Positions 1 through 64,000 of a DNA stretch of 64,000 bases are shown piece after piece. How positions within the stretch are numbered: position 1 is the first letter of the stretch; the number at the start of each line of letters is the position of its first letter. The notes under the pieces are model-generated. The model did not search any database. It worked only from the letters and a program-made list of their open reading frames with translations, and was not told the origin of the DNA. The translations under genes and the position numbers were made by a program. Source of the stretch: Limisalsivibrio acetivorans (GTDB lineage Bacteria > Chrysiogenota > Deferribacteres > Deferribacterales > Geovibrionaceae); assembly GCF_000421105.1 (NCBI RefSeq), contig NZ_ATWF01000002.1:124001-188000 (forward strand), given 5' to 3'.

Positions 1-493
1 CGCCGTACTTCTTCGATTCCAATATGCCAAGCCTCGTAAACACCCTCATAGTATAGGCGTCTACCACAAACACAGGAAACCCGGCACCGTACAGAAGGAT
101 CGAATCACACGTCTCCTCGCCAACACCCTTCAAATCCAAAAGCATCTCTCGGGCTCTTTCCGCTGGATATTCAGCCAAACCACTTATGGTTCCACCGGGT
201 AGATCTAATATAAACCTGCTGAGGATAACAAGACGCTCCGCCTTCTGATTAAAATAGCCCGAAGGTCTGATGCACTCCTTTAAGAACTCATAATCCGCCG
301 ACAAAACAGCCTCCGGCGACATCAACCCCCCATCCTTCATACCGGCTATTGCCTTCTCAACATTGCGCCAGTTCGTGTTCTGGGTGAGTATAGCACCGCA
401 AGCCATCTCAAAATCAGTATCAGCCGGCCACCACTTCAAGTGTATGTATCGTTCCGCCAGCCTGCGGTGTACATCAAGCAAAAGCTCTTGCAT
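1..493 (-). CDS. Endonuclease III-like DNA glycosylase (MagIII type), 3' end outside window
   Basis: Helix-hairpin-helix base-excision glycosylase, expected to remove alkylated bases. The minus-strand frame is open to the left edge, so the C-terminus is missing. The N-terminal part has the family's W-W-P-A and GAILTQNTNW stretches, then the HhH segment LKGVGEETCDSILLYG and the catalytic-aspartate region FVVDAYTMR. These fit the 3-methyladenine glycosylase III (HP0602-like) subfamily better than classic Nth. I chose the ATG at 493 because a GGGAG lies six bases ahead of it; an in-frame ATG at 511 lacks this. It diverges from the coiled-coil gene at 523 with only about 30 bp between, so a promoter must overlap one of the two reading frames. 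The family call is by eye. Confidence 0.8.
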   Translation of the reverse strand, partial: MQELLLDVHRRLAERYIHLKWWPADTDFEMACGAILTQNTNWRNVEKAIAGMKDGGLMSPEAVLSADYEFLKECIRPSGYFNQKAERLVILSRFILDLPGGTISGLAEYPAERAREMLLDLKGVGEETCDSILLYGAGFPVFVVDAYTMRVFTRLGILESKKYG

Positions 494-522
494 GGAAACT
501 CCCTTTCTCATATCATTTCAAT

Positions 523-882
523 ATGGAACCACTATCACAGTTTAACCGGGACATCAACGAGATGAAAGCCGATACACTCAGCCGATACGGAAAACGGCTT
601 GAGGAGGCAGAAAGGATGCTAGAGGCGGAAAAAAACTTCAATCAGCGTCAGCATGCTATACTCTCCCGAATGAAAAAAGAGATGGAGGGCAGAATAAAGC
701 GCAAGAAGCGTAAAACCTACGAATGCCTTATTGAGCGTATCCAGAAAAAGCTGTCCAAAAGCACCCAAAAGATTATGGAGCTTGAAAAGCTCAAAAAGAA
801 ATATATGGATGAATACAAAACCCAAAGGGAACACCTGAACCTGACCGACCACTCCTTCATTGACAGCTACTACAACAAGTAG
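523..882 (+). CDS. Small coiled-coil protein, unknown (FliJ-like pattern)
   Basis: A 119-residue, highly charged, almost entirely helical protein, rich in Lys and Glu with heptad-like spacing throughout and no signal peptide or membrane segment. Length, charge and the C-terminal E-K-L-K-K-K-Y pattern resemble FliJ-type flagellar export chaperones, but no flagellar gene is nearby, so I do not assign that function. No convincing ribosome-binding site precedes the ATG at 523; an in-frame ATG at 561 is an alternative start. The 74-codon gene at 952 follows after about 70 bp and may be co-transcribed. Confidence 0.55.
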   Translation: MEPLSQFNRDINEMKADTLSRYGKRLEEAERMLEAEKNFNQRQHAILSRMKKEMEGRIKRKKRKTYECLIERIQKKLSKSTQKIMELEKLKKKYMDEYKTQREHLNLTDHSFIDSYYNK

Positions 883-951
883 CAACCTGAATAAACCCTG
901 TAACTTTTTATGGAATTGACCGATTATATATAAAATAACTGGAGGTGCGGC

Positions 952-1176
952 ATGGATATTAAACTCATACCCGCCGTGGCCGCCCTCAGGGTGGAGCACA
1001 AGAGCAGGAAAGATACACCTAATAGAAAATTTTTCCGCATTTCAGGCCGGATAGAGAGCGTGCGCCCTGCCGGACAGGGAGAGAATGGAAATACGATCAT
1101 AACAATCTCCACCGATGAACCTACGGCTAGAATAGCTGATATCAAGGGACTTGATGCTCTGCTGACAAACGGTTAA
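952..1176 (+). CDS. Hypothetical 74-aa protein
   Basis: Not recognised. A strong Shine-Dalgarno (ggaggtg, six bases before the ATG) argues that it is translated. The product is small and soluble, with a basic first half and a second half of predicted beta-strand character (NTIITIST). It lies downstream of the coiled-coil gene on the same strand and converges on the EamA transporter gene; a hairpin follows its stop codon. Confidence 0.55.
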   Translation: MDIKLIPAVAALRVEHKSRKDTPNRKFFRISGRIESVRPAGQGENGNTIITISTDEPTARIADIKGLDALLTNG

Positions 1177-1182
1177 CACCCT

Positions 1183-1211
1183 GAAATAAAAGAAGCCGGC
1201 GTCCTGCCGGC
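1183..1211 (-). terminator. Rho-independent terminator of the EamA gene
   Basis: Stem GCCGGC / GCCGGC (1195-1200 with 1206-1211) and a five-base loop. Read on the minus strand it is followed by a T-rich tract (ttcttttattt). This places it just past the stop codon of the minus-strand transporter. On the plus strand the hairpin lacks a T tract, though it may also slow transcription from the 74-aa gene. Confidence 0.65.
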
Positions 1212-1271
1212 TCTTGCGAGATCCATCTCAACAGCGTGGTTGTTCCACTACTTGAACTCTATAGTAACAAG

Positions 1272-2111
1272 TTACATGCCAATTCTGATCAGGACGATCC
1301 CGGCCATAATTATCAATGTTGCGATCACTTTAGGCAATCCCGCACGCTCCTTATAGAGCAGTACACCGAGGATCAAAGCAAAGATCGCATTCACCTGACG
1401 TATCGCCGCCGCATAGGAAACTTCTACCATAGTCAGCCCGTAGCGGAAACTTGTGAACGATACAAAGACAACTATACCCGCCGTGGTGAAAAGTTTCCAT
1501 TCCCTTTTGATAAAGTCCATCCTGAAAGGCTTATAGCGCAGTGAATATGCAAACAGCCAAGACGTCATAAAGAAGCAGAGGGAGTAGGTGTAAAGGATAA
1601 AATTGCCTATGGTGACGCCACCCTTGTCCGCCATGGCACCAAACGAATAGGAGAATGCCGCCAAAAGGGCATATAAAGGCCCCTTGCCGAACTGGATCCC
1701 GATCCCCTTATGCGTATTAAGCAGAAGCGCACCGACTATCGTAACAACAATGCCCGCAAAGCCTGTTAAGGATATCTGCTCGCCAAAGAACATAGTCGCC
1801 CAAAGTACTATGAATAGGGGCGAAGAGGTCGTTATGGGGTATATATCCGACACATCGCTGTAATGATACGCCGTTGACAGGAATAGATGGTATAAGGAAA
1901 AGAACAACCCGCCAGCAGCGGCATAAAGCACTGCATCTAAATCGAAATACATATAATTTCGAAATAAAACAGGGTACATTGCGCTGAAAAAAAGGAAGTT
2001 TACAAGGTGCATGTAGAAGTTAAAAACGTATTTATCGCGGGATTTCTTAAGAAGAACGTTCCAGAGGGAATGGCTGAATGCGCTGAATATAATTACAGTA
2101 AAACCGAACAT
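1272..2111 (-). CDS. EamA/DMT-superfamily transporter
   Basis: A 279-residue inner-membrane protein with about ten hydrophobic segments in two repeated halves, as in EamA (DUF6) drug/metabolite transporters. Proteins of this family export or import small metabolites; the substrate cannot be read from the sequence. Recognisable features are the glycine-rich LTGFAGIVVTIVGALLL stretch that closes the first repeat and a matching VIATLIIMAGIVLIRIG segment at the C-terminus. The ATG at 2111 is preceded by agaggggtag. It is a single-gene unit ending in the hairpin at 1195-1211. Confidence 0.8.
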   Translation of the reverse strand: MFGFTVIIFSAFSHSLWNVLLKKSRDKYVFNFYMHLVNFLFFSAMYPVLFRNYMYFDLDAVLYAAAGGLFFSLYHLFLSTAYHYSDVSDIYPITTSSPLFIVLWATMFFGEQISLTGFAGIVVTIVGALLLNTHKGIGIQFGKGPLYALLAAFSYSFGAMADKGGVTIGNFILYTYSLCFFMTSWLFAYSLRYKPFRMDFIKREWKLFTTAGIVVFVSFTSFRYGLTMVEVSYAAAIRQVNAIFALILGVLLYKERAGLPKVIATLIIMAGIVLIRIGM

Positions 2112-2557
2112 CTACCCCTCTCTTTATGCGGAAAAGTACATTAATATCAGCTATACACATCTATTTCAACAAATTCATGTCAACTTTATATTGAATAAGT
2201 TAATACATTTAATATGAAACATCTTTAGAATACCCGCCCCGGTGGAGATCGCACAGCTCTATAAGTATGGCTGATATATCCGAGTCAGATACAATTGTAA
2301 AATCAATGTTTATTTCTCGCATATGCACCCTTGATATTAACTATTCTGGAATATCAGTCAAAACAGAACATATGTTTCACCATATTAAACACTGTCATTA
2401 TGGGATTTATATTATACAGTGGTGATTTAATCATTACCAAACGCACAGTCGCTTTATGGATACTGTATACAATTTAACTATTGACACCGACCCTTTTGAG
2501 TGATAGAAAATAAACAGCGGTATAAAATTAAAGATAATTGTATCAAGGAGGCATTAT
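2112..2557. other. Intergenic region with the citrate synthase promoter
   Basis: 446 bp between the divergent EamA and citrate synthase genes. It is AT-rich and has no open frame worth calling. The distal 80 bp contain the sigma70-type promoter and leader of the citrate synthase gene. I see no riboswitch or clear operator in the rest. Confidence 0.6.
2481..2509 (+). promoter_or_regulatory. Sigma70-type promoter of citrate synthase
   Basis: A perfect -35 TTGACA (2481-2486), a 17-bp spacer and a -10 TAGAAA (2504-2509). The expected start near 2516 gives a leader of about 40 nt ending in aaggagg seven bases before the ATG. The strong promoter and strong ribosome-binding site agree with the biased codon choice of the gene. 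Confidence 0.75.
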
Positions 2558-3859
2558 ATGGGACTTAAAGACGTTCTCAAGCAAAAGATTGATGAGCATC
2601 GCCCTCGGACCACCAAGCTCCTCAAGGAGAAAGGTGATGTTAAGCTCGGCGACGTAACTATCGGACAGGCTATCGGCGGTGCAAGGGGTGTTAAGTGCCT
2701 CGTAACAGACATCTCCTACCTCGACCCCTTCGAAGGAATCCGTTTCCGCGGACACACTATACCCGAAGTTATGGACAAGCTCCCCAGACCCGACGGTAAG
2801 GACTACCCCTACGTTGAAGGCTTCTGGTATCTCCTTCTCACAGGCGATATCCCCACTAAAGAGCAGGCCGAGGAAGTTGTTGAGGACTTCAAGAAAAGAG
2901 CTCAGGTTCCCCAGTACGTATTCGATACACTCAGAGCTATGCCCAGGGATTCACACCCCATGACTATGTTCTCCGCTGCCATCGTTGCTATGCAGCGTGA
3001 ATCAAAGTTCGCAAAGTTCTATGAGGAAGGTTTTAATAAAATGACTGCATGGGAGCCCATGTACGAAGACGCTTGCGATCTTCTTGCTAAGCTTCCCGAA
3101 ATCGCAGCTTACATCTACAGAATCAAGTACAAGGGCGACACACCCATCGCTCCCGATAAGAACCTCGACTTCGGCGGCAACTTTGCACACATGATGGGCA
3201 TCGATGCTCCCTATGACGATGTTGCAAGAATGTACTTCATCCTTCACTCCGACCACGAGTCAGGAAACGTTTCTGCACACACTACTCACCTCGTGGCTTC
3301 CGCTCTCAGCGATGCTTACTACTCACTCTCCGCTGGAATCAACGGTCTTGCCGGCCCCCTTCACGGCCTCGCAAACCAGGAAGTTCTCAGATGGATCCAG
3401 GATGTTTTCAAGAAACTCGGCGGACAGGTTCCCACAAAAGAGCAGCTTACTCAGTTCCTCTGGGATACACTCAACAGCGGTCAGGTTATCCCCGGTTACG
3501 GTCATGCAGTTCTCAGAAAGACCGACCCCAGATACACCTCTCAGCGTGAGTACTGCCTGAACAACCTTCCCGATGACGAGCTCTTCAAGGTTGTTTCCAT
3601 GATCTACGAAGTAGCTCCCGATATCCTCAAGGAGCAGGGTAAAGCTAAGAACCCCTGGCCCAACGTTGACGCACAGTCCGGCGTTATCCAGTGGTACTAC
3701 GGCCTTACTGAGTACGACTTCTATACAGTTCTCTTCGGTGTCGGTAGAGCAATCGGTGTTCTTGCCAACATCACATGGGACAGAGCTCTCGGTTATCCTA
3801 TCGAGCGTCCCAAGTCTGTTACTACTGCTATGCTTGAAGAAGCAGCCGGCATCGAGTAA
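2558..3859 (+). CDS. gltA: Citrate synthase, eukaryote/Geobacter-type (Si)
   Basis: Condenses acetyl-CoA and oxaloacetate to citrate in the cytoplasm, the entry step of the TCA cycle. At 433 residues it has the mitochondrial-type N-terminal extension and motifs rather than those of the E. coli hexameric enzyme. The catalytic residues are visible as His269 (AGPLHGLANQ), His316 (GYGHAVLRKTDPR) and Asp371 (VDAQSG), with spacing matching His274/His320/Asp375 of the pig enzyme. Codon use is strongly biased to C-ending codons, which suggests high expression. It is a single-gene unit with its own promoter and a strong terminator. Enzymes of this class are known from Geobacteraceae; its presence supports a respiratory, acetate-oxidising metabolism. 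Confidence 0.95.
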   Translation: MGLKDVLKQKIDEHRPRTTKLLKEKGDVKLGDVTIGQAIGGARGVKCLVTDISYLDPFEGIRFRGHTIPEVMDKLPRPDGKDYPYVEGFWYLLLTGDIPTKEQAEEVVEDFKKRAQVPQYVFDTLRAMPRDSHPMTMFSAAIVAMQRESKFAKFYEEGFNKMTAWEPMYEDACDLLAKLPEIAAYIYRIKYKGDTPIAPDKNLDFGGNFAHMMGIDAPYDDVARMYFILHSDHESGNVSAHTTHLVASALSDAYYSLSAGINGLAGPLHGLANQEVLRWIQDVFKKLGGQVPTKEQLTQFLWDTLNSGQVIPGYGHAVLRKTDPRYTSQREYCLNNLPDDELFKVVSMIYEVAPDILKEQGKAKNPWPNVDAQSGVIQWYYGLTEYDFYTVLFGVGRAIGVLANITWDRALGYPIERPKSVTTAMLEEAAGIE

Positions 3860-3887
3860 ACGAGATTTTTTTAAAGTTAATCAAATG

Positions 3888-3912
3888 GGGGAGCTTCGGC
3901 TCCCCTTTTTTT
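3888..3912 (+). terminator. Rho-independent terminator of citrate synthase
   Basis: GGGGAGC / GCTCCCC stem with a TTCG tetraloop followed by seven Ts, about 30 bp after the gltA stop codon. Confidence 0.9.
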
Positions 3913-4560
3913 ATGAGTGCGCAACCGGCTTTCCAGTTTAACAACATCGTTTAACCTCAAATGAAAAGAGACAACCAACTTATGATTTCATTTGCTCAAT
4001 TGCGCATTACTTCAATGTGCTCGGAATAGAGGCTCAATACTACTAGATAGTATGCAGTTTCATGGCTGGTAGCCTTTTATTGAAAAAAGTAGAATAATGG
4101 AGAGCACACCTACTTAACCAGCAAACACTAAAGCCGAAGAGGTTTTTGGCGGCAACCTGCGTCGCACCCACCACCCACCTTTAAGATCTGCTGAATCCGG
4201 CAACAGACACCGCCGATAACCACTTACCTTTACTTGATAGCATGCACATTTTTTCATGCTTGCAATATTGAGTTCTATCCAGCTATTCTATTCTTGTTGA
4301 ATATGCCGCACTAGTCATAATGTGTCACTCGGGCTGGTCATAACATTAGAGGTCCTAATATAGTGACATTCCGTGGGTTAATTTAACTATACCGATCTGG
4401 GCACTGGATATCTTGACACATGAAAATATTTGGGAAGGCTAAAACCAGGTTCTGTGCAGAAGTGCATCTTGAGATGTATGTTGAAGAGAATACCTACAAA
4501 GATTTAATGAGTGTGCATTCATATGCTCACCTGTGTATTCGTCATGAAGTTGTAGCTTGC
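3913..4560. other. 650-bp intergenic region with a GC-rich block
   Basis: No convincing gene. Most of it is AT-rich. A denser block around 4114-4257 carries a GGCGG (4148) / CCGCC (4210) inverted repeat. On the minus strand it has a 47-codon ATG-to-stop frame unusually rich in Arg, Trp and Gly but without a ribosome-binding site. An AGCATG/CATGCT hairpin lies near 4239-4260. I cannot match it to a known RNA family. The region may be a decayed insertion or an unrecognised RNA. Confidence 0.4.
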
Positions 4561-5217
4561 TTAACCCTTCGGTGTAATATTCTTATCCGCTTGACCACTT
4601 TCTTTCTTACGGTTCGCCGACTTAAGATCCGGGTAAAACCGTTCAAGTAGATAAACAGCAGTGAGATAGCCGAACATAGAGCCTATAATAACATCGCTTG
4701 GGTAGTGCTTTGTAATGGCTATACGACTGAAAGCAACTAATGCGGCAAAAGGATAAAAGAACCAGCCACTTCTGGGGATAAGCAGCGCAAACGTAGTCCC
4801 CACTGCAAAGGCGGTGGCTGAATGACCAGAGGGGAAAGACACCATCTCGTAAGCATATTCCAGAAAATCGAGCCCATATTTGTTATCGCTGAAATAAAGC
4901 GTAGGTCGGTATCTGCCTGCGAGAAACTTAATCAGATCCACAAGAAGTCCCGAAACCGCCACAGACCAAAAGAGGAATATGCCTGTTCTTGCCACCTTGC
5001 GGTCAGACTTACGAAAGACTGCCCACATGATCAGGCCTGCAAGTAATGAATAAAGGGCGCTACCATAAATAGTGACATCATCAAAAAACTCATGTACCGG
5101 ATCTGGGATGGTGTCAAAGTACTCTATCACAGGTATATCAAAATAGAAAAAACAGAATAATGCCGCAACTATGGCGGCGAAGATGTATTTATCGTAACGT
5201 TTCCAGATGAATTTCAA
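4561..5217 (-). CDS. PAP2-family membrane phosphatase
   Basis: Membrane acid phosphatase of the PAP2 (type 2 phosphatidic acid phosphatase/UndPP phosphatase) superfamily, about six membrane segments. All three signature motifs are intact: K97-X6-R104-P105, P129-S130-G131-H132 and S164-R165-X5-H171-X3-D175. The catalytic pocket should face the periplasm and act on lipid or isoprenyl phosphates; the actual substrate is not readable. The start is a TTG at 5217 that overlaps the stop of the upstream gene (TTGA) and follows GAGG, so translation is probably coupled. It is the last gene of a three-gene minus-strand operon with two degenerate tetrapyrrole-type proteins. Confidence 0.85.
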   Translation of the reverse strand: MKFIWKRYDKYIFAAIVAALFCFFYFDIPVIEYFDTIPDPVHEFFDDVTIYGSALYSLLAGLIMWAVFRKSDRKVARTGIFLFWSVAVSGLLVDLIKFLAGRYRPTLYFSDNKYGLDFLEYAYEMVSFPSGHSATAFAVGTTFALLIPRSGWFFYPFAALVAFSRIAITKHYPSDVIIGSMFGYLTAVYLLERFYPDLKSANRKKESGQADKNITPKG

Positions 5218-5684
5218 GATTCCTCAAGCTCCATATCTTTTACAAATTCCCCTACTCTCTCAAGAAAGGCATCGGGGTCAATATCGCCATGAACAGAAGG
5301 ACACACCGACAGCATCATACCGTTTTTCCTGTCCCTTAACACTCTCGGAATCTCGAAGTCTGACAGCTTTTCATTCCTATGACAGTAAACAGGGATTCCA
5401 GCGTTGCCTGCTGCGTCTGCAAGCTCCTCGTCCAGCTCCGGGTCACCGGTATTAATAAAGGCCAGCTTATATTTTCTCTCAATATCCGAAGCTTCTGCCC
5501 AGCGCTCCATAATATTCACCCTGCCGAATCGGGAAAAGGTTCTTAGGTTATCAGTAACAGAGGGAGCGATAACTGTAACAATGGGATCCTCTGTTAACAG
5601 TTCCGAAGCGATGCGCTCATGAACTTGATCGCCGCCGGCAAACAGTATCTCCTTTCCAGAGATTTTATAGACAACAGGGAACAT
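5214..5684 (-). CDS. Met8/CysG N-domain-like protein (siroheme-type dehydrogenase fold, degenerate)
   Basis: 156-residue protein resembling the NAD-binding domain of precorrin-2 dehydrogenase/siroheme synthase (Met8p, CysG N-terminus): FPVVYKISGKEILFAGG matches the first strand and dinucleotide loop, FINTGDPELDEEL the central strand and helix, and K-L-S-D-F-E-I-P the end of the Rossmann fold. The loop reads A-G-G-D rather than G-G-G-x, and in my alignment the catalytic aspartate before the C-D-F-type motif is replaced by arginine, so dehydrogenase or chelatase activity is doubtful. The start is the ATG at 5684, five bases after GGAGG; a TTG at 5696 lies inside that site. It sits between a CobQ-like gene and a coupled PAP2 gene. 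Confidence 0.7.
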   Translation of the reverse strand: MFPVVYKISGKEILFAGGDQVHERIASELLTEDPIVTVIAPSVTDNLRTFSRFGRVNIMERWAEASDIERKYKLAFINTGDPELDEELADAAGNAGIPVYCHRNEKLSDFEIPRVLRDRKNGMMLSVCPSVHGDIDPDAFLERVGEFVKDMELEES

Positions 5685-5731
5685 TACTGCCTCCAAAAAA
5701 TATATATAACACCCGCCGTAAAAAGGGGCAA

Positions 5732-6922
5732 TCAGAACTCACGAATATCGCCGTATATCTCGGTTGTTTCTGCGATAAAGTTAATTGCAGCCTCAACCTC
5801 TTCATATTTAGTAAAATCAAGCTTTAAGCGTAGTGCTCCTTCTAGAGGTGCCTTAACATCTACATCTGAAATAACGCCATGCTCCATTATTCCTGCCATT
5901 CTATAGATCCTGCTCCCCGCCACGGGGAAATCGAGCCATTCCTGTTCACCACTGAACCTATACCTTGCACATTCAAGGTAATCACCACGACGTAGTACAG
6001 TCTCAAAATCGGCCAGACCCATCCCCTGACACAGCCTTCCTGAGTTGTCACCTTCGGTGTAGTACCTTCTTCCAAACATTGCATAGCCAGCACAGAATCC
6101 AAGTATCGGGATCTTGCCCAGCTTATGCTTGAACATCTCTTCAAATCCTCTTCTCTTCATGTATACCATATCTTGGCAGGGATTTTCGGAGGCGGGAACT
6201 ATAAGCATATCACAGTTTTCCGCTTCCCATGGCTCATTCACCCACCTTATTGTCAAATCATCCTGAATCCTTAGTGCAAAGAGGTCGGAATAGATACTGA
6301 GATTTGGTATATTAACCGCACAAGCATCAATACCTCCGCCCTTAAAAACTTCAAATAGTGCCAGAAGTTCGCTGTATGACTCCTTTTCAACGTTAACTCT
6401 TCCAGTTACTGGAAGATCGCTCACTTTTTTCAAGCCTTTATCACCGTAAAGGACACACCCCTTCAAAAGCATCTCAGTCTCCCAGGGCGTTTTAGTATTC
6501 TCCACAAAGTTTTCTATCCCACTCTTTGTTCCAACCGGAAATACCGGGGCACCGAGCCAGTCGATAAATTCATTTGAATACCCAGTCATACTGTCATTCA
6601 TAATAACAACAACGAGCTTTTCCTCTTCTTCTATCTGCTCAAGATAAATCTTTGCTTTTTCAAACTCTTCTTCATCCATAGACCCTTCCGTTCCCTGACT
6701 GGGAAAGAGTCTTAGCGTTGGCTCTGTCTTTGCCGCTTCGCAGTAGACCAAGGCTCGCATATCCACCCGTATGTTATCCGGCGATATAGCTGGATTCTCA
6801 ATTTTAACCTTTGGTATGAATGGAATAATAGAGTAACCCTTTGATATATATGAACGCAGAATCCCACTAACACCAATGGGGGACGTGCTGTCTGTTTCAA
6901 TAAGTACAATACAGCCTGACAT
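5732..6922 (-). CDS. CobQ-like amidotransferase with lost P-loop
   Basis: 396 residues aligning by eye along cobyric acid synthase (CobQ). The N-terminal DTBS-like half (KGYSIIPFIPK, then AAKTEPTLRLFP) is followed by a class I glutamine amidotransferase half with nucleophile Cys277 in GFCAGY and catalytic-type His348 in GIMEHGV. CobQ normally has about 490 residues and a G-T-x-S-x-A-G-K-S ATP loop. Here that loop reads D-S-T-S-P-I-G-V-S, without the lysine, so ATP-dependent amidation of cobyrinate looks impaired. The ATG at 6922 follows aggaaggc. It is the first gene of an operon with a Met8-like protein (47-bp gap) and a PAP2 phosphatase. A role linked to tetrapyrroles is only inferred from the folds. 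Confidence 0.7.
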   Translation of the reverse strand: MSGCIVLIETDSTSPIGVSGILRSYISKGYSIIPFIPKVKIENPAISPDNIRVDMRALVYCEAAKTEPTLRLFPSQGTEGSMDEEEFEKAKIYLEQIEEEEKLVVVIMNDSMTGYSNEFIDWLGAPVFPVGTKSGIENFVENTKTPWETEMLLKGCVLYGDKGLKKVSDLPVTGRVNVEKESYSELLALFEVFKGGGIDACAVNIPNLSIYSDLFALRIQDDLTIRWVNEPWEAENCDMLIVPASENPCQDMVYMKRRGFEEMFKHKLGKIPILGFCAGYAMFGRRYYTEGDNSGRLCQGMGLADFETVLRRGDYLECARYRFSGEQEWLDFPVAGSRIYRMAGIMEHGVISDVDVKAPLEGALRLKLDFTKYEEVEAAINFIAETTEIYGDIREF

Positions 6923-7074
6923 ATTGCCTTCCTGTTTAAATTTGTGTCACGTAATTCTATACATATTACAGTCAACTTCAATTATAGATCGCAGCCCTAC
7001 TAAAATTTATGCAACATTGATTATAACGAAAGTCTTTTATTGCCCGGCAGGCCCACTTCTGATAATTTCAGAAC

Positions 7075-8214
7075 ATGGAAAACATAATCATACCATCAGT
7101 ATTTTTCGCAGGGTTAGTTATTGGAGCCTTCCTGGCTGGAGTATACTTTAACTCGCTAAGAAAGAAACAGGAAGAGATGGAAAACCGTAAAGATGAGGAG
7201 CTGGAGTCTATAACCGCCAGCCTTAAGGACAGCTTCGACAGCCTCTCCATGAATGCGCTCAGCCGAAACTCCGAGGAATTCCTGAAGCTTGCAAAGCAGG
7301 AACGCAAGGCTGATTCCGGGGAACTTGAATCTAAAAAGATGCTCATCGACCAGCACCTGAACGGTATGGGCAAGGAGCTGGAGAAGGTTACCCTTCTAAT
7401 TAATGAGTTCGAAAAGGATAGAGAAAACAAATTCTCAGCCCTTTCAGAGCAGATTAAGACTACCTCGAGAAACGCCGAAGAACTGTATAAGGTCACAAAT
7501 TCACTTAAGGAAGCCCTCTCCTCATCATCTAAAAGGGGTCGCTGGGCAGAGCGTATGGCTGAGGACATACTGCGTGCGGCGGATTTCATGGAGAACATAA
7601 ACTACTACAAACAAAGAACCATGGACAACGGCAAGCGTCCCGACTTCACATTCCCTATGCCGAACGGAATGATACTCAACATGGATGTTAAATTCCCACT
7701 CGATAATTACCTGAAATACCTTGAATCGGAAAATGATCAATCATTCATAGTTGCTTTTGCCAAGGATGTTAAGGCAAGAATCAAGGAAGTTGCCTCAAGG
7801 GAGTACATCGATCCGGAGGCGAACACACTCAATTTCGCCCTGCTTTTCATGCCCAACGAGCAGATCTACGGCTTCATCATGGAGAAAGCACCTGAGATTT
7901 CCGACTATGCCTTTGAACAAAACGTTTCCCTCTGTTCACCGGTATCACTCTTTTCTGTCCTCAGTGTAATACGTCAGGCCGCTGAGAATTACGCCATGGA
8001 ACAGACCTCCGGCGAGGTTCTTTCACTCATAGGGTCTTTTCGTAAACAGTGGGGGCTGTTCGCCGGCAAGCTGGACAACCTTGGCAAAAAGCTTGGTGAC
8101 GCCCAAAAGGAGTATGAGACACTCATAGGAACGCGCAGACGCATGCTGGACAGGCCGCTGGATAAACTGGAACAGCTCAGGCAGGACAGAGGACTGCCTC
8201 TCGATGAGGACTGA
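7075..8214 (+). CDS. rmuC: RmuC-family DNA recombination-limiting protein
   Basis: 379 residues: an N-terminal membrane anchor (residues 5-25), a long coiled coil (about 30-145), then the PD-(D/E)XK-like RmuC domain (about 150-340) with the family hallmark GRWAE, a conserved D-F-T-F-P and the M-D-V-K-F-P-L motif holding the acidic and lysine residues. RmuC limits recombination at inverted repeats in E. coli, probably as a nuclease; this protein should sit at the cytoplasmic membrane face. The start at ATG 7075 is chosen because it gives a complete membrane anchor; no clear Shine-Dalgarno is visible. It is a single gene, divergent from the CobQ-like operon. Confidence 0.88.
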   Translation: MENIIIPSVFFAGLVIGAFLAGVYFNSLRKKQEEMENRKDEELESITASLKDSFDSLSMNALSRNSEEFLKLAKQERKADSGELESKKMLIDQHLNGMGKELEKVTLLINEFEKDRENKFSALSEQIKTTSRNAEELYKVTNSLKEALSSSSKRGRWAERMAEDILRAADFMENINYYKQRTMDNGKRPDFTFPMPNGMILNMDVKFPLDNYLKYLESENDQSFIVAFAKDVKARIKEVASREYIDPEANTLNFALLFMPNEQIYGFIMEKAPEISDYAFEQNVSLCSPVSLFSVLSVIRQAAENYAMEQTSGEVLSLIGSFRKQWGLFAGKLDNLGKKLGDAQKEYETLIGTRRRMLDRPLDKLEQLRQDRGLPLDED

Positions 8215-8621
8215 TTTTGTGCTTCTTACAGATAGTTCAGGGTCCACTCACATGAATCATTCCCTTAGCTAAGGAAAGTTTATTGATTAAGACCCTTCAG
8301 AATAGTTGACGAAAGCATTGATTAAACATCCTGCTGCAAACGTCCCGTTTTTGAACCTCACTTTCTCATGTCCCTGTTTGCTGTATTTCGCACAAAGCGA
8401 TCCAGTGACAACACCAGCAATCGAACAATGATAAAAAAACAGAACTGAAGAACTTTCGTTTAAACAATTCACACCTATACATCTGATCACGTAAGCGTGC
8501 GTGTCATACGGAAATAATCTTTTTGTACACTCAAATCATTAATTGAATATAAATATATGAGCTAAGTATTAATATCCTCTGCTAAAAAACTTATCCTGAT
8601 AACCACAATGCGGGAGGTGAC
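8215..8621. other. Intergenic region, nothing clear
   Basis: 407 bp between rmuC and the convergent thioredoxin-like gene. It contains a perfect 12-bp palindrome (CCTTAGCTAAGG, near 8264) without a T tract, and a 67-codon GTG-started minus-strand frame (8287-8490) that I reject as a gene. No promoter or terminator is convincing. Confidence 0.5.
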
Positions 8622-8975
8622 CTAAACCCTCTCTTTTAGGAATCCCCTGATTTCAAGCTCTCTTATGATAACAGCAGGATTTCGCTCACCACCTAGGAAA
8701 AGCGTTCCATTCAGGGAGATATACGGTAGAATGTTAAAATCACCGGCAATATCTGCAAACTCTTCCGGAAATTCGAATATTTCTGGACTGTTTACATCTA
8801 CAAATCGTACCTCAAACTCCTGCTCACCGAGTCTTTCGGCAAGCATAAAATGCAGCATACGGGTAAGCTCATGAAGACTATCTGCACCCCCCACGGGGGC
8901 GACCGGTAGAGGCATTCAACCGCTGGTGCATTCTTCCATAATGTCGATGATAAGTAGTTCCAGTTTCTTTTCCAT
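8622..8975 (-). CDS. Putative thioredoxin-fold selenoprotein with in-frame UGA
   Basis: Read from ATG 8975 (or in-frame ATG 8987) the frame gives 19 residues ending E-E-C-T-S-G, then a UGA at 8918-8916, then 97 more codons without interruption. The combined 117-residue product has a thioredoxin-like layout: first strand KLELLIIDI, an active-site-like C16-T-S-G-U20, a long helix, strand FEVRFVDV, a cis-proline-like ILPYISLNG and a last strand plus helix. Without the part before UGA the first strand and cysteine would be lost. A hairpin with a G-starting loop begins 14 bases after UGA, as in bacterial SECIS elements. Cys-x-x-Gly-Sec resembles, loosely, the C-x-x-C site of YuzD/DUF1462 proteins. 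Ribosome-binding signals are weak. A genuine nonsense mutation is the alternative. Confidence 0.6.
8885..8901 (-). promoter_or_regulatory. Candidate bacterial SECIS hairpin
   Basis: Downstream of the in-frame UGA (8918-8916) the transcript can form CGCCCCC / GGGGGUG, seven pairs with one G-U, closed by a GUG loop (8894-8892). The loop starts 22 bases after the UGA and its first base is G. Both values fall inside the usual bacterial SECIS limits (apical loop about 16-37 nt from UGA, G in the first two loop positions). Confidence 0.55.
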
Positions 8976-9083
8976 AAGAGACAACATATACCTTTTCGCA
9001 TATATTATCAAGAACTATTGCTCATAACCTCTGATTATGTATAATCAAAGAATACTTATAGTACAAAGATAACGGTGGAGTTT

Positions 9084-9701
9084 ATGGACAACCCTTTCGA
9101 GAATTTCTCGGATGAATACGATTCTTGGTTTGATAGAAACCCGCATCTGTTTGAGTCCGAAATTAAAGCATTAAAAGCAGCACAAAAAAAGGGAAGGTCA
9201 CTTGAAATTGGCATCGGAACAGGGCAGTTTGCCGTACCTTTAGGTATAGGCCACGGGGTGGAGCCTGCGCCGCAGATGTATAAGAAGCTTGCAGGAAGCG
9301 GAATACACATCATCAATGGGGTGGCGGAGGCTCTTCCCTATAAACCTGGAGCATTCGATTTTGTATTGATAGTAACCAGTATCTGCTTCGTTAAAGAGCC
9401 CCTGCAAGCAGTCGGAGAGGCATACCGAGTCCTAAGAAAAGGGGGCAGGCTCAGTATTGCTATCGTGGACAGAGAAAGTACCCTCGGCAAGGTGTATCTT
9501 GCCAAAAAGGATAAGAGCCTATTCTACGCAGAGGCCAAGTTCTTCTCATCTCATGAAATTTATATGCTCATGTTCAATTCCGGCTTCAAGGATATTTCCG
9601 CCTTGCAGACACTCTTCAGTATGGACAAAGAAAAAGTGGATGAGCCTGAACCGGGATACGGTAAAGGTAGTTTTGTGGTTATATCTGGTGAAAAGCTTTA
9701 G
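9084..9701 (+). CDS. Class I SAM-dependent methyltransferase
   Basis: 205-residue soluble protein with the Rossmann methyltransferase motifs: motif I LEIGIGTGQFA (SAM binding), VEPAPQMYK after strand 2, A-E-A-L-P-Y-K-P-G-A-F-D-F motif, and YRVLRKGGRL motif III. It belongs to the UbiE/Methyltransf_11 group; the substrate is unknown. I take the ATG at 9084, preceded by ggtggag, rather than the upstream in-frame GTG at 9075, which overlaps that site. It stands alone, divergent from the putative selenoprotein with about 100 bp between. Confidence 0.85.
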   Translation: MDNPFENFSDEYDSWFDRNPHLFESEIKALKAAQKKGRSLEIGIGTGQFAVPLGIGHGVEPAPQMYKKLAGSGIHIINGVAEALPYKPGAFDFVLIVTSICFVKEPLQAVGEAYRVLRKGGRLSIAIVDRESTLGKVYLAKKDKSLFYAEAKFFSSHEIYMLMFNSGFKDISALQTLFSMDKEKVDEPEPGYGKGSFVVISGEKL

Positions 9702-9882
9702 CTCAAGGTTTCTATACATTCACATGTTCACTTGTACACTCGCACATTCATAGTCAACACTTTCCCACCGAATACCCTGCGGTAACGTCTACGATCATCG
9801 TATAGATCCGCCCTGCACCTGCTTGCTCTGCCGAAACTACCCCTGAACCCTGGCATTACGAACTAGCTCCCCAGTCAGCAGA

Positions 9883-10575
9883 TCAGCCCCAGGTGATCTT
9901 TCCGCCGTTATACCCGATAACTGCAAGAACTGGAAGATTCAGGAATACGAGTGTATTATAAGCTATGCTTGCACCATCCCCTGTGTAGGAGATCTCCGGC
10001 CTTGAAAATCGCATAAGCACCTCGCAGGTTGTGATAACGAATAGTATCCCTGTGAATGAAAGCTTATACACAAAAACCTTGGTCGTCGAAAAGTTATAGT
10101 TTACCCACCAGCTGAAAAGCCCTGAACCTGCGGCGGGGAGTATGGAAACTGTACCCACAACGAGTGAATAGAATGCTGCCAGCTCGAAGGATGATTTCCC
10201 TGTAAGCAGGAAAACAGCCTGCATCATTATGGTGAAGGCCAGAAGCCCCATGGGATAATGAATAAACATTGGGTGCGGGTGCAGTCTACGGTATATCTCC
10301 CGTAGCTTATCCTCGGTTTCCTGCTCCTTATCCTTTGCCTCTTTTTCTTTTGAGCTTACAAGCTCATCTATAACCTCGAACCGCTCAAACACCTCATCGG
10401 CGTGGGGAGCCTTCTCCAAATCTTCGGTAAGGTCACGTCCTGCATAGTGCCTTTTAACGTGCTGCCCTTCCTTCCAGAGACGGCTTTCAGTAACATCATA
10501 AACCTTACCCTTAAAGCCAACGTATGCCTTACGCCCTTCTTTGCCGTCAAACTTACTCAGTTCTTCTCTATCCAA
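9883..10575 (-). CDS. Cytochrome b5-like domain fused to DUF2231 membrane domain
   Basis: 230 residues. Residues 5-75 form a cytochrome b5-like heme/steroid-binding domain (KAYVGFKGKVYDVTES, then GQHVKRHYAGRDLT and APHADEVF), with His39 and His58 as candidate axial heme ligands. A charged linker (about 75-95) leads to a DUF2231-type membrane domain with four helices starting at R-L-H-P-H-P-M-F-I-H-Y-P. The whole looks like a small membrane redox protein. The TTG start at 10575 is supported by AGGGGG six bases upstream. It is a single gene, divergent from the molybdopterin-binding operon. Confidence 0.8.
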   Translation of the reverse strand: MDREELSKFDGKEGRKAYVGFKGKVYDVTESRLWKEGQHVKRHYAGRDLTEDLEKAPHADEVFERFEVIDELVSSKEKEAKDKEQETEDKLREIYRRLHPHPMFIHYPMGLLAFTIMMQAVFLLTGKSSFELAAFYSLVVGTVSILPAAGSGLFSWWVNYNFSTTKVFVYKLSFTGILFVITTCEVLMRFSRPEISYTGDGASIAYNTLVFLNLPVLAVIGYNGGKITWG

Positions 10576-10655
10576 AATGAACCCCCTGAAAACAATTCAA
10601 TACCCATGTATATCAAATCCATAGACCCTACGCCACCCAATAAACCTGTAGTTTC

Positions 10656-10684
10656 TTGACAAAACCTACCCCAAAGCTTACATT
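10656..10684 (+). promoter_or_regulatory. Promoter of the molybdopterin-binding/moeA operon
   Basis: Perfect -35 TTGACA (10656-10661), 17-bp spacer, -10 TACATT (10679-10684). Transcription would start about 18 bases before the first ATG, leaving only a short leader with tggag. No molybdenum-cofactor riboswitch fits in this space. Confidence 0.65.
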
Positions 10685-10708
10685 TCAGAAAAACTTAATG
10701 GAGCTTCC

Positions 10709-11734
10709 ATGAGAAAGATCAGCGTTGATGAGTCGGTGGGGGAGACCCTCGCCTATGATATAACAGAGGTAAGCCTTGAGAAAAACATAAAGAGGCGGGC
10801 CTTTAAACGTGGTCATTTGATCACAGATGATGATATACCTTTTCTGAAGAACCTGGGCAGGCGAAACATCTTCGTTGCCGATGGTGACGATACAGATGTC
10901 CATGAGGACGACGCCGCCCGGATAACTGCGCCACTCGCCGCAGGCGAAAATGTAAGCTACGACGCAGAATCCTCCGAAGGCAAGGTGAACTTCTACGCCG
11001 AAGTGGACGGCGTATTCCATGTTGATCGTGACAGGCTATACGAGATAAACAGCCTTGAGATACCATCCATGCCCACGATACATGACTGCTTCCCCGTAAA
11101 AAAGGGTGACGCTGTGGCGGCTTTCAGGATAATCCCCCTGACGTGTGATAAAAGCGTTATGGATAGTATCGAGGATATCCTGAGCGAACCTATCCTCAGC
11201 GTAAACCCCTATAAACTCAAAACTGCCGGCATACTTGTTACCGGCAACGAGGTTTACGAAGGGCGTATCAAGGATGCCTTCATCCCCAAGCTCACCACAA
11301 AGCTGAAGGCTTGGAATATTGAGGTTAAGGCCACCTCCATAGCCCCCGATGACGAGGATTTCATCGTCCGTGAACTCAGCTGGATGCTTGAAGAATGCGA
11401 CTTTATCCTGACCACAGGGGGAACCTCAGTTGACCCCGATGACATAACCGCCGATGCACTCCGGAAGGCTGGTGTCAAGCTGTTGAGCAGAGGCAACCCC
11501 ATCCAGCCGGGGAACAACCTCGACATAGGTTATGCAAAGGGTAAGCCTGTACTCTCCGTACCTGCAGCCGCCCTCTTCTTCCACGCCACTGCGCTGGACA
11601 TATTCCTCCCACGCATCCTTGCCGAGGAAGAGATTACCAAGGAAAATATCGCCTCCATGGGGCACGGCGGTCTTTGCCTCTTCTGCAAAACTTGCCATTT
11701 CCCCGTATGCCCCTTCGGAAGAGGTGCACTATGA
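10709..11734 (+). CDS. Molybdopterin-binding (MoaB/Mog-domain) protein with cysteine tail
   Basis: 341 residues. The N-terminal half (about 1-165) is an all-beta/alpha region also seen in large MoeA-like proteins; residues about 170-300 form the MoCF-biosynthesis domain (TAGILVTGNEVYEG, then FILTTGGTSVDPDD). The last 25 residues carry a compact cysteine motif C-x2-C-x2-C-x4-C (LCLFCKTCHFPVCPFG) that could bind a metal or Fe-S cluster. Related proteins with this tail occur in sulfate- and metal-reducing deltaproteobacteria. The stop overlaps the start of moeA (ATGA), so the two are translationally coupled and probably cooperate in inserting Mo or W into molybdopterin. Confidence 0.85.
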   Translation: MRKISVDESVGETLAYDITEVSLEKNIKRRAFKRGHLITDDDIPFLKNLGRRNIFVADGDDTDVHEDDAARITAPLAAGENVSYDAESSEGKVNFYAEVDGVFHVDRDRLYEINSLEIPSMPTIHDCFPVKKGDAVAAFRIIPLTCDKSVMDSIEDILSEPILSVNPYKLKTAGILVTGNEVYEGRIKDAFIPKLTTKLKAWNIEVKATSIAPDDEDFIVRELSWMLEECDFILTTGGTSVDPDDITADALRKAGVKLLSRGNPIQPGNNLDIGYAKGKPVLSVPAAALFFHATALDIFLPRILAEEEITKENIASMGHGGLCLFCKTCHFPVCPFGRGAL

Positions 11735-12915
11735 TACACACCCACAAGGAAGCCAAAGCGATAATAAACGGACTTTTCAAGAACTACGGAACCGAGCGCA
11801 TATCCATTAGAGAGAGCTGGGGGAGAACCCTTGCGGAGGATATCTTCGTCCCACGAGACTACCCCGATGTGAATAAATCCGCCGTGGACGGCTACGCCGT
11901 TAAGGCTGGTCGCACAGAATACACAGGTATAGGCGAGGTCGCCGCCGGCGGTGAGGCGAGCCGCCCCATAGAACCCCACGAGGCTGTATTTGTAATGACA
12001 GGCGGAACCGTTCCCGAAGGTGCCGATGCCGTTGTCCGCATTGAGGACTGCAAGGTTGAAAGGGACAGCGTTACAATACCTGACAACGTTCAGGCCGGAA
12101 CATGCGTAAACCCTGCAGGTGATGAAGCTCGAAAGGGTGAACTCGCCGTGCATAAGGGTGCCATCATCCACAGGGGCCTCTACCCCGCCCTGTACTATCT
12201 TGGAAAATCTAAGGTAAAGGTTTACAAACGTCCGCGAATTGCCGCCTTCGTAACTGGTGATGAGATAATGGAGGTCGAGGACGAATTCAAAGAGGGTATG
12301 GTCTTCGACACGAACAGGCGGATCCTTGAAACATACCTTAACCCCATGAACCTCAAGCCCGACTTCTTCGGCCCCATAGGCGATACCGAAGAGGATGTGG
12401 CAAGGGCCTTCAAAGAGATGTGCAGTGAACACGATATAATTATTTCTTCCGGCGGCATCTCCATGGGTAAGTACGATTTTGTCAAGAAGGTGTTTCAGGA
12501 ACACGACTTCGAGGTACTCGTTGAACGCACAAGGATCAAGCCCGGAAGCCCGCTAATGATAGCGAGGCGTGAGGATAAGCTCTTCATAGGCATGCCCGGC
12601 TACCCCGCTGCATTCCTCAGCAACTTCGCATACTATATACTCCCCGCACTGCGCAAGGCACTCGGAATAGTCGAATACGAGAATGTGCTCCACAAAGCAA
12701 TACTCGATACGGATATGCCCGCAAGGACCGGAAGGATGGATATAAACCGTGCCATAGTGAATGTTGAGAACGGACGATACCATGCAGCAAACCCGGGCAC
12801 TCAGCTCACATCCCATTTCATTAGCTTCGGCGGAGTAGATGGGCTCGTGTTGATAGACCCTGAGACAGCAACACTTAAGAAAGGGGAAGAGGCGGACCTG
12901 CTCCTCCTTCCATAA
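11731..12915 (+). CDS. moeA: Molybdopterin molybdenumtransferase
   Basis: 394 residues, the usual MoeA length. It ligates molybdate to adenylylated molybdopterin in cofactor synthesis. The N-terminal region has DVNKSAVDGYAV with the conserved Asp-Gly-Tyr-Ala loop, the MoaB-like domain has AFVTGDEIMEV and DIIISSGGISMGKYD, and a C-terminal beta domain follows. I start at the ATG at 11731, behind GGAAGAGG; the upstream frame to 11674 is read-through of the overlapping gene. The four-base overlap with the preceding molybdopterin-binding gene indicates a two-gene operon. Confidence 0.93.
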   Translation: MIHTHKEAKAIINGLFKNYGTERISIRESWGRTLAEDIFVPRDYPDVNKSAVDGYAVKAGRTEYTGIGEVAAGGEASRPIEPHEAVFVMTGGTVPEGADAVVRIEDCKVERDSVTIPDNVQAGTCVNPAGDEARKGELAVHKGAIIHRGLYPALYYLGKSKVKVYKRPRIAAFVTGDEIMEVEDEFKEGMVFDTNRRILETYLNPMNLKPDFFGPIGDTEEDVARAFKEMCSEHDIIISSGGISMGKYDFVKKVFQEHDFEVLVERTRIKPGSPLMIARREDKLFIGMPGYPAAFLSNFAYYILPALRKALGIVEYENVLHKAILDTDMPARTGRMDINRAIVNVENGRYHAANPGTQLTSHFISFGGVDGLVLIDPETATLKKGEEADLLLLP

Positions 12916-12944
12916 ACAAAAAAAGGACCGCCCACGGGCGGTCC
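12916..12944 (-). terminator. Terminator of the Mrp-type operon
   Basis: Perfect nine-base arms GGACCGCCC / GGGCGGTCC (12925-12944), followed on the minus strand by a run of seven Ts. It ends the antiporter operon and sits immediately after the moeA stop codon. On the plus strand no T tract follows, so it may work less well there. Confidence 0.85.
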
Positions 12945-12975
12945 CATCAATTCTATCAGTAACCTGTTCCCATAC

Positions 12976-14772
12976 CTAGGAAACGAACAGGAATATCAGC
13001 AGATACACCATCAGAAACAGTATAACCAGCATAACCGAAAGACCTATACTCCAGTGCTTCTTCATGCTGTCGAGATAGGCATCCTTTTCGCTTATTATAC
13101 AGCGGTTTATGTGAACCCTCTGCTCCGGATTGGACACCATTGAGAGCAACAGCCCCAGCGGGTTCTTGCTAAGCTGGGAGAGCGTAACAGGTATAGCTTC
13201 GAAGAAAAGCACCTTCGCCCTGTTCATAAAAGCCATGAACGGATTATCCACAACCCATACAAAAGCCCTCGCACCTTTCCTGTAGAACCAGTCGAAATCG
13301 AGGTTTATGGCCTTTATCTCCGCAGGATACATTCCGCTCCTCAACAGCAGAGTGAAGGCCAGAATGGAGAAGAGCAGGAGCTGCATCTGCGCCACAACGT
13401 GATCACCCGTGTAGGGGTTATAGTCCACAGCATAGGGCATAATATTATATATCGCAGGGGGGTAGACGCCGATAAAAATACTGATGAAGGCGAGAATCCC
13501 CATCCCGATAAGCATGTTAGTAGGTGCTTCCTTTGGCCTTAGACCCGAGTCGTGCCCGAAGAATGCGAAGAAGGGTATCTTGATACCGGAGTGGTCAAGC
13601 ACACCCGCCGATGCGAAGAGAAGCACAAGCCAAACAATGGCAAGACCTTCATATGCAACGGATGAAAGGATCATCGACTTCGTCACAAAGGCGGAGAAGA
13701 GCGGAAAGGCGGATATAGTGGCAGAGCCGATGATAGTGAATATCGTCGTAATCGGCATGTATTTATACAGCCCACCAAGTTCGCTCGCCTTGATCTTCCC
13801 AGTCTGATGAAGAACAGCTCCCATCCCCATAAAGAGCAGGGATTTGAACATGATATGCACAAACGCCTGCCCAACGGCGGCATTAACAGCCATGGCGGTG
13901 CCCACGCCGATACCCACAACCATGAAACCTAGCTGGTTGATGAGCGAGTATGAGAGCACCTTACGCAGGTCGTTCTCCAGCACGGCAAAGAAGATGGGAA
14001 ATGCAGTCATAATAGCGCCTGCAACGATGAGAATCTCCTCACCGGCAAACCCTCTGGCAAGGGTGTAAATCGCTGTTTTTGTTGTAAAAACAGAGAGCAT
14101 AACCGTTCCGAGGAAGCTGGCCCTCGGGTATACGTCCACAAGCCATGTGTGGAGAAAGGGCCATGCTGCGTTAACGCCAAAGCCTATCATAATGAGAAAC
14201 GTACCCGTATCGGTCCAGCCCATGTGTTCGAAGGCTGTATTACCCGTGGTTATTATATAGATTACAATGCCTATGAGCAGGGCAAGCCCGCCGGCAAGAT
14301 GGAATACGAAATACCTGAAACCCGCCTGTGTTGCTTCATCGGTGTTCTTCTGCCAGATGAGGAAGGTTGAGGCTACGGTCATTACCTCCCAGAATATATA
14401 GAGGCTTATGAGATCATATGCAAAAACAGCACCAAGCCCGCATCCGGCGTATATAAGACCGATTATAAACTCCTTACTGCTCCTGAGGTGCATACCGTAA
14501 AATATTACGGCAACGGAGACTATCAGAAACGCATAGCCGAAGATAAGGGAAAGCTTATCTATGCGGAAAAGAGCAAGATCCATACTAAGGAAGCTGTAAT
14601 GCAGGTAAACGCCCTCGGGTATCTGTATCAAATGCAGAAAGCTGATAACCGGAACGGCGAAAAGAACGGCATTGCGCAGATAGAATAGCTCCCTGCGCTC
14701 GGTCTTTATGAACATCAGCAGGAGAGCACCCGCAAGGTAGTAAAATACGGGTGGAATTATCATGCTACTCAT
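12976..14772 (-). CDS. Third NuoL/MrpA/D-type antiporter subunit
   Basis: 598-residue membrane protein of the complex I antiporter family (Proton_antipo_M). The central 14-helix core shows the conserved TM5 glutamate (IFWEVMTVAS), the TM7 lysine (FTTKTAIYTLARGF) and a later lysine in FVTKSMI, the charges thought to carry ions. After the core comes a long C-terminal extension (about 430-598) with an amphipathic charged stretch and a final membrane helix. It is the last gene of the operon. Its start at 14772 follows GGAGG and overlaps the stop of the 84-aa gene. Confidence 0.85.
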   Translation of the reverse strand: MSSMIIPPVFYYLAGALLLMFIKTERRELFYLRNAVLFAVPVISFLHLIQIPEGVYLHYSFLSMDLALFRIDKLSLIFGYAFLIVSVAVIFYGMHLRSSKEFIIGLIYAGCGLGAVFAYDLISLYIFWEVMTVASTFLIWQKNTDEATQAGFRYFVFHLAGGLALLIGIVIYIITTGNTAFEHMGWTDTGTFLIMIGFGVNAAWPFLHTWLVDVYPRASFLGTVMLSVFTTKTAIYTLARGFAGEEILIVAGAIMTAFPIFFAVLENDLRKVLSYSLINQLGFMVVGIGVGTAMAVNAAVGQAFVHIMFKSLLFMGMGAVLHQTGKIKASELGGLYKYMPITTIFTIIGSATISAFPLFSAFVTKSMILSSVAYEGLAIVWLVLLFASAGVLDHSGIKIPFFAFFGHDSGLRPKEAPTNMLIGMGILAFISIFIGVYPPAIYNIMPYAVDYNPYTGDHVVAQMQLLLFSILAFTLLLRSGMYPAEIKAINLDFDWFYRKGARAFVWVVDNPFMAFMNRAKVLFFEAIPVTLSQLSKNPLGLLLSMVSNPEQRVHINRCIISEKDAYLDSMKKHWSIGLSVMLVILFLMVYLLIFLFVS

Positions 14773-15019
14773 AGTAGTCCTCCTTGCGGATGAGGATCGG
14801 CCTGATTACGTATTTTGCGAAGAGAACAAGGCCGACATATGAAATGAAGCCGTACATCCCGTAGAAACCTATCGCCTTCTCAAAGCTGAAGTACGGGTGG
14901 TTGTGCACAACAAGGTCCGCAAGGAAAAAGACAGCGCAAAGTATATAAAGAAGGTAGAGCAGTATCTTTATATTCCTCGGGTTGTCAAAGATCCCTTTTT
15001 TCTCTTTATTTTCGCTCAT
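14765..15019 (-). CDS. Small two- to three-helix membrane protein (84 aa)
   Basis: Unrecognised. 84 residues with a charged N-terminus (SENKEKKGIFDNPRN), two to three hydrophobic helices (about 20-37 and 48-73) and a charged C-terminus. Its ATG overlaps the stop of the 48-aa gene (ATGA), and its own stop overlaps the start of the next antiporter gene, so it is tightly embedded in the operon. It is probably an accessory subunit of the complex. Confidence 0.7.
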   Translation of the reverse strand: MSENKEKKGIFDNPRNIKILLYLLYILCAVFFLADLVVHNHPYFSFEKAIGFYGMYGFISYVGLVLFAKYVIRPILIRKEDYYE

Positions 15020-15162
15020 AACTTCTCCGCACCGTAGTACATAAATATGAATATGAGATATGCCAGTATAATGGCCAGCACGCCAACAAATATCGGCATA
15101 TAACCCTCTTTGGCATCGTGTTTAAGCTCTTCAAAGCCGTCCTTATTTTTATGAACACCCAT
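15016..15162 (-). CDS. Single-helix 48-aa membrane protein
   Basis: A short gene easily missed by length cut-offs. It starts ATG 15162 behind aggag, nine bases after the stop of the preceding antiporter gene, and ends in an ATGA overlap with the 84-aa gene. The product has a charged N-terminal half (HKNKDGFEELKHDAKEG) and one membrane helix (PIFVGVLAIILAYLIFIFM). Spacing and ribosome-binding site strongly suggest it is translated as a component of the antiporter complex. No family recognised. Confidence 0.65.
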   Translation of the reverse strand: MGVHKNKDGFEELKHDAKEGYMPIFVGVLAIILAYLIFIFMYYGAEKL

Positions 15163-15171
15163 AATATTCTC

Positions 15172-16662
15172 CTAATATCCGCCCATGCCCGCAGCTACTA
15201 TATCTGCGAAGCTTGTGAGTATCTTCGGGAAGAAAAACAGTACAAAAACCATAAACGATGTGATCATCATAGAAACAAGCATCATAACAGGTGCTTCCTT
15301 ATAGCCAGGCTTCAAATCCTCGGAAAGGGGCTTGAAGTAGGCAATGTATATGATGGGGAGGAAGTAGCACGCATTAAGGAACGAACTTCCGGCATATACA
15401 AAGGCTATGGGGAGCATATCCGCCTCAACTGCGCCTTTCATAAGGTAAAACTTGCTTATGAAGCCTGCCATCGGGGGTATACCGATGAGAGACAGTGCGC
15501 CGATAGTGAAGATAGCCATGGATATGGGCATCTTCTTGGCGATACCGTTTATCTGGCTTATATATTTTTTACCGAGGGCGACATATACCGCACCCGCCCA
15601 GAAGAATAGCGTGATCTTCGAGAAGCCGTGCACCATCATATGCATGATACTCCCCTTCACTGCGGATGTGCTCAGAAGGGAAACGCCCACGACTATGTAT
15701 GAAAGCTGGCTGACGGTGGAATAAGCGAGCCTCGCCTTAATGTTGTCCTGCCGCATGGCGATTATCGAGGAAACGATGATCGTAATCGATGCAAAATAGG
15801 CCAGAACGGTTCCTGCGCCGATATCCTTCAGCAGGTCCACACCGAAGACGAAGAGCACAATCCTCAGAACAACGAATACACCCATCTTAACAACGGCCAC
15901 GGCATGGAGCAGGGAGCTTACCGGAGTGGGGGCAACCATCGCATTCGGCAGCCACGAGTGAAAGGGCATGATACCCGCCTTGGCCGTACCTGCGATGAAG
16001 AGGAAGAAGGTGAAGCCCAGCAGACCCGCAGAGGTTCCGCCGGACATCGCCTCAACAAAGAGACCCCCTGCCGTGAAGTCTGTGGTTCCGGTAACAAAAT
16101 AGGTTATGAGAACCGCAGGGAGCAGGAAGGCTATGGATGTACCGAGTAGGTAGGTAAGATATATCTTTGCTCCTCTGAACGCCTCAGACGTCTCCTCATG
16201 GAGAATGAGAGGGTATGTAAAGAGGGTGAGCATCTCGTAGAATATATACATGGTAAAAAGGTTCCCTGCAAATGCCGCACCCATGGTGGCGGAGAGTGAA
16301 CCTGCGAAGCACATAAAGTATCTGGTTTGAGCGTGCTCCTTCATAGCCCTTACGTAGCTTATGGAGTAAAAGGAGGTGATGATCCATAGTGATGACGCCA
16401 TAAGGGCGAAGAAGAGACCCAGCGAATCCACACGGAACATTATGTCTAGGCCGGGATACGCCTCAATAAGGGTGAGCTCAATCTCCTTCCCCTGCAGAAT
16501 AGCAGGGACCATGTAAAGAACTATACCGAACTTGATAAACGCCGCTGCTATGGTCCAGAACTCCCTCAGATTAGGCGTTTTGCCGGAGAAATATATGGCA
16601 AAGACAGCACCGAGGGATACCAGCATCGCATAGAGGGGCGCGGTGGAATGGATTACTTCCAT
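15172..16662 (-). CDS. MrpD/NuoM-type antiporter subunit, second copy
   Basis: 496-residue Proton_antipo_M membrane protein with about 14 helices. Key charges are in FYEMLTLFTYPLI (TM5 Glu), AVVKMGVFVVLRI (TM7 Lys) and GFISKFYLMKG (TM12 Lys). It is a paralogue of the product of the preceding gene (16653-18146) and overlaps it by ten bases. Canonical Mrp operons have MrpA and MrpD as the two antiporter-like subunits; here this protein and the 598-aa one take the place of MrpA. Confidence 0.88.
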   Translation of the reverse strand: MEVIHSTAPLYAMLVSLGAVFAIYFSGKTPNLREFWTIAAAFIKFGIVLYMVPAILQGKEIELTLIEAYPGLDIMFRVDSLGLFFALMASSLWIITSFYSISYVRAMKEHAQTRYFMCFAGSLSATMGAAFAGNLFTMYIFYEMLTLFTYPLILHEETSEAFRGAKIYLTYLLGTSIAFLLPAVLITYFVTGTTDFTAGGLFVEAMSGGTSAGLLGFTFFLFIAGTAKAGIMPFHSWLPNAMVAPTPVSSLLHAVAVVKMGVFVVLRIVLFVFGVDLLKDIGAGTVLAYFASITIIVSSIIAMRQDNIKARLAYSTVSQLSYIVVGVSLLSTSAVKGSIMHMMVHGFSKITLFFWAGAVYVALGKKYISQINGIAKKMPISMAIFTIGALSLIGIPPMAGFISKFYLMKGAVEADMLPIAFVYAGSSFLNACYFLPIIYIAYFKPLSEDLKPGYKEAPVMMLVSMMITSFMVFVLFFFPKILTSFADIVAAGMGGY

Positions 16663-18146
16663 GACCCACCTCCAAAGAGGGCATCCGCAGCTCCGGAGGC
16701 AAGCTCCACAGGAATCTCAGCCGCAATGCCGAAAACTATACAGAGAGCCGCCGCAATGAGTGTCGGGACAAGCATACCCATCGGCGCCTCGTCCTTAACG
16801 GGGGTTTCATCCGTTTTACCGAAATACATCACATTAACTACCCGTCCGAAGTATATTGCTGTAAGCAGTGAGCTTAGTAGTATTACAGAGATGGCGAACC
16901 AGTGGCCGGAGGCTATCGCCCCTGTTATGAGATACCATTTGGTAACAAAGCCCGCCGTAAGGGGTACGCCGACTATTGAGAGTGCGAAGATCGTAAAGGC
17001 AAAGGCGGTTACGGGCATCCTTCTGCCGATCCCCTTCATGTCGGAGATTTTTTCCGTCCCCAGCTTATAGGCGACTGCACCCGTACAGAAGAAGAGCCCC
17101 CCCTTTATTATCGCATGGTTGAGCACATGAACGATTCCGCCTGTCAGGGCTACCTCGTTCACCATGGCGAGAGCGAGGACGATATAGCCTATCTGCCCCA
17201 CACTCGAATAGGCGAGCATCAGCTTTATATTCTGCTGGGATATGGCGATAATCGAACCCGCAAGGATGGCGATACATGCCAGAACCATAAGTATCTGGGT
17301 TACAGGAAGACCGCTGATGCTGAACTCGATATCGAAAACTGTGAACATCATTCGGATAAGCACATAGGCAGCGACCTTTGTAGACGTTGCCGCCATAGCA
17401 GCGCTAACCGCAGATGGAGAGTATTTATAGGCATCGGGGAGCCAGAAGTGAAGGGGGAAAAGAGCCATCTTCACCAGCAGTCCCACAACGATAAAGACGA
17501 ATCCGGTTATAACTACCTTTGATTGATACATCTCCGGCAGTCTCTGGGAGAGATCCTGCATATTCAGCGTACCCGTTGCCATGTAGAGGTATGCAATACC
17601 AAGAACCACGAAGGTCGCCGCTATGGTTCCGAGGATAAGGTAGTTGAAGCTCGCCATAATCGAATAACGCCTTTTGCCCGAAGCAATGAGTGCGTATCCG
17701 GCGAGGGAGGTTATCTCAAGGAAGACATAGAGGTTAAAGATATCCCCGGTTATCACGATGCCGTATAGGCCGAGAAGGAAAAGTATAAAGACCGCATAGA
17801 AAGAAGGGATCCTGTGTGGTTCGATCTCCTTATCCACGCTCTTCTTAGCGTAAAGAAGGGAGAGAAATCCCACAAAGCTGATAACCATGAGTACGAAGGC
17901 GGCCAGAAGGTCAACCCTGTATTCGATCCCCTTAGGAGGGGTCCAGCCACCGAGCTGATAGGATATAGTGCCGTTAACCCAGACCTCATGGGTGAGGATG
18001 ACCGAGATAAAGAATGAGGCACCGCCGGCCGCCGCCGCTGCCGCCCAGCTGATATCCCTGTGTATTCTCCCCAAAAGGGGGATGATGGGAACGGCAATCA
18101 GCGGAATAACAACTGCAAGAATGGGAAAGTGCTGTGCTATATTCAT
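16653..18146 (-). CDS. mrpD: Mrp antiporter subunit D
   Basis: 497 residues, the usual MrpD length, with the complex I antiporter core: FLEITSLAGYALIA (TM5 Glu), AATSTKVAAYVLIRMMF (TM7 Lys) and VTKWYLITGAI (TM12 Lys). It forms one ion channel of the Na+/H+ antiporter and overlaps mrpC by a few bases. Gene order C-D follows the usual Mrp layout. Confidence 0.9.
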   Translation of the reverse strand: MNIAQHFPILAVVIPLIAVPIIPLLGRIHRDISWAAAAAAGGASFFISVILTHEVWVNGTISYQLGGWTPPKGIEYRVDLLAAFVLMVISFVGFLSLLYAKKSVDKEIEPHRIPSFYAVFILFLLGLYGIVITGDIFNLYVFLEITSLAGYALIASGKRRYSIMASFNYLILGTIAATFVVLGIAYLYMATGTLNMQDLSQRLPEMYQSKVVITGFVFIVVGLLVKMALFPLHFWLPDAYKYSPSAVSAAMAATSTKVAAYVLIRMMFTVFDIEFSISGLPVTQILMVLACIAILAGSIIAISQQNIKLMLAYSSVGQIGYIVLALAMVNEVALTGGIVHVLNHAIIKGGLFFCTGAVAYKLGTEKISDMKGIGRRMPVTAFAFTIFALSIVGVPLTAGFVTKWYLITGAIASGHWFAISVILLSSLLTAIYFGRVVNVMYFGKTDETPVKDEAPMGMLVPTLIAAALCIVFGIAAEIPVELASGAADALFGGGSWK

Positions 18147-18526
18147 TGTTTACTCGCCTCGGATACCCTTTGAGCGTGTATCTCTCGTATTTTATCTTCT
18201 TCGATGGTTCCATAGTTTTTATAGATCCTTATTATCAAAGCCAGCGCCACCGCTGTGGTAGCCACCGACACAACGATGGCTGTAAGGATAAGAACATGGG
18301 GGAGCGGATTATCATAGTACTCCGCCTTCTTCCAGAGAACGGGAGCCGTTCCGCCGCTTACCTTTGCTATGCTTATGTACAGAAGGAAGACAGCTGTCTG
18401 GAATATATTTATGCCGATAACCTTCTTAACGAGGTTATTCTTGGCTATGATGGCATAAAACCCTATCATCATAAGCACAATGGCTATGAGGTAGTTGTAT
18501 TTTCCGATTATAAACTCAATCATCAT
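18143..18526 (-). CDS. mrpC: Mrp antiporter subunit C (NuoK-like)
   Basis: About 127 residues with three membrane helices, homologous to NuoK: GKYNYLIAIVLMMIGFYAII and LVKKVIGINIFQTAVFLLY, followed by the VLILTAIVVSVATTAVALAL helix. The start is the first of two tandem ATGs (18526/18523), four to seven bases after GGAG. The further upstream in-frame start adds an arginine-rich stretch that is the ribosome-binding region. It overlaps the end of mrpB by about 11 bases. Confidence 0.9.
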   Translation of the reverse strand: MMIEFIIGKYNYLIAIVLMMIGFYAIIAKNNLVKKVIGINIFQTAVFLLYISIAKVSGGTAPVLWKKAEYYDNPLPHVLILTAIVVSVATTAVALALIIRIYKNYGTIEEDKIREIHAQRVSEASKQ

Positions 18527-18941
18527 TCTTCTCCGCAGCCTCAAAGAATATGGTCATGATAACCGCCGCAACCGTTATTCCGACCCCGATCTCGATGCCT
18601 ATCATACCCATGTGGTTCCCCTTCTCCGCATTGCCGAAGGGGAGGACACCGTACTCAAGGAACATGCCGCCGAGGAGCATGCAGATAACGCCTATACCTG
18701 CGTAAACGAGCACTCCGGCTGAGTTAAGGGCATCGCTCCATGTGGTGCTCACTATGCTTCTCGCCTTCTCTTTACCGTAGGCAAGGGCCACAAGGACGAT
18801 ACCTGCGCCGAATATAACGCCCCCCTGGAACCCTCCGCCGGGACCGAGCTCTCCGTGGGCGATAACGTAAAGGGCGAATATCTGTATGAACGGGAGGAGG
18901 AACCTCGTCACCGTTCTGATAATTATATTATTGTCATTCAT
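18516..18941 (-). CDS. mrpB: Mrp antiporter subunit B (MnhB domain)
   Basis: 141 residues with four hydrophobic segments and the MnhB hallmark GELGPGGGFQGGVIFGAG. It forms part of the membrane core next to MrpA-type domains. The start at 18941 overlaps the end of the DUF4040/MbhE gene, and its own end overlaps mrpC. Confidence 0.92.
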   Translation of the reverse strand: MNDNNIIIRTVTRFLLPFIQIFALYVIAHGELGPGGGFQGGVIFGAGIVLVALAYGKEKARSIVSTTWSDALNSAGVLVYAGIGVICMLLGGMFLEYGVLPFGNAEKGNHMGMIGIEIGVGITVAAVIMTIFFEAAEKNDD

Positions 18942-19488
18942 TTTCGGACCTCCCTCTACCCCTCAGCAGGAGGATAAGTATGATACCAGCGGTGAAAACA
19001 ACGGTGGTCTCACCGAGGGTATCGTATCCTCTGTAGCTTGCGAGGATGGAAGTAACTATGTTGTATGACCCCGTTTCATGTTTTGCCTCGTGGATATATT
19101 CCGGAGCCACATGCTGGTGAATAGGTGCCTGATAGGATCCGTATTCGGGCATATCAATGGTTCCATAAACAAGAAGCGCCCCAGTTGCAAGAACGATTAT
19201 CAGGGGCAGAACCTTCTCAAACCTTATGCTCATGCCGGGTATCCTGTTTGAGACATCCTCCTTGCGCTTAGTTCTGCTCAGGGCGGCTATCATGAGAACG
19301 GTGGTAATGCCGGCACCCACGGAGGCCTCTGTGAAGGCTACATCCACGGCGTTAAGGTTTGTCCAGACAAGGGCCATAAAAAGGCTGTATGCGCCGAGAA
19401 GGATAATTGCATCGAGTATATCCGTGGTGCGGACCACTGCTATGGCAATAGCTATAAGGAAGAGAAGCAGGAGCATATCGATTATCAT
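18934..19488 (-). CDS. MbhD (DUF4040)/MbhE fusion, detached MrpA C-terminal region
   Basis: 184 residues. The first part (about 1-75) is DUF4040 with the VDVAFTEASVGAGITTVL motif found in MbhD and in MrpA after its antiporter domain; the rest (about 85-184) resembles MbhE, with two helices around a soluble loop ending FRGYDTLGETTVVF-like. In canonical Mrp these domains are the tail of MrpA; here they are a separate gene, as in archaeal Mbh and in several bacterial lineages. The start is ATG 19488 (GGAGG eight bases ahead), overlapping the mrpG stop as ATGA. Confidence 0.82.
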   Translation of the reverse strand: MIIDMLLLLFLIAIAIAVVRTTDILDAIILLGAYSLFMALVWTNLNAVDVAFTEASVGAGITTVLMIAALSRTKRKEDVSNRIPGMSIRFEKVLPLIIVLATGALLVYGTIDMPEYGSYQAPIHQHVAPEYIHEAKHETGSYNIVTSILASYRGYDTLGETTVVFTAGIILILLLRGRGRSENE

Positions 19489-19790
19489 TTTTTCTTCCTC
19501 CATGGCTTAAGGCCGGAAAGGTGGGCAGCCTTTGCCGCCGCATGGGTTGCTGTGGGGTTTGCTATGAAGATAAAGACCACTATCAGAAGCATCTTAAGAC
19601 TGATTATGCTGAAACCCTCATAAACCATGAGCCCGAGGAAAACCAAACCCTGCCCGAGGGTGTCCGCCTTTCCACCGGCGTGAAGCCTTGTATAGAAATC
19701 GGGAAGCCTGAGGACTCCTATGGAGGCAACCACCATAAAGAAGCATCCTGCGGCAACGAGAACACCGCTAATAACTGTTATAACATCCAC
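19485..19790 (-). CDS. mrpG: Mrp antiporter subunit G
   Basis: 101 residues, three helices, PhaG_MnhG family: GVLRLPDFYTRLHAGGKADTLGQGL is the family signature. GTG start at 19790 behind GGAGGG (five-base spacing). Its stop overlaps the next start. Confidence 0.92.
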   Translation of the reverse strand: MDVITVISGVLVAAGCFFMVVASIGVLRLPDFYTRLHAGGKADTLGQGLVFLGLMVYEGFSIISLKMLLIVVFIFIANPTATHAAAKAAHLSGLKPWRKKK

Positions 19791-19822
19791 AGCATCCCTC
19801 CGTAGTCAGCAAGGTTTATCAT

Positions 19823-20077
19823 CTAATCAAGCCTCCCCTTCTCGGTGTACTTAAGCAGTGCTATGGTACCGATGAAGTTGATAAGCGCATAAACAAGGGC
19901 AAGATCCATGAAATGGGGGCGTCCGAAGACAAAACCTATGAGTGCGAGTATTACTATTGTTTTTGTACCCAATAGGTTAACAGCCAGAATCCTGTCGAAT
20001 ACTGTCGGTCCCTTAACCGCCCTGAACAGAACCAGAGCAGCGGATACGATTACGATCACAGTGAATATATCAAACAT
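19823..20077 (-). CDS. mrpF: Mrp antiporter subunit F
   Basis: 84 residues, three helices, MrpF_PhaF family, with the conserved GPTVFDRILAVNLLGTK loop. Its start at 20077 overlaps the last base of mrpE, indicating coupled translation. Confidence 0.92.
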   Translation of the reverse strand: MFDIFTVIVIVSAALVLFRAVKGPTVFDRILAVNLLGTKTIVILALIGFVFGRPHFMDLALVYALINFIGTIALLKYTEKGRLD

Positions 20078-20550
20078 TATCCTGCCCTCTCTATTTCTAA
20101 GACCTTTTTCTCGATAACCCTGTCCGTAATGCCTTTCTCTGCAGCGGCATCGATGGCATGGACAAGAAGCTCGCCATCCTCGATATCCACCGTTACAGTA
20201 CCCGGTGTAAGCGTTATGGAGTTACCGAGCGTGGTAAGGCCGATATCCGTCTTAAGCTCGCTCCCCTCTTTCACCATAACAGGGTCGATGGGCATGGAGG
20301 GGCTGAGAACTATCTTAACCACCTGAATATTAGCAACAAGGATCTCCTTCATAAGCCAGGGGAGATAAAGAAAAAACTTCAACAGCCTTACTGGAGTGCC
20401 CTTATCCGCATCCCGCATGAAAAGATCCTTTGTCATAACGGCAACAATGGCACTGTAAACAACGGCAAAGCCTAAAAGAAGCGGCTTGAACTCACCCGAA
20501 AGCATGAGCCAGAAGATCAGGACTGTAATGAATGTAATTATAAATTTCAT
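20077..20550 (-). CDS. mrpE: Mrp antiporter subunit E, first gene of operon
   Basis: 157 residues: two N-terminal helices and a soluble domain with the MNHE hallmark L-G-N-S-I-T-L-T-P-G-T and the following T-V-D-I. It peripherally caps the Mrp membrane arm. It is the promoter-proximal gene of an eleven-gene minus-strand operon whose order (E, F, G, D/E-type, B, C, D) follows the archaeal mbhABCDEFGH cation module. Start ATG 20550, with aggg upstream. Confidence 0.92.
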   Translation of the reverse strand: MKFIITFITVLIFWLMLSGEFKPLLLGFAVVYSAIVAVMTKDLFMRDADKGTPVRLLKFFLYLPWLMKEILVANIQVVKIVLSPSMPIDPVMVKEGSELKTDIGLTTLGNSITLTPGTVTVDIEDGELLVHAIDAAAEKGITDRVIEKKVLEIERAG

Positions 20551-20587
20551 AGCTACCCTGCGTTTGGCGTTTTAAAACATCTTTTGT

Positions 20588-20614
20588 CTTATAGAATTTT
20601 TAGGCAAAAATCAA
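20588..20614 (-). promoter_or_regulatory. Weak candidate promoter of the Mrp-type operon
   Basis: On the minus strand, TTGATT (20614-20609) and TATAAG (20593-20588) are separated by 15 bp, about 40 bp upstream of mrpE. The spacer is short, so this is tentative. Confidence 0.35.
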
Positions 20615-20845
20615 CCTTTTTCGGTCTGACCAATTTCCTAAAAGCCCTAACAGTAAAGAGTCATACCTATATATATTACCCGAAGATTTTTTTTATTCTA
20701 TGCGAATTTACTTACAATCATTAGTTCATTAAACTCCCATGGATTTGTTAACTCGGGGACCAAGGCGCCTGAAAGTATGAGACCCCCTTTCCAAATTGAA
20801 TCCATTGTGTAATAATCAGTAAATCAACGATATGGTGGGCTCTGA

Positions 20846-22588
20846 ATGGAACCTCTGATAGAATTCAAGAAGGATACTGTTACCGGCGCAGAGAATACCG
20901 AAGGTGAAACAGCGCTCCGGCCGGAAGACATTATCGGTGCAAACATATACGACCTTATCCACCGTGACTACCACTTCAGCTTCGACGAAGCCTTCAAAAA
21001 TTATGAGCCATTCCACTGCTTTTTTCGAAAACCGGGTGGAATGTGGAGCTTTGTGGAAATAACCCCGATCAAGAGGAAGAAATCCTTCAAAATCCAAGAG
21101 TGCAGAGAGAGCTACATCTTCGGAAACGATTATGGAGGCAGGAACTTTCGTCACTTCGTAGAGAGATTTAAAGAGGTTTACTTCCGTGAGGATCTCTTCG
21201 GAAACACGATATACATAAGTGATTATATTGAAAATATTACCGGTTTTTCACCCGAAGAGCTTACGGGCAGAAAACTCAGCGAAAGCATCATAAATCCATC
21301 CGCTCTTAACAGGGATGTCCGAGCCATTCTGGGTCTCGCCGGTGAAACTGTCGATTTCAAAATACCTATGACATCAAAAAGCGGCGAGGAGTGGTGGGGG
21401 GTTCTCACTGTCCAACGATTTCATAACGAATATGGGCAAGTCACGGGTACTGAAGGTATGATTCGTGACTACACCAAGGAAAAACAGGATAACGACGAGC
21501 ACATAAAAAGCCTACAGGACAAGTATAAGCTCCTCTTTGACGGAGCCAGGGATGCTATCCTCATCTACGAATACTCCCACCGAACCATCAGAGATGCTAA
21601 TAAATCTGCACAGGAGCTCACAGGCTACAGCCTCGCTGAGCTCACAAAAATACGCAAGGACTCCCTGCACCCGGGAACCGAACTCCAGATAAACGCACAG
21701 AACATCCTCGAATACTCAGACGGCCCCGGCGGTGAGATTATCGAGATGAACCTTCGCCGCAAAGGGGGAGAACAAGTGCCTGTAGAGGTTACAGGGTTCA
21801 CCATCAACGTCGGAGACAAACGATACGGCATCGATTTCATAAGGGATATAAGCGAACGTCTTAACGCGGACAACCGCCAGAGGGAGCAGGAACAGATGCT
21901 CATAGAGCAGTCCAAGCTTGCATCGATGGGGGAGATGATAAACAATATCGCCCACCAGTGGAGACAGCCGCTTGCAAAGCTTTCAGGGCTTATGACAAAC
22001 GTTGAGCTTAGTATCATGGGAGGAACACTTACCGATGAAGAGCTTACCGATGCCCTTGAAGATTCAGGCAAAACACTGGCATATATGTCCGAAACCATTG
22101 ATACCTTCAGAAAATTCAACACCCCTTCCCAGGGAAAGGAGCACATAAGGCTCTCCACAATACTCGAAGAATCGATCACCATCGTCAAGGCATCCTACAT
22201 CTCAGAGGAGATCCGGTGGGAGGTTCTAAAGAAGCATGATTCGATTATTTTCGTAAACAGAAACGAGCTTTCACAGGTGGTTATGAATATCCTCCACAAC
22301 GCCAGAGACGCTCTTAAAAACAATCCCCCCGAAAACAGAGAGATGACGTTTGAGATATCCGTCAGGGAGGAGTGCGCATCGCTCCTTATAACGGATAACG
22401 CAGGGGGAATAACTGTGAGTCCCGTCAAGAAGGTGTTTGAGCCCTATTTCACCACAAAACCCGATGGTCAGGGTAACGGGCTTTACATCTCAAAAATGAT
22501 AATAGAAAAGCACCTGAAAGGGAGACTGGAGGCATTTAACACCAAAAATGGAGCCGCCTTTGAGATCCTGATCCCCCTCCCCGATTAA
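20846..22588 (+). CDS. Cytosolic PAS sensor histidine kinase
   Basis: 580 residues without a membrane segment. An N-terminal region of unclear type (1-100) precedes two PAS domains (about 105-215 and 222-340), a HisKA-like dimerisation helix with phospho-accepting His370 in NIAHQWRQPLAKLSG, and a HATPase domain (about 440-580) with the N-box NILHNARDALKNN and G-boxes DNAGGI and GQGNGLYIS. The HQWRQPL box is common in epsilonproteobacterial and Deferribacterota kinases. No response regulator is adjacent. It converges on the exported-protein gene with six bases between the stops. Confidence 0.88.
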   Translation: MEPLIEFKKDTVTGAENTEGETALRPEDIIGANIYDLIHRDYHFSFDEAFKNYEPFHCFFRKPGGMWSFVEITPIKRKKSFKIQECRESYIFGNDYGGRNFRHFVERFKEVYFREDLFGNTIYISDYIENITGFSPEELTGRKLSESIINPSALNRDVRAILGLAGETVDFKIPMTSKSGEEWWGVLTVQRFHNEYGQVTGTEGMIRDYTKEKQDNDEHIKSLQDKYKLLFDGARDAILIYEYSHRTIRDANKSAQELTGYSLAELTKIRKDSLHPGTELQINAQNILEYSDGPGGEIIEMNLRRKGGEQVPVEVTGFTINVGDKRYGIDFIRDISERLNADNRQREQEQMLIEQSKLASMGEMINNIAHQWRQPLAKLSGLMTNVELSIMGGTLTDEELTDALEDSGKTLAYMSETIDTFRKFNTPSQGKEHIRLSTILEESITIVKASYISEEIRWEVLKKHDSIIFVNRNELSQVVMNILHNARDALKNNPPENREMTFEISVREECASLLITDNAGGITVSPVKKVFEPYFTTKPDGQGNGLYISKMIIEKHLKGRLEAFNTKNGAAFEILIPLPD

Positions 22589-22594
22589 TCCCTT

Positions 22595-23344
22595 CTACAT
22601 ACCTGCGCCGAAGAGCTCCATCATGGATACCGTGCTGTAACCCTGAGGCAGATCAAAACGACTACCAGGTATGCTCTTTTCTTCGATTTTTGTTACGACA
22701 CTTTCATCGGAATCGGTTACACCGCCGGTGTTCACAGTTGTTTTCTCGTAAAGGGTAAAACCTTCAAGGGAGTATTCCATCGTCTTCTTCTCGATGATGT
22801 CAGAGACCCCTGTTTCCATAAAGCCTCCGGTCATCTCCATAAGCTTTTTCATGGAGCCGGAGTCGATCTCTTTGGATATCTTATCCATAAGCTTTCCGGA
22901 GTAGCATCCCACTGTTTCAAAGCCCTGTACATCCGCTGTAAAAACGTATTCGGTGCAGGGGTAACCCGCAATATCCCTTGTACCCTTCTTTTTTACGTTC
23001 ACCTTGATGCTTTTAAGTGCTTCCTGCCTTTTTTTCATCATTGCACCCATCTGCGGGTCGGCCATCATGGCATCCATTGCCTTCTGTGCCTGCCTGGAAA
23101 CCTGCTCCATCTCCTGAAAGGTACCTTTGGCTACCCTTCTGTTCTCGTGGTCTATGGTATATATAACCCCAGCACCCGTATCTATGAGGCTCTGCATACG
23201 GCCATTTTCATAGGCGGCGACCTTTCCGTCTTCGTAGTAGGTTACACCATCGGTACCTGAAATCTTTTCGAATACCGCAACACCCGCAAAGGCATATGCC
23301 GAAAAAAGAACTGCGCATACAGCTGTAACTATCCCCTTAATCAT
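22595..23344 (-). CDS. Exported DUF4412-like protein
   Basis: 249 residues with a Sec signal peptide (residues 1-20, cleavage likely after AYAFA) and a soluble periplasmic domain. The middle contains KKGTRDIAGYPCTEYVF and a later V-G-C-Y, a pattern similar to DUF4412-type proteins in which a two-cysteine segment follows a G-x-x-C motif. Function is unknown. It sits 28 bp downstream of the large hybrid kinase on the same strand and may be co-transcribed with it. Confidence 0.6.
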   Translation of the reverse strand: MIKGIVTAVCAVLFSAYAFAGVAVFEKISGTDGVTYYEDGKVAAYENGRMQSLIDTGAGVIYTIDHENRRVAKGTFQEMEQVSRQAQKAMDAMMADPQMGAMMKKRQEALKSIKVNVKKKGTRDIAGYPCTEYVFTADVQGFETVGCYSGKLMDKISKEIDSGSMKKLMEMTGGFMETGVSDIIEKKTMEYSLEGFTLYEKTTVNTGGVTDSDESVVTKIEEKSIPGSRFDLPQGYSTVSMMELFGAGM

Positions 23345-23372
23345 CGCTTACTCCCTGCTTTATATACTATAG

Positions 23373-26300
23373 TTAGTTCTTCTCCAGAAGCTCTCTTAAC
23401 CTTCTCAGCTCCCTGTTTAGCTCGGTAATAACAATTCCGTAGCTCTCAGATGTGCACGCCATGCCCATCGCCTCTATATCCCTGGCAACTCTGCCGATAT
23501 CTCTGAACTTGAGGTTTAGCGCAGCCCCCTTTATCCTGTGGGCCTGACGCACAATCGTTTCATGGTCCGATCTCTCGGCCGCCTTGACTATCTCCGATAC
23601 CCCCGTCTCGGCATGCTCAAAGAAAAGCTCCACAAGCCTGCCGAGGCTGGATCTTTCTATCCCGAGATCCGATTCCAGCTCGTCATAAAGCCTATCCTTC
23701 TCCGAAGCACCTTCACCCGAAGGATTAACATACTTGCGTATAACCTTCTTAAGCCTGGAGCTTGTGAAGGGCTTGGCAATGTAGTCATCCATCCCCGCCT
23801 CAAGGAAACGCTCCCTGTCACCCTTTACGGCATTTGCTGTAAGTGCGATTATCGGAGTGTGCTCTCTGCCGGTGCGCTTTTCCTCTTCTATGATACAACG
23901 GGTGGACTCCAGGCCGTCCATAACGGGCATATTGACATCCATGAAAATAAGGTCGAAATCCTCTCTCTTAAATATATCACACGCCTCTTTTCCATTCGAG
24001 GCAATATGAACATCCGCTCCCAGCCCACGCATAACAATAGCGATAAGCTCTTGGTTTATTTCATGGTCTTCGGCGATAAGAACCTTGACAGAAAACTTAT
24101 CTTCGGAGGGTTCTTCGGGGATATCCGAAACACTGCAAACCCCATCCTGGTAGCTTCTGATTACATCACAGAGGCGGGTGGGATAAATCGGGGAAACAAG
24201 CATCTCAATATGTACATCATCGAAGCTGAACAGGATCTCCGGCTCATGGTCCGAAACTATGAGGCATATCCTCCCCTTCAGCCCCTCGGCATGTCTTTCA
24301 ATATAATCGAACCCTTCGGAGGTATTGCAGAGCATAACAAAACCCTCCTCAAAGGGGAGTTCATCGGAGTTGAAATACCTGATCTCCGCTCCGCTCCTCT
24401 TGACAATATCGTGAACCAGCTCAAGGAGCGGCCCCCTGCTTTCGGGGATATTAATGCAAACTTCGGGTTCACCGGAAAGGTCCGCCAGAGAATCTTTTGA
24501 TACATTGTCAAGCTTCAGCATAAAACTGAAACTGCTCCCAACCCCGGGCTCACTCTTCATCGTGAGCTCTCCACCCATAATGGAAACAAGGCTGGAGGAG
24601 ATGGAAAGTCCAAGTCCTGTGCCGCCGAACCTTCTTGTTATGGAGCTGTCCGCCTGATTAAACGCCTCAAAGATCTTCTCCCTGCTGGTTTCATCTATAC
24701 CTATGCCGCTGTCCTCAACGCTTACTTCGACAATTGTATAATCCTTCGTGCTCTCCTTCATATCAACACGAAGGAGTATCTCGCCACCTGTTTCGGTGAA
24801 TTTAACCGCATTACTGAGAAGATTGGATACAACCTGCTTTATCCGAAGAGCATCACCAGCCAGCTTAGCGGGGAGTTTAGGATCTATGAACACCCTGAGC
24901 GCAACCCCCTTCTCCCTCCCTTTGAAGATGAAAAGCTCGCATGCGTTCTCAAATACCGCAGCCGTCTCGAAGGGGAGCACCTCCGTATCAAGACGATTGT
25001 TCTCTATCTTCGTTATATCCAGTATGTCGTTAATTATACTCAGGAGGCTTTCGGCACTCTTGCTGACTATCTTGACGTAGTCCTCCTGCTCTGTACTAAG
25101 GGATGTGTTCTCCATCATCTCCAAGAAGCCGATTATTGCATGGAGGGGCGTTCTTATCTCATGGCTCATGTTCGCAAGGAAGGCTGTCTTTGCCTGTTCT
25201 GCAATAGTAGCACTCTTAACAAGGGATTTGAGGTTTGAAACATCATGACAGATATGGATAAACTCCACCACATCACCATGATCATCTGTGATGGGTACTA
25301 TGGTTGTTTCAAGGTAAACCTTTTCGCCGTCACTGCGAACATGCTCTATCGTTCCCTGCCAGAGGTCCTTCGCCTTCAGGGTATCCCATATCTCTTTTCT
25401 GAAGACCTCCCTTCGGTTCGAATTCCAGAGGAAACTGCAGTGTCTGCCGATAATATTACTCTCACTGCACCCCGTCACGGTGCACAGCTTGTTGTTTATA
25501 TGGGTTATGATACCGGAGCGATCCGTCTTTATAACTATGGCACTCTGATCGAGCGCCTCTTTATAGCCCTCGAGAAAACTGTTTATATACTTGATTCTAC
25601 GTTCATTCTGTTTTTGGTCTGTGATGTCCGTAAGGAATGCGAAAGCTCCACCTTCCGCAGCCTTGTCATCCAGTGTTGTGGAGTGGCTTATGATACTCTT
25701 CTTCTTACCGCTTTTTGTGGTTACTTCAAACTCATAGGAACGGTGCTTTTGAACAAATCTTCTGCCGAAGCGTTCCTTAAACCTCTCAAGTTCATCATCT
25801 TTATAAAACATAGCCGGGGTTTTACCCAGCATTTCATGTTTAGCATAGCCTGTTATACGTGAGAGGGAATCATTCGCATCAATGATCTGCCCGAACTTGT
25901 TAACGAGCAGGAAGCCCTCCTGGGTGTTGTTTATTATTTCCCTGTACTTTCGTTCGCTCTTCTTGAGCCGCTTCTCTATCTCACGGTTCACCACACCCTG
26001 CTCTATGTTCCCCGCCACGGAGATAAGGGAAGAAACCTCCTTATCGCTCCAGTCCCTTTCGATGTGCCTGTTGTAAAGAACCAGTATGTTCTTGAGCATA
26101 CCCCCCATAACGATGGGAACCACCAAAACGGATTTGATACCGAAGCTGTTGACGATGTCACCCGGTCTGCTGGCGGATTCTATGATACATTCACCGCTCA
26201 GAAGCCTTTCGTACCATCCCTCACGTTCGCTGATAACAACCTCGGTAATGCTGGTTTCCCCCTCGCTGATCCTCCAGTACTCTTCGGGTACGGCAGATAT

Positions 26301-27275
26301 TGTATCCTCGCCGTAGGCAAGGGAGTAGAAGATTACGCCGTCACTCTGGGTCGCCTCACCCAGCGATTTTACAGCAAACCTTATCACGTCTGATTTATCA
26401 AGATCCGACAGAAGGATGCTAGAAATACGGGCAATCGAAAGGGAGAGGTTACTCATACGCTCATCCGCCTCCCGTGTCTTCAAGCTTTCGGTTATATCTC
26501 GGAAAACGGTTACAGAGCCCACCGGCCTCCCTTCTTCCATAACAGGCGTAACGGTGAATTCCACATCTATTAAACGGCCATCCTTTGTGCGCATCGTGTC
26601 AATCTCGGCAGTGAAAACCTCCCCCGTTTTGACAGTACCGCATATCCTGCAGTCCGCAGGTGCAAGGTTGTCGCTCCCCTCTTCGCTATGGAGGATTCCG
26701 TGCACCCTTTTCCCCTCGAGCTCGCCGGGAGAGTAACCCAAAAGCTTTACGGCGTGGGGGTTAATAAAGGTCAATCTGCTTTTTTCATCGAGAACATATA
26801 TCCCTTCACCGATATTATCCGTCACTGCCTGCAACTTGTTCATACTCTCTTCGAGGGCACGGTTCTTGTTTATATGTTCACGCCTGCCTCTAACCGTTTC
26901 AGCATATTTCAAAACTGTACGAACGAAGGTTTCCGGTGTGCATGGTTCAATGATGAAGCCGTCCACACCGAGATCAAGAGCATCGGGTATAATCTCCAGC
27001 TTATCCTTTTTTATCATCAGAATGAGTGCGGTGTAGCTGCCACAAAATTCCCTATAATCACCAATGGATTCAGTGCAACATTCCTCACAGCACACAACAG
27101 CAATATCCGGTTTTTCTTCATGGTATAACGGGGATAAATCCGGGAAGTCTTTAATCAAGGCTCCCGCATCAGCGGCACAGGCCGGATATTTGCCGCATTC
27201 AGAGGTTTTATCAATAAAGTACAGCGTTATGCCCTTAAGTACTGCTGATTCACTGTTTTGGTTGTTTTTTGACAC
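23373..27275 (-). CDS. Hybrid sensor histidine kinase with three PAS, GAF, REC and HPt
   Basis: 1300 residues, no membrane segment. Order: receiver-like pseudodomain (about 15-130), PAS (140-265), GAF (280-435), PAS (440-560), PAS (575-685), HisKA with His705 in NMSHEIRTPLHAIIGF, HATPase (about 805-925, with N-box LLSNAVKFT and GGTGLGLSI), a degenerate receiver (about 940-1045), a full receiver (1064-1182; phospho-acceptor Asp1113 in FMDVNMPVMDG, Lys1168), and an HPt domain with His1246 in AHRIKGAALNL. It can run a complete phosphorelay internally, ArcB/BarA-like. GTG start at 27275 behind GAGG. Signal and output are unknown; it lies between a pseudopilin gene and an exported protein gene. 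Confidence 0.92.
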   Translation of the reverse strand: MSKNNQNSESAVLKGITLYFIDKTSECGKYPACAADAGALIKDFPDLSPLYHEEKPDIAVVCCEECCTESIGDYREFCGSYTALILMIKKDKLEIIPDALDLGVDGFIIEPCTPETFVRTVLKYAETVRGRREHINKNRALEESMNKLQAVTDNIGEGIYVLDEKSRLTFINPHAVKLLGYSPGELEGKRVHGILHSEEGSDNLAPADCRICGTVKTGEVFTAEIDTMRTKDGRLIDVEFTVTPVMEEGRPVGSVTVFRDITESLKTREADERMSNLSLSIARISSILLSDLDKSDVIRFAVKSLGEATQSDGVIFYSLAYGEDTISAVPEEYWRISEGETSITEVVISEREGWYERLLSGECIIESASRPGDIVNSFGIKSVLVVPIVMGGMLKNILVLYNRHIERDWSDKEVSSLISVAGNIEQGVVNREIEKRLKKSERKYREIINNTQEGFLLVNKFGQIIDANDSLSRITGYAKHEMLGKTPAMFYKDDELERFKERFGRRFVQKHRSYEFEVTTKSGKKKSIISHSTTLDDKAAEGGAFAFLTDITDQKQNERRIKYINSFLEGYKEALDQSAIVIKTDRSGIITHINNKLCTVTGCSESNIIGRHCSFLWNSNRREVFRKEIWDTLKAKDLWQGTIEHVRSDGEKVYLETTIVPITDDHGDVVEFIHICHDVSNLKSLVKSATIAEQAKTAFLANMSHEIRTPLHAIIGFLEMMENTSLSTEQEDYVKIVSKSAESLLSIINDILDITKIENNRLDTEVLPFETAAVFENACELFIFKGREKGVALRVFIDPKLPAKLAGDALRIKQVVSNLLSNAVKFTETGGEILLRVDMKESTKDYTIVEVSVEDSGIGIDETSREKIFEAFNQADSSITRRFGGTGLGLSISSSLVSIMGGELTMKSEPGVGSSFSFMLKLDNVSKDSLADLSGEPEVCINIPESRGPLLELVHDIVKRSGAEIRYFNSDELPFEEGFVMLCNTSEGFDYIERHAEGLKGRICLIVSDHEPEILFSFDDVHIEMLVSPIYPTRLCDVIRSYQDGVCSVSDIPEEPSEDKFSVKVLIAEDHEINQELIAIVMRGLGADVHIASNGKEACDIFKREDFDLIFMDVNMPVMDGLESTRCIIEEEKRTGREHTPIIALTANAVKGDRERFLEAGMDDYIAKPFTSSRLKKVIRKYVNPSGEGASEKDRLYDELESDLGIERSSLGRLVELFFEHAETGVSEIVKAAERSDHETIVRQAHRIKGAALNLKFRDIGRVARDIEAMGMACTSESYGIVITELNRELRRLRELLEKN

Positions 27276-27355
27276 ACTCGACCTCAGAGAATTGTTTAAC
27301 TACTGAAGTATAGCCTACATAGGCACTATTTCAATGTTAATAAACTTTTCTTCGG

Positions 27356-29062
27356 TTAATCGTGATCAAAGGAAAAGGGGGCGGTAATCACCTCCCCTCC
27401 GGGATCAACGGCTGCGGCAAACCCAAACCCTACCCCCTCGGGGGGTGACTCTATGCACGTCTTCACCATCGGAGGGCTGCCGTTAAATTGTATGGATGTA
27501 TCGGAACATCTTGTGCAGTCCACCCATGCGAGGAAAAGCATACCATTGGTGCCGGGTGATGTACAGTCACCGTTATACCCCTTTCTCAGCTCCACACGGA
27601 CGGAGTGTACCCCCTCGTCCTCGGTCCATGTCGCCGTTTCACCCTCATAGCAAGCCGTTCCCGGGCATGAAGGAACCTCCGGGATTGTATGGGCTGGGAG
27701 ACAGAGGTGTTCGCCGTTATATTCGACATTACAAGGGATAAACGCAGTATGATTAGATGGTTTCGCCTCCATATCACGATAATCAAGCAGGTATGTGGGG
27801 CGCATGTCATGCTCAAGGGCAAAGGAGTCCGGTCCAGCTGTGAGGCCGTATATACCTGTATCACCGGAGGTTCCGCAGGTGAAATCCTCTCCGGGTGTGA
27901 GACCGCTGTCGTAAAAGAGGAGGGAAAGCCCCCCTGTCTCTGTACCCTCGCTGAAAGGGTCAGTATCTTTCGGGGAAACGGCAAACTTGTAGTACAAACG
28001 CAGATGGCTGTTAAACATGTAGGTATCACGGCTCCATGAGCAGAGGGACGTATTGGGGGAATCCTCATCCTTCCTCATAACAACAGCCGGTAAGTTCAGT
28101 TTATCGTTATCTGTTTCGTAGAAGATCTCACCGGAGTCCTCACCCGTTCTATCCATAAAAACGAATGAATCCTCACCAAAACCTTCCCTGGCACCCTCGG
28201 GCGGGATTTCGTACGGCCTGTGCCCCTCAACAACGAACCTTGCACAGTCTTCATGACCGAAGGAATCACGAACGCACACACTCAATGGATGAACCGATGA
28301 ACTACCCTCGGGCATGGTGTAATAACCGCTGAGCACAAGTGATGTTCCGCTCTGCCAGCCGTAGGGTGAGGAACAGTCCACTGGAATGGAGAGAAGGGAC
28401 GCAAGCTCAGGGTCAGCGCTGGAGGCACACCATTGTGCGGGAAAGCCCTCCGCATTGAACACCGCCTCGTAATAACTGCCGTGATACGCAGTGGGGGGAG
28501 AACCCCTCTTTACCGATACACCCCCAGAGGTGCAGTCCGCCCTTCCTTTAAGTTCGCTATAGCTTATCCAGCCGGCTATATCATCCGAAGGCCTGCCACC
28601 AGTAACGCCCCCTTGTGCAGGGATGATAACCGTAGAGCCGGCTACCTCCGTCTGCATGATCCTGTCACCGCCGGGGCTTATGAATACAGCTGCAGCATCA
28701 CGGGTCTCCCTGTATTCAGAGCAGTCTTCAACGCTGCACTCCCTGACCGTTATCGGATCGGAGGATTTCACACACAGGTCCCCGGGTGTACCCCCATTCT
28801 GTGCAGGCAGATAGACCAGACTACTCCCCCAGCTGTCAACAACTGCTGGCATCTCACCGGAATCTGGAAATCTCATGTTAAATACTGAGATATTAACGAA
28901 CTGCTCAATACTCTCGGTTATCTTTATTTCCGTTTCGTTTATACTAGACACATTAAGGGAGTAGCGTACCAGAAGGAATGCGGAACCGGCAAAGATTCCG
29001 GCGACAATAAGCACAAGGGCAAGCTCTATGAGAGCAAAACCTTTCCTTGAATATTTTTCCAT
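27356..29062 (-). CDS. Large type IV pilin-like protein (pseudopilin A of a divergent pair)
   Basis: 568 residues with a class III prepilin leader: short basic MEKYSRK-G8, cleaved before Phe9, Glu13 as mature E5, and a hydrophobic helix to about residue 30. The remaining 530 residues are an extracellular, cysteine-rich, Ig/cadherin-like and lectin-like sequence, far larger than usual pilins. A stretch around WISYSELKGRADC and YYEAVFNAEGFPAQWC is shared with the divergent protein at 29207, so the two are paralogues. A prepilin peptidase suitable for processing lies at 51456-52253. Probably a surface adhesin or minor pseudopilin. Confidence 0.82.
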   Translation of the reverse strand: MEKYSRKGFALIELALVLIVAGIFAGSAFLLVRYSLNVSSINETEIKITESIEQFVNISVFNMRFPDSGEMPAVVDSWGSSLVYLPAQNGGTPGDLCVKSSDPITVRECSVEDCSEYRETRDAAAVFISPGGDRIMQTEVAGSTVIIPAQGGVTGGRPSDDIAGWISYSELKGRADCTSGGVSVKRGSPPTAYHGSYYEAVFNAEGFPAQWCASSADPELASLLSIPVDCSSPYGWQSGTSLVLSGYYTMPEGSSSVHPLSVCVRDSFGHEDCARFVVEGHRPYEIPPEGAREGFGEDSFVFMDRTGEDSGEIFYETDNDKLNLPAVVMRKDEDSPNTSLCSWSRDTYMFNSHLRLYYKFAVSPKDTDPFSEGTETGGLSLLFYDSGLTPGEDFTCGTSGDTGIYGLTAGPDSFALEHDMRPTYLLDYRDMEAKPSNHTAFIPCNVEYNGEHLCLPAHTIPEVPSCPGTACYEGETATWTEDEGVHSVRVELRKGYNGDCTSPGTNGMLFLAWVDCTRCSDTSIQFNGSPPMVKTCIESPPEGVGFGFAAAVDPGGEVITAPFSFDHD

Positions 29063-29206
29063 ATAATCAGCAAATACTTATACGTTACGCAAACTTACGG
29101 AACGTAAAATCGAATGCAAATCGTGATTATTTAATATACAATGAAAATATACAAATTCAATCAACATTAGGTAGTATCTATACACACGATGTGACTAAAG
29201 GCGGAA

Positions 29207-30205
29207 ATGAAAGTATTCGGCATAATATTATCAATACCAGCAAACAGTAGGGGCTTTACACTCCTTGAGCTTGCCATCGTTCTGATAATCCTCGGATTCG
29301 TAGTGTCCGCCGGTGCCGGCTTGTTAACTATGACCATGAAAAATATGGACCTTGCCAAAACAAGGGAAAGAACTGCAGGAGCCAAGGATGCTGTCTGTGC
29401 CTACACCGCAGATACCGGCACTATACCTGACAATTCAAGCTTCGCCTCCTCTGTATCCCTGCCATTGGATGCAGTAAACAAACAACTGCGCTATATATAT
29501 GCGCATGAGCTCACCGGCTCCAGCGGACTTCTGAACCCCGCATGCAGACTCCTCTCCACCAGCTTGACCATAAGGAGATGTGCGGATTCATCGTGTAATG
29601 TGTATAGCGATACAAACGACATAGCCTTTGCGGTCATCTCCGGGGGGGATAACAGGAACCATCAAACGGATGTATCAGGCGGAATCATCCGTATTTACCC
29701 CCAAGGGGCTGAGGCGGATGACTACCCTGCGGACGGCACTATGAGCAGGGACTACGACGATGTTGCGGAATGGGTCAACCTTGAGGAACTTAAAGGGGGT
29801 GCGGACTGCTCCGGGTTACGATTGAGGATACTCAACAGCGAGCTCCCCTTTGCCTCAGAAGGCAGGGAGTACAAAGCCTCTGTTTATGCGGATGGCGGTC
29901 TCCCGCTGGATCCGCCCAACGGTGAGGATTATCTATGGTGTATCGAGGAGGAGAACCTGACAAGCCCCGATCCGGACATACTCACATTCAGAACTTCCAC
30001 CGGAACTGTGCATGTGGATACGGACTGCCGTAACCTCCCCGGCTCATCATGGACAAGGGGTGACAATGTAACCATAGGCGGAACGCCCCCGGCAGACACC
30101 ACAGGAACATACCCCGTTCGCTTCTGGGTAAGGGACGGAAACGATCCTTCGGGCGATAATGACTACGTAGCGAACAAGCGGATTGTTATATCGATCTTCC
30201 CTTGA
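29207..30205 (+). CDS. Type IV pilin-like protein (pseudopilin B of a divergent pair)
   Basis: 332 residues. Prepilin motif RG16-FTLLELAIVLIILGF with Glu21 as mature E5; the leader of 16 residues is rather long and hydrophobic. The extracellular part parallels pseudopilin A: AVISGGDNRN against the PGGDRI region, WVNLEELKGGADC against WISYSELKGRADC, and a following Ig-like segment with W-C and C residues. It has only one such domain where A has extra sequence. Both genes diverge from a 144-bp AT-rich spacer that must hold both promoters. Stop seven bases from the convergent VOC gene. Confidence 0.82.
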   Translation: MKVFGIILSIPANSRGFTLLELAIVLIILGFVVSAGAGLLTMTMKNMDLAKTRERTAGAKDAVCAYTADTGTIPDNSSFASSVSLPLDAVNKQLRYIYAHELTGSSGLLNPACRLLSTSLTIRRCADSSCNVYSDTNDIAFAVISGGDNRNHQTDVSGGIIRIYPQGAEADDYPADGTMSRDYDDVAEWVNLEELKGGADCSGLRLRILNSELPFASEGREYKASVYADGGLPLDPPNGEDYLWCIEEENLTSPDPDILTFRTSTGTVHVDTDCRNLPGSSWTRGDNVTIGGTPPADTTGTYPVRFWVRDGNDPSGDNDYVANKRIVISIFP

Positions 30206-30212
30206 GAAGTCC

Positions 30213-30677
30213 TCAGTCCTGCTCCTTCATAACACGTACGGTATCCACGGGGATCGTGGTACTTTCAGAAATCTCCTCATCGCTCATGCCGCTGATAAAA
30301 AGCCTTCTCACTGTAAAATTAAGGGGCTCGCCCACCTCTATAAGATGTCCGTCCGGATCCAGAGCACGGAAGACAAGTTGTCTCCACGGTTGTTCTGCCA
30401 GTTCGTTAACGATGACGGTTCCGCTCTTCTTGAAATTCTCGTAGTCCATTTCTATATCCCTGGATTCGAAGCAGAGCTCACACCTCGCCCCCTCCTCCGG
30501 TATATCACTAAGACCCACAACATCCCTTATGCTGTCCCTCTGCCATATGGAGACAGAACCGTCAAAGATGGCATACACGCCGCTGTCCATAGTTATCCTG
30601 AAGCCCATAACGCCTGTGTAGAAGTCCTTGGAACGCTCTATGTCCTTTACGAAAAGGGTGGGAAATGCTAGTTTCAT
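30213..30677 (-). CDS. VOC-family (glyoxalase/bleomycin-resistance fold) protein
   Basis: 154 residues. Residues 1-115 form the paired beta-alpha-beta-beta-beta modules of the vicinal oxygen chelate superfamily: KLAFPTLFVKDIERSKDFYTGV at the start and R-A-L-D-P-D-G-H-L-I-E-V-G-E near the end, with a metal-type glutamate. A short C-terminal tail (about 120-154) is helix-turn-helix-like (MSDEEISESTTIPVDTVRVM), which is unusual for the family. Start ATG 30677 behind AGGAGG. Substrate unknown. Confidence 0.82.
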   Translation of the reverse strand: MKLAFPTLFVKDIERSKDFYTGVMGFRITMDSGVYAIFDGSVSIWQRDSIRDVVGLSDIPEEGARCELCFESRDIEMDYENFKKSGTVIVNELAEQPWRQLVFRALDPDGHLIEVGEPLNFTVRRLFISGMSDEEISESTTIPVDTVRVMKEQD

Positions 30678-30906
30678 CGTCCGCCTCCTGTATGAAATAC
30701 AATATCACCAGGAGCTTCCGGTGTAAATAATCTTGAAAAACTAAAAGAAAGTCCTTGTGTTTATTTTGAAATGTAGTATTGTGTGTCTCGAAGCTTAAAT
30801 GGTGCAGTATTTTATCAGCAGTATCGAACAAATCGTATTAACGAGCAGTTTCATTTTTGCTAGTAAATGATCCACCAAATATATCGTTAAGCTCAAAGAG
30901 GACAAC

Positions 30907-31107
30907 ATGAATCAAGGTACAGTAAAATGGTTTAATGAGGCCAAAGGTTTCGGTTTTATCACACAGGAAGACGGCAACGACATCTTCGTTCACCACTCCG
31001 CAATTCTCGGTTCAGGATTCAAAACTCTTCGTGAAAGCGAAAGAGTACAGTTTGATATCGTTGATACCGAAAAAGGTAAAGCCGCTGCTAACGTTCAGGT
31101 TATCTAA
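30907..31107 (+). CDS. csp: Cold-shock domain protein
   Basis: 66 residues, a complete CspA-type OB fold: [17 protein letters not shown] (RNP1), DIFVHHSAI (RNP2) and the terminal A-A-N-V-Q-V. Single-strand nucleic-acid chaperone in the cytoplasm. A 229-bp upstream region and aagagg before the ATG suggest a structured leader, as in other csp genes, but I cannot identify a cold box. It ends in a strong terminator. Confidence 0.95.
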
Positions 31108-31139
31108 TTAACCACTGAGCTTAAAACAGCTAAGATTCT

Positions 31140-31172
31140 AAAGCCCTCTTTTTTAAGAGGGCTTTTTTTTTG
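31140..31172 (+). terminator. Rho-independent terminator of csp
   Basis: Ten-base arms AAGCCCTCTT / AAGAGGGCTT (31141-31150 with 31155-31164), TTTT loop and a run of nine Ts, 35 bp after the csp stop. Confidence 0.93.
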
Positions 31173-31232
31173 CCCTTTCCCTCCTCAATTGTGTCTATTT
31201 TTTCAGGAAATTGTAATATTTTATTCAAGAAA

Positions 31233-31263
31233 TTGCTGACTAATTATTATTCATAACTATAAT
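31233..31263 (+). promoter_or_regulatory. Candidate promoter of the PhoR-like kinase
   Basis: A consensus -10 TATAAT (31258-31263), about 70 bp before the GTG start, with an imperfect -35 (TTGCTG, 31233-31238) at a long 19-bp spacing. Confidence 0.4.
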
Positions 31264-31334
31264 AGGGAAAATAGCGTCTGTTTCTAAGGATACAGAACAG
31301 AGATATCGTCTTTTTTTTATATCAGGGGGAAAGT

Positions 31335-33047
31335 GTGCGCATATATATTAAGCTGTTTTCATTCATTATCATCCCGGTACTCATAATTACCGGGGTTATG
31401 TTCTATATATTCCAGAATAAAATGATGGAAAACGCCGAAGAGGAGCTGCTCACAGAGCTGAAGAACAAGTGGGTAATTCTTGAGAATTCCGGTCTTTTAT
31501 CCATGCCTCTGGAGGAATCCCATGAAAGGCTCAGGCGCATTTCCTCCCAAAGCTCCCTCAGGATAACGCTTATAAACATGGACGGCATCGTACTTGATGA
31601 TTCGTACATGGACTTCAACGAGGTCGTAAAACTGGACAATCATCTGCGCAGACCGGAGATACGAAAGGCTATGAAAAGCGGTGAAGGTATCGAGAAACGC
31701 TTCAGCACTTCCACTGGCGAAAGGATGATCTACTACGCCAAGAGGATGGATAACGGCGAGTATATACTGCGCCTCTCCTACCCCATGCGATACGTTGAGA
31801 TACTCAAAGACAGGGTGCGTGAGCACACTTACCTCTCTTTTGTATTGCTACTCGTTGTTCTTATGGCTGTGCTCTTCTATATCAGCCTCAGGGTAAGCCG
31901 TCCCGTTGTTAAGCTGAGCCGGATTGTAAACGAGATCGAAAAGGGTAGCATGCCCGATTTCCCAATTTTCAAAAGCAGAATAATGCACAAGGTTGCAAGC
32001 CTCATATACAGAACCTACCACGCCCTTGAGAATCAGAAGTCTGTTCTGAGAGATGAGAAAAAGGAGCTTAACGAGCTTGTTAACCTCCTTGAAGAGGGAA
32101 TCATCAAGATGGACGCCGAAGGGGGTGTCCTCATCGCAAACGAGAGCTCACAAAAAATCCTGCAGAGCAGTATAGAGCCCGGTGACAAGATCCTGGACAG
32201 GGTTACAGACATGGACAGTATCGTCTTCATTAAAGATGTTCTTTCCACAGAGACAGACACATCTAAGATCTACGAGATGAAGGACGGGGTATTCGAGGTA
32301 TACATAAGGATTCTTGAAAAAAGCCGCATAGCCGTATTTCAGGATATTACGGACAGCGAGCGATACGAAAGATACAAAAACGAGCTTATCACAAACATAT
32401 CCCACGAGCTCAAAACTCCCCTTGCCCTCGCAATGGGTTATGCAGAAACCCTCGCAAACCATAAAGAGATGAAGGAGGAGGACAGGGAACGGTTCACAAA
32501 CAAGATCCTCTCCTCCGCAAACCAGCTTAACAACATAATCAACGATGTGATAGAACTGCATCGCTATGAGAATATGGACAGCAGGCACAGAGGGGAAAGA
32601 GAGGGGATAAATCTCTCCGAGTTCACTGAGGAACTGAAGGAATACTACAAAGACAAGTTCCCCACCGGAGTGCGTTTTGAATCCCCCGACAAGGAGGTCC
32701 TCTTCAACCGTGCCCACCTAAGCAGTCTGCTCACGAACCTCATAGACAACGCCATATCATACTCAGGTGGTGACTACATCGGCGTAGCTATGGACTACAA
32801 CGGTGAATCCCTTGTTATAGAGGTTTCGGACGGAGGCCCCCCGATACCCAAAGCGGAGAGGAAAAGGATCTTCGAAAGGTTCTACACAGTTTCCAAATCA
32901 AGGAATAAGAATAAATCCAGCACAGGGCTCGGGCTCTCCATCGTAAAGCACATCTGCAGGCTCTACGATGGAAACATCTACCATGAGGAAAACGATAGAG
33001 GAGGAAACACCTTCAGGGTCTCGGTGCTCCTCCACGAATATTCCTAG
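31335..33047 (+). CDS. Membrane sensor histidine kinase, PhoR/WalK-like
   Basis: 570 residues: membrane helix (5-27), extracytoplasmic sensor domain (about 28-165), second helix (166-186), HAMP-like linker, cytosolic PAS (about 240-340), HisKA with His357 in NISHELKTPLALAMGYAE, and HATPase (about 455-570; LLTNLIDNAISYS, STGLGLSIVKHI). GTG start at 31335 behind AGGGGGA. The layout matches phosphate-type PhoR kinases, and the next gene, transcribed towards it, is a Na/phosphate cotransporter with a PhoU-like tail. No response regulator is present. The stop codons of the two convergent genes share the same CTAG. Confidence 0.85.
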   Translation: MRIYIKLFSFIIIPVLIITGVMFYIFQNKMMENAEEELLTELKNKWVILENSGLLSMPLEESHERLRRISSQSSLRITLINMDGIVLDDSYMDFNEVVKLDNHLRRPEIRKAMKSGEGIEKRFSTSTGERMIYYAKRMDNGEYILRLSYPMRYVEILKDRVREHTYLSFVLLLVVLMAVLFYISLRVSRPVVKLSRIVNEIEKGSMPDFPIFKSRIMHKVASLIYRTYHALENQKSVLRDEKKELNELVNLLEEGIIKMDAEGGVLIANESSQKILQSSIEPGDKILDRVTDMDSIVFIKDVLSTETDTSKIYEMKDGVFEVYIRILEKSRIAVFQDITDSERYERYKNELITNISHELKTPLALAMGYAETLANHKEMKEEDRERFTNKILSSANQLNNIINDVIELHRYENMDSRHRGEREGINLSEFTEELKEYYKDKFPTGVRFESPDKEVLFNRAHLSSLLTNLIDNAISYSGGDYIGVAMDYNGESLVIEVSDGGPPIPKAERKRIFERFYTVSKSRNKNKSSTGLGLSIVKHICRLYDGNIYHEENDRGGNTFRVSVLLHEYS

Positions 33048-34723
33048 CCCTCAGCCGCAGGCTCTTCACCGGAGGGGTTCCCTTCGGTTATCGCCTGGGC
33101 GATATTGAAGGTATGATCACCGATCTTTTCAAGATGGTTGAGCACATCCACATAGACAATACCCGCATCGATGCTGCATGAGCCGCTGCTCAGCCTCTTC
33201 ATATGGTTCTTCTTAAACTTCTTGCGCATGGTATCGATGGTGTCCTCATCCTCGGTATCAACGCTTTCTGAACTGTCTGTAAGCTCGTATTCCTTTACAG
33301 TGGAAGCGAAGAAACGTTCCACAACGCTGAAAATCTCATCAAGCTCGGTAACGGCATCCTCTGAAAACTCTATCTTACCCTTGCGGACCTTCTTTGCGCA
33401 GGAATAGATATTCTCTGAATAATCCCCTATCTTCTCAAGGTTGTGCACGATGTGGTGCATCTTGTTTATGCTGTTTGCAGAGTATTCGCTGATGTTTCGC
33501 TTGGAGAGCTTAACAAGGAATGCGGATATCTCATGGTCGAAATCGTCCAGATACCCCTCAAGCTTTTCGATATCCTTCAGTTTTGAGAAATCACCCTCCA
33601 CAAGGGCTTTCCGGTTAATCCGCACCATCTCTGCCGTGTATTCGCTCATACGCAGAACCTCTTTCTTAGCCTGCTCCACAGCTATGGCAGGGGTGCTCAT
33701 GATGTTATCACCGAGGCGCACGATCTTCTTTTTATCCGAATCCTTCGGCTTGATAACCTTCTCGCATACCATCGCCAGATAACTCAGGAGCGGAAGGAAG
33801 ATTACCATATTGATGAGGTTGAAAGCTGTATGCAGGTTTGCGATATGCCTTGCTATATAAGGCTTTGCACCGGAGGCATCGACGTAGTCGGGTGAAAATG
33901 GCGTAAAGTAGTCCACAGCCCCTATCATGAGCTTTAGGAACACCAGCATATAAACAACCCCGAAGAAGTTAAAGAGGAAATGTCCAAAGGCGGCCTGCCT
34001 CGCCGGCCTGTTAGTACCGATGGCGGCAAGGTTTGCCGTAATCGTTGTTCCGATGTTCTCGCCAAGCACAAGAGCCGCCGCCCCGTAGAAGTCTATTAGT
34101 CCTGTACTTGCAAGTGCTATGGTTATACCGATGGTTGCCGAGCTGGATTGAACAACAACAGTGAGCAAAGCACCAGCGGCAACGGCCATAATCGGGTTCG
34201 ATGAAAAAAGAACGAACATATCACGGAACTCTGCGGATTCACGCAGGGGGACAAAGCCGCTCTTCATCGTTGTCATACCAAGAAATACCAAGCCAAAACC
34301 AACAAGTATCTCACCAAGGTACTGCCTCTGATGCTGTTTTGAGAACATCCTTAGACCCACACCTAATGCAACGGCGGGGAGCGCAAGCTTTGATATCTTG
34401 AATGCGATTAGCTGAGCTGTTATTGTGGTTCCGAGATTAGCTCCAAGAACAACGCTCAATGACTGGGTGAGGTTCATAAGACCGGCGTTCACAAAGCCGA
34501 CCACCATAACCGTTGTGGCCGATGAGCTTTGTATAACAGCCGTTACAGCAAGACCAACGATGGTCCCTACCACCCTGTTGCTTGTAAGCTTTTCCAGGAT
34601 TCTTTTAAGCCCCTGTCCGGCGGATTTCTGCAAACCCTCCGACATAAGCTTCATTCCGAAGATGAACAAACCAAGGCCACCGAAAAGCCCTGAAAAAAGA
34701 GCAAACGTCTGCGACGAAGTCAT
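33044..34723 (-). CDS. Na/Pi cotransporter with PhoU-like C-terminal domain
   Basis: 559 residues. Two NptA/PNaS repeats (about 15-150 and 170-310) with the duplicated QSSSATT and QSSSATIG motifs that form the substrate site; the C-terminal third (about 350-559) is a cytoplasmic four-helix PhoU-like domain. It imports phosphate with sodium, or regulates that flux. I use the ATG at 34723 (aggggt ahead) rather than the in-frame start at 34783, which precedes the ribosome-binding site. Its stop overlaps that of the PhoR-like kinase on the other strand. Confidence 0.9.
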   Translation of the reverse strand: MTSSQTFALFSGLFGGLGLFIFGMKLMSEGLQKSAGQGLKRILEKLTSNRVVGTIVGLAVTAVIQSSSATTVMVVGFVNAGLMNLTQSLSVVLGANLGTTITAQLIAFKISKLALPAVALGVGLRMFSKQHQRQYLGEILVGFGLVFLGMTTMKSGFVPLRESAEFRDMFVLFSSNPIMAVAAGALLTVVVQSSSATIGITIALASTGLIDFYGAAALVLGENIGTTITANLAAIGTNRPARQAAFGHFLFNFFGVVYMLVFLKLMIGAVDYFTPFSPDYVDASGAKPYIARHIANLHTAFNLINMVIFLPLLSYLAMVCEKVIKPKDSDKKKIVRLGDNIMSTPAIAVEQAKKEVLRMSEYTAEMVRINRKALVEGDFSKLKDIEKLEGYLDDFDHEISAFLVKLSKRNISEYSANSINKMHHIVHNLEKIGDYSENIYSCAKKVRKGKIEFSEDAVTELDEIFSVVERFFASTVKEYELTDSSESVDTEDEDTIDTMRKKFKKNHMKRLSSGSCSIDAGIVYVDVLNHLEKIGDHTFNIAQAITEGNPSGEEPAAEG

Positions 34724-35057
34724 GGATACCCCTACGGTAAATAATTTGACATCTTTATAATATAGTTCTGACAAAAAGCGCAAGATTTAACTTAAAAGAA
34801 TGATAATAAAAGAATCCAGCCTCTCCGCTATATACTGAATAGCTCTGTGGGAAGCGACTTTTTTAATATTTCAGCTTTATTTGTATGGTAGTCAAAGGAA
34901 TGAAGGGGCAAAAACAGAATTAACCATTGCGCAACGTTCGATTACTCAATATTATTAGTTTACATAATATGCAGTATTCACATGACCTTATAAGCAGTGG
35001 TTCATTCAGTTTTTTTTTAACAGCCCAACAGTTCGAGGGATGCAGGCTTCCTAAGCC

Positions 35058-36365
35058 ATGCATACCAATATAATACAAGATCTCATAACGTCTGAACACG
35101 GATTAGAGGAACATATGTGGCAAACGACAGGTATACTTTTCACTTTTATCACAGCACTGATGCTCACCTTTGTGTTCTTCTATCTATACACCCAGGAAAA
35201 AGACCGCTGCTTCATATACATAACAGGCTCATGGGCCATATATGCTGCAAGGTTCATCCTCAAGGCCTTCACCCCCGCCGATGCACCCTACTTTGTTGCA
35301 ACCTTACACCATCTCTTTGTAATCCTTAGCGGCTACCTCCTTGTCTACGGTGTTTACTGCTTCACAGGCAAGAGACTAGGAAACGGCTGGTTAATCGGAG
35401 CTATAGTTGCCGCCGCTGTCTCCGTATCAGCAGTATTCGGCGTTGTGACTCCGCTCACAGCAGTCAGTGCGGCCTTCTTTTATATTGGAATAGCTACCAT
35501 AGCCTCCGGCCTTGCATTCCTCACCCTGAGAAGCAAGCTGGGCTCTGGAATTCATATCCTGTCCGCCGCTATGGTACTATGGGGACTGCACAAGTTTGAT
35601 TACCCCTTTCTGGTAAACAACCATGACTTTGCACCGTGGGGCTTCTTCATCGGCTCCATAATGTCGCTCATTACCGGGCTTGGTATTATACTGGTGTATT
35701 TCGGGAAAAACAGGCGAGAACTCATACAGCTGAACACCCTTCTAACGGAGCACCTCAACGAAAAGGATTCCCTTGTAAATGAAATAAAGCATAGGGTTTA
35801 CAATAACCTGCAGATAATCGACAGTCTGCTTTATATGTATCCGGATGAGTTCTCAAAAGAGGGCAAACTCTTTGTGGAAACCATCTCACGCAGGATCAAG
35901 ATCATGGGAACAATCCATCAGCTCTCCGTCCCCTCGATTCAGGAGGAGAGTAAGGTACCCTTCGTTCGTTTCATACGCAACACCATCGATGTCATGGAAA
36001 CAAACCTATGCTCCGGCAATGACTGCATCAAGCTTTTCGCAGGTATGGACGAGGAGAATGTAAACGTATCCAAGGCCCTTGAGATGGCACTCCTACTCCA
36101 TGAGCTAGTATCATCATCACACATAAACTATGAACCGGACACCCTTGACATCATCATATCTGTTTCACGCCTCGGAAAAAATGTTACAATCGAATATACT
36201 TGCAATGCCAGCCCGAGGAAGGAAGGTCTCCAGGATGGTAACGCCGCAGTATCCGAATGCCTGATTGCAGCCTTTGCAGACAACCTGGATACAGATTATA
36301 TATATGAACACTCGGAAAAAGGAACAGTCTTTAGAATAAACGTTTCCGATGAATTGACGGGTTAA
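35058..36365 (+). CDS. Seven-helix sensor with HisKA_2-type module, probable pseudokinase
   Basis: 435 residues. About seven membrane helices (residues 25-215, 7TM/MASE-like), then a HisKA_2-type helix with His245 in NEIKHRVYNNLQIIDSLL, and a HATPase-like region (about 300-430). The N-box that should read H-E-L-x-x-N-x-x-K-H reads HELVSSSHINY, and no D-x-G-x-G box is visible, so ATP binding may be lost. It is followed six bases later by a response regulator, with which it probably forms a unit. Confidence 0.75.
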   Translation: MHTNIIQDLITSEHGLEEHMWQTTGILFTFITALMLTFVFFYLYTQEKDRCFIYITGSWAIYAARFILKAFTPADAPYFVATLHHLFVILSGYLLVYGVYCFTGKRLGNGWLIGAIVAAAVSVSAVFGVVTPLTAVSAAFFYIGIATIASGLAFLTLRSKLGSGIHILSAAMVLWGLHKFDYPFLVNNHDFAPWGFFIGSIMSLITGLGIILVYFGKNRRELIQLNTLLTEHLNEKDSLVNEIKHRVYNNLQIIDSLLYMYPDEFSKEGKLFVETISRRIKIMGTIHQLSVPSIQEESKVPFVRFIRNTIDVMETNLCSGNDCIKLFAGMDEENVNVSKALEMALLLHELVSSSHINYEPDTLDIIISVSRLGKNVTIEYTCNASPRKEGLQDGNAAVSECLIAAFADNLDTDYIYEHSEKGTVFRINVSDELTG

Positions 36366-36371
36366 TGACTT

Positions 36372-36755
36372 ATGACAAAGAGAAGAATAGACGCCGAAGC
36401 CCTTGAAAGGGTAAAAATCCTGTTTTGCGATGATGAAACACTCATACTTTTGGGTGTTGCCAGAATACTGGGGAGAATCTGCGGGGAGATAAAAACAGCC
36501 TCCAAGGGAGAGGAGGCTCTATCCTTCTTCCTCTCGGATAAGCCTGATCTTCTCATAACCGATCTGGTTATGCCCGGTATGGATGGCTGGACACTTGTGG
36601 AACGCATTAGGGAGCATGACACCAGCACCCCCATAATAACCCTCTCAGCCCATGACGAGGATGTTCGAAAGGCGGAAGGGAGTGATCTGCACATCAGGAA
36701 ACCGGTAACCAAAGAGGAGCTTACAGAGGCTATCAGAGCATTCATGCATCCATAG
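36372..36755 (+). CDS. Single-domain response regulator
   Basis: 127 residues, only a CheY-like receiver domain: acidic pocket FCDDE, phospho-acceptor Asp64 in LLITDLVMPGMDGW, switch Thr/Ser in TLSAHDE and Lys in RKPVTKEEL. No output domain, so it signals by protein contact or phosphorelay. It follows the HisKA_2-type gene after six bases, and its 3' end overlaps the convergent kinase gene by 14 bases. Confidence 0.88.
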   Translation: MTKRRIDAEALERVKILFCDDETLILLGVARILGRICGEIKTASKGEEALSFFLSDKPDLLITDLVMPGMDGWTLVERIREHDTSTPIITLSAHDEDVRKAEGSDLHIRKPVTKEELTEAIRAFMHP

Positions 36756-38715
36756 ACTGAAAGGAGAGGATGAACTCCGTACCCTCACTTCCGGTATTGA
36801 GGGTTATCCTCCCTCCGAGCCTCTTCTCCACAATGGTTTTTGTCATATATAGACCTATACCAGTCCCAAACTCCCCTTTGGTGGTGAAATACTGCTCATA
36901 CACCTTCGGAAGAACATCTTCCGGGATCCCCATTCCGGTATCGATTATATGTATGTTAATCTCATCACCACTCTGGGAATATCTGATTGTAATACGTTTT
37001 TCCCTGTCCTTATAACGAATAAGCTCATCTCTGGCATTCATCAGTATGTTCATGGCCCCGTGGATAAACTCGTTCTCAAACCCCTCCATAATAAGTGGAA
37101 AGGGGGGTTCCTCATGGACAAGCTCGATGTCGTATTTCACAAACTGGTTGCGCACAAGATAGATAAGCTTCTCAAACGCATCATAAACGTTAAACTTTTC
37201 GTAAACCGATGAGGGTTTAAAGAAGTTGCGGAAGGTATCAACAGTGCTCGCCATAAACTGCACCTGCTCAATTATCTGGGAAGCCGACTCCGCCCGCTCT
37301 TCACTGCTCATCTCCTCAAAGAGCTCCTCATCATCGTATGTCTGGGCAAGCACAGCTATGGTATTCAGAGGCTGTTTCCACTGATGGGCAATGATACCTA
37401 TCATCTCCCCCATGGCGGCCATCTTCGAATGCTGAACCATCATAAGCTCCGCCTGACTGCGGCGCTCCACCTCTTCCGTGACCTTCTCCTCCAGACTGCT
37501 GGTTAGCTCTGCAAGAACGATCTGATTCTGACGGAAGACCTCCATAGCCCTGTATATATCTGATATTTCATCGTTTCTATCCCCTGCTGAGATCTCACCC
37601 ACATCCGTATTTCCATCGGAGAGTTGATTCAGCTTTTCAGTTATATCTCTTATAGGGTTATATATCTCTGCATTAACAACCCGGAAGGAATAGAATATGA
37701 AGATCGTTGCAAGAATGAGCATGAGAACGCTTCCTGCCAGATAAATAAATGCGTCCTTCTCATTCTTCCTGAAGTATTCAGCCGACTCAATGGAAGCTGT
37801 CTCCATAAGACGTGCAATGCTCTCCAAACCACTCACAGCGACCCTGGTGAAGTCTCTCTGGGAATAAGGAGGATCTTCCCCTTTTCTCAGGCTTATAAGG
37901 GCGATATTCGCCATTCTCCTAAGCTCGGTGAAGTAAATATCAGAAACCATGCTGAGGGCATCGTTAACCTTACTGTTCCCAAGGACACTTGCAGAATTAA
38001 CAATACTGTCATAGTTCTTATCCGCCAGTGTTCTTCTTATGAGTATCTCATCCTTGCGGGCTTCGGTGAACCCCTCGGGGGAGAGGATTGCGGCAGCAAT
38101 ATAAGAGCATACCGGACCTGCATTGTCCCTGAGCTCTATGGTGTTTCTGCTTAGCGTAAAAAGGTTTTTACCGGTTTTATCCAGCCTGTCCAGCTGTCTG
38201 AATACAGCGGTACTCAGCTTCTGGATCGTTTCAATATACTCCGACATAGTGTCGAACCAAAGCTGGGCAAACTCTTTATCCCTCTGGTCATAGGGAAGAC
38301 GTATAAGCTCCTCCGCTTCCTTGCGCAGAAGAACCACCTTAGAGTTTATATGGGAAACTACCTTCTCCCATTCCGGAGTAATTAGCCCACTCTTCTGGCT
38401 GGCTTTTGCCAACGCCTCATTCATGGAAGAATCTCCGGCACGGCGATGCTCCAGGTAGAACTCGATATTCTTATCCATATCCAGCATATTACCCTTATAG
38501 TTCAGAACAACATTAACCCGCCCCCGCTCAAAGCCGTAATGGCGAACAGCCTCAAAAAGGTTCTCTGCAACGCTGTTGGCGATCCTCGCCTCTTTTGCGG
38601 CCAGATAATTAACCGCATTACTCTTAATGGAGATCGATATAAAGATGATGAGAATCAGCAGAACTGCAACGGCAAAGGAGTAATGAAGGTTCAGAATACT
38701 CTGCCTCGGTTTCAT
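36742..38715 (-). CDS. Membrane sensor histidine kinase with HAMP domain
   Basis: 657 residues: helix 1 (12-30), a large all-helical periplasmic domain (31-320) of unrecognised type, helix 2 (322-345), HAMP (about 346-400), coiled coil, HisKA-like box with His444 in IIAHQWKQPLNTIAVLAQT, and HATPase (about 535-655; N-box MNILMNARDELIR, G-box GTGIGLYMTKTIVE). Start ATG 38715 overlaps the stop of the upstream MASE3 gene (TAATG), so the two are co-translated. It may be half of a split two-component sensor. Confidence 0.88.
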   Translation of the reverse strand: MKPRQSILNLHYSFAVAVLLILIIFISISIKSNAVNYLAAKEARIANSVAENLFEAVRHYGFERGRVNVVLNYKGNMLDMDKNIEFYLEHRRAGDSSMNEALAKASQKSGLITPEWEKVVSHINSKVVLLRKEAEELIRLPYDQRDKEFAQLWFDTMSEYIETIQKLSTAVFRQLDRLDKTGKNLFTLSRNTIELRDNAGPVCSYIAAAILSPEGFTEARKDEILIRRTLADKNYDSIVNSASVLGNSKVNDALSMVSDIYFTELRRMANIALISLRKGEDPPYSQRDFTRVAVSGLESIARLMETASIESAEYFRKNEKDAFIYLAGSVLMLILATIFIFYSFRVVNAEIYNPIRDITEKLNQLSDGNTDVGEISAGDRNDEISDIYRAMEVFRQNQIVLAELTSSLEEKVTEEVERRSQAELMMVQHSKMAAMGEMIGIIAHQWKQPLNTIAVLAQTYDDEELFEEMSSEERAESASQIIEQVQFMASTVDTFRNFFKPSSVYEKFNVYDAFEKLIYLVRNQFVKYDIELVHEEPPFPLIMEGFENEFIHGAMNILMNARDELIRYKDREKRITIRYSQSGDEINIHIIDTGMGIPEDVLPKVYEQYFTTKGEFGTGIGLYMTKTIVEKRLGGRITLNTGSEGTEFILSFQSMDA

Positions 38716-39467
38716 TACTCCTCACCTTTAATGGATGCAACGGTGGCGTTAAGGATGAAGTAGAAAGAAATACCTTTGGTAACATGCCCCAGCATATTCA
38801 TCACACCGTAAACGTCATTGTACAGAGTAAAAAAGAACTCACTTATTACAGAAGTACTTATGGCAAGGATGAAGAGAAGATGGAGCCTGCTGCTGAAATT
38901 TGTTCTGAGCCTGTAGAGGGAGATCATTGTGAAAAGCAGGAGCGAAATAATAATATACTCTGTATAGATCTTAAAGCCTGTGAGGCCGGTGTCCGCAAGG
39001 AGTGCATCGGGAAACATCCCTGTATAGAGAATAAGATAGGAGACCAAAGCGCCGAAAACGAGATAACCTGCCATGGGAATAAAGAGAGGCACCACAAAGG
39101 ATGAGAACAACGCTCCCAGTGCATAAGCCGAGCTCTCCGCAAGCCTTGCAGAAATCCAGAACTGGGTCGCCACATTGATCTCGTTAACATTAAAGACACC
39201 CATCCCCTTATAGCTGAGTGTGTGAAAGATATCCAAAAGACCCACAGTAAAATAGGCACTCCCCACAAAAAGGAGGAAGGTGGAGAGCCCGGCGTTTCTA
39301 TGGATAACGATCATAAAAAATACAAAGAATGAGATGATTATAGTAAAGAACTCTGCGATTACATGGAAGGAAAGGTATCCGAAGATTCTGGATAAAACAC
39401 AAAGTACAAGGAATACCCCTGCTACAACATAGAAATCTCTACCCAGCAGTCTGGGATCTGCGCCCAT
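38715..39467 (-). CDS. Stand-alone MASE3 membrane sensor protein
   Basis: 250 residues with about seven membrane helices matching the MASE3 sensory domain: HVIAEFFTIIISFFVFFM, VGSAYFTVGLLDIFHTLSYK and WISARLAES. MASE3 is normally the N-terminal part of kinases or GGDEF proteins; here it is a whole protein, stopping shortly after the last helix. The ATG at 39467 follows aaggtg; the upstream GTG at 39491 lies before that site. It overlaps the following histidine kinase gene and probably works with it. Confidence 0.78.
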   Translation of the reverse strand: MGADPRLLGRDFYVVAGVFLVLCVLSRIFGYLSFHVIAEFFTIIISFFVFFMIVIHRNAGLSTFLLFVGSAYFTVGLLDIFHTLSYKGMGVFNVNEINVATQFWISARLAESSAYALGALFSSFVVPLFIPMAGYLVFGALVSYLILYTGMFPDALLADTGLTGFKIYTEYIIISLLLFTMISLYRLRTNFSSRLHLLFILAISTSVISEFFFTLYNDVYGVMNMLGHVTKGISFYFILNATVASIKGEE

Positions 39468-39619
39468 ATTACACCTTTGTTTATATGCCACTATACATAA
39501 TAATCATTAGCTTTGGAAGTTATAAATCAGTTAACTTTGTATGTCCCCTTACACATAAGAAGACCCTGGGCTTGCTGTGATTCATCAGCACTGATAAGCT
39601 TAAAGGGTGAGGTGCTGAT

Positions 39620-40393
39620 ATGCTTGGTGCAATCTTCGGAGATATTACTGGCTCCATATACGAATGGGACAACTGTAAATCCAAAGACTTCAGGATTATG
39701 GATGAGGACTCGTTTTTCACCGACGACACCGTGCTTACAATAGCCACCGCCCATGCCCTAATGGAAAAGATCCCCTACAACGAAGCCTACAGGGAGTTTG
39801 CACGAAAGTATCCAGATGCCGGTTACGGAGGCAACTTCCGTAAATGGGCGATATCAAATGAAACAAACCCTTACAACAGCTTCGGAAACGGCTCTGCTAT
39901 GCGTGTAAGCCCTGTTGCATATATCCACCAGACCATGGGGGATACATTGAACGAAGCAAAAAAGAGCGCCGGAGTAACCCATAACCACACCGAAGGAATA
40001 AAGGGAGCTCAGGCTGTAGTGGCGGCGATATTCATGGCCAGGCATGGGGAGAGTATCCACTCCATCAAGGAATACACCGCCAGAACCTTCGGCTACAGCT
40101 TCGATAAAACCATCGATGAGATCCGACCCGGCTACTCCTTCGATGTAAGCTGCCAAGGCTCCGTTCCCCAGGCTATGCAGGCTTTTTTTGAATCCGTATC
40201 CTTCGAGGATGCTGTTCGAAATGCTGTAAGCCTAGGCGGGGATTCTGATACCATCGCCTGCATAACGGGAAGCATTGCAGAGGCATACTACGGCGGGATA
40301 CCACAGAATTTCAGAACCTTCCTCTTCTCAAGGTTGGATCCATTCCTCTCAAACATCGTAAAGATGTTTGAAGCCGCTTATATACCCCAGTAA
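39620..40393 (+). CDS. ADP-ribosylglycohydrolase family protein
   Basis: 257 residues, cytosolic. Metal-binding and substrate motifs of the DraG/ARH family are present: GAIFGDITGS, FTDDTVLT, GNGSAMRVSP, THNHTEG and GGDSDTIACITGS. The family removes ADP-ribose from arginine or other residues. No ADP-ribosyltransferase or nitrogenase gene is nearby, so the target is open. Start ATG 39620, with gaggtg ahead; single gene. Confidence 0.9.
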   Translation: MLGAIFGDITGSIYEWDNCKSKDFRIMDEDSFFTDDTVLTIATAHALMEKIPYNEAYREFARKYPDAGYGGNFRKWAISNETNPYNSFGNGSAMRVSPVAYIHQTMGDTLNEAKKSAGVTHNHTEGIKGAQAVVAAIFMARHGESIHSIKEYTARTFGYSFDKTIDEIRPGYSFDVSCQGSVPQAMQAFFESVSFEDAVRNAVSLGGDSDTIACITGSIAEAYYGGIPQNFRTFLFSRLDPFLSNIVKMFEAAYIPQ

Positions 40394-40439
40394 CACAAAG
40401 CCTTTAACCTTAATCCATAAGCAGATATTCTGAATATTT

Positions 40440-40486
40440 TGACTGAGCGGTCATTCTATTGTTGACATTTTCTGACCAAGCAGTCA
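40440..40486. promoter_or_regulatory. Twin operator for the TetR-type repressor
   Basis: Two inverted repeats of the form TGAC-N6-GTCA, TGACTGAGCGGTCA (40440-40453) and TGACCAAGCAGTCA (40473-40486), with centres 33 bp apart, about three helical turns. The second lies between the -35 and -10 boxes of the promoter. This is the pattern expected for autorepression by the TetR-family protein encoded just downstream. Confidence 0.7.
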
Positions 40487-40490
40487 TATT
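40462..40490 (+). promoter_or_regulatory. Promoter of the tetR-RND efflux operon
   Basis: Perfect -35 TTGACA (40462-40467), 17-bp spacer and -10 CATATT (40485-40490), 25 bp before the repressor ATG. The spacer contains the downstream operator half. Confidence 0.7.
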
Positions 40491-40515
40491 AAAAAAAACA
40501 GAATAGAGGAAAGTT

Positions 40516-41109
40516 ATGCGACCCGAAAAGAAAGCGGCAAGGGATGCCCAGTTCAAAAAGGCAGTTTACGAAGCATCTCTTCAGATTATAGACGAATCAG
40601 GCAACACAGAGTTTTCCATGGAAAATGTGGCTAAACGTGCAGGCGTAGCTAAGGGCTCTTTGTATAACTATTTCAGTAACAAAGAGGAGCTTCTCATGTA
40701 CATCAAGGAGCGTTTCCTTGATGAACCGAGGGATAAGGTTGAAGAGCTTAAAAGGAGCACTATCCGCTCCGAGGAGAAGATGCGTTCTCTTGTAGACTTC
40801 GGTTTCAGCCACATCGCCAAGAACAGCAAGATGCTCAACTTCTTCATAAACACCATGACTGTAAAGAACTCTCTTAGTGCCCACATGCAGTTCATGGAGG
40901 ATTTCCGGTATTTCATAGAGGAAGGGATCGACGCTGGTGAGTTCAAGGAGCATGACACCAGCATATCCTCTGCAATTCTGGCTTACTCCATGAAGGGTAT
41001 GGTGGACTACTGGCATTTCCATGAGATAACCGAGCCCGATTATGAAAAGGCGGCGGATAACTTCTTCGGCCTCATACTGGATAGCATAAGAATTAATAAA
41101 GCTGATTAA
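40516..41109 (+). CDS. TetR/AcrR-family transcriptional repressor
   Basis: 197 residues: N-terminal HTH (about 12-58; FSMENVAKRAGVAKGSLYNYFSNKEELL) and an all-helical ligand/dimerisation domain. It is the first gene of an operon with a periplasmic adaptor and an RND pump and probably represses them and itself through the two TGAC-N6-GTCA sites. Start ATG 40516, behind gaggaaag. Confidence 0.92.
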   Translation: MRPEKKAARDAQFKKAVYEASLQIIDESGNTEFSMENVAKRAGVAKGSLYNYFSNKEELLMYIKERFLDEPRDKVEELKRSTIRSEEKMRSLVDFGFSHIAKNSKMLNFFINTMTVKNSLSAHMQFMEDFRYFIEEGIDAGEFKEHDTSISSAILAYSMKGMVDYWHFHEITEPDYEKAADNFFGLILDSIRINKAD

Positions 41110-41144
41110 AAACCTGATAATAGATACTTAAAGGAGTGATATAT

Positions 41145-42224
41145 ATGAAAAAGAATCTGGCAGTCGTTTTGTGCTTTTTTTTCATAATAGCAGGATGCGG
41201 CGGAGATAAGCAGGAGGAAAAGCCTGCAGTACAGGAGAAAAAGCCTGTGTTAGTAAAAGCCGCCGTGGCCAGAAACACCGGTGATTCGAAAGAGCTTACC
41301 TACCCCGCACTCATCGAGGCATCTAAAAAGGTTAAGCTCTCCTTCGAGGTGGACGGCTACATAACTGCAATGCATTTCGAAGAGGGGGAGCGGGTTAATA
41401 AAGGAGCCCTTGCAGCTGTTATCGATGATAAGGAATATATACAGAACCTACGGGCTGTCGAGGCCACCTATAAAGAACGCAAACTGAACTATCAAAGAAT
41501 AAAAAAGCTTTACGAGCAGGGCGCAACGGCAAAATCCGCCTACGATCAGGCAAAGGTGAACTATGAGGTTGCCGAAACAACGCTTAAGCTCAGGCGGAAG
41601 GACCTGCGTGATACAAAGATCCACGCCCCATTCTCCGGGGTAATCTCCGAGAAGTACGCAGACGAATACCAGCAGGTTAACCCCAAGGAGCCTGTATATG
41701 AACTTCAGGATCTCTCCCGGTTCGATGTTTCGGTCCGTATACCTGAAAACCTCATGGCGCACTACGGCGAAGAGGCCTTCGGCGATGCTGAGCTTTTAGC
41801 TCGCAACGGAAGTGAACACAGGCTCCCCCTCACCCTCAAGAAGATCAACACCGTGGCAGACCCCAAAACCCAGACCTACGAGATAGTCTACACGCTTCAC
41901 AGGCAGGAAGGGATAAGCATACTCCCCGGCATGACAGCCTCCGTCCTCTTCACCATAGACGGCATAAGCGAACAGTTCACCCTGGTACCCCTCAACGCCG
42001 TGGCAGCAAACAGCGACGGCAGCAGCTACGTGTGGGTAATCGACATGGAAACGATGAAGCCTGTCAAAACAGAGATAACCACAGCCTCAGTCTCCGGCGG
42101 GGATGTGCAGGTTCTCTCCGGTCTCAAAGGTGGCGAGGTTATCATAGCGGCAGGGGTGCACAAGGTCGTGCCGAATATGGAGCTTAAGCTTCTTAACCCT
42201 GAGATAGCCGAAAACAGGAATTAG
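41145..42224 (+). CDS. RND efflux periplasmic adaptor lipoprotein
   Basis: 359 residues of the HlyD/AcrA membrane-fusion family. Lipoprotein signal ending I-A-G-C18; barrel-sandwich hybrid (VKLSFEVDGYITAMHFEEGERVNKG and the return KIHAPFSGVISEKYAD), helical hairpin (about 105-150), beta-barrel and membrane-proximal domains. It bridges the inner-membrane pump and an outer-membrane channel; no TolC-like gene is next to it. The ATG at 41145, eight bases after AAGGAG, is used rather than the GTG at 41136. Confidence 0.92.
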   Translation: MKKNLAVVLCFFFIIAGCGGDKQEEKPAVQEKKPVLVKAAVARNTGDSKELTYPALIEASKKVKLSFEVDGYITAMHFEEGERVNKGALAAVIDDKEYIQNLRAVEATYKERKLNYQRIKKLYEQGATAKSAYDQAKVNYEVAETTLKLRRKDLRDTKIHAPFSGVISEKYADEYQQVNPKEPVYELQDLSRFDVSVRIPENLMAHYGEEAFGDAELLARNGSEHRLPLTLKKINTVADPKTQTYEIVYTLHRQEGISILPGMTASVLFTIDGISEQFTLVPLNAVAANSDGSSYVWVIDMETMKPVKTEITTASVSGGDVQVLSGLKGGEVIIAAGVHKVVPNMELKLLNPEIAENRN

Positions 42225-42235
42225 GCGGATTATTT

Positions 42236-45200
42236 ATGAGACGCATAACAGAATTCTTTATACAACGAAAAACCTTCTCGGTGGTGCTCACCCTGTTCAT
42301 TCTGGGTGCAGGATTCTTGAGCTATGAAGGGCTTGGAAGGCTCAAAGATCCCAAATTCACCATCAAGACGGCCATTGTATACACCCCCTACCCCGGCGCA
42401 TCCCCCTCACAGGTGGAGGAAGAGGTCACCGAAAAGGTGGAATCCGCCATCCAGCAGATGGGTGAAGTGGACGAGATAACATCTACATCCAGCGAGGGCT
42501 ATTCCCTGCTCCACGTGGATATGAGGGACAAATACGGCCCCGACGAGCTCCCCCAGATATGGGATATACTCCGCAAGAAGCTGCGGGATGCCCGGGCGGA
42601 TCTCCCACCCGGAGCCGGAGCACCCATTGTGAACGATGATTTCGGCGATGTTTTCGGCGTTTTCTTCGCAATAACCGGCGATGGCTACACCTACAGGGAG
42701 ATAAAGGACTACGCCGAATCACTCCGCAAGGAGCTTCTCCTTGTGGACCAGGTGGCGAAGGTGCAGTTCTTCGGCGAACAAACAGAGGCGGTGTTCATCG
42801 AAATACCCCGTGAGAAGCTTGCAAGGCTCGGCATAAGCCTGAACACCATCGTAGATGCTGTGAACAGCCAGAACATCATATCCCCCGCAGGGCGTGTGGA
42901 GGTGAACGGAGAATACATATCCCTCAGAGACAGCTCAGTTTTCATGGATCCGGAGGATATAGGAAACGTTCTCATACCGGGCGGAGGTGCGAATAACCAC
43001 CTATACCTGAAAGATATAGCCAATATCCGCAAGGATTACACCGATCCCCCCGGAACAATGCTCCGCTTCAACGGGGAGAAGGCCATAGGGCTGGGAATAT
43101 CCACGGTGGATGGCGGCAACGTTGTTGTCATGGGGAACGCTGTTAAGGAGAAGCTCAAGGAGCTGGAGCATCTTAAGCCCCTCGGCATGGATATAAACGT
43201 CATCAACTACCAGTCCGAAACGGTGACCAAAGCGGTTAACAACTTCGTAATGAACCTGTTTCAGGCGGTGGGGATCGTACTTGGCGTACTCATCATATTT
43301 ATGGGTATTAAAACAGGCTTTATCATCGGGTTCATACTCCTGCTAACCATCCTCGCCACCTTCATCGTAATGAAGATTATCGGCGTAAACCTGCAGACGA
43401 TCTCCCTCGGCGCACTGATCATCGCCCTCGGGATGCTTGTGGACAACGCCATCGTTGTGGTGGAGGGTATACTCGTTAAAACCCAGCAGGGGATGGAGAA
43501 GGTTGAAGCGGCCATCGACTCCGTTAAAGAAACGGCCATGCCCCTGCTCGGAGCAACGCTCATCGCCATACTCGCCTTCGCCGCCATCAGCATGTCCGAT
43601 GATTCTGCGGGTGAATTCCTTGCCAGCCTCTTTCAGGTTATCGCCATATCACTCCTGCTAAGCTGGATTCTGGCCATAACACTGGCACCCCTCTACTCTG
43701 TGATGCTCCTCAAAACAAAAGAGGGGGACGACATCAAGGATTCCTACGGCGGGATAATCTTCACCGTATACCGCTGGACCCTGCGCCTATGCATACGTTT
43801 CCGCTGGGTTACGATACTTGCCATGTTCGGCTTTCTTATATTCAGTCTCACCATCTTCAAGGATGTACAACAGCAGTTCTTCCCCGACGAGGCGAGACCG
43901 AACTTCCTTATAAACATATGGATGCCCGAAGGAACACATATAGAGAAGACCAGAGAGGCGGTTATCCAGCTGGAGGAACACCTTGCAGAGTACGATGAGA
44001 TCGTTAACACCTCCTCCTTCATAGGCTCCGGTGCACTCCGGTTCATCCTCACTTACTCCCCCGAGGACAGGAACGATGCCTATGCGCAGATAATGCCCAG
44101 AGTCCGCAATTACAAAGAAATAGACAGCCTTATCCCAAGGATTAAAGATTTTGCAGAGGAGAACATCCCCGATGCAAGGTTGAACATAAAACCCTTCACC
44201 TACGGTCCGCCCACAGGTGGAGATGTTGCCGTCCGGTTCTCCGGTCCTGATCCCGATGTTCTACGGAGCCTTGCGGAGAAGGCAAAGGACGTATACCGGA
44301 AGGATCCCGCGGCTACATTCATAAGGGATGACTGGAGACAGAGGACAAAGACCTTTGAGATCGAGGTGAACGAGGCGAAGGCCAAGAACGCCGGTCTCAC
44401 AAGGCAGGAGATAAACCGCTACGTATACGCCCACTTCAACGGCGAGCGCATAGGCCTGTTCAGGGATAAGGACGAGTTTATACCGATAATCATGCAGGTT
44501 CCCGAGGAACAGCGTAAAGATTTCGACAGCGTCTATGATATGCAGATAATGAGCCCCGCACTGGGTGAGTACATTCCCTTAATGCAGGTAGTGGACAGTA
44601 TTGAGCCGGAGTTTCAGGACGGCCTGATAAAGCGGAAGAACAGGAGCAAGACGATAACGGCCGCCTGCGAGAGTACGGAGCCGGTTCCGAGACCGCTTTT
44701 CAGCAGGATCAGAGCCGATATCGAGGCTATACCCCTCCCCGCCGGCTACAGTATGGAATGGGGAGGAGAGTACGAAAGCTCACGTGATGCCCAGCAGAAG
44801 CTGATACAGAACATGCCGCTGGTGCTTATGCTCATACTCCTGATAATAGTGGCTCTTTTCAACAAGATACGCAGACCGATAATAATATTTATGATAATTC
44901 CGCTTGCGATAATCGGCGTTGCATGGGGTCTGGTGCTAACAGGAAGGCCGTTCAGCTTCACTGCCCTGCTCGGGCTTATAAGCCTTGTGGGGATGCTGAT
45001 AAAGAATGCAATTGTATTGATTGAGCAGATAGATATAGAACTGCGAAGCGGGAAGCATCAGTACCATGCAGTGGTGGATGCCTCGGTGAGCAGGGTTCGC
45101 CCGGTATCGATGGCGGCCTTCACCACCGTTCTGGGGATGATCCCGCTGTTCACCGATGTTTTCTTCGGCAGTATGGCGGTTACGATAATGTTCGGTCTCG

Positions 45201-45295
45201 CCTTTGCAACGGTGCTCACGCTGGTGATCCTGCCGGTTCTGTTCAGTATATTCTACGGCATAAAACATCCCGACAGGGAGCCCGATAAGCAATAA
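42236..45295 (+). CDS. RND efflux pump, inner-membrane permease
   Basis: 1019 residues, AcrB/HAE1-type: twelve helices with two large periplasmic loops. The proton-relay helix 4 has LGMLVDNAIVVVEG, with a single Asp where AcrB has Asp-Asp, and helix 10 has GMLIKNAIVLIEQ with the conserved lysine. It starts 12 bases after the adaptor gene and ends before a terminator. Proton-driven export is expected; the substrate is unknown but should be the inducer of the TetR protein or a related compound. Confidence 0.93.
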   Translation: MRRITEFFIQRKTFSVVLTLFILGAGFLSYEGLGRLKDPKFTIKTAIVYTPYPGASPSQVEEEVTEKVESAIQQMGEVDEITSTSSEGYSLLHVDMRDKYGPDELPQIWDILRKKLRDARADLPPGAGAPIVNDDFGDVFGVFFAITGDGYTYREIKDYAESLRKELLLVDQVAKVQFFGEQTEAVFIEIPREKLARLGISLNTIVDAVNSQNIISPAGRVEVNGEYISLRDSSVFMDPEDIGNVLIPGGGANNHLYLKDIANIRKDYTDPPGTMLRFNGEKAIGLGISTVDGGNVVVMGNAVKEKLKELEHLKPLGMDINVINYQSETVTKAVNNFVMNLFQAVGIVLGVLIIFMGIKTGFIIGFILLLTILATFIVMKIIGVNLQTISLGALIIALGMLVDNAIVVVEGILVKTQQGMEKVEAAIDSVKETAMPLLGATLIAILAFAAISMSDDSAGEFLASLFQVIAISLLLSWILAITLAPLYSVMLLKTKEGDDIKDSYGGIIFTVYRWTLRLCIRFRWVTILAMFGFLIFSLTIFKDVQQQFFPDEARPNFLINIWMPEGTHIEKTREAVIQLEEHLAEYDEIVNTSSFIGSGALRFILTYSPEDRNDAYAQIMPRVRNYKEIDSLIPRIKDFAEENIPDARLNIKPFTYGPPTGGDVAVRFSGPDPDVLRSLAEKAKDVYRKDPAATFIRDDWRQRTKTFEIEVNEAKAKNAGLTRQEINRYVYAHFNGERIGLFRDKDEFIPIIMQVPEEQRKDFDSVYDMQIMSPALGEYIPLMQVVDSIEPEFQDGLIKRKNRSKTITAACESTEPVPRPLFSRIRADIEAIPLPAGYSMEWGGEYESSRDAQQKLIQNMPLVLMLILLIIVALFNKIRRPIIIFMIIPLAIIGVAWGLVLTGRPFSFTALLGLISLVGMLIKNAIVLIEQIDIELRSGKHQYHAVVDASVSRVRPVSMAAFTTVLGMIPLFTDVFFGSMAVTIMFGLAFATVLTLVILPVLFSIFYGIKHPDREPDKQ

Positions 45296-45348
45296 GAATA
45301 CACCAAGGAAAGGGGAAGACCCCCGAATCAGAACCTCCTCAGCAAAAG

Positions 45349-45377
45349 GGCGGGGCATTTTGTCCCGCCTTTTTATT
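45349..45377 (+). terminator. Terminator of the RND efflux operon
   Basis: GGCGGGGCA / TGTCCCGCC stem (45349-45357 with 45361-45369, one G-T pair), three-base loop, then TTTTTATTT. It lies 54 bp after the pump gene. A weaker T run on the other strand may also serve the convergent small lipoprotein gene. Confidence 0.85.
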
Positions 45378-45391
45378 TGCCTACCGCCTTA

Positions 45392-45580
45392 TTATTCGTC
45401 CATGGTTCTCCTGTACTCATCATAGCTCATACCGCTCCCCTCAAGACAACGATCCCTCTGCTCACCATCGTACCTGCTGCACTGAAAGCTCTGCGAATCA
45501 CGCATCCCATCATACCAGGCCCTTTTGGTACAACCGCAAACAAATAACACGCATGCCATAACAAGAATAAGTGTCTTCAT
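45392..45580 (-). CDS. Small lipoprotein, unknown
   Basis: 62 residues beginning with a lipoprotein signal peptide (MKTLILVMACVLFVCGC, lipidated Cys17). The mature part is about 45 residues, charged, with two further cysteines (FQCSRY and RDRCLEG) that could form a disulfide. The ATG at 45580 follows agaggg; a longer frame begins upstream of that site. Not recognised beyond small entericidin-like or YgdI-like size. Confidence 0.6.
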   Translation of the reverse strand: MKTLILVMACVLFVCGCTKRAWYDGMRDSQSFQCSRYDGEQRDRCLEGSGMSYDEYRRTMDE

Positions 45581-45613
45581 AATTACCCTCTGATTTAATG
45601 AAGTGGATGACAA

Positions 45614-46132
45614 CTAAATATTAGACAATCCCCCGCTCTGTCCGGTTCTAAATATTGTGTTGCACCTAACGCCGCTCACTAATAAAAAAAGCCAACCCGT
45701 GAGGAGTTGGCTACTTACTGAATTATATAGGAACGGGCGGGATTGAACCGATTCCGATACATGTGCAACTGTGCCTAAATACTTATAAAATGCAGAACCT
45801 TATAAACACGATCTTCACTCATAAGCACTGATTCTCATATTATAATGGCACAACCATAAAACGATAGTCCAAAATTGACACATATTAAGAATTCTAAAGA
45901 TTAGTCACGAAATAATACATATTCACACGAACCCAAACCATCCACAATGTGTAAGCATTTATCTATTGCGTTAATTTTGAGAATATATATTTTTCTATTG
46001 ATAAAAATACAAGAGAATACAAATGGGTAAAACCTGGATTCAATAATTAAGTGCAACTTTTAAGTAGTGGTCAAAAGAGGTCAGGTGCGTTAGCATCGTA
46101 GCTCTTTAACCACCACGTCAAAGGAGCACCGA
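45614..46132. other. Intergenic region with a tRNA-Val 3' fragment and IS left end
   Basis: 519 bp. It holds the left copy of the terminator/tRNA-Val repeat (45682-45750), then about 280 bp of very AT-rich sequence without a gene, then the left inverted repeat of the IS30 element (46033-46057) and the leader of its transposase. Confidence 0.7.
45682..45750. repeat. Left direct repeat: terminator stem plus 23 nt of tRNA-Val 3' end
   Basis: 33 bases (45718-45750) are identical to 47952-47984, and 45691-45711 differs from 47923-47943 by one base. The tRNA part, 45728-45750, equals the last 23 nt of tRNA-Val(GAC), from the T-loop side to the discriminator base. The rest of the tRNA is absent, so this is a fragment. 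It looks like one attachment site of an element that integrated at the tRNA 3' end. Confidence 0.8.
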
Positions 46133-47105
46133 ATGAAGAACTATACACACCTGACCCGTGAACAAAGGTACCAGATTTATGTGCTGAGGAAAACCGGACA
46201 TTCTCAGACGGACATAGCTGATTTGCTTAAAGTACATAAATCTACCATCAGCCGAGAGTTACGCAGAAACACAGGAGGTCGTGGTTATCGCCCAAAGCAA
46301 GCTCATCGCAAAGCTATTGAACGAAGAATGGACAAGGTCCCAAGACGGATTGCACAAACTGAATGGTATTTTGTTGAACGTCTTCTGCTTGAAGACTGGA
46401 GCCCTGAGCAGGTGAGCAATTGGCTAAATCAAAATTATGGAATAAACGTAAGTCATGAGCGTATCTACCAGCACATTCTTGAAGATAAAAGTCATGGTGG
46501 AACACTTTATACTCACCTGCGTTGCCGAAGAAAACGCAGGAAGCGATATGGTGTTTATGAACGCAGAGGAGAGATACATGGCAAGTTAAGCATTGAGCAG
46601 CGTCCAAGTATTGTAGAAGAGAAAGCGAGATTCGGAGACTGGGAAGTGGATACAGTTATAGGAAAAGGGAACAAGCAGGCGATTGTTTCTCTTACTGAGC
46701 GGAAGTCTTATCTGACACTTATACGCAAGGTAGAAAGAAAGACTGCTGTACTGGTGACAAAAGCGGTTATAGAAATGTTGAAACCGATATCACACCTAGT
46801 CCATACAATCACTTCCGATAACGGGAAAGAGTTTGCAGGACATGCCGAAATATCTGAGATACTAGGGGCTGAATTCTACTTTGCTCATCCATATGCTTCG
46901 TGGGAACGCGGAATAAACGAAAATACAAACGGACTCATTAGGCAGTATGTACCAAAGAGTAGGATGCTTGAAAGTGTTGATGATATAGAGATTCAGAATA
47001 TTATGCAGAAACTAAACAACAGACCAAGAAAAGCAACTGGATATAAAACTCCTAACCAGATACTATTCTCTATAGACCCCGTTGCACTTGCTAGTTGAAT
47101 TCAGG
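46033..47105 (+). mobile_element. IS30-family insertion sequence
   Basis: Imperfect terminal inverted repeats, 46033-46057 and 47081-47105, match at 20 of 25 positions. They enclose one transposase gene whose stop lies inside the right repeat, as is usual for IS30. Flanking A runs (AAAA on the left, AAAAA on the right) could be a short target duplication. At about 1.07 kb, the size is normal for the family. Confidence 0.85.
46133..47098 (+). CDS. IS30-family transposase, apparently intact
   Basis: 321 residues. N-terminal HTH_38 (LTREQRYQIYVLRKTGHSQTDIADLL, then HKSTISRELRRN), a second helical DNA-binding part, and a DDE core with Asp173 (WEVDTVIGKG), Asp229 (TSDNGKEF) and Glu263 (INENTNGLIR), giving the DD(33)E spacing of the family. 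No frameshift or internal stop. Start ATG 46133 behind AAAGGAG. The element could still be active. Confidence 0.95.
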   Translation: MKNYTHLTREQRYQIYVLRKTGHSQTDIADLLKVHKSTISRELRRNTGGRGYRPKQAHRKAIERRMDKVPRRIAQTEWYFVERLLLEDWSPEQVSNWLNQNYGINVSHERIYQHILEDKSHGGTLYTHLRCRRKRRKRYGVYERRGEIHGKLSIEQRPSIVEEKARFGDWEVDTVIGKGNKQAIVSLTERKSYLTLIRKVERKTAVLVTKAVIEMLKPISHLVHTITSDNGKEFAGHAEISEILGAEFYFAHPYASWERGINENTNGLIRQYVPKSRMLESVDDIEIQNIMQKLNNRPRKATGYKTPNQILFSIDPVALAS

Positions 47106-47259
47106 AAAAACCTGGAAAACATAATAAGAAGCGAAGTGATAAAGATGTCAGTGCTTTAAAAAACTTACTGTTCAGAACACGCCCACAAGAGTTATTGGAT
47201 TGAAGCTAGAGAGAACCCCGGAATCAATCTATAGTGAAACACAAAAATTAAGTATCTCT

Positions 47260-47289
47260 TTGAAACCAACAAATCAATCTCCATATAAC
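47260..47289 (+). promoter_or_regulatory. Candidate promoter of the island orphan gene
   Basis: TTGAAA (47260-47265), 18-bp spacer and TATAAC (47284-47289), about 43 bp before the ATG at 47332. Confidence 0.5.
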
Positions 47290-47331
47290 AAAAAGAAAAA
47301 AAGATCATAAATCTAAAACTAAGGACATAAA

Positions 47332-47934
47332 ATGATTGAATGGATTACTTGTAACCCAGATGCAGTTTCAGCGATAGCAGCAATTATAACAGCCGTAGCC
47401 ACTATATTTCTGTTCCTTTGTACAGGAGTTTATGTTTTTTTAACAAACCAATCAGTAAAAGAAGCTAGAAAACTGCGTGAAACAGCCACTTCACCACTCA
47501 TTTCTATATATATTCAATCATTCAAAAAATCACAGTACTTAGAATTAGTTATTGAAAACATTGGAAATTCCCCTGCCTATAACATAGATATTAAATTTGA
47601 TGAAAACTTCATACAGAAAGTGCACGAGACAGAGAATAGGATCCCGTTTGAATTACATATAAAATATTTTACACCAAAACAAAGTGTTGCATATTTCCTT
47701 TGCGAATTCGGCAAGCTCCCACAAGATAACGATTTTTCATTCAATATTGATCTTTCATATAGCTCAAAGGACAAGGAAGTATTTAATGACAGCTTCAAGT
47801 ATAACTATTCTTTTCTTAAACGTGCAGATAACTCCATTCCTTACGAGCTAGAGCAACACAAGAATATGCTCAGAGGGATAGAAAATAGTATAAAAGGATT
47901 AACAAGTGCCATAAACAAAAAGGCCAACCCTTGA
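47332..47934 (+). CDS. Membrane-anchored orphan protein of the island
   Basis: Not recognised. 200 residues: one N-terminal membrane helix (about 12-38, VSAIAAIITAVATIFLFLCTGVYVFL in parts), a short polar linker, then a domain of predicted beta strands (about 50-160; LISIYIQSF, YLELVIENIGNSPAYNIDIKF) and a helical tail. The N-I-G-N-S-P-A-Y-N pattern is seen in small membrane-anchored proteins of genomic islands. Codon use is AT-rich compared with the chromosome, supporting transfer. The last six codons lie inside the terminator stem and the right repeat. Confidence 0.65.
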   Translation: MIEWITCNPDAVSAIAAIITAVATIFLFLCTGVYVFLTNQSVKEARKLRETATSPLISIYIQSFKKSQYLELVIENIGNSPAYNIDIKFDENFIQKVHETENRIPFELHIKYFTPKQSVAYFLCEFGKLPQDNDFSFNIDLSYSSKDKEVFNDSFKYNYSFLKRADNSIPYELEQHKNMLRGIENSIKGLTSAINKKANP

Positions 47935-47984
47935 GGAGTTGGCCTTTTTTGCTGAATTATATAGGAACGGGCGGGATTGAACCG
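47912..47984. repeat. Right direct repeat, part of intact tRNA-Val
   Basis: Counterpart of 45682-45750. It comprises the terminator stem, the spacer and the 3' 23 nt of the complete tRNA-Val. Identity is exact over 47952-47984. Confidence 0.8.
47917..47950. terminator. Bidirectional terminator of tRNA-Val and the orphan gene
   Basis: AAGGCCAAC / GTTGGCCTT arms flanked by A/T runs on both sides (TTTTTT on the plus side, TTTTT on the minus side). It can end the tRNA transcript on the minus strand and the orphan gene on the plus strand. Confidence 0.8.
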
Positions 47985-48033
47985 CCGACACCTGCCACGT
48001 CAAGGCAGTGCTCTCCCACTGAGCTACGCTCCT
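47962..48033 (-). tRNA. tRNA-Val (GAC)
   Basis: 72 nt, complete cloverleaf on the minus strand: acceptor AGGAGCG / CGTTCCT, D stem GCTC/GAGC, anticodon stem CTGCC/GGCAG with loop TTGACGT (anticodon GAC), five-base variable loop, T stem GGCGG/CCGCC with loop TTCAATC, and discriminator A. CCA is not encoded. Confidence 0.95.
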
Positions 48034-48049
48034 GTTTCTTGAGAAAGAT

Positions 48050-48079
48050 TTATTACCATTTTTTAAGATACTATTGCAA
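48050..48079 (-). promoter_or_regulatory. Candidate promoter of tRNA-Val
   Basis: On the minus strand TTGCAA (48079-48074), 18 bp, TAATAA (48055-48050), ending 16 bp before the mature tRNA 5' end. Confidence 0.5.
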
Positions 48080-48128
48080 GATTTAATATCTATCTGACAC
48101 AATATAATTAAAAGTTAGAGGTGAATAA

Positions 48129-48863
48129 ATGAAATCCATACTTGCAGAGAAGCTGCATCTTAAATATCAGCCGGCGGCGGTGATCTTCACTGATGAAAAA
48201 CCAGAAGATGCCCAAGAGTTTAAGCCCGGCAAATGGGGATGCAATATGGGACTCATGAACAATGTTATCAAAAAAGGTAAAACAGCTGTATTCGGCAGAG
48301 AAACCTTCGGATGCATAGGCGGCCAGGGTGGACTTTGCCTCGGCGACTCCTACGACACCTTCCCAGGCGGCTTCGGCTATTTCCTCTCCTACGGTCGTGG
48401 AGAGGGCTATCCCGAGGGTGAGCGCTACCAAAAGGATCCCGAATCCACCGAACGGTTCCGTCAGGCCCTTGGAATCAAGGATATTGACTATAAATATGTA
48501 GTCTACAAACCATTAAGCAAAACGGATGAGAGCGAGAATGTTATCGCTGTCGTGTTCTATGTTAACCCCGACCAGCTCTCCGCATGCGTTGTACTTGCAA
48601 ACTTCCGGGGTACACTCGACAACGTCCGAATGCCATTCGGTGCCGGCTGTCACAGCATGACGCTGGCAGCCTATAACGAATCTCTCAAAGAGGAGCCGAA
48701 GGCGATAGCCGGCATGACTGATATAACAGTGCGACCAATGGCAGATCCGGACATGCTCATGTTCACCATGCCCCTCAAACGTTTCAATATAATGGAAGAG
48801 GATGCTCCGGAGAGTTTCCTTGAGCTTGAGAGCTGGAAGAAGCTCATCCCCAGATTCGAATAA
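48129..48863 (+). CDS. DUF169 family protein
   Basis: 244 residues, soluble. It matches the DUF169 pattern: early YQPAAVIFTDEKP, a cysteine-containing W-G-C-N-M-G, the motif T-F-G-C-I-G-G-Q-G-G with further Cys, and P-F-G-A-G-C-H-S-M near the end. The recurring G-C motifs may bind a metal or cofactor. The family is widespread in anaerobes and has no established reaction. Start ATG 48129 behind gaggtg; single gene. Confidence 0.85.
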   Translation: MKSILAEKLHLKYQPAAVIFTDEKPEDAQEFKPGKWGCNMGLMNNVIKKGKTAVFGRETFGCIGGQGGLCLGDSYDTFPGGFGYFLSYGRGEGYPEGERYQKDPESTERFRQALGIKDIDYKYVVYKPLSKTDESENVIAVVFYVNPDQLSACVVLANFRGTLDNVRMPFGAGCHSMTLAAYNESLKEEPKAIAGMTDITVRPMADPDMLMFTMPLKRFNIMEEDAPESFLELESWKKLIPRFE

Positions 48864-48887
48864 AAAAAGGGGAGCCTCGGCTCCCCC
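48862..48887 (-). terminator. Terminator of the DUF1015-tyrS-lpx gene series
   Basis: GGGGAGCC / GGCTCCCC hairpin (48869-48886), followed on the minus strand by seven Ts. It lies between the convergent ends of the DUF169 and DUF1015 genes. Confidence 0.85.
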
Positions 48888-48912
48888 GTTATAATCTGGT
48901 ATCTTATATCTG

Positions 48913-50169
48913 TTAAAGCTCGTTGATAACAAGCCCTGTCTGGAGTTTCGGATAGAAGTAGGTGGACTTCTGGGGCATAACCAGCCCGCTCTCTGAAATC
49001 TCACGTACTACGTCTATATCCACACCTTTGAGCATAAGTGCCATTGCAGGCTTCTGCTCCATTACACTGTTTATCTGGTCCATCGTCTGCAGGAAGTAGA
49101 TACCCTCCTTGCGAAGGATCTGCTCATCGGTCATACCTAGGCATTCCTTGATAACAGTCTCCTGAATCAGAAAAGTGTCAACCTTGCGGTAAACGGGGTG
49201 GAGGGTCTCAAGAACTTCATCCCTGAGAGTAAGACCAAGATATTTATTATCGTAGTACACAAGGAAGTTGCGGTTTTCGCCGGGTTCGTTGACAAACTTG
49301 TCCCCCTGCTCTTTGCTTTCTATCTCCACAAGCTCGAAGCTCTTGGATACCTTCTCCTTGAACTCTTCATAGGAGAAATCGTTACCGAGTTCCACAACCC
49401 TGTGGGTGGGGAATATCTTGAGACCTTCATCGTAGAAGTTCACAAACATCATCATGACATAATCGTAGGGCTTGATATCCCCTTCGATGTCCTCATTCTG
49501 CTCCCGCATGTGGTTACGGTAGTTAAGAGCTGTCTCGTAGCGATGATGCCCATCCGCTATATAGATAGCCTTGTCCTTAAGGAAGGCCTCAATGCTCTCT
49601 ATTATTTCGTGATCATCGATCTGCCAGATGGTGTTCTTCACACCCTCGTCATCAACGGCGGAAGAAACAGGCATGTTCTTCTTAACGCTGTTGAAGTTGT
49701 TAGCAAGCCTGTTCTCTTTGTCCATATAGAGGCCAAAGATCTGGCTGAAGTTTGTTTTACACGCCTTCATGAGCTCAAGCCTGTCCTTCTTGGGACCTGC
49801 CAGAGTTTTCTCATGGGGGAATACAGAGCCTTTACCAAGCTCCTCAAGCCTCAGGAGGCCGATAAACCCGGTTCGGACGTACTCCCTGCCAGCAAATGTG
49901 TAAACCTGTTCGTAAAGATAGAAGCTCTGCTTCTTGTCCTTAACGAGGGTGTCGTCCTTTTTCCAGTCCTCATAGAGCTTTGAGGCGTTCTTATACTTAT
50001 CCTCTTCACCATCGGGAAGGATAAGCTTAACAACGTTTGTTCCACAGCGTTCCTTAAGCTCCTCTTTCATCTTCTCTGAAATAACATCATAAGGGGGTGC
50101 GATTACCTGCTTAAGCAGTACCTTCTCGAGGTTGTACCGAACGCCCATAAAAGGTCTGACAATAGCCAC
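48913..50169 (-). CDS. DUF1015 family protein
   Basis: 418 residues, soluble. Family motifs are clear: R-P-F-M-G-V-R-Y at the start, I-A-P-P-Y-D-V-I, FPHEKTLAGPKKDRLELMKA, and IADGHHRYETALNYR. The last resembles a ParB-nuclease-like DGHHR site, and some relatives are annotated as HTH-type or SerK-like proteins; the function here is not established. GTG start at 50169, five bases after AGGAGG, ten bases downstream of the tyrS stop. Last gene of the long minus-strand series. Confidence 0.85.
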   Translation of the reverse strand: MAIVRPFMGVRYNLEKVLLKQVIAPPYDVISEKMKEELKERCGTNVVKLILPDGEEDKYKNASKLYEDWKKDDTLVKDKKQSFYLYEQVYTFAGREYVRTGFIGLLRLEELGKGSVFPHEKTLAGPKKDRLELMKACKTNFSQIFGLYMDKENRLANNFNSVKKNMPVSSAVDDEGVKNTIWQIDDHEIIESIEAFLKDKAIYIADGHHRYETALNYRNHMREQNEDIEGDIKPYDYVMMMFVNFYDEGLKIFPTHRVVELGNDFSYEEFKEKVSKSFELVEIESKEQGDKFVNEPGENRNFLVYYDNKYLGLTLRDEVLETLHPVYRKVDTFLIQETVIKECLGMTDEQILRKEGIYFLQTMDQINSVMEQKPAMALMLKGVDIDVVREISESGLVMPQKSTYFYPKLQTGLVINEL

Positions 50170-50178
50170 CTCAGCCTC

Positions 50179-51378
50179 CTAGTCCACAATTATTTTGGCA
50201 AACTTACGCTTGCCCACTTTGAGTATTGTTTCGCCCTTATCGATGGTTTGTTCAAGGTCTTCCACCTTTTCACCGTCAAGGCTGACGCCCCCCTGCTTGG
50301 CGGTTCTTCTCGCCTCACCGTTACTGGGAGCAAAGTTCAGGGCTCTTATCAATTCCAGAAGGGTTCTCCCTTCCGCTTTAATTTCCTGCATATCATCGGG
50401 GAGTCCTTTCTTGGAGAAAACGTTTTCGAAGCCGTCTCTGGCCTCTTTGCCCGCCTTGTCACCCCAAAACCTGGACACGATCTCAACAGCGAGCTGCTTC
50501 TTCGCCTCCATGGGGTGCAGACTTCCGTCCTCAACTCCCTTTTTCATACCCTCAAGCTCCCCAAGGCTTCTGTCGGAGAGGAGGAGGTAGTATCTGAACA
50601 TCAACTCATCGCTTATGGACATGAGTTTCCCGAACATATCCGCCGGGGACTCGTTTATGCCGACATAGTTCCCAAGGGACTTGGACATCTTCTGAACGCC
50701 GTCCAGCCCTTCAAGTATGGGCATGGTGAGGGCACACTGTGCCGCCTGACCATCCTGCCTCTGGAGATCCCTGCCAACAAGCAGGTTGAACTTCTGATCA
50801 GTTCCGCCGAGCTCAACATCGGAGCGCAGGGCGACGGAATCGTACCCCTGAACAAGGGGATACATGAATTCATGTATGCTTATAGGTCTGTTTTCATTGT
50901 ACCGCTTGGAGAAATCGTCCCTTTCAAGCATCCTAGCAACTGTGTAGGAGGATGCAAGCTTGATCATATCACTGGATGTCATCTTTTCCATCCAGTGGCT
51001 GTTGAATGCTACCTCTGTCTTCTCGGGATCGAGTATCTTAAAAACCTGTTCTTTATAGGTTTCTGCATTAACAAGAACCTCTTCTTTGGTTAGTGCCTTT
51101 CTGGTTTCGGACTTCCCCGAGGGGTCTCCGATCATGCCGGTAAAGTCCCCAATGAGGAAAACAACCTGATGACCGAGTTCCTGGAAATGCTTAAGCTTCT
51201 GGATGAGCACGGTGTGCCCGAGGTGGAGATCGGGGGCTGTGGGGTCAAATCCCGCTTTGATCCTCAGCGGAGTGTTCGTCTCTATTGATTTCTTAATCTT
51301 CCCCGCAAGCTCCTCTTCGGAGATAATCTCCTCGGACCCTCTGCGGATATGCTGCATCTGTTCTTCTACTGAAAGCAC
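50179..51378 (-). CDS. tyrS: Tyrosyl-tRNA synthetase
   Basis: 399 residues, TyrRS type 2 size. Charges tRNA-Tyr in the cytoplasm. Class I signatures are present as HLGHTVLI (HIGH) and KMSKS; an S4 RNA-binding domain forms the C-terminus (about 335-399; [17 protein letters not shown]). GTG start at 51378 with GGAGG four bases ahead. Confidence 0.96.
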
Positions 51379-51455
51379 GTTTCCTCCATTATATCCATAC
51401 GGAAAATGCGTAGTTACTATATACGAATATTACTTTATGTTCAAGCACGCTCTGT

Positions 51456-52253
51456 TTATTGGACAAAAGCTGTGAACCACTGTATCAGCAGGCGGTTATA
51501 GAAGATATAAACGATAGCCGCCGCGGATATAAAAGGACCGTAGGGGATCATGTAGTTTCTGTTTTTCATAAGTATCACAGAGGGAAGCCCCACAGCCACA
51601 CCTATGAGTGCGCTGATAAGAACAACGAAATATATGGGAAACGCCCCGAGGAAAACACCCGTCATAGCCATAAGCTTGATATCTCCGCCACCCATCCCCT
51701 CTTTCTTGGCAAAGACTCTGAAAAGTAGAGCGGGGATATAGAGGGCGAGAAAGCCCACTGCTCCGCCGAGGAGAGCACCCTTTATGCCCGGCATGGTCCA
51801 GAAGGAGAAGACGAGCCCTGCGCCAATACCGCCAAGGGTGAACTGGTCGGGGATAATCCCGCATTCGAAATCCTTATCCAACGCTGTGAAAAGATCGCTG
51901 TAACCCGCACCGAGCAGGAGAAATACGAAGAGGGCATGCTTAAGAAAGTATATGTCGAGCCCGTGCTTGGCAAAAAGCGCAAGAAACAATAAGCCCACAG
52001 TAAGCTCCACCAGGGGATAGACTATTGATATCTGTGCACCACAGCTTCGGCATTTCGCCTTAAGAATAATCCAGCTGAGAACGGGTATATTATCGTAGAA
52101 TCTGATTCGAGCATGGCATCTGGGGCAGGATGACGGCGGAGATACCACCGAAAGATCACGGGGCCAGCGGGCTATTAAAACATTAAGGAAGCTGCCGAAG
52201 ACGAGTCCGAATATGAAAACGAATGTACCGGCGAATAACGTCGGGATGTCCAA
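51456..52253 (-). CDS. pilD: Prepilin peptidase / N-methyltransferase (A24)
   Basis: 265 residues, polytopic inner-membrane aspartic protease that cleaves and N-methylates type IV prepilins. N-terminal methylase part with GSFLNVLIARWP and the zinc-type pairs Cys43-x2-Cys46 and Cys68-x2-Cys71; peptidase aspartates in GYSDLFTALD...IIPDQFTLGG and GMGGGDIKLMA. TTG start at 52253, preceded by aaggg of the cheX end; no better start keeps the first helix. Its likely substrates include the pseudopilins at 27356-30205. It lies between lpx/cheX and tyrS genes rather than with pilus genes. Confidence 0.92.
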   Translation of the reverse strand: MDIPTLFAGTFVFIFGLVFGSFLNVLIARWPRDLSVVSPPSSCPRCHARIRFYDNIPVLSWIILKAKCRSCGAQISIVYPLVELTVGLLFLALFAKHGLDIYFLKHALFVFLLLGAGYSDLFTALDKDFECGIIPDQFTLGGIGAGLVFSFWTMPGIKGALLGGAVGFLALYIPALLFRVFAKKEGMGGGDIKLMAMTGVFLGAFPIYFVVLISALIGVAVGLPSVILMKNRNYMIPYGPFISAAAIVYIFYNRLLIQWFTAFVQ

Positions 52254-52256
52254 ATT

Positions 52257-52724
52257 TTAGCCCTTCTCTTTAAGAGCCGCCTCAATTACAAAGGAGCTCT
52301 CCTCAACGGTGAATTTCACACAGAGGCTCTGTGTGTCCTTCTTCTGGGCAATCTTGTGTTCCTTGCCGATAACAACGTTGGGAAGGGATATCTTAAAACG
52401 TACACCGAGCCTTGAGAAAACCTGTTTGGCACCGCCGGCGATCATGTTCAGGATCTCACCGATGGCATCGGTTACATCCCCGTCAACGCTCTTTTTCTCC
52501 TCCCCTGCGAATCCATTATATATCTGAAGAGCAAGGGGCTCGGGCATACTGATAATGACATAACCTGTCGCATCCCCGGCAAGGCCGATAACGCCCGATA
52601 CATCATAGGAGAACTCGTTCTCCTCCTTCAGGTAAACATCCTCTTTCTTCGGCTCGACACCAACCATGGTCTTGAAAACTTCACTAGTAGAAATGATAAA
52701 AGGGTTAATATGTTCTGCTTTCAT
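52257..52724 (-). CDS. cheX: CheX-type CheY-P phosphatase
   Basis: 155 residues. The CheC/CheX phosphatase helix D-A-I-G-E-I-L-N-M-I-A-G-G-A-K carries the catalytic Glu and Asn; N-terminal I-N-P-F-I-I-S-T-S-E-V-F is also typical. Dephosphorylates CheY-P in chemotaxis. No other che gene is in the window. Its end lies three bases before the pilD TTG start. Confidence 0.88.
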   Translation of the reverse strand: MKAEHINPFIISTSEVFKTMVGVEPKKEDVYLKEENEFSYDVSGVIGLAGDATGYVIISMPEPLALQIYNGFAGEEKKSVDGDVTDAIGEILNMIAGGAKQVFSRLGVRFKISLPNVVIGKEHKIAQKKDTQSLCVKFTVEESSFVIEAALKEKG

Positions 52725-52769
52725 ATGTCGGATTCCTGCTGAATTTGTTATTACCTGAAAGAAGTTAGC

Positions 52770-53570
52770 CTAATCCCGATAGGAGACAAAAGCTATCCCT
52801 GCACCGTCTGCGAAACGGATGCACTCCTCCAGATTTACTACAAAGGTTTTTTCTGCTTCGATCGCCAAAACGGCACCGTTATTATCGGCGATATGACGTA
52901 ATGTGTCAACACCAACGGTGGGGATATCGAAACGCTCATCCTGTCCCGGGCGCTTAACCTTAACCACTACGCCCCCCTCCCCTGCGAGGGAGCAGCCCCT
53001 CTGGACTGCTCTGTCCGTGCCTTCTATGGCCTCAACCGCCACAACCGCCCTGTTGCGGACAACTATGGTTTGCCCTATATCAAGCTCACCAATTTTTTTC
53101 GCCATCGTGAACCCGAAGGCTATATCCTTCATCTCATCCTTAGTGGGCTGTCTCTTGGTCAGCGTACCCTCTGGGACGAGATAGTTTTTCAACACTTCAG
53201 TCTGTTTGAGGATTCGAAGCCCCTTCTTCTCAAACTCCCTGCGTATTCCGTTCATGATCGTATCATCACGCCTGTCGGGGAGAGTGAGGAGCATTTTTAT
53301 GGCTGTGGAGTCGAAGCGTATCTTTTCGAACAGGATGGATTTCTCCACCTTTCCGGCGAAGACAACATCACGAACACCCTTGCCTACAAGGGTTTTGATG
53401 ATCTTGCCCACCTGAACCGGAGGGATCTCCGTAACATCATCGCAGCAGCCGGCCAATGATTCTGCTATGGAAGAGGAGAGTGCAATACAAACGGGTGACT
53501 TCCCCGACTCACGCACGCTCTCCGCCACCAGACGGGGCATATCCCCGTTTCCGGCCACCACACCGATCAT
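52770..53570 (-). CDS. lpxI: UDP-2,3-diacylglucosamine diphosphatase LpxI
   Basis: 266 residues, DUF1009/LpxI family. Hydrolyses UDP-2,3-diacylglucosamine to lipid X in lipid A synthesis, replacing LpxH. Motifs: IGVVAGNGDMPRLVAE at the start, KIIKTLVGKGVRDVVFAGKV, and the conserved C-terminal V-G-V-D-T-L-R and A-I-E-A-E-K-T. The start codon overlaps the stop of the Gfo/Idh gene (TGATG). Follows lpxA and an oxidoreductase in the pathway cluster. Confidence 0.93.
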   Translation of the reverse strand: MIGVVAGNGDMPRLVAESVRESGKSPVCIALSSSIAESLAGCCDDVTEIPPVQVGKIIKTLVGKGVRDVVFAGKVEKSILFEKIRFDSTAIKMLLTLPDRRDDTIMNGIRREFEKKGLRILKQTEVLKNYLVPEGTLTKRQPTKDEMKDIAFGFTMAKKIGELDIGQTIVVRNRAVVAVEAIEGTDRAVQRGCSLAGEGGVVVKVKRPGQDERFDIPTVGVDTLRHIADNNGAVLAIEAEKTFVVNLEECIRFADGAGIAFVSYRD

Positions 53571-54547
53571 CAGAGATTAACCTCGATGGCCCCCTTGTCC
53601 TTCATAAGAATCTCATCGATCTTGAGGGCTATCTTGAGAGACTTAAGCTCATGCTCAACTGTGACAACCCTGCACTCCTCCTGTCCGCTTACGCAGTCCA
53701 GGAAGTGTTTTATCTCCTGCTTGAGGGGATTGTCCTTGTAGACAAAAAGACGCTCAAGGACGTATTCGTTTTTATACCGCAGCTCTTTGTTGCCCATGAT
53801 CTGAGTGCTTTGGATGTTACGGTATATGTTTATATCCTGACTCGTGTAGTCCAGTGATATGAAGGAATCCTTCTGGCTGATGCTCATGGTGCGGTCCTTC
53901 TTCTGGGTAACCCTGCTCACGAGGATATGGGCGGTGGTGTTATTTGCAAAATGAAGATGGACAGAGGCATAATCGGGAAGCTTGGAATGAACAGAGTAAC
54001 CGGAGGCCTGAAGCTCCGTCACATCACTGTTCACCATATTAACTATTATATCGATATCGTGGATCATCAGATCCAGAACGATGCTGTCGCCAGCAAAGTT
54101 GGGATTATACGGGCCAACCCTGCGGGACTCTATGAGATAAGGGTCCGTGGCGATCTTGCGAAGCTCCTGAACAGCGCCGTTGAAACGCTCAACATGCCCG
54201 ATGTGGAGAACAAGCCCCCTCTTTTCGGCTATGTTAAAAAGCTCTTCAGCCTGGGCGAGGTCGGTGGTTATCGGCTTCTCCACAAGTACATGCACACCAG
54301 CCTCAAGGCATTCCTTTGCGATGTCGTAATGGTGCACGGTGGGAGCAGCGATGGTGACGGCATCCACATGGGGGAGGAGCTCCCTGTAGTCGGTATATGT
54401 TTTGTAGGGGTAGCGTTTGCTCAACTCACCGAGCACCTCCTCCGAAGCATCGCACATGCCGGCCATATTAGCATTGGTGAGCTCATCATAGATGTTCAGA
54501 TGGTATTTCCCCATCTTGCCCAGTCCTATAATCCCTACATTCAACAT
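53570..54547 (-). CDS. Gfo/Idh/MocA-family oxidoreductase
   Basis: 325 residues: N-terminal NAD(P) fold (VGIIGLGKMGKYH) with the E-K-P-I motif (VLVEKPITTD) and a C-terminal alpha/beta domain (about 125-325). In several bacteria a gene of this family sits exactly between lpxA and lpxI, where related GnnA enzymes oxidise UDP-GlcNAc for 3-amino lipid A; no matching GnnB aminotransferase is seen here, so that role is only suggested. Lies two bases after lpxA. Confidence 0.9.
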   Translation of the reverse strand: MLNVGIIGLGKMGKYHLNIYDELTNANMAGMCDASEEVLGELSKRYPYKTYTDYRELLPHVDAVTIAAPTVHHYDIAKECLEAGVHVLVEKPITTDLAQAEELFNIAEKRGLVLHIGHVERFNGAVQELRKIATDPYLIESRRVGPYNPNFAGDSIVLDLMIHDIDIIVNMVNSDVTELQASGYSVHSKLPDYASVHLHFANNTTAHILVSRVTQKKDRTMSISQKDSFISLDYTSQDINIYRNIQSTQIMGNKELRYKNEYVLERLFVYKDNPLKQEIKHFLDCVSGQEECRVVTVEHELKSLKIALKIDEILMKDKGAIEVNL

Positions 54548-54549
54548 AA

Positions 54550-55323
54550 CTATCTCCTGATTAGACTTCTTTTACTGTCTGACTGAATAAATTCTATAAA
54601 CTGCTTTATCTCATCGTACTGCTCGAGTTCTCCGAGCATCTTTATAACATCGCTTAGGCTGTTCTTCAGGTCTCGGTAGATATGAAGCGCACGCTTAAGC
54701 TCACGTCTCGCTTCAGGGGATACCCCTCTGCGTTTGAGACCCACAGCGTTTAGTCCGCTTATTCCAGCCTCCGCCCCATAAGCAAGGCAGAAGGGGGGAA
54801 GATCCTTAAGAACGGTGGTTCTGTTGCCTATCATACACATAGAACCGATGCGCACAAACTGATGTACACCGCCGTAGCCACCGAAGTTAACAAAATCACC
54901 CACACGTACATGCCCTGCTGTGCAGGAGTAGCTCGTCATGATGACATTGTTCCCAAGCTGGGTGTCGTGGGCCACATGGCTGTAGGCCATTATGTAGCAA
55001 TCGTTTCCAACCCTTGTTACCCAGTCCTCCTTCGTGCTTGCACGGTGGAGGGTGGCAAACTCGCGGATAACGCAGTTTGCACCGATCTCAAGGCGGGTAT
55101 CCTCACCCCGGTAGCTGATATCCTGCGGAGCTCCCCCCACATGGGCGTTAGGGGAAACAATACACTCCTCGCCGAGGGTTGTGCACATCTCTATTACAGC
55201 GTTTCGCCCAACACTTACGTTGGGCCCGATTACGCAGTTTTTTCCTATAAAAGCACCATCTTCAATGACGGCGCTCTCATGAATCTCTGAGGTTTTATCA
55301 ACCACTGCTCCAGATGCTATCAT
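54550..55323 (-). CDS. lpxA: UDP-N-acetylglucosamine acyltransferase
   Basis: 257 residues: left-handed beta-helix of hexapeptide repeats followed by a helical C-terminus (about 190-257). Adds the first 3-hydroxyacyl chain in lipid A synthesis from acyl-ACP. The active-site region reads IMAYSHVAHDTQLGNN with the catalytic histidine. Downstream of fabZ with a five-base gap. Confidence 0.95.
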   Translation of the reverse strand: MIASGAVVDKTSEIHESAVIEDGAFIGKNCVIGPNVSVGRNAVIEMCTTLGEECIVSPNAHVGGAPQDISYRGEDTRLEIGANCVIREFATLHRASTKEDWVTRVGNDCYIMAYSHVAHDTQLGNNVIMTSYSCTAGHVRVGDFVNFGGYGGVHQFVRIGSMCMIGNRTTVLKDLPPFCLAYGAEAGISGLNAVGLKRRGVSPEARRELKRALHIYRDLKNSLSDVIKMLGELEQYDEIKQFIEFIQSDSKRSLIRR

Positions 55324-55328
55324 ATCTA

Positions 55329-55760
55329 TCAGCTGTCCCTCATTACGGCTGTAAGCACAGCCTCACAGGCCTTCTCATCATCCACTTCCGCCCAGGCCTC
55401 AACCTTAAGAAGCCCCTTCTTGAAACGCAGAACCCTGCAGTTCAGTATGACAACATCACCGGGAACAACCTTCTTCCTAAACTTAACGTTATCGATAGCC
55501 ATGAAGAAAACAAACTTCCCTTTCCCTTCATCACCAATCTTATCGTAGGCATAAATCCCTGCTGTCTGCGCAAGAGCCTCCACAATAAGCACACCGGGCA
55601 TAACAGGAAGCCCGGGGAAATGCCCCTGAAAAAACTGCTCATTGTAGGTAACGTTCTTCTGCGCCTTTATACTGTCATCCTGAATATCCAGAACCCTGTC
55701 CACGAGGAGCAGAGGGTATCTGTGGGGCAGGATTTCAAGTATCTTATTAAGATCCATCAT
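55329..55760 (-). CDS. fabZ: 3-hydroxyacyl-ACP dehydratase
   Basis: 143 residues, hot-dog fold. Dehydrates 3-hydroxyacyl-ACP and shares that substrate pool with LpxA and LpxD. Catalytic LPHRYPLLLVDRV (His) and PGVLIVEALAQ (Glu). I start at ATG 55760, five bases after AGGAG; a second ATG at 55757 is also possible. Overlaps the end of lpxD by 14 bases. Confidence 0.96.
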   Translation of the reverse strand: MMDLNKILEILPHRYPLLLVDRVLDIQDDSIKAQKNVTYNEQFFQGHFPGLPVMPGVLIVEALAQTAGIYAYDKIGDEGKGKFVFFMAIDNVKFRKKVVPGDVVILNCRVLRFKKGLLKVEAWAEVDDEKACEAVLTAVMRDS

Positions 55761-56787
55761 CAACTCTCCTTGAAATCTTTGCCAGCTTCTTCTTTATCTC
55801 CGGCAGATCCTTCTGGGCCATAAGTATTCTGAGCCATTTGGAATGTGGAACGAGGGGGAAGCCGGAATACATGCCCGGTTCATCAACATCCCTGTCCACA
55901 ACACCCATAGCTGCAATAATTGTTCCCGAAGCTATGCTTACATGGTCCACAGAGCCCGCTCTTCCGCCGAAGATAACCCTGTCGCCTATATTACAGCTTC
56001 CGGATATGCCCACCTGACCTACCAGGATGCAGTGTTCGCCGATCTTTGTGTTGTGTCCGACATGCACCTGATTGTCAATCTTTGTACCCTTGCCGATGAC
56101 AGTATCACCCAGCGCACCCCTGTCCACAGAGGTGTTTGCGCCGATCTCCACGTCATCGCCGATAATAACACCCCCTACCTGGGGTATCTTATGGGAAACT
56201 CCGTTGCCGTCCTGCCAGAAGCCGAAGCCGTCCGCACCGATAACTGCACCGGTATGCAGGATAACATTGTTTCCCACTGTGCAGCCGTAGTAAACAGATA
56301 CACCGGGATGAATGCGGCAGCCGCTGCCGATCTTCGTACCCCTCCCGATGTAGGAGTTTGCACCAATGTAGCTGTTTTCGCCGACTGAAGCACCATCTTC
56401 CACAACGACACCGTGGGCAAGGAATGCACTCGGATGGATATCCGCACCGGGAGCGGCATACGCTCCGGCTGAAACACCACCCTCGAACTTCCGTTCAGGA
56501 TAGAAAAGATCGATGAGCTTTGCAAGTGCCTGGGAGCTGTTTTTCACCACAACGGCTGGCTTTCCACCCGTATACGTAACACTTGCGGAAAGGAGAAGAG
56601 CAGCCGCAGAGGAACTCTCAGCCTCCTCAAGCCGCTTTTTATCGAAAAGGGGTGCTATGCACCCCGATTCTGTATCATCCAGTGAACGAAGGGAGTTTAC
56701 GGTGATATCATCGCCGCGGAGCTCCCCCGATACCGCTTCTGCAATCTCGCTGAGATGCAGAGTGGTTTTTACTGATTGGCGTTCCAT
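55747..56787 (-). CDS. lpxD: UDP-3-O-acylglucosamine N-acyltransferase
   Basis: 346 residues. N-terminal uridine-binding domain (1-100), then hexapeptide beta-helix (YIGANSYIGRGTKIG and following) with the active-site histidine region DNQVHVGHNTKIGEHC, and a helical C-terminus. Adds the second acyl chain in lipid A synthesis. Overlaps both neighbours. Confidence 0.95.
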   Translation of the reverse strand: MERQSVKTTLHLSEIAEAVSGELRGDDITVNSLRSLDDTESGCIAPLFDKKRLEEAESSSAAALLLSASVTYTGGKPAVVVKNSSQALAKLIDLFYPERKFEGGVSAGAYAAPGADIHPSAFLAHGVVVEDGASVGENSYIGANSYIGRGTKIGSGCRIHPGVSVYYGCTVGNNVILHTGAVIGADGFGFWQDGNGVSHKIPQVGGVIIGDDVEIGANTSVDRGALGDTVIGKGTKIDNQVHVGHNTKIGEHCILVGQVGISGSCNIGDRVIFGGRAGSVDHVSIASGTIIAAMGVVDRDVDEPGMYSGFPLVPHSKWLRILMAQKDLPEIKKKLAKISRRVDDGS

Positions 56788-57284
56788 TCCTTGTTGTACC
56801 TTTCGATTACGATGTCTGTGATGTTGATCTTTTCGGAGAAGTACATTACGCCTGCGGTCTGCATCTCGATGATAAGCTCGTAACCGAGCTCTTTACCAAG
56901 CTTGTCCACGATGGCGATAACATCCTCTTCGATGGTTTGAAGCTCCCTTGATTCCATACGCCTGAGACGCTTGGAGGAATCTTCCTTCATACCCTGAAAC
57001 TCCCTTACGAGCCTGTTTACCTCTGCACGCTTGGCATCCTTTGCCTCGGGTGTAAGGAGTGATTCCTGCTTCTCATACTCCTGCTGGATAGCTGTAACCC
57101 TGTCGCTTATCTTCTTAAGTTCAGCATCGAATTCATCGGCTTTCTGCTGCAGTTTTTTGTGTACCGTTTTACCCGCATCGGAAGTGGTAAGAACCTTCTG
57201 GAAGTTAACAACTCCAACCTTCGCAAAGGCGGATACCGATACAAACATAAGTGCAACAACTATTAGTGCCGTAATTCTCTTCAT
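56769..57284 (-). CDS. ompH: OmpH/Skp-family periplasmic chaperone
   Basis: 171 residues with a signal peptide (about 1-21, ending VSAFA) and a long coiled coil (about 45-140) typical of Skp tentacles; it begins KVGVVNFQKVL. Holds unfolded outer-membrane proteins for BamA, encoded directly upstream. Start ATG 57284 behind agggagg. Confidence 0.92.
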   Translation of the reverse strand: MKRITALIVVALMFVSVSAFAKVGVVNFQKVLTTSDAGKTVHKKLQQKADEFDAELKKISDRVTAIQQEYEKQESLLTPEAKDAKRAEVNRLVREFQGMKEDSSKRLRRMESRELQTIEEDVIAIVDKLGKELGYELIIEMQTAGVMYFSEKINITDIVIERYNKEWNANQ

Positions 57285-57303
57285 TAAAAATCCTCCCTGT
57301 TTA

Positions 57304-59550
57304 TCAGAACATACCTCCGATGGAGAACTCCCATCTTCCCGACTCCTCTTCTTCCTTAGCCTCGAGCTTATGCCCGTACTCTATGCGGAGGGGTCCGATA
57401 GGGCTGTACCACCGGAAGCCGAAACCCACAGAGGAACGCATCTCCCCTGATAGGTATGATTCATCTTCATCGTCAACTTCACCGGCGTCATAGAAAAGAA
57501 CCCCCTTAAGTCCCGCTTCCTCGGATATCGGGAAAACGAGCTCTGCATTAAAGAGGAACATCTTATTACCGCCATACTCATTGCCGTCCTCATCCAACGG
57601 CGATATATCACCGTACTTGTAGCCACGAACGCTGTACATGCCGCCAAGGCGGAATCGTTCATCGATAGGCAGTGCCTCATCGGCGGTTTTGGAGAGGAAG
57701 GCGCCTTCAATGTGCAGAACACCGATAAACTTCCAGAAAAGAGGGATGTACTCGGTGGTTTCTACACCGGTTTTTACATATTTATTATCACCGCCAAGCC
57801 CTGCGTATTTCACATACACCCGGCTGCGGTTTCCATCCGTGGGATCCACGGGGTGGTTAACGGTTCTGTAGTTAAGCATGGGGGTGATGCTGATGGTTGT
57901 ATATTCACCCTCCTGCTCCTTCACATACCAGGAGGCCTCATCTTCGATGTTGTAGATCTCCTCCTTTTCGTAGGCGAGCTTGTAGTTCGCATAGAGACTT
58001 CGACCCATTACTCTGTGTCCCACACGGAGGGCTCCACCTTCGGACTTTTTGTCATAGTCGTAGTACCCCTTCTTAAGCTTGAAGAGATCCACGCCAACGG
58101 TTATGGGCTGGTCCATAAACCATGGGTCGGTGAAGCTGAGGGTGTAGTCTGTTCTGGAGCCAGAGAACTCACCCTTGAAGTCGATGGTGTATCCGGAGCC
58201 GAAGAGGTTCTTCTTCTGCACCTCAAACATACCAATAAGCTGGTCGATTGATGAATAACCCATACCAACGCTGAAAAAGCCTGTACGCTTCTCTTTTACG
58301 GAGACATCAAGGTCAACGGATGTATCATCCGCCCTCTGCTCCTCAAGACGCACCTGCTCGAAGTAGTCTGTGAACTCCACATTCTTGCGTGATTTACTGA
58401 TCTTTGCGCTATCGTATATATCACCTTCAACAATATCCAGCTCACGGCGGATAACCCTGTCTCTGGTCTCCTCGTTCCCCTGAATAGTGATACGGTTTAT
58501 TGTAACGAGGGCGTTCTCCTCTATCTCGTAAACAAGCCCCACGGTGTTGTTGTCGTCGTTCATCTTTGAGAGAGGATTAACGTTTGCAAAGGCGTAGCCT
58601 ATCTGGGTGAAGCGGTCCGTTATCCGCTTAACATCCTCCTGATAGGTTTCGATGTTGAACCAATCGCCGGGCTTGAGTATTGTGGATGCCTCAAGCTCCT
58701 CTACGGTTCTGTGCCTGTTACCCTCAAAATTAACACTGCGGACCTTGTAACGCTCACCCTCGTCGATACGGAAGGTGAGGGTTATCTTCTTCTTTTCCTC
58801 ACCAAGCTCGATCTCAGGCTCACCCACACGCACTTTAACATAACCTTCTCTCAGGTATTTGTTTTTAATGCGTTCCATATCGATTTGAAGTTCTTCCCTC
58901 TTAAGCTTTCCGCTGCCGGTAAGCCACGAGAAGAAGCCCTTTTCATTGGTGGATATAGCCTTTTCGAGCTCCTTATCTGTATAGAACTCGTTTCCTGCAA
59001 AGTTTATGGTATAAACCCTTGCCTCGGGCCCCTCATCGATGCTGAAAACAACGTCCACTGTTCCATCACCGCGGTCCTCGATCATAGGGTTCACTGTTGC
59101 AGAGTAGTATTTTTCATCATTGTAAAGAGTTATAAGTGCTTTAACGTTTGCGGCGATCTTGCCCCTGTGGAGAACCTCACCCGCCATGGGTATCATCTCC
59201 TCACGGAGATAGCGCTCCTTAAGTTCGGCGTTGCCTTCGAAATAAACACTGTGTACGTAGGGTTTTTCTTTGATTATATAGGTGAGAATAAGACGATCGT
59301 CATTAAGGTTCATATCAACCTTAACATCCTCAACAAGGTCTTCCTGGAAAAGTCGGCGTATTGATTCGTCCACAGTTTCCAGGTCAAACTCCGTACCCGG
59401 CTCAACCGCATACTTGAGGATTGTTTCTTCCGGAACCCTTCTGTTCCCCTCAACCTCCACAGCGTCTACCCTAGCTGCCGAGGCCTGCTCCGTTGCCAGA
59501 AATATCAGGATACTAAAAAAAAAACCTGCCAAAAAACGTTTAATAAACAT
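57304..59550 (-). CDS. bamA: Outer-membrane assembly factor BamA
   Basis: 748 residues: signal peptide (1-26), five POTRA domains (about 27-420) and a 16-strand barrel (about 430-748). The V-R-G-Y motif (MYSVRGYKYGD) and terminal Phe (WEFSIGGMF) are typical. Inserts beta-barrel proteins into the outer membrane. Its ATG overlaps the hisG stop (TGATG). Proof of a diderm cell envelope. Confidence 0.96.
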   Translation of the reverse strand: MFIKRFLAGFFFSILIFLATEQASAARVDAVEVEGNRRVPEETILKYAVEPGTEFDLETVDESIRRLFQEDLVEDVKVDMNLNDDRLILTYIIKEKPYVHSVYFEGNAELKERYLREEMIPMAGEVLHRGKIAANVKALITLYNDEKYYSATVNPMIEDRGDGTVDVVFSIDEGPEARVYTINFAGNEFYTDKELEKAISTNEKGFFSWLTGSGKLKREELQIDMERIKNKYLREGYVKVRVGEPEIELGEEKKKITLTFRIDEGERYKVRSVNFEGNRHRTVEELEASTILKPGDWFNIETYQEDVKRITDRFTQIGYAFANVNPLSKMNDDNNTVGLVYEIEENALVTINRITIQGNEETRDRVIRRELDIVEGDIYDSAKISKSRKNVEFTDYFEQVRLEEQRADDTSVDLDVSVKEKRTGFFSVGMGYSSIDQLIGMFEVQKKNLFGSGYTIDFKGEFSGSRTDYTLSFTDPWFMDQPITVGVDLFKLKKGYYDYDKKSEGGALRVGHRVMGRSLYANYKLAYEKEEIYNIEDEASWYVKEQEGEYTTISITPMLNYRTVNHPVDPTDGNRSRVYVKYAGLGGDNKYVKTGVETTEYIPLFWKFIGVLHIEGAFLSKTADEALPIDERFRLGGMYSVRGYKYGDISPLDEDGNEYGGNKMFLFNAELVFPISEEAGLKGVLFYDAGEVDDEDESYLSGEMRSSVGFGFRWYSPIGPLRIEYGHKLEAKEEEESGRWEFSIGGMF

Positions 59551-60176
59551 CAGTTACCCAGCCGTTTTATTATGTCTTTGACCCTTTCGTGCTTAAGACG
59601 GGTCATGCTTTTGTTTCCTATGAATCTTGCTGTGGATTCCATCATTGTCTCTATCTCCGCAAGTCCGTTCTTGCGCAATGTTGTGCCAGTGGACACAAGA
59701 TCCACTATCATATCGGAGAGCCCCACGATAGGAGAAAGTTCAATGGAGCCGTAAAGTTTGATAGTCTCCACAAAAACACCTTTGCCTGCAAAGAATTCCT
59801 TCGTCATACGGGGATATTTCGTGGCCACGCGCATATCGTGTCTGTAGTTCGTATTCCCACCCTTGATGCCAGCAACACAAAGCCTGCAGTAGCCGAAACC
59901 GAGGTCCATAAATTCATAAACATCTGCAGCACTTTCGCTTATTATATCCTTGCCGACAACGCCAAGGTCCGCTGCACCGTGTTCCACATAGGTCGGTACG
60001 TCCATATTCCGCACGAGCATATAGCGCATGCCGTGCTCTTCGTCAAGGAATACGAGCTTGCGGGTCTCTTCGTCCACAACCCCTTCTGCTGTGATACCCT
60101 TCTCCACGAAAAGTTCAATGGTTTCCTCCGCCAGCCTTCCCTTAGGGAGGGCCACGGTGATAATATCCCTGCTCAT
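59550..60176 (-). CDS. hisG: ATP phosphoribosyltransferase, short form
   Basis: 208 residues, the HisG_S form lacking the regulatory C-terminal domain, so it needs a HisZ partner not found here. First step of histidine synthesis. ALPKGRLAEETIELF at the start and DLVSTGTTLRKNGLAE for PRPP binding. The start overlaps the murA stop (ATGA). Confidence 0.95.
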   Translation of the reverse strand: MSRDIITVALPKGRLAEETIELFVEKGITAEGVVDEETRKLVFLDEEHGMRYMLVRNMDVPTYVEHGAADLGVVGKDIISESAADVYEFMDLGFGYCRLCVAGIKGGNTNYRHDMRVATKYPRMTKEFFAGKGVFVETIKLYGSIELSPIVGLSDMIVDLVSTGTTLRKNGLAEIETMMESTARFIGNKSMTRLKHERVKDIIKRLGN

Positions 60177-61432
60177 TCCTTCACCCTTTCTATCTTTGCA
60201 CCGGCAGCTGCCAGTTTGATGTCAAATTTCTCGTAGCCCCTGTCCAGATGATAAACCCTGTGCACCTCTGTGGTGCCCTCAGCCATAAGCCCTGCGATAA
60301 CAAGGCTTGCGCTTGCACGCAGATCCGAGGCCATAACGGGGGCTGCACTCAGCTTCTTAACCCCTTTGATAACCGCCGACTTGTCCATTAGGCGGATATC
60401 AGCACCCATCCTTTTAAGCTCGGATACGTGCATAAAGCGGTTCTCAAAGATCGTTTCCGTTATAACGGATATGCCTCTGCTTTTGACCATAACAGCCATG
60501 AACTGCGCCTGCATGTCTGTGGGAAAACCGGGGTAGGGGTGGGTTGTGGCATCTATACCGAGGAGTCTTTTCTCACTTCTTATATCTATGGTTGAATCGT
60601 CCAGTATCTTAAGCTCAAGGCCGGTTTCGCCGAGCTTGTCGAGTATAGCTTTCATAGCATAAACGGGAGCATTCTCAAGGATGAGATGCCCGCCGGCGCC
60701 AGCCGCTGCACAAAGATATGTGCCCGCCTCGATCCTGTCCGCCATAACGTTGTAGTCCGCACTTTCCAGCCTGTCCACACCTTCAATGACGATGGTTCTT
60801 GAGCCCTCACCGCTGATAACAGCGCCCATCTTCTTGAGGAACTTTGCAAGATCCACAACCTCGGGCTCCTGTGCAGCGTTGTAAAGGACGGTTTTCCCCT
60901 CTGCCAGTGCTGCCGCCATCATGATATTCTCGGTTCCCGTTACGGTTACCATGTCAAAGGTTATCTCTGCGCCCTTAAGCCTTGAGCATGAGGCATCGAT
61001 GTAGCCGTGCTCCACCTCAATATCCGCACCCATAAGCCTCAACGCCTTCAGGTGCTGATCCACAGGACGCTCCCCTATGGCGCAACCACCGGGGAGGGAT
61101 ACCTTTGCCCGCCCTTTCTTTGCAAGGAGCGGTCCTAGGGTAAGAACACTCGCTCTCATGGTTTTCACGAGTTCGTAGGGGGCGGTGAAAGCATCGTTAT
61201 CGGCAACGGTGTTAAGCTGAACAACCTCACCATCACGATCGGTTTCGACACCCACCTCACCCAGGAGTGAGAGCATGGTTCTTATATCAACAAGGCTGGG
61301 GATGTTTGATATCGTATATTTGCCTTCTGCCAGAATTGACGCAGCAAGTATGGGCAGACAGGCGTTTTTGGCACCGCTTACCCTTATTTTTCCGTTGAGG
61401 GGGCGGCCCCCTTCTATGACGAGCTTTTCCAA
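60173..61432 (-). CDS. murA: UDP-N-acetylglucosamine 1-carboxyvinyltransferase
   Basis: 419 residues, EPSP synthase fold. First committed step of peptidoglycan synthesis. Active-site Cys117 in LPGGCAIGERPVDQH, so fosfomycin sensitivity is expected; R-V-S-G-A-K-N-A near the start binds substrate. TTG start at 61432 behind aaggg, overlapping the end of prmC. Confidence 0.96.
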   Translation of the reverse strand: MEKLVIEGGRPLNGKIRVSGAKNACLPILAASILAEGKYTISNIPSLVDIRTMLSLLGEVGVETDRDGEVVQLNTVADNDAFTAPYELVKTMRASVLTLGPLLAKKGRAKVSLPGGCAIGERPVDQHLKALRLMGADIEVEHGYIDASCSRLKGAEITFDMVTVTGTENIMMAAALAEGKTVLYNAAQEPEVVDLAKFLKKMGAVISGEGSRTIVIEGVDRLESADYNVMADRIEAGTYLCAAAGAGGHLILENAPVYAMKAILDKLGETGLELKILDDSTIDIRSEKRLLGIDATTHPYPGFPTDMQAQFMAVMVKSRGISVITETIFENRFMHVSELKRMGADIRLMDKSAVIKGVKKLSAAPVMASDLRASASLVIAGLMAEGTTEVHRVYHLDRGYEKFDIKLAAAGAKIERVKE

Positions 61433-62229
61433 AGAAGCACCCTTTCTATACCATTTAAGTCGCTGATGAAGCTGTGTTTATAGCCTGAATACAAGGTTCT
61501 GAGAACACCGGACTGGCCGGCACCCGCCTCCAGAAGCGACACCCAAGTTTTATTACATAAATAAGGAACTATGTCCAATAATTTTTTGTAGAAGGCAAAC
61601 CCCAGATCCTCTGCCACAAGTGCCTGTCTCGGTTCAAAAAACACGCTCTGTTCAAGTGCTTTATACTCCTCTTCGGAAACATATGGGGGGTTGCACAAGA
61701 CCATATCGTAACCTGTACCTATATTGCTTATATCGTTCATAATATCGGCACAAATAAACGATGCTCTTCCGGAGATTCCCAGCTTGAATGAGTTCATAGA
61801 TGCGACATCGAGAGCATCGGGGCTTATGTCTACACCCACCCCTTCAGCCGATGGGAGCTCAGCAAGCATCGTATTGAGGATAGTACCGGAACCTGTACAG
61901 AGATCGAGTATCCGCGGGTTCTCCACTGGGCGGTTTAGCAAAGCATGCTCAACCAGTATCTCCGTTTCGTATCGGGGGATAAGAACATCGGGGGTTATGA
62001 GGAATTCACGTCCGTAAAAGCTTCGTCTGCCTATGACATAGGCGAGGGGAACCCCCCTCTCAAGCTCGGCTATGAGAGGTTCCGGATCCGAGGTAGAGCG
62101 GAACTTCTCATCCATATGGGAGAGGAGTTTGTCGTAGGGTATTCCTGTAAGATAGGACAAAAAGTCCAGAGCATCACTCCGGTTCGGCAGAAGATGTTTT
62201 ATATCATGCAGAAACCGGGCGTTTGTCAA
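61414..62229 (-). CDS. prmC: Release-factor glutamine methyltransferase
   Basis: 271 residues: helical N-domain (1-80) and SAM methyltransferase domain with ILDLCTGSGTI and the substrate-binding NPPY (VLCNPPYVSEEEY). Methylates the GGQ glutamine of the release factor encoded just upstream. TTG start at 62229 overlaps the prfA stop (TTGA). Confidence 0.95.
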   Translation of the reverse strand: MTNARFLHDIKHLLPNRSDALDFLSYLTGIPYDKLLSHMDEKFRSTSDPEPLIAELERGVPLAYVIGRRSFYGREFLITPDVLIPRYETEILVEHALLNRPVENPRILDLCTGSGTILNTMLAELPSAEGVGVDISPDALDVASMNSFKLGISGRASFICADIMNDISNIGTGYDMVLCNPPYVSEEEYKALEQSVFFEPRQALVAEDLGFAFYKKLLDIVPYLCNKTWVSLLEAGAGQSGVLRTLYSGYKHSFISDLNGIERVLLWKSSS

Positions 62230-63293
62230 AGCCCGGCCTCTTGGAGCCTCTCCGCCTGATCGTAGGAGTATATAGCACTGAGAAGCTCTTCTATGTAGCC
62301 CTCCATGAACCTGTCCAGGTTATGGGTGGTCATGTTTATCCGGTGATCTGTGACCCTGTTCTGGGGGAAGTTGTATGTCCTTATCCGTTCACTTCTATCA
62401 CCCGAGCCGACCTGTAACTTCCGGTTCTGGGCTTCCTCCTCCTGCTTCTTGCGGATCTCCATCTCGAGGAGCTTTGATTTCATAAGCTTCATAGCCTTCT
62501 CACGGTTCTTGATCTGGCTGCGCTCATCCTGACAGGTTACAACGATACCCGTGGGCTCATGGGTCATCCGCACTGCGGAATCGGTGGTGTTTACGTGCTG
62601 TCCACCTGCACCGCTGGCACGGTATACGTCCACACGCACATCGTTGGGGTCGAATTCGAACTCCACATCGTCAGCCTCGGGGAGTACCGCAACGGTGATG
62701 GCGGAGGTATGTATCCTTCCACCGGATTCGGTTTCTGGAATTCTCTGGACACGGTGGCCGCCACCCTCAAACTTGAGGTAGCTGTAAGCCCCCTTACCCT
62801 TGATAAGCACAACCACTTCCTTATACCCGCCGACACCGGTCTCGTTCATCTCGACAACCTCGGTCTTCCACTTCTTCATCTCAGCAAAGCGGGTGTACAT
62901 CCGCAGCATATCCGCAACGAAGAGCGACGCCTCATCACCGCCTGTACCGGCTCTTATCTCAAGGTAGATATTCTTCTCATCGTAGGGATCCTTCTTAAGC
63001 AGGAGTACCTTCATCTCCTCCTCAAGCTCCTCAAGCCGCTCCTTTCCCTCTTCAAGCTCCATCTGGGCGAGCTCCTTAAGCTCGGCATCATCGGAGTCAA
63101 GGATACTCTTAGCCTCGTCTATGGAGGCGTTTACCTCTTTATACTCGCCGAACTTCTCCACAACGGGTCGAAGCTCCGCATGCTCCTTGGCAACCTGACG
63201 AAACAGGTTCTGGTCGGAGATAACATCGGGATCGCTCACCTTTTCTGTGAGTTCCTCGTATTTTTTTGCTACTTCTTCAAGCTTTTCGTACAT
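62226..63293 (-). CDS. prfA: Peptide chain release factor 1
   Basis: 355 residues. Recognises UAA/UAG stop codons. Catalytic GGQ in RASGAGGQHVNTTDSAVR and a P-x-T codon-recognition motif reading P-E-T in QRIPETESGGRIHTS, within RF1 variation. Start ATG 63293 with aagga ahead. Coupled to prmC, its methyltransferase. Confidence 0.96.
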   Translation of the reverse strand: MYEKLEEVAKKYEELTEKVSDPDVISDQNLFRQVAKEHAELRPVVEKFGEYKEVNASIDEAKSILDSDDAELKELAQMELEEGKERLEELEEEMKVLLLKKDPYDEKNIYLEIRAGTGGDEASLFVADMLRMYTRFAEMKKWKTEVVEMNETGVGGYKEVVVLIKGKGAYSYLKFEGGGHRVQRIPETESGGRIHTSAITVAVLPEADDVEFEFDPNDVRVDVYRASGAGGQHVNTTDSAVRMTHEPTGIVVTCQDERSQIKNREKAMKLMKSKLLEMEIRKKQEEEAQNRKLQVGSGDRSERIRTYNFPQNRVTDHRINMTTHNLDRFMEGYIEELLSAIYSYDQAERLQEAGL

Positions 63294-63319
63294 TCCGTTT
63301 CCTTCTCAAAATAATTCGA

Positions 63320-64000
63320 TCAAACAACCTCTATCCCCTCTTCGGGAAGCTCTTTGCCGAGGGCTGCTCTGATGGAGATGAGGGCTACCTCAAGCTGTTT
63401 GTCATCGGGCTCCCTTGTGGTGATCTTCTGTACCCAAAGGCCGGGGGTTATCAAGATCTTCAACAGGGGGTGGTTGCAGTGTCTGCCGCTGAATTTGAGT
63501 ATTTCGTATGATATTCCGGCGATGAGGGGGATGAAAACGATCCTCGCACCGAACTTGATTACAAAATGGGCATCGTTGGGGATGAAGGAGAATACGAAGA
63601 TGCACACAAGCATTACGATAATGATAAAGCTGGTTCCGCATCTGGGGTGGAGCCTCGGGTTCTTGCGGGCGTTCTCCACCGTAAGCTCCTCACCCTTCTC
63701 GAAGGTGTATATCGCCATATGTTCGGCGCCGTGGTACTGGAAAACCCGTTTAATATCGCTCATGAATGATATGATCCAGACGTAGAGCACAAAGAAGATC
63801 ACCCGTATAACGCCGTCCACAGCGTTGTATAGGAGGCTTGATGTCTCAATGGCCGGGACAACATGCTTGAAAAGATCCGTTATCTGCAGTGGGAGGTAAA
63901 CAAAGAGAAGAAGCCCGAGACCGAGCCCCATCACCATACTTATGAAAAGTCCGAACTTGCTGACCTGTTCCTCACCCTCACCGGAGGAATGATATGCTGA
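63320..64000 (-). CDS. DUF1385 membrane protein, 5' end outside window
   Basis: The frame is open through the right edge; about 227 residues are visible. Several membrane helices and the family motif Y-H-G-A-E-H (VFQYHGAEHMAIYTFE), followed by NPRLHPRCGTSF and a second G-R-H-C-N-H. These His/Cys residues suggest metal or heme binding. Function is unknown; the gene nearly always precedes prfA-prmC in this type of cluster. Only 26 bp separate it from prfA. Confidence 0.88.
   Translation of the reverse strand, partial: SAYHSSGEGEEQVSKFGLFISMVMGLGLGLLLFVYLPLQITDLFKHVVPAIETSSLLYNAVDGVIRVIFFVLYVWIISFMSDIKRVFQYHGAEHMAIYTFEKGEELTVENARKNPRLHPRCGTSFIIIVMLVCIFVFSFIPNDAHFVIKFGARIVFIPLIAGISYEILKFSGRHCNHPLLKILITPGLWVQKITTREPDDKQLEVALISIRAALGKELPEEGIEVV

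Follow-up and report, generated by a model that had tools for sequence, protein, structure and literature searches.

Analysis of a 64,000-nucleotide stretch of the Limisalsivibrio acetivorans genome (the window) revealed a short gene predicted to encode a thioredoxin-fold selenoprotein, of a family that occurs across the phylum Deferribacterota and had not been catalogued before. The in-frame UGA of the window gene is almost certainly decoded as selenocysteine (Sec), actual insertion being derived here from computation. With nearly as much confidence, the gene is predicted to encode a selenoprotein of a Sec-containing family with a chalcogen-based active site; the redox substrate is left out of this estimate. 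The computed support consists of the family-wide conservation of the UGA, the presence of the Sec machinery, the conservation of a hairpin, coding sequence on both sides of the UGA and the fold class. What we infer is that Sec is indeed inserted and that the chemistry is redox, as well as which thiol resolves Sec and what the substrate would be.

The gene occupies positions 8622–8987 of the minus strand and was assigned from translation, homologues, profiles and models as a divergent Sec-containing relative of YuzD/DUF1462 with a thioredoxin-like fold. The earlier note, which gave no strand, described a frame interrupted by a UGA alone, and this holds for the minus strand, where 8987–8622 is open but for the UGA at 8918–8916. 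Translation of the plus strand over 8622–8987 gave several stops, and the gene is thus placed on the minus strand. The product is 117 residues long from the ATG at 8975 (MEKKLELLIIDIMEECTSG-U-MPLPVAPVGGADSLHELTRML..., with MPLPV directly after Sec and 19 codons ahead of the UGA) or 121 residues from the ATG at 8987. Because the ATG/TTG starts further upstream (8987/8984) are directly preceded by AAAAGG, the precise start is uncertain; the numbering used here is that of the 117-residue form, in which the UGA (8916–8918, minus strand) is predicted from its translation and from the family-wide TGA to encode Sec20. The single cysteine besides Sec is Cys16 (codon TGC, 8928–8930, minus strand), which by translation and alignment forms the motif C16-T-S-G-U20 and corresponds to the first Cys of the YuzD CxxC. 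The motif is a CxxxU, with three residues between Cys and Sec. The earlier note had drawn attention to this upstream cysteine; it is indeed present in the window gene, but it is a feature of the window paralogue and its orthologue, not of the family.

A profile search of 385 genomes retrieved 22 family genes in 19 genomes, all from one order; homologues from the same 19 genomes had also turned up among 100 relatives searched. An alignment-based search of contigs gave eight Deferribacterota loci, the related loci including those of Seleniivibrio, Denitrovibrio and Calditerrivibrio; a single-protein search of genome contigs with the window protein found no relatives. At residue 20, where the earlier note had expected homologues to have Cys or Sec, the aligned codon is TGA in 22/22 genes (Cys 0, TAA 0, TAG 0). 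No close Cys form of the family was found. Most members represent what we call the main form, which has the motif FVSGU-PSYFP-GCG (17 aligned sequences), Phe at the position of the window Cys16 and an invariant Cys nine residues past Sec (Cys29). One main-family copy (L068, G009:C4:31286-31627) has several odd substitutions (FHAGCG, SSHEILDYIDHV), and its hairpin stem is shortened; it may be decaying or reflect an assembly error.

In the seven inspected regions that carry it, the main form lies immediately 3' of genes that we take, from recognition of their sequences, to be purQ, purL and purF. In the Deferribacterota examined it thus closes a purQ-purL-purF operon. The source genome also has a main form (C2:114408-114752; L028/L062, L074), with equivalents in 18 other genomes. 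This gene is better conserved than the window gene, and the purF ahead of it terminates at an ordinary UGA, which lies a few bases short of the selenoprotein start. Judged by sequence and gene order, the window gene is an additional copy that has diverged from the main form, and one other genome (G009) shares its synteny. A lone sequence in that genome, L013 (33% identity), is its closest orthologue. The shared order comprises the Sec gene, a class I SAM methyltransferase (Methyltransf_11; 9075–9701, plus strand; 49% identity) transcribed divergently from it and, convergent with the methyltransferase, a membrane protein that carries Cyt-b5 and DUF2231 domains (9883–10575, minus strand; 51% identity), both assigned by domain and synteny. 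The methyltransferase and its homologues (L089-L102), which come from several phyla, are distantly like the UbiE, DVU_1556 and ArsM types. The protein is generic (UbiE/ArsM-like) and scores under all curated NCBIfam cut-offs, and it adjoins the Sec gene in two genomes only, the other homologues having no family member beside them; therefore no methylation pathway was inferred.

The machinery for Sec insertion, on which the earlier note had made its reading depend, is complete: selA, selB, selC and selD are all found in the genome (2.97 Mb in three contigs). The tRNA-Sec (selC) scores 63.6 bits against a cut-off of 47, in agreement with ARAGORN, and selA and selB are adjacent. The selD gene (L039, G000:C1:2107322-2108242) has an in-frame TGA of its own in a KAAGU-AAK context (AAGU motif), followed 17 nt after the UGA by a SECIS-like 8-bp hairpin with a GGC loop; the SelD of this organism is thus itself a predicted selenoprotein. 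Among the 19 carrier genomes tRNA-Sec was detected in 18, the one in which it was not detected being G010 (96% complete). The sister genus, which has no tRNA-Sec, has no family member either.

A putative SECIS hairpin is found at 8885–8901 (minus strand), assigned on geometry, family conservation and shuffles. Its arms (5', 8901–8895, CGCCCCC; 3', 8891–8885, GGGGGUG) form seven pairs around a GUG loop (8894–8892), which starts after a 21-nt spacer, so that the loop G is the 22nd nucleotide past the UGA, in line with the earlier note, which had placed a seven-pair hairpin with a G-starting loop 22 nt after the UGA. Bacterial SECIS elements are defined by a stem of 4–16 bp, a loop of 3–9 nt with a G in the first two loop positions, a distance of 16–37 nt from the UGA and an MFE of −7.5 kcal/mol or lower (PMC13188914). 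The window hairpin, with 7 bp, the GUG loop, 21 nt and an MFE of −11.7 kcal/mol, lies within all of these ranges. The two strands of the window together contain 2233 TGA trinucleotides; a 7-bp hairpin with a G-containing 3-nt loop at that distance occurs at this UGA only (1/2233), and any model-conforming hairpin of −11 kcal/mol or better at 0.8% of them. Relative to dinucleotide shuffles the folding energy is not conspicuous (z about 0), because the local sequence is rich in G+C, and such z-scores are uninformative here; the case rests on geometry and conservation.

The loop G lies 21 nt past the UGA across the main family as in the window gene, and 95% of the cells of the 7-pair stem are paired in the main family (18 genes, 17 distinct). 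Twelve double-changed cells occur at two stem positions (C-G/U-A/G-U and G-C/A-U), and the observed covariation was reached in none of 500 column shuffles; sliding the partner strand by 1–3 nt lowered the pairing to 39–58%. With the protein held constant, the mean pairing was 6.53 of 7 versus 4.42 in synonymous shuffles (the highest mean of 1000 being 5.12) for 17 genes, the window gene and L013 among them. These sequences are related, and the result is therefore strong without amounting to 17 independent tests. The hairpin of L013 is weaker and mismatched, and in homologues whose stem contains a Ser codon the hairpin is likewise weaker, with one internal mismatch. Synonymous diversity is reduced over the hairpin (pS of 0.49, versus 0.73 before and 0.77 after it). 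The codon of Gly30 is always GGG and the codon preceding the first Gly of GCG always NCA, in keeping with the needs of the stem. The Cys29 codon also falls inside the stem, and the invariance of Cys29 may therefore be due in part to constraint on the RNA.

The fold most resembles that of YuzD/DUF1462 (PDB 1XG8), which supports the thioredoxin-like fold proposed from the sequence. AlphaFold2 models (mean pLDDT 74 for the main form and 82 for the window protein) have the order beta-alpha-beta-alpha-beta-beta-alpha, and 1XG8 is the top Foldseek match of both (E=2.5e-4 and 1.1e-3, TM 0.56–0.61). The family profile matched 1XG8 in hmmsearch (E=0.011), and profile–profile alignment with YuzD gave a probability of 88 and E=3.5e-6 in hhalign, in which the second YuzD sequence was vetted solely by its strong match to 1XG8. 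Pfam DUF1462 (PF07315), a family assigned to the thioredoxin-like clan (PMC3091736), was detected at E<=0.05 in 13/17 members; one of these scores above the gathering threshold (25.7 vs 25), the others below it, and the window protein has no match. Pfam and NCBIfam scans with the window protein were empty, and troponin matches from a search of PDB sequences were dismissed as chance. The family resembles YuzD/DUF1462 (PF07315; 1XG8 is S. aureus SA0798) in size and thioredoxin-like fold, and the C-terminal two thirds can be aligned. In the alignment Sec20 falls on the second Cys of the YuzD CASC motif and the window Cys16 on the first. Unlike YuzD, the family has Sec in place of Cys and one extra Gly, giving CxxxU in the window protein and FVSGU in the main family instead of a CxxC after the first strand, and the active-site loop of the main family is longer.

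Thioredoxin-fold selenoproteins of known chemistry are mostly thiol-type redox enzymes. Uncharacterized ones are expected to be of that type as well (PMC13188914). A selenol nucleophile resolved by Cys16 is therefore the leading model. The hairpin, with its loop 21 nt past the UGA at 8918–8916, would direct SelB and Sec-tRNA to decode this UGA as selenocysteine. The product would be a thioredoxin-like protein of roughly 117 residues in which the CxxC of the YuzD type has presumably been turned into CxxxU. Sec20 would attack its substrate, a disulfide, peroxide or other oxidant, and would then be resolved by a nearby thiol, Cys16 in the window protein and perhaps Cys29 in the main family. The active-site loop has a pLDDT below 50, and the models therefore leave the Cys16–Sec20 distance unset. 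The protein is probably a cytosolic thiol/selenol oxidoreductase.

The main rival to a redox role retains Sec decoding and makes the product a metal(loid)-binding protein or chaperone, in which Sec, together with Cys close to it, would serve as a ligand of soft metals or metalloids (As, Hg, Se, Cu) in the manner of the ArsD loop cysteines, with no redox catalysis; we consider this unlikely. The link to ArsD (PF06953, an arsenic metallochaperone), which speaks for metal(loid) binding, comes from three comparisons. ArsD follows next after YuzD in the Foldseek search with the window model. An ArsD-like protein, L103, is the sole full-length match of the family profile outside the phylum (E=2e-4), and two further profile searches (386 genomes each, mostly overlapping the earlier sets) yielded only this protein there. 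In hhalign, Sec20 and Cys29 of the main family pair with loop Cys of an ArsD/L103 profile. ArsD, L103 and the family have in common a thioredoxin-like fold in which the first strand is followed by a thiol-bearing loop. L103 (L103:43-369) is Cys-rich, comes from an unrelated genome and adjoins a gene of the LMW-phosphatase type (arsenate-reductase-like). On the other hand, the alignment with ArsD is weaker (probability 56, E=1e-4) than that with YuzD, no family member tested matches Pfam ArsD, and the number and spacing of Cys/Sec differ. Neither Cys29 nor a third ligand is present in the window protein, which does not have the Cys trio of As(III) binding, the main family stands beside purine genes and not ars genes, and conservation of Cys29, its codon being in the SECIS stem, may be at the RNA level. 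More doubtful still is a broader proposal, that of a Deferribacterota-specific, Sec-only branch of the YuzD/ArsD group with a purine-coupled main form, in which selenium would serve as metal(loid) ligand or redox sensor and the partner thiol would have shifted in the window protein from Cys29 (after Sec) to Cys16 (before it). Such a shift, if true, would free the SECIS-encoded segment from protein constraint.

Far less probable than either is that the UGA is a true stop, with a short upstream ORF preceding or regulating an independent 97-residue protein. An ATG does directly follow the UGA in the window gene and in L013. No Shine-Dalgarno sequence was seen ahead of this ATG in the window gene, in line with the earlier note, and the main family has Ser, Ala, Asn or Gly codons after the UGA and no start. 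The 19 codons upstream of the UGA supply the first beta strand, as had been proposed and as translation and the window-protein model agree, and the pN/pS ahead of the UGA is 0.26; the upstream segment is therefore a translated protein under purifying selection. Also, none of the 22 genes has TAA or TAG at this codon, and the SECIS geometry is conserved. A pseudogene or sequencing error, by which a sense codon was mutated or misread as TGA, would suit a short gene with a single in-frame stop but can practically be dismissed, since the TGA is kept in 22 genes of 19 genomes, including the orthologue L013, along with the hairpin.

The Sec-containing family shares a small thioredoxin fold, an active-site Sec and a bacterial SECIS hairpin with catalogued thioredoxin-like bacterial selenoproteins (UxxC, CxxU, CxU, VPGUxxT, GUXX-star and others; PMC13188914, Table 1). 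It differs from all of them in that DUF1462/YuzD and CxxxU are absent from that catalogue of May 2026, which comprises 119 prokaryotic selenoprotein families and subfamilies (PMC13188914). NCBIfam release 20 (June 2026) has no matching model, and a deep-Sep study does not mention Deferribacterota (PMC12013277). Literature on YuzD, DUF1462 and Deferribacteres selenoproteins contained nothing on the family; subscription papers and supplements were outside this scope, and an earlier mention there is possible. Because no close Cys form was found, the family is likely to escape methods that depend on close Cys homologues.

Overall, the data add a selenoprotein family to those of the 119-family catalogue and NCBIfam release 20. 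Its fixed position as the closing gene of the purine operon points to a function that merits testing, and the family offers a handle on the uncharacterized YuzD family.
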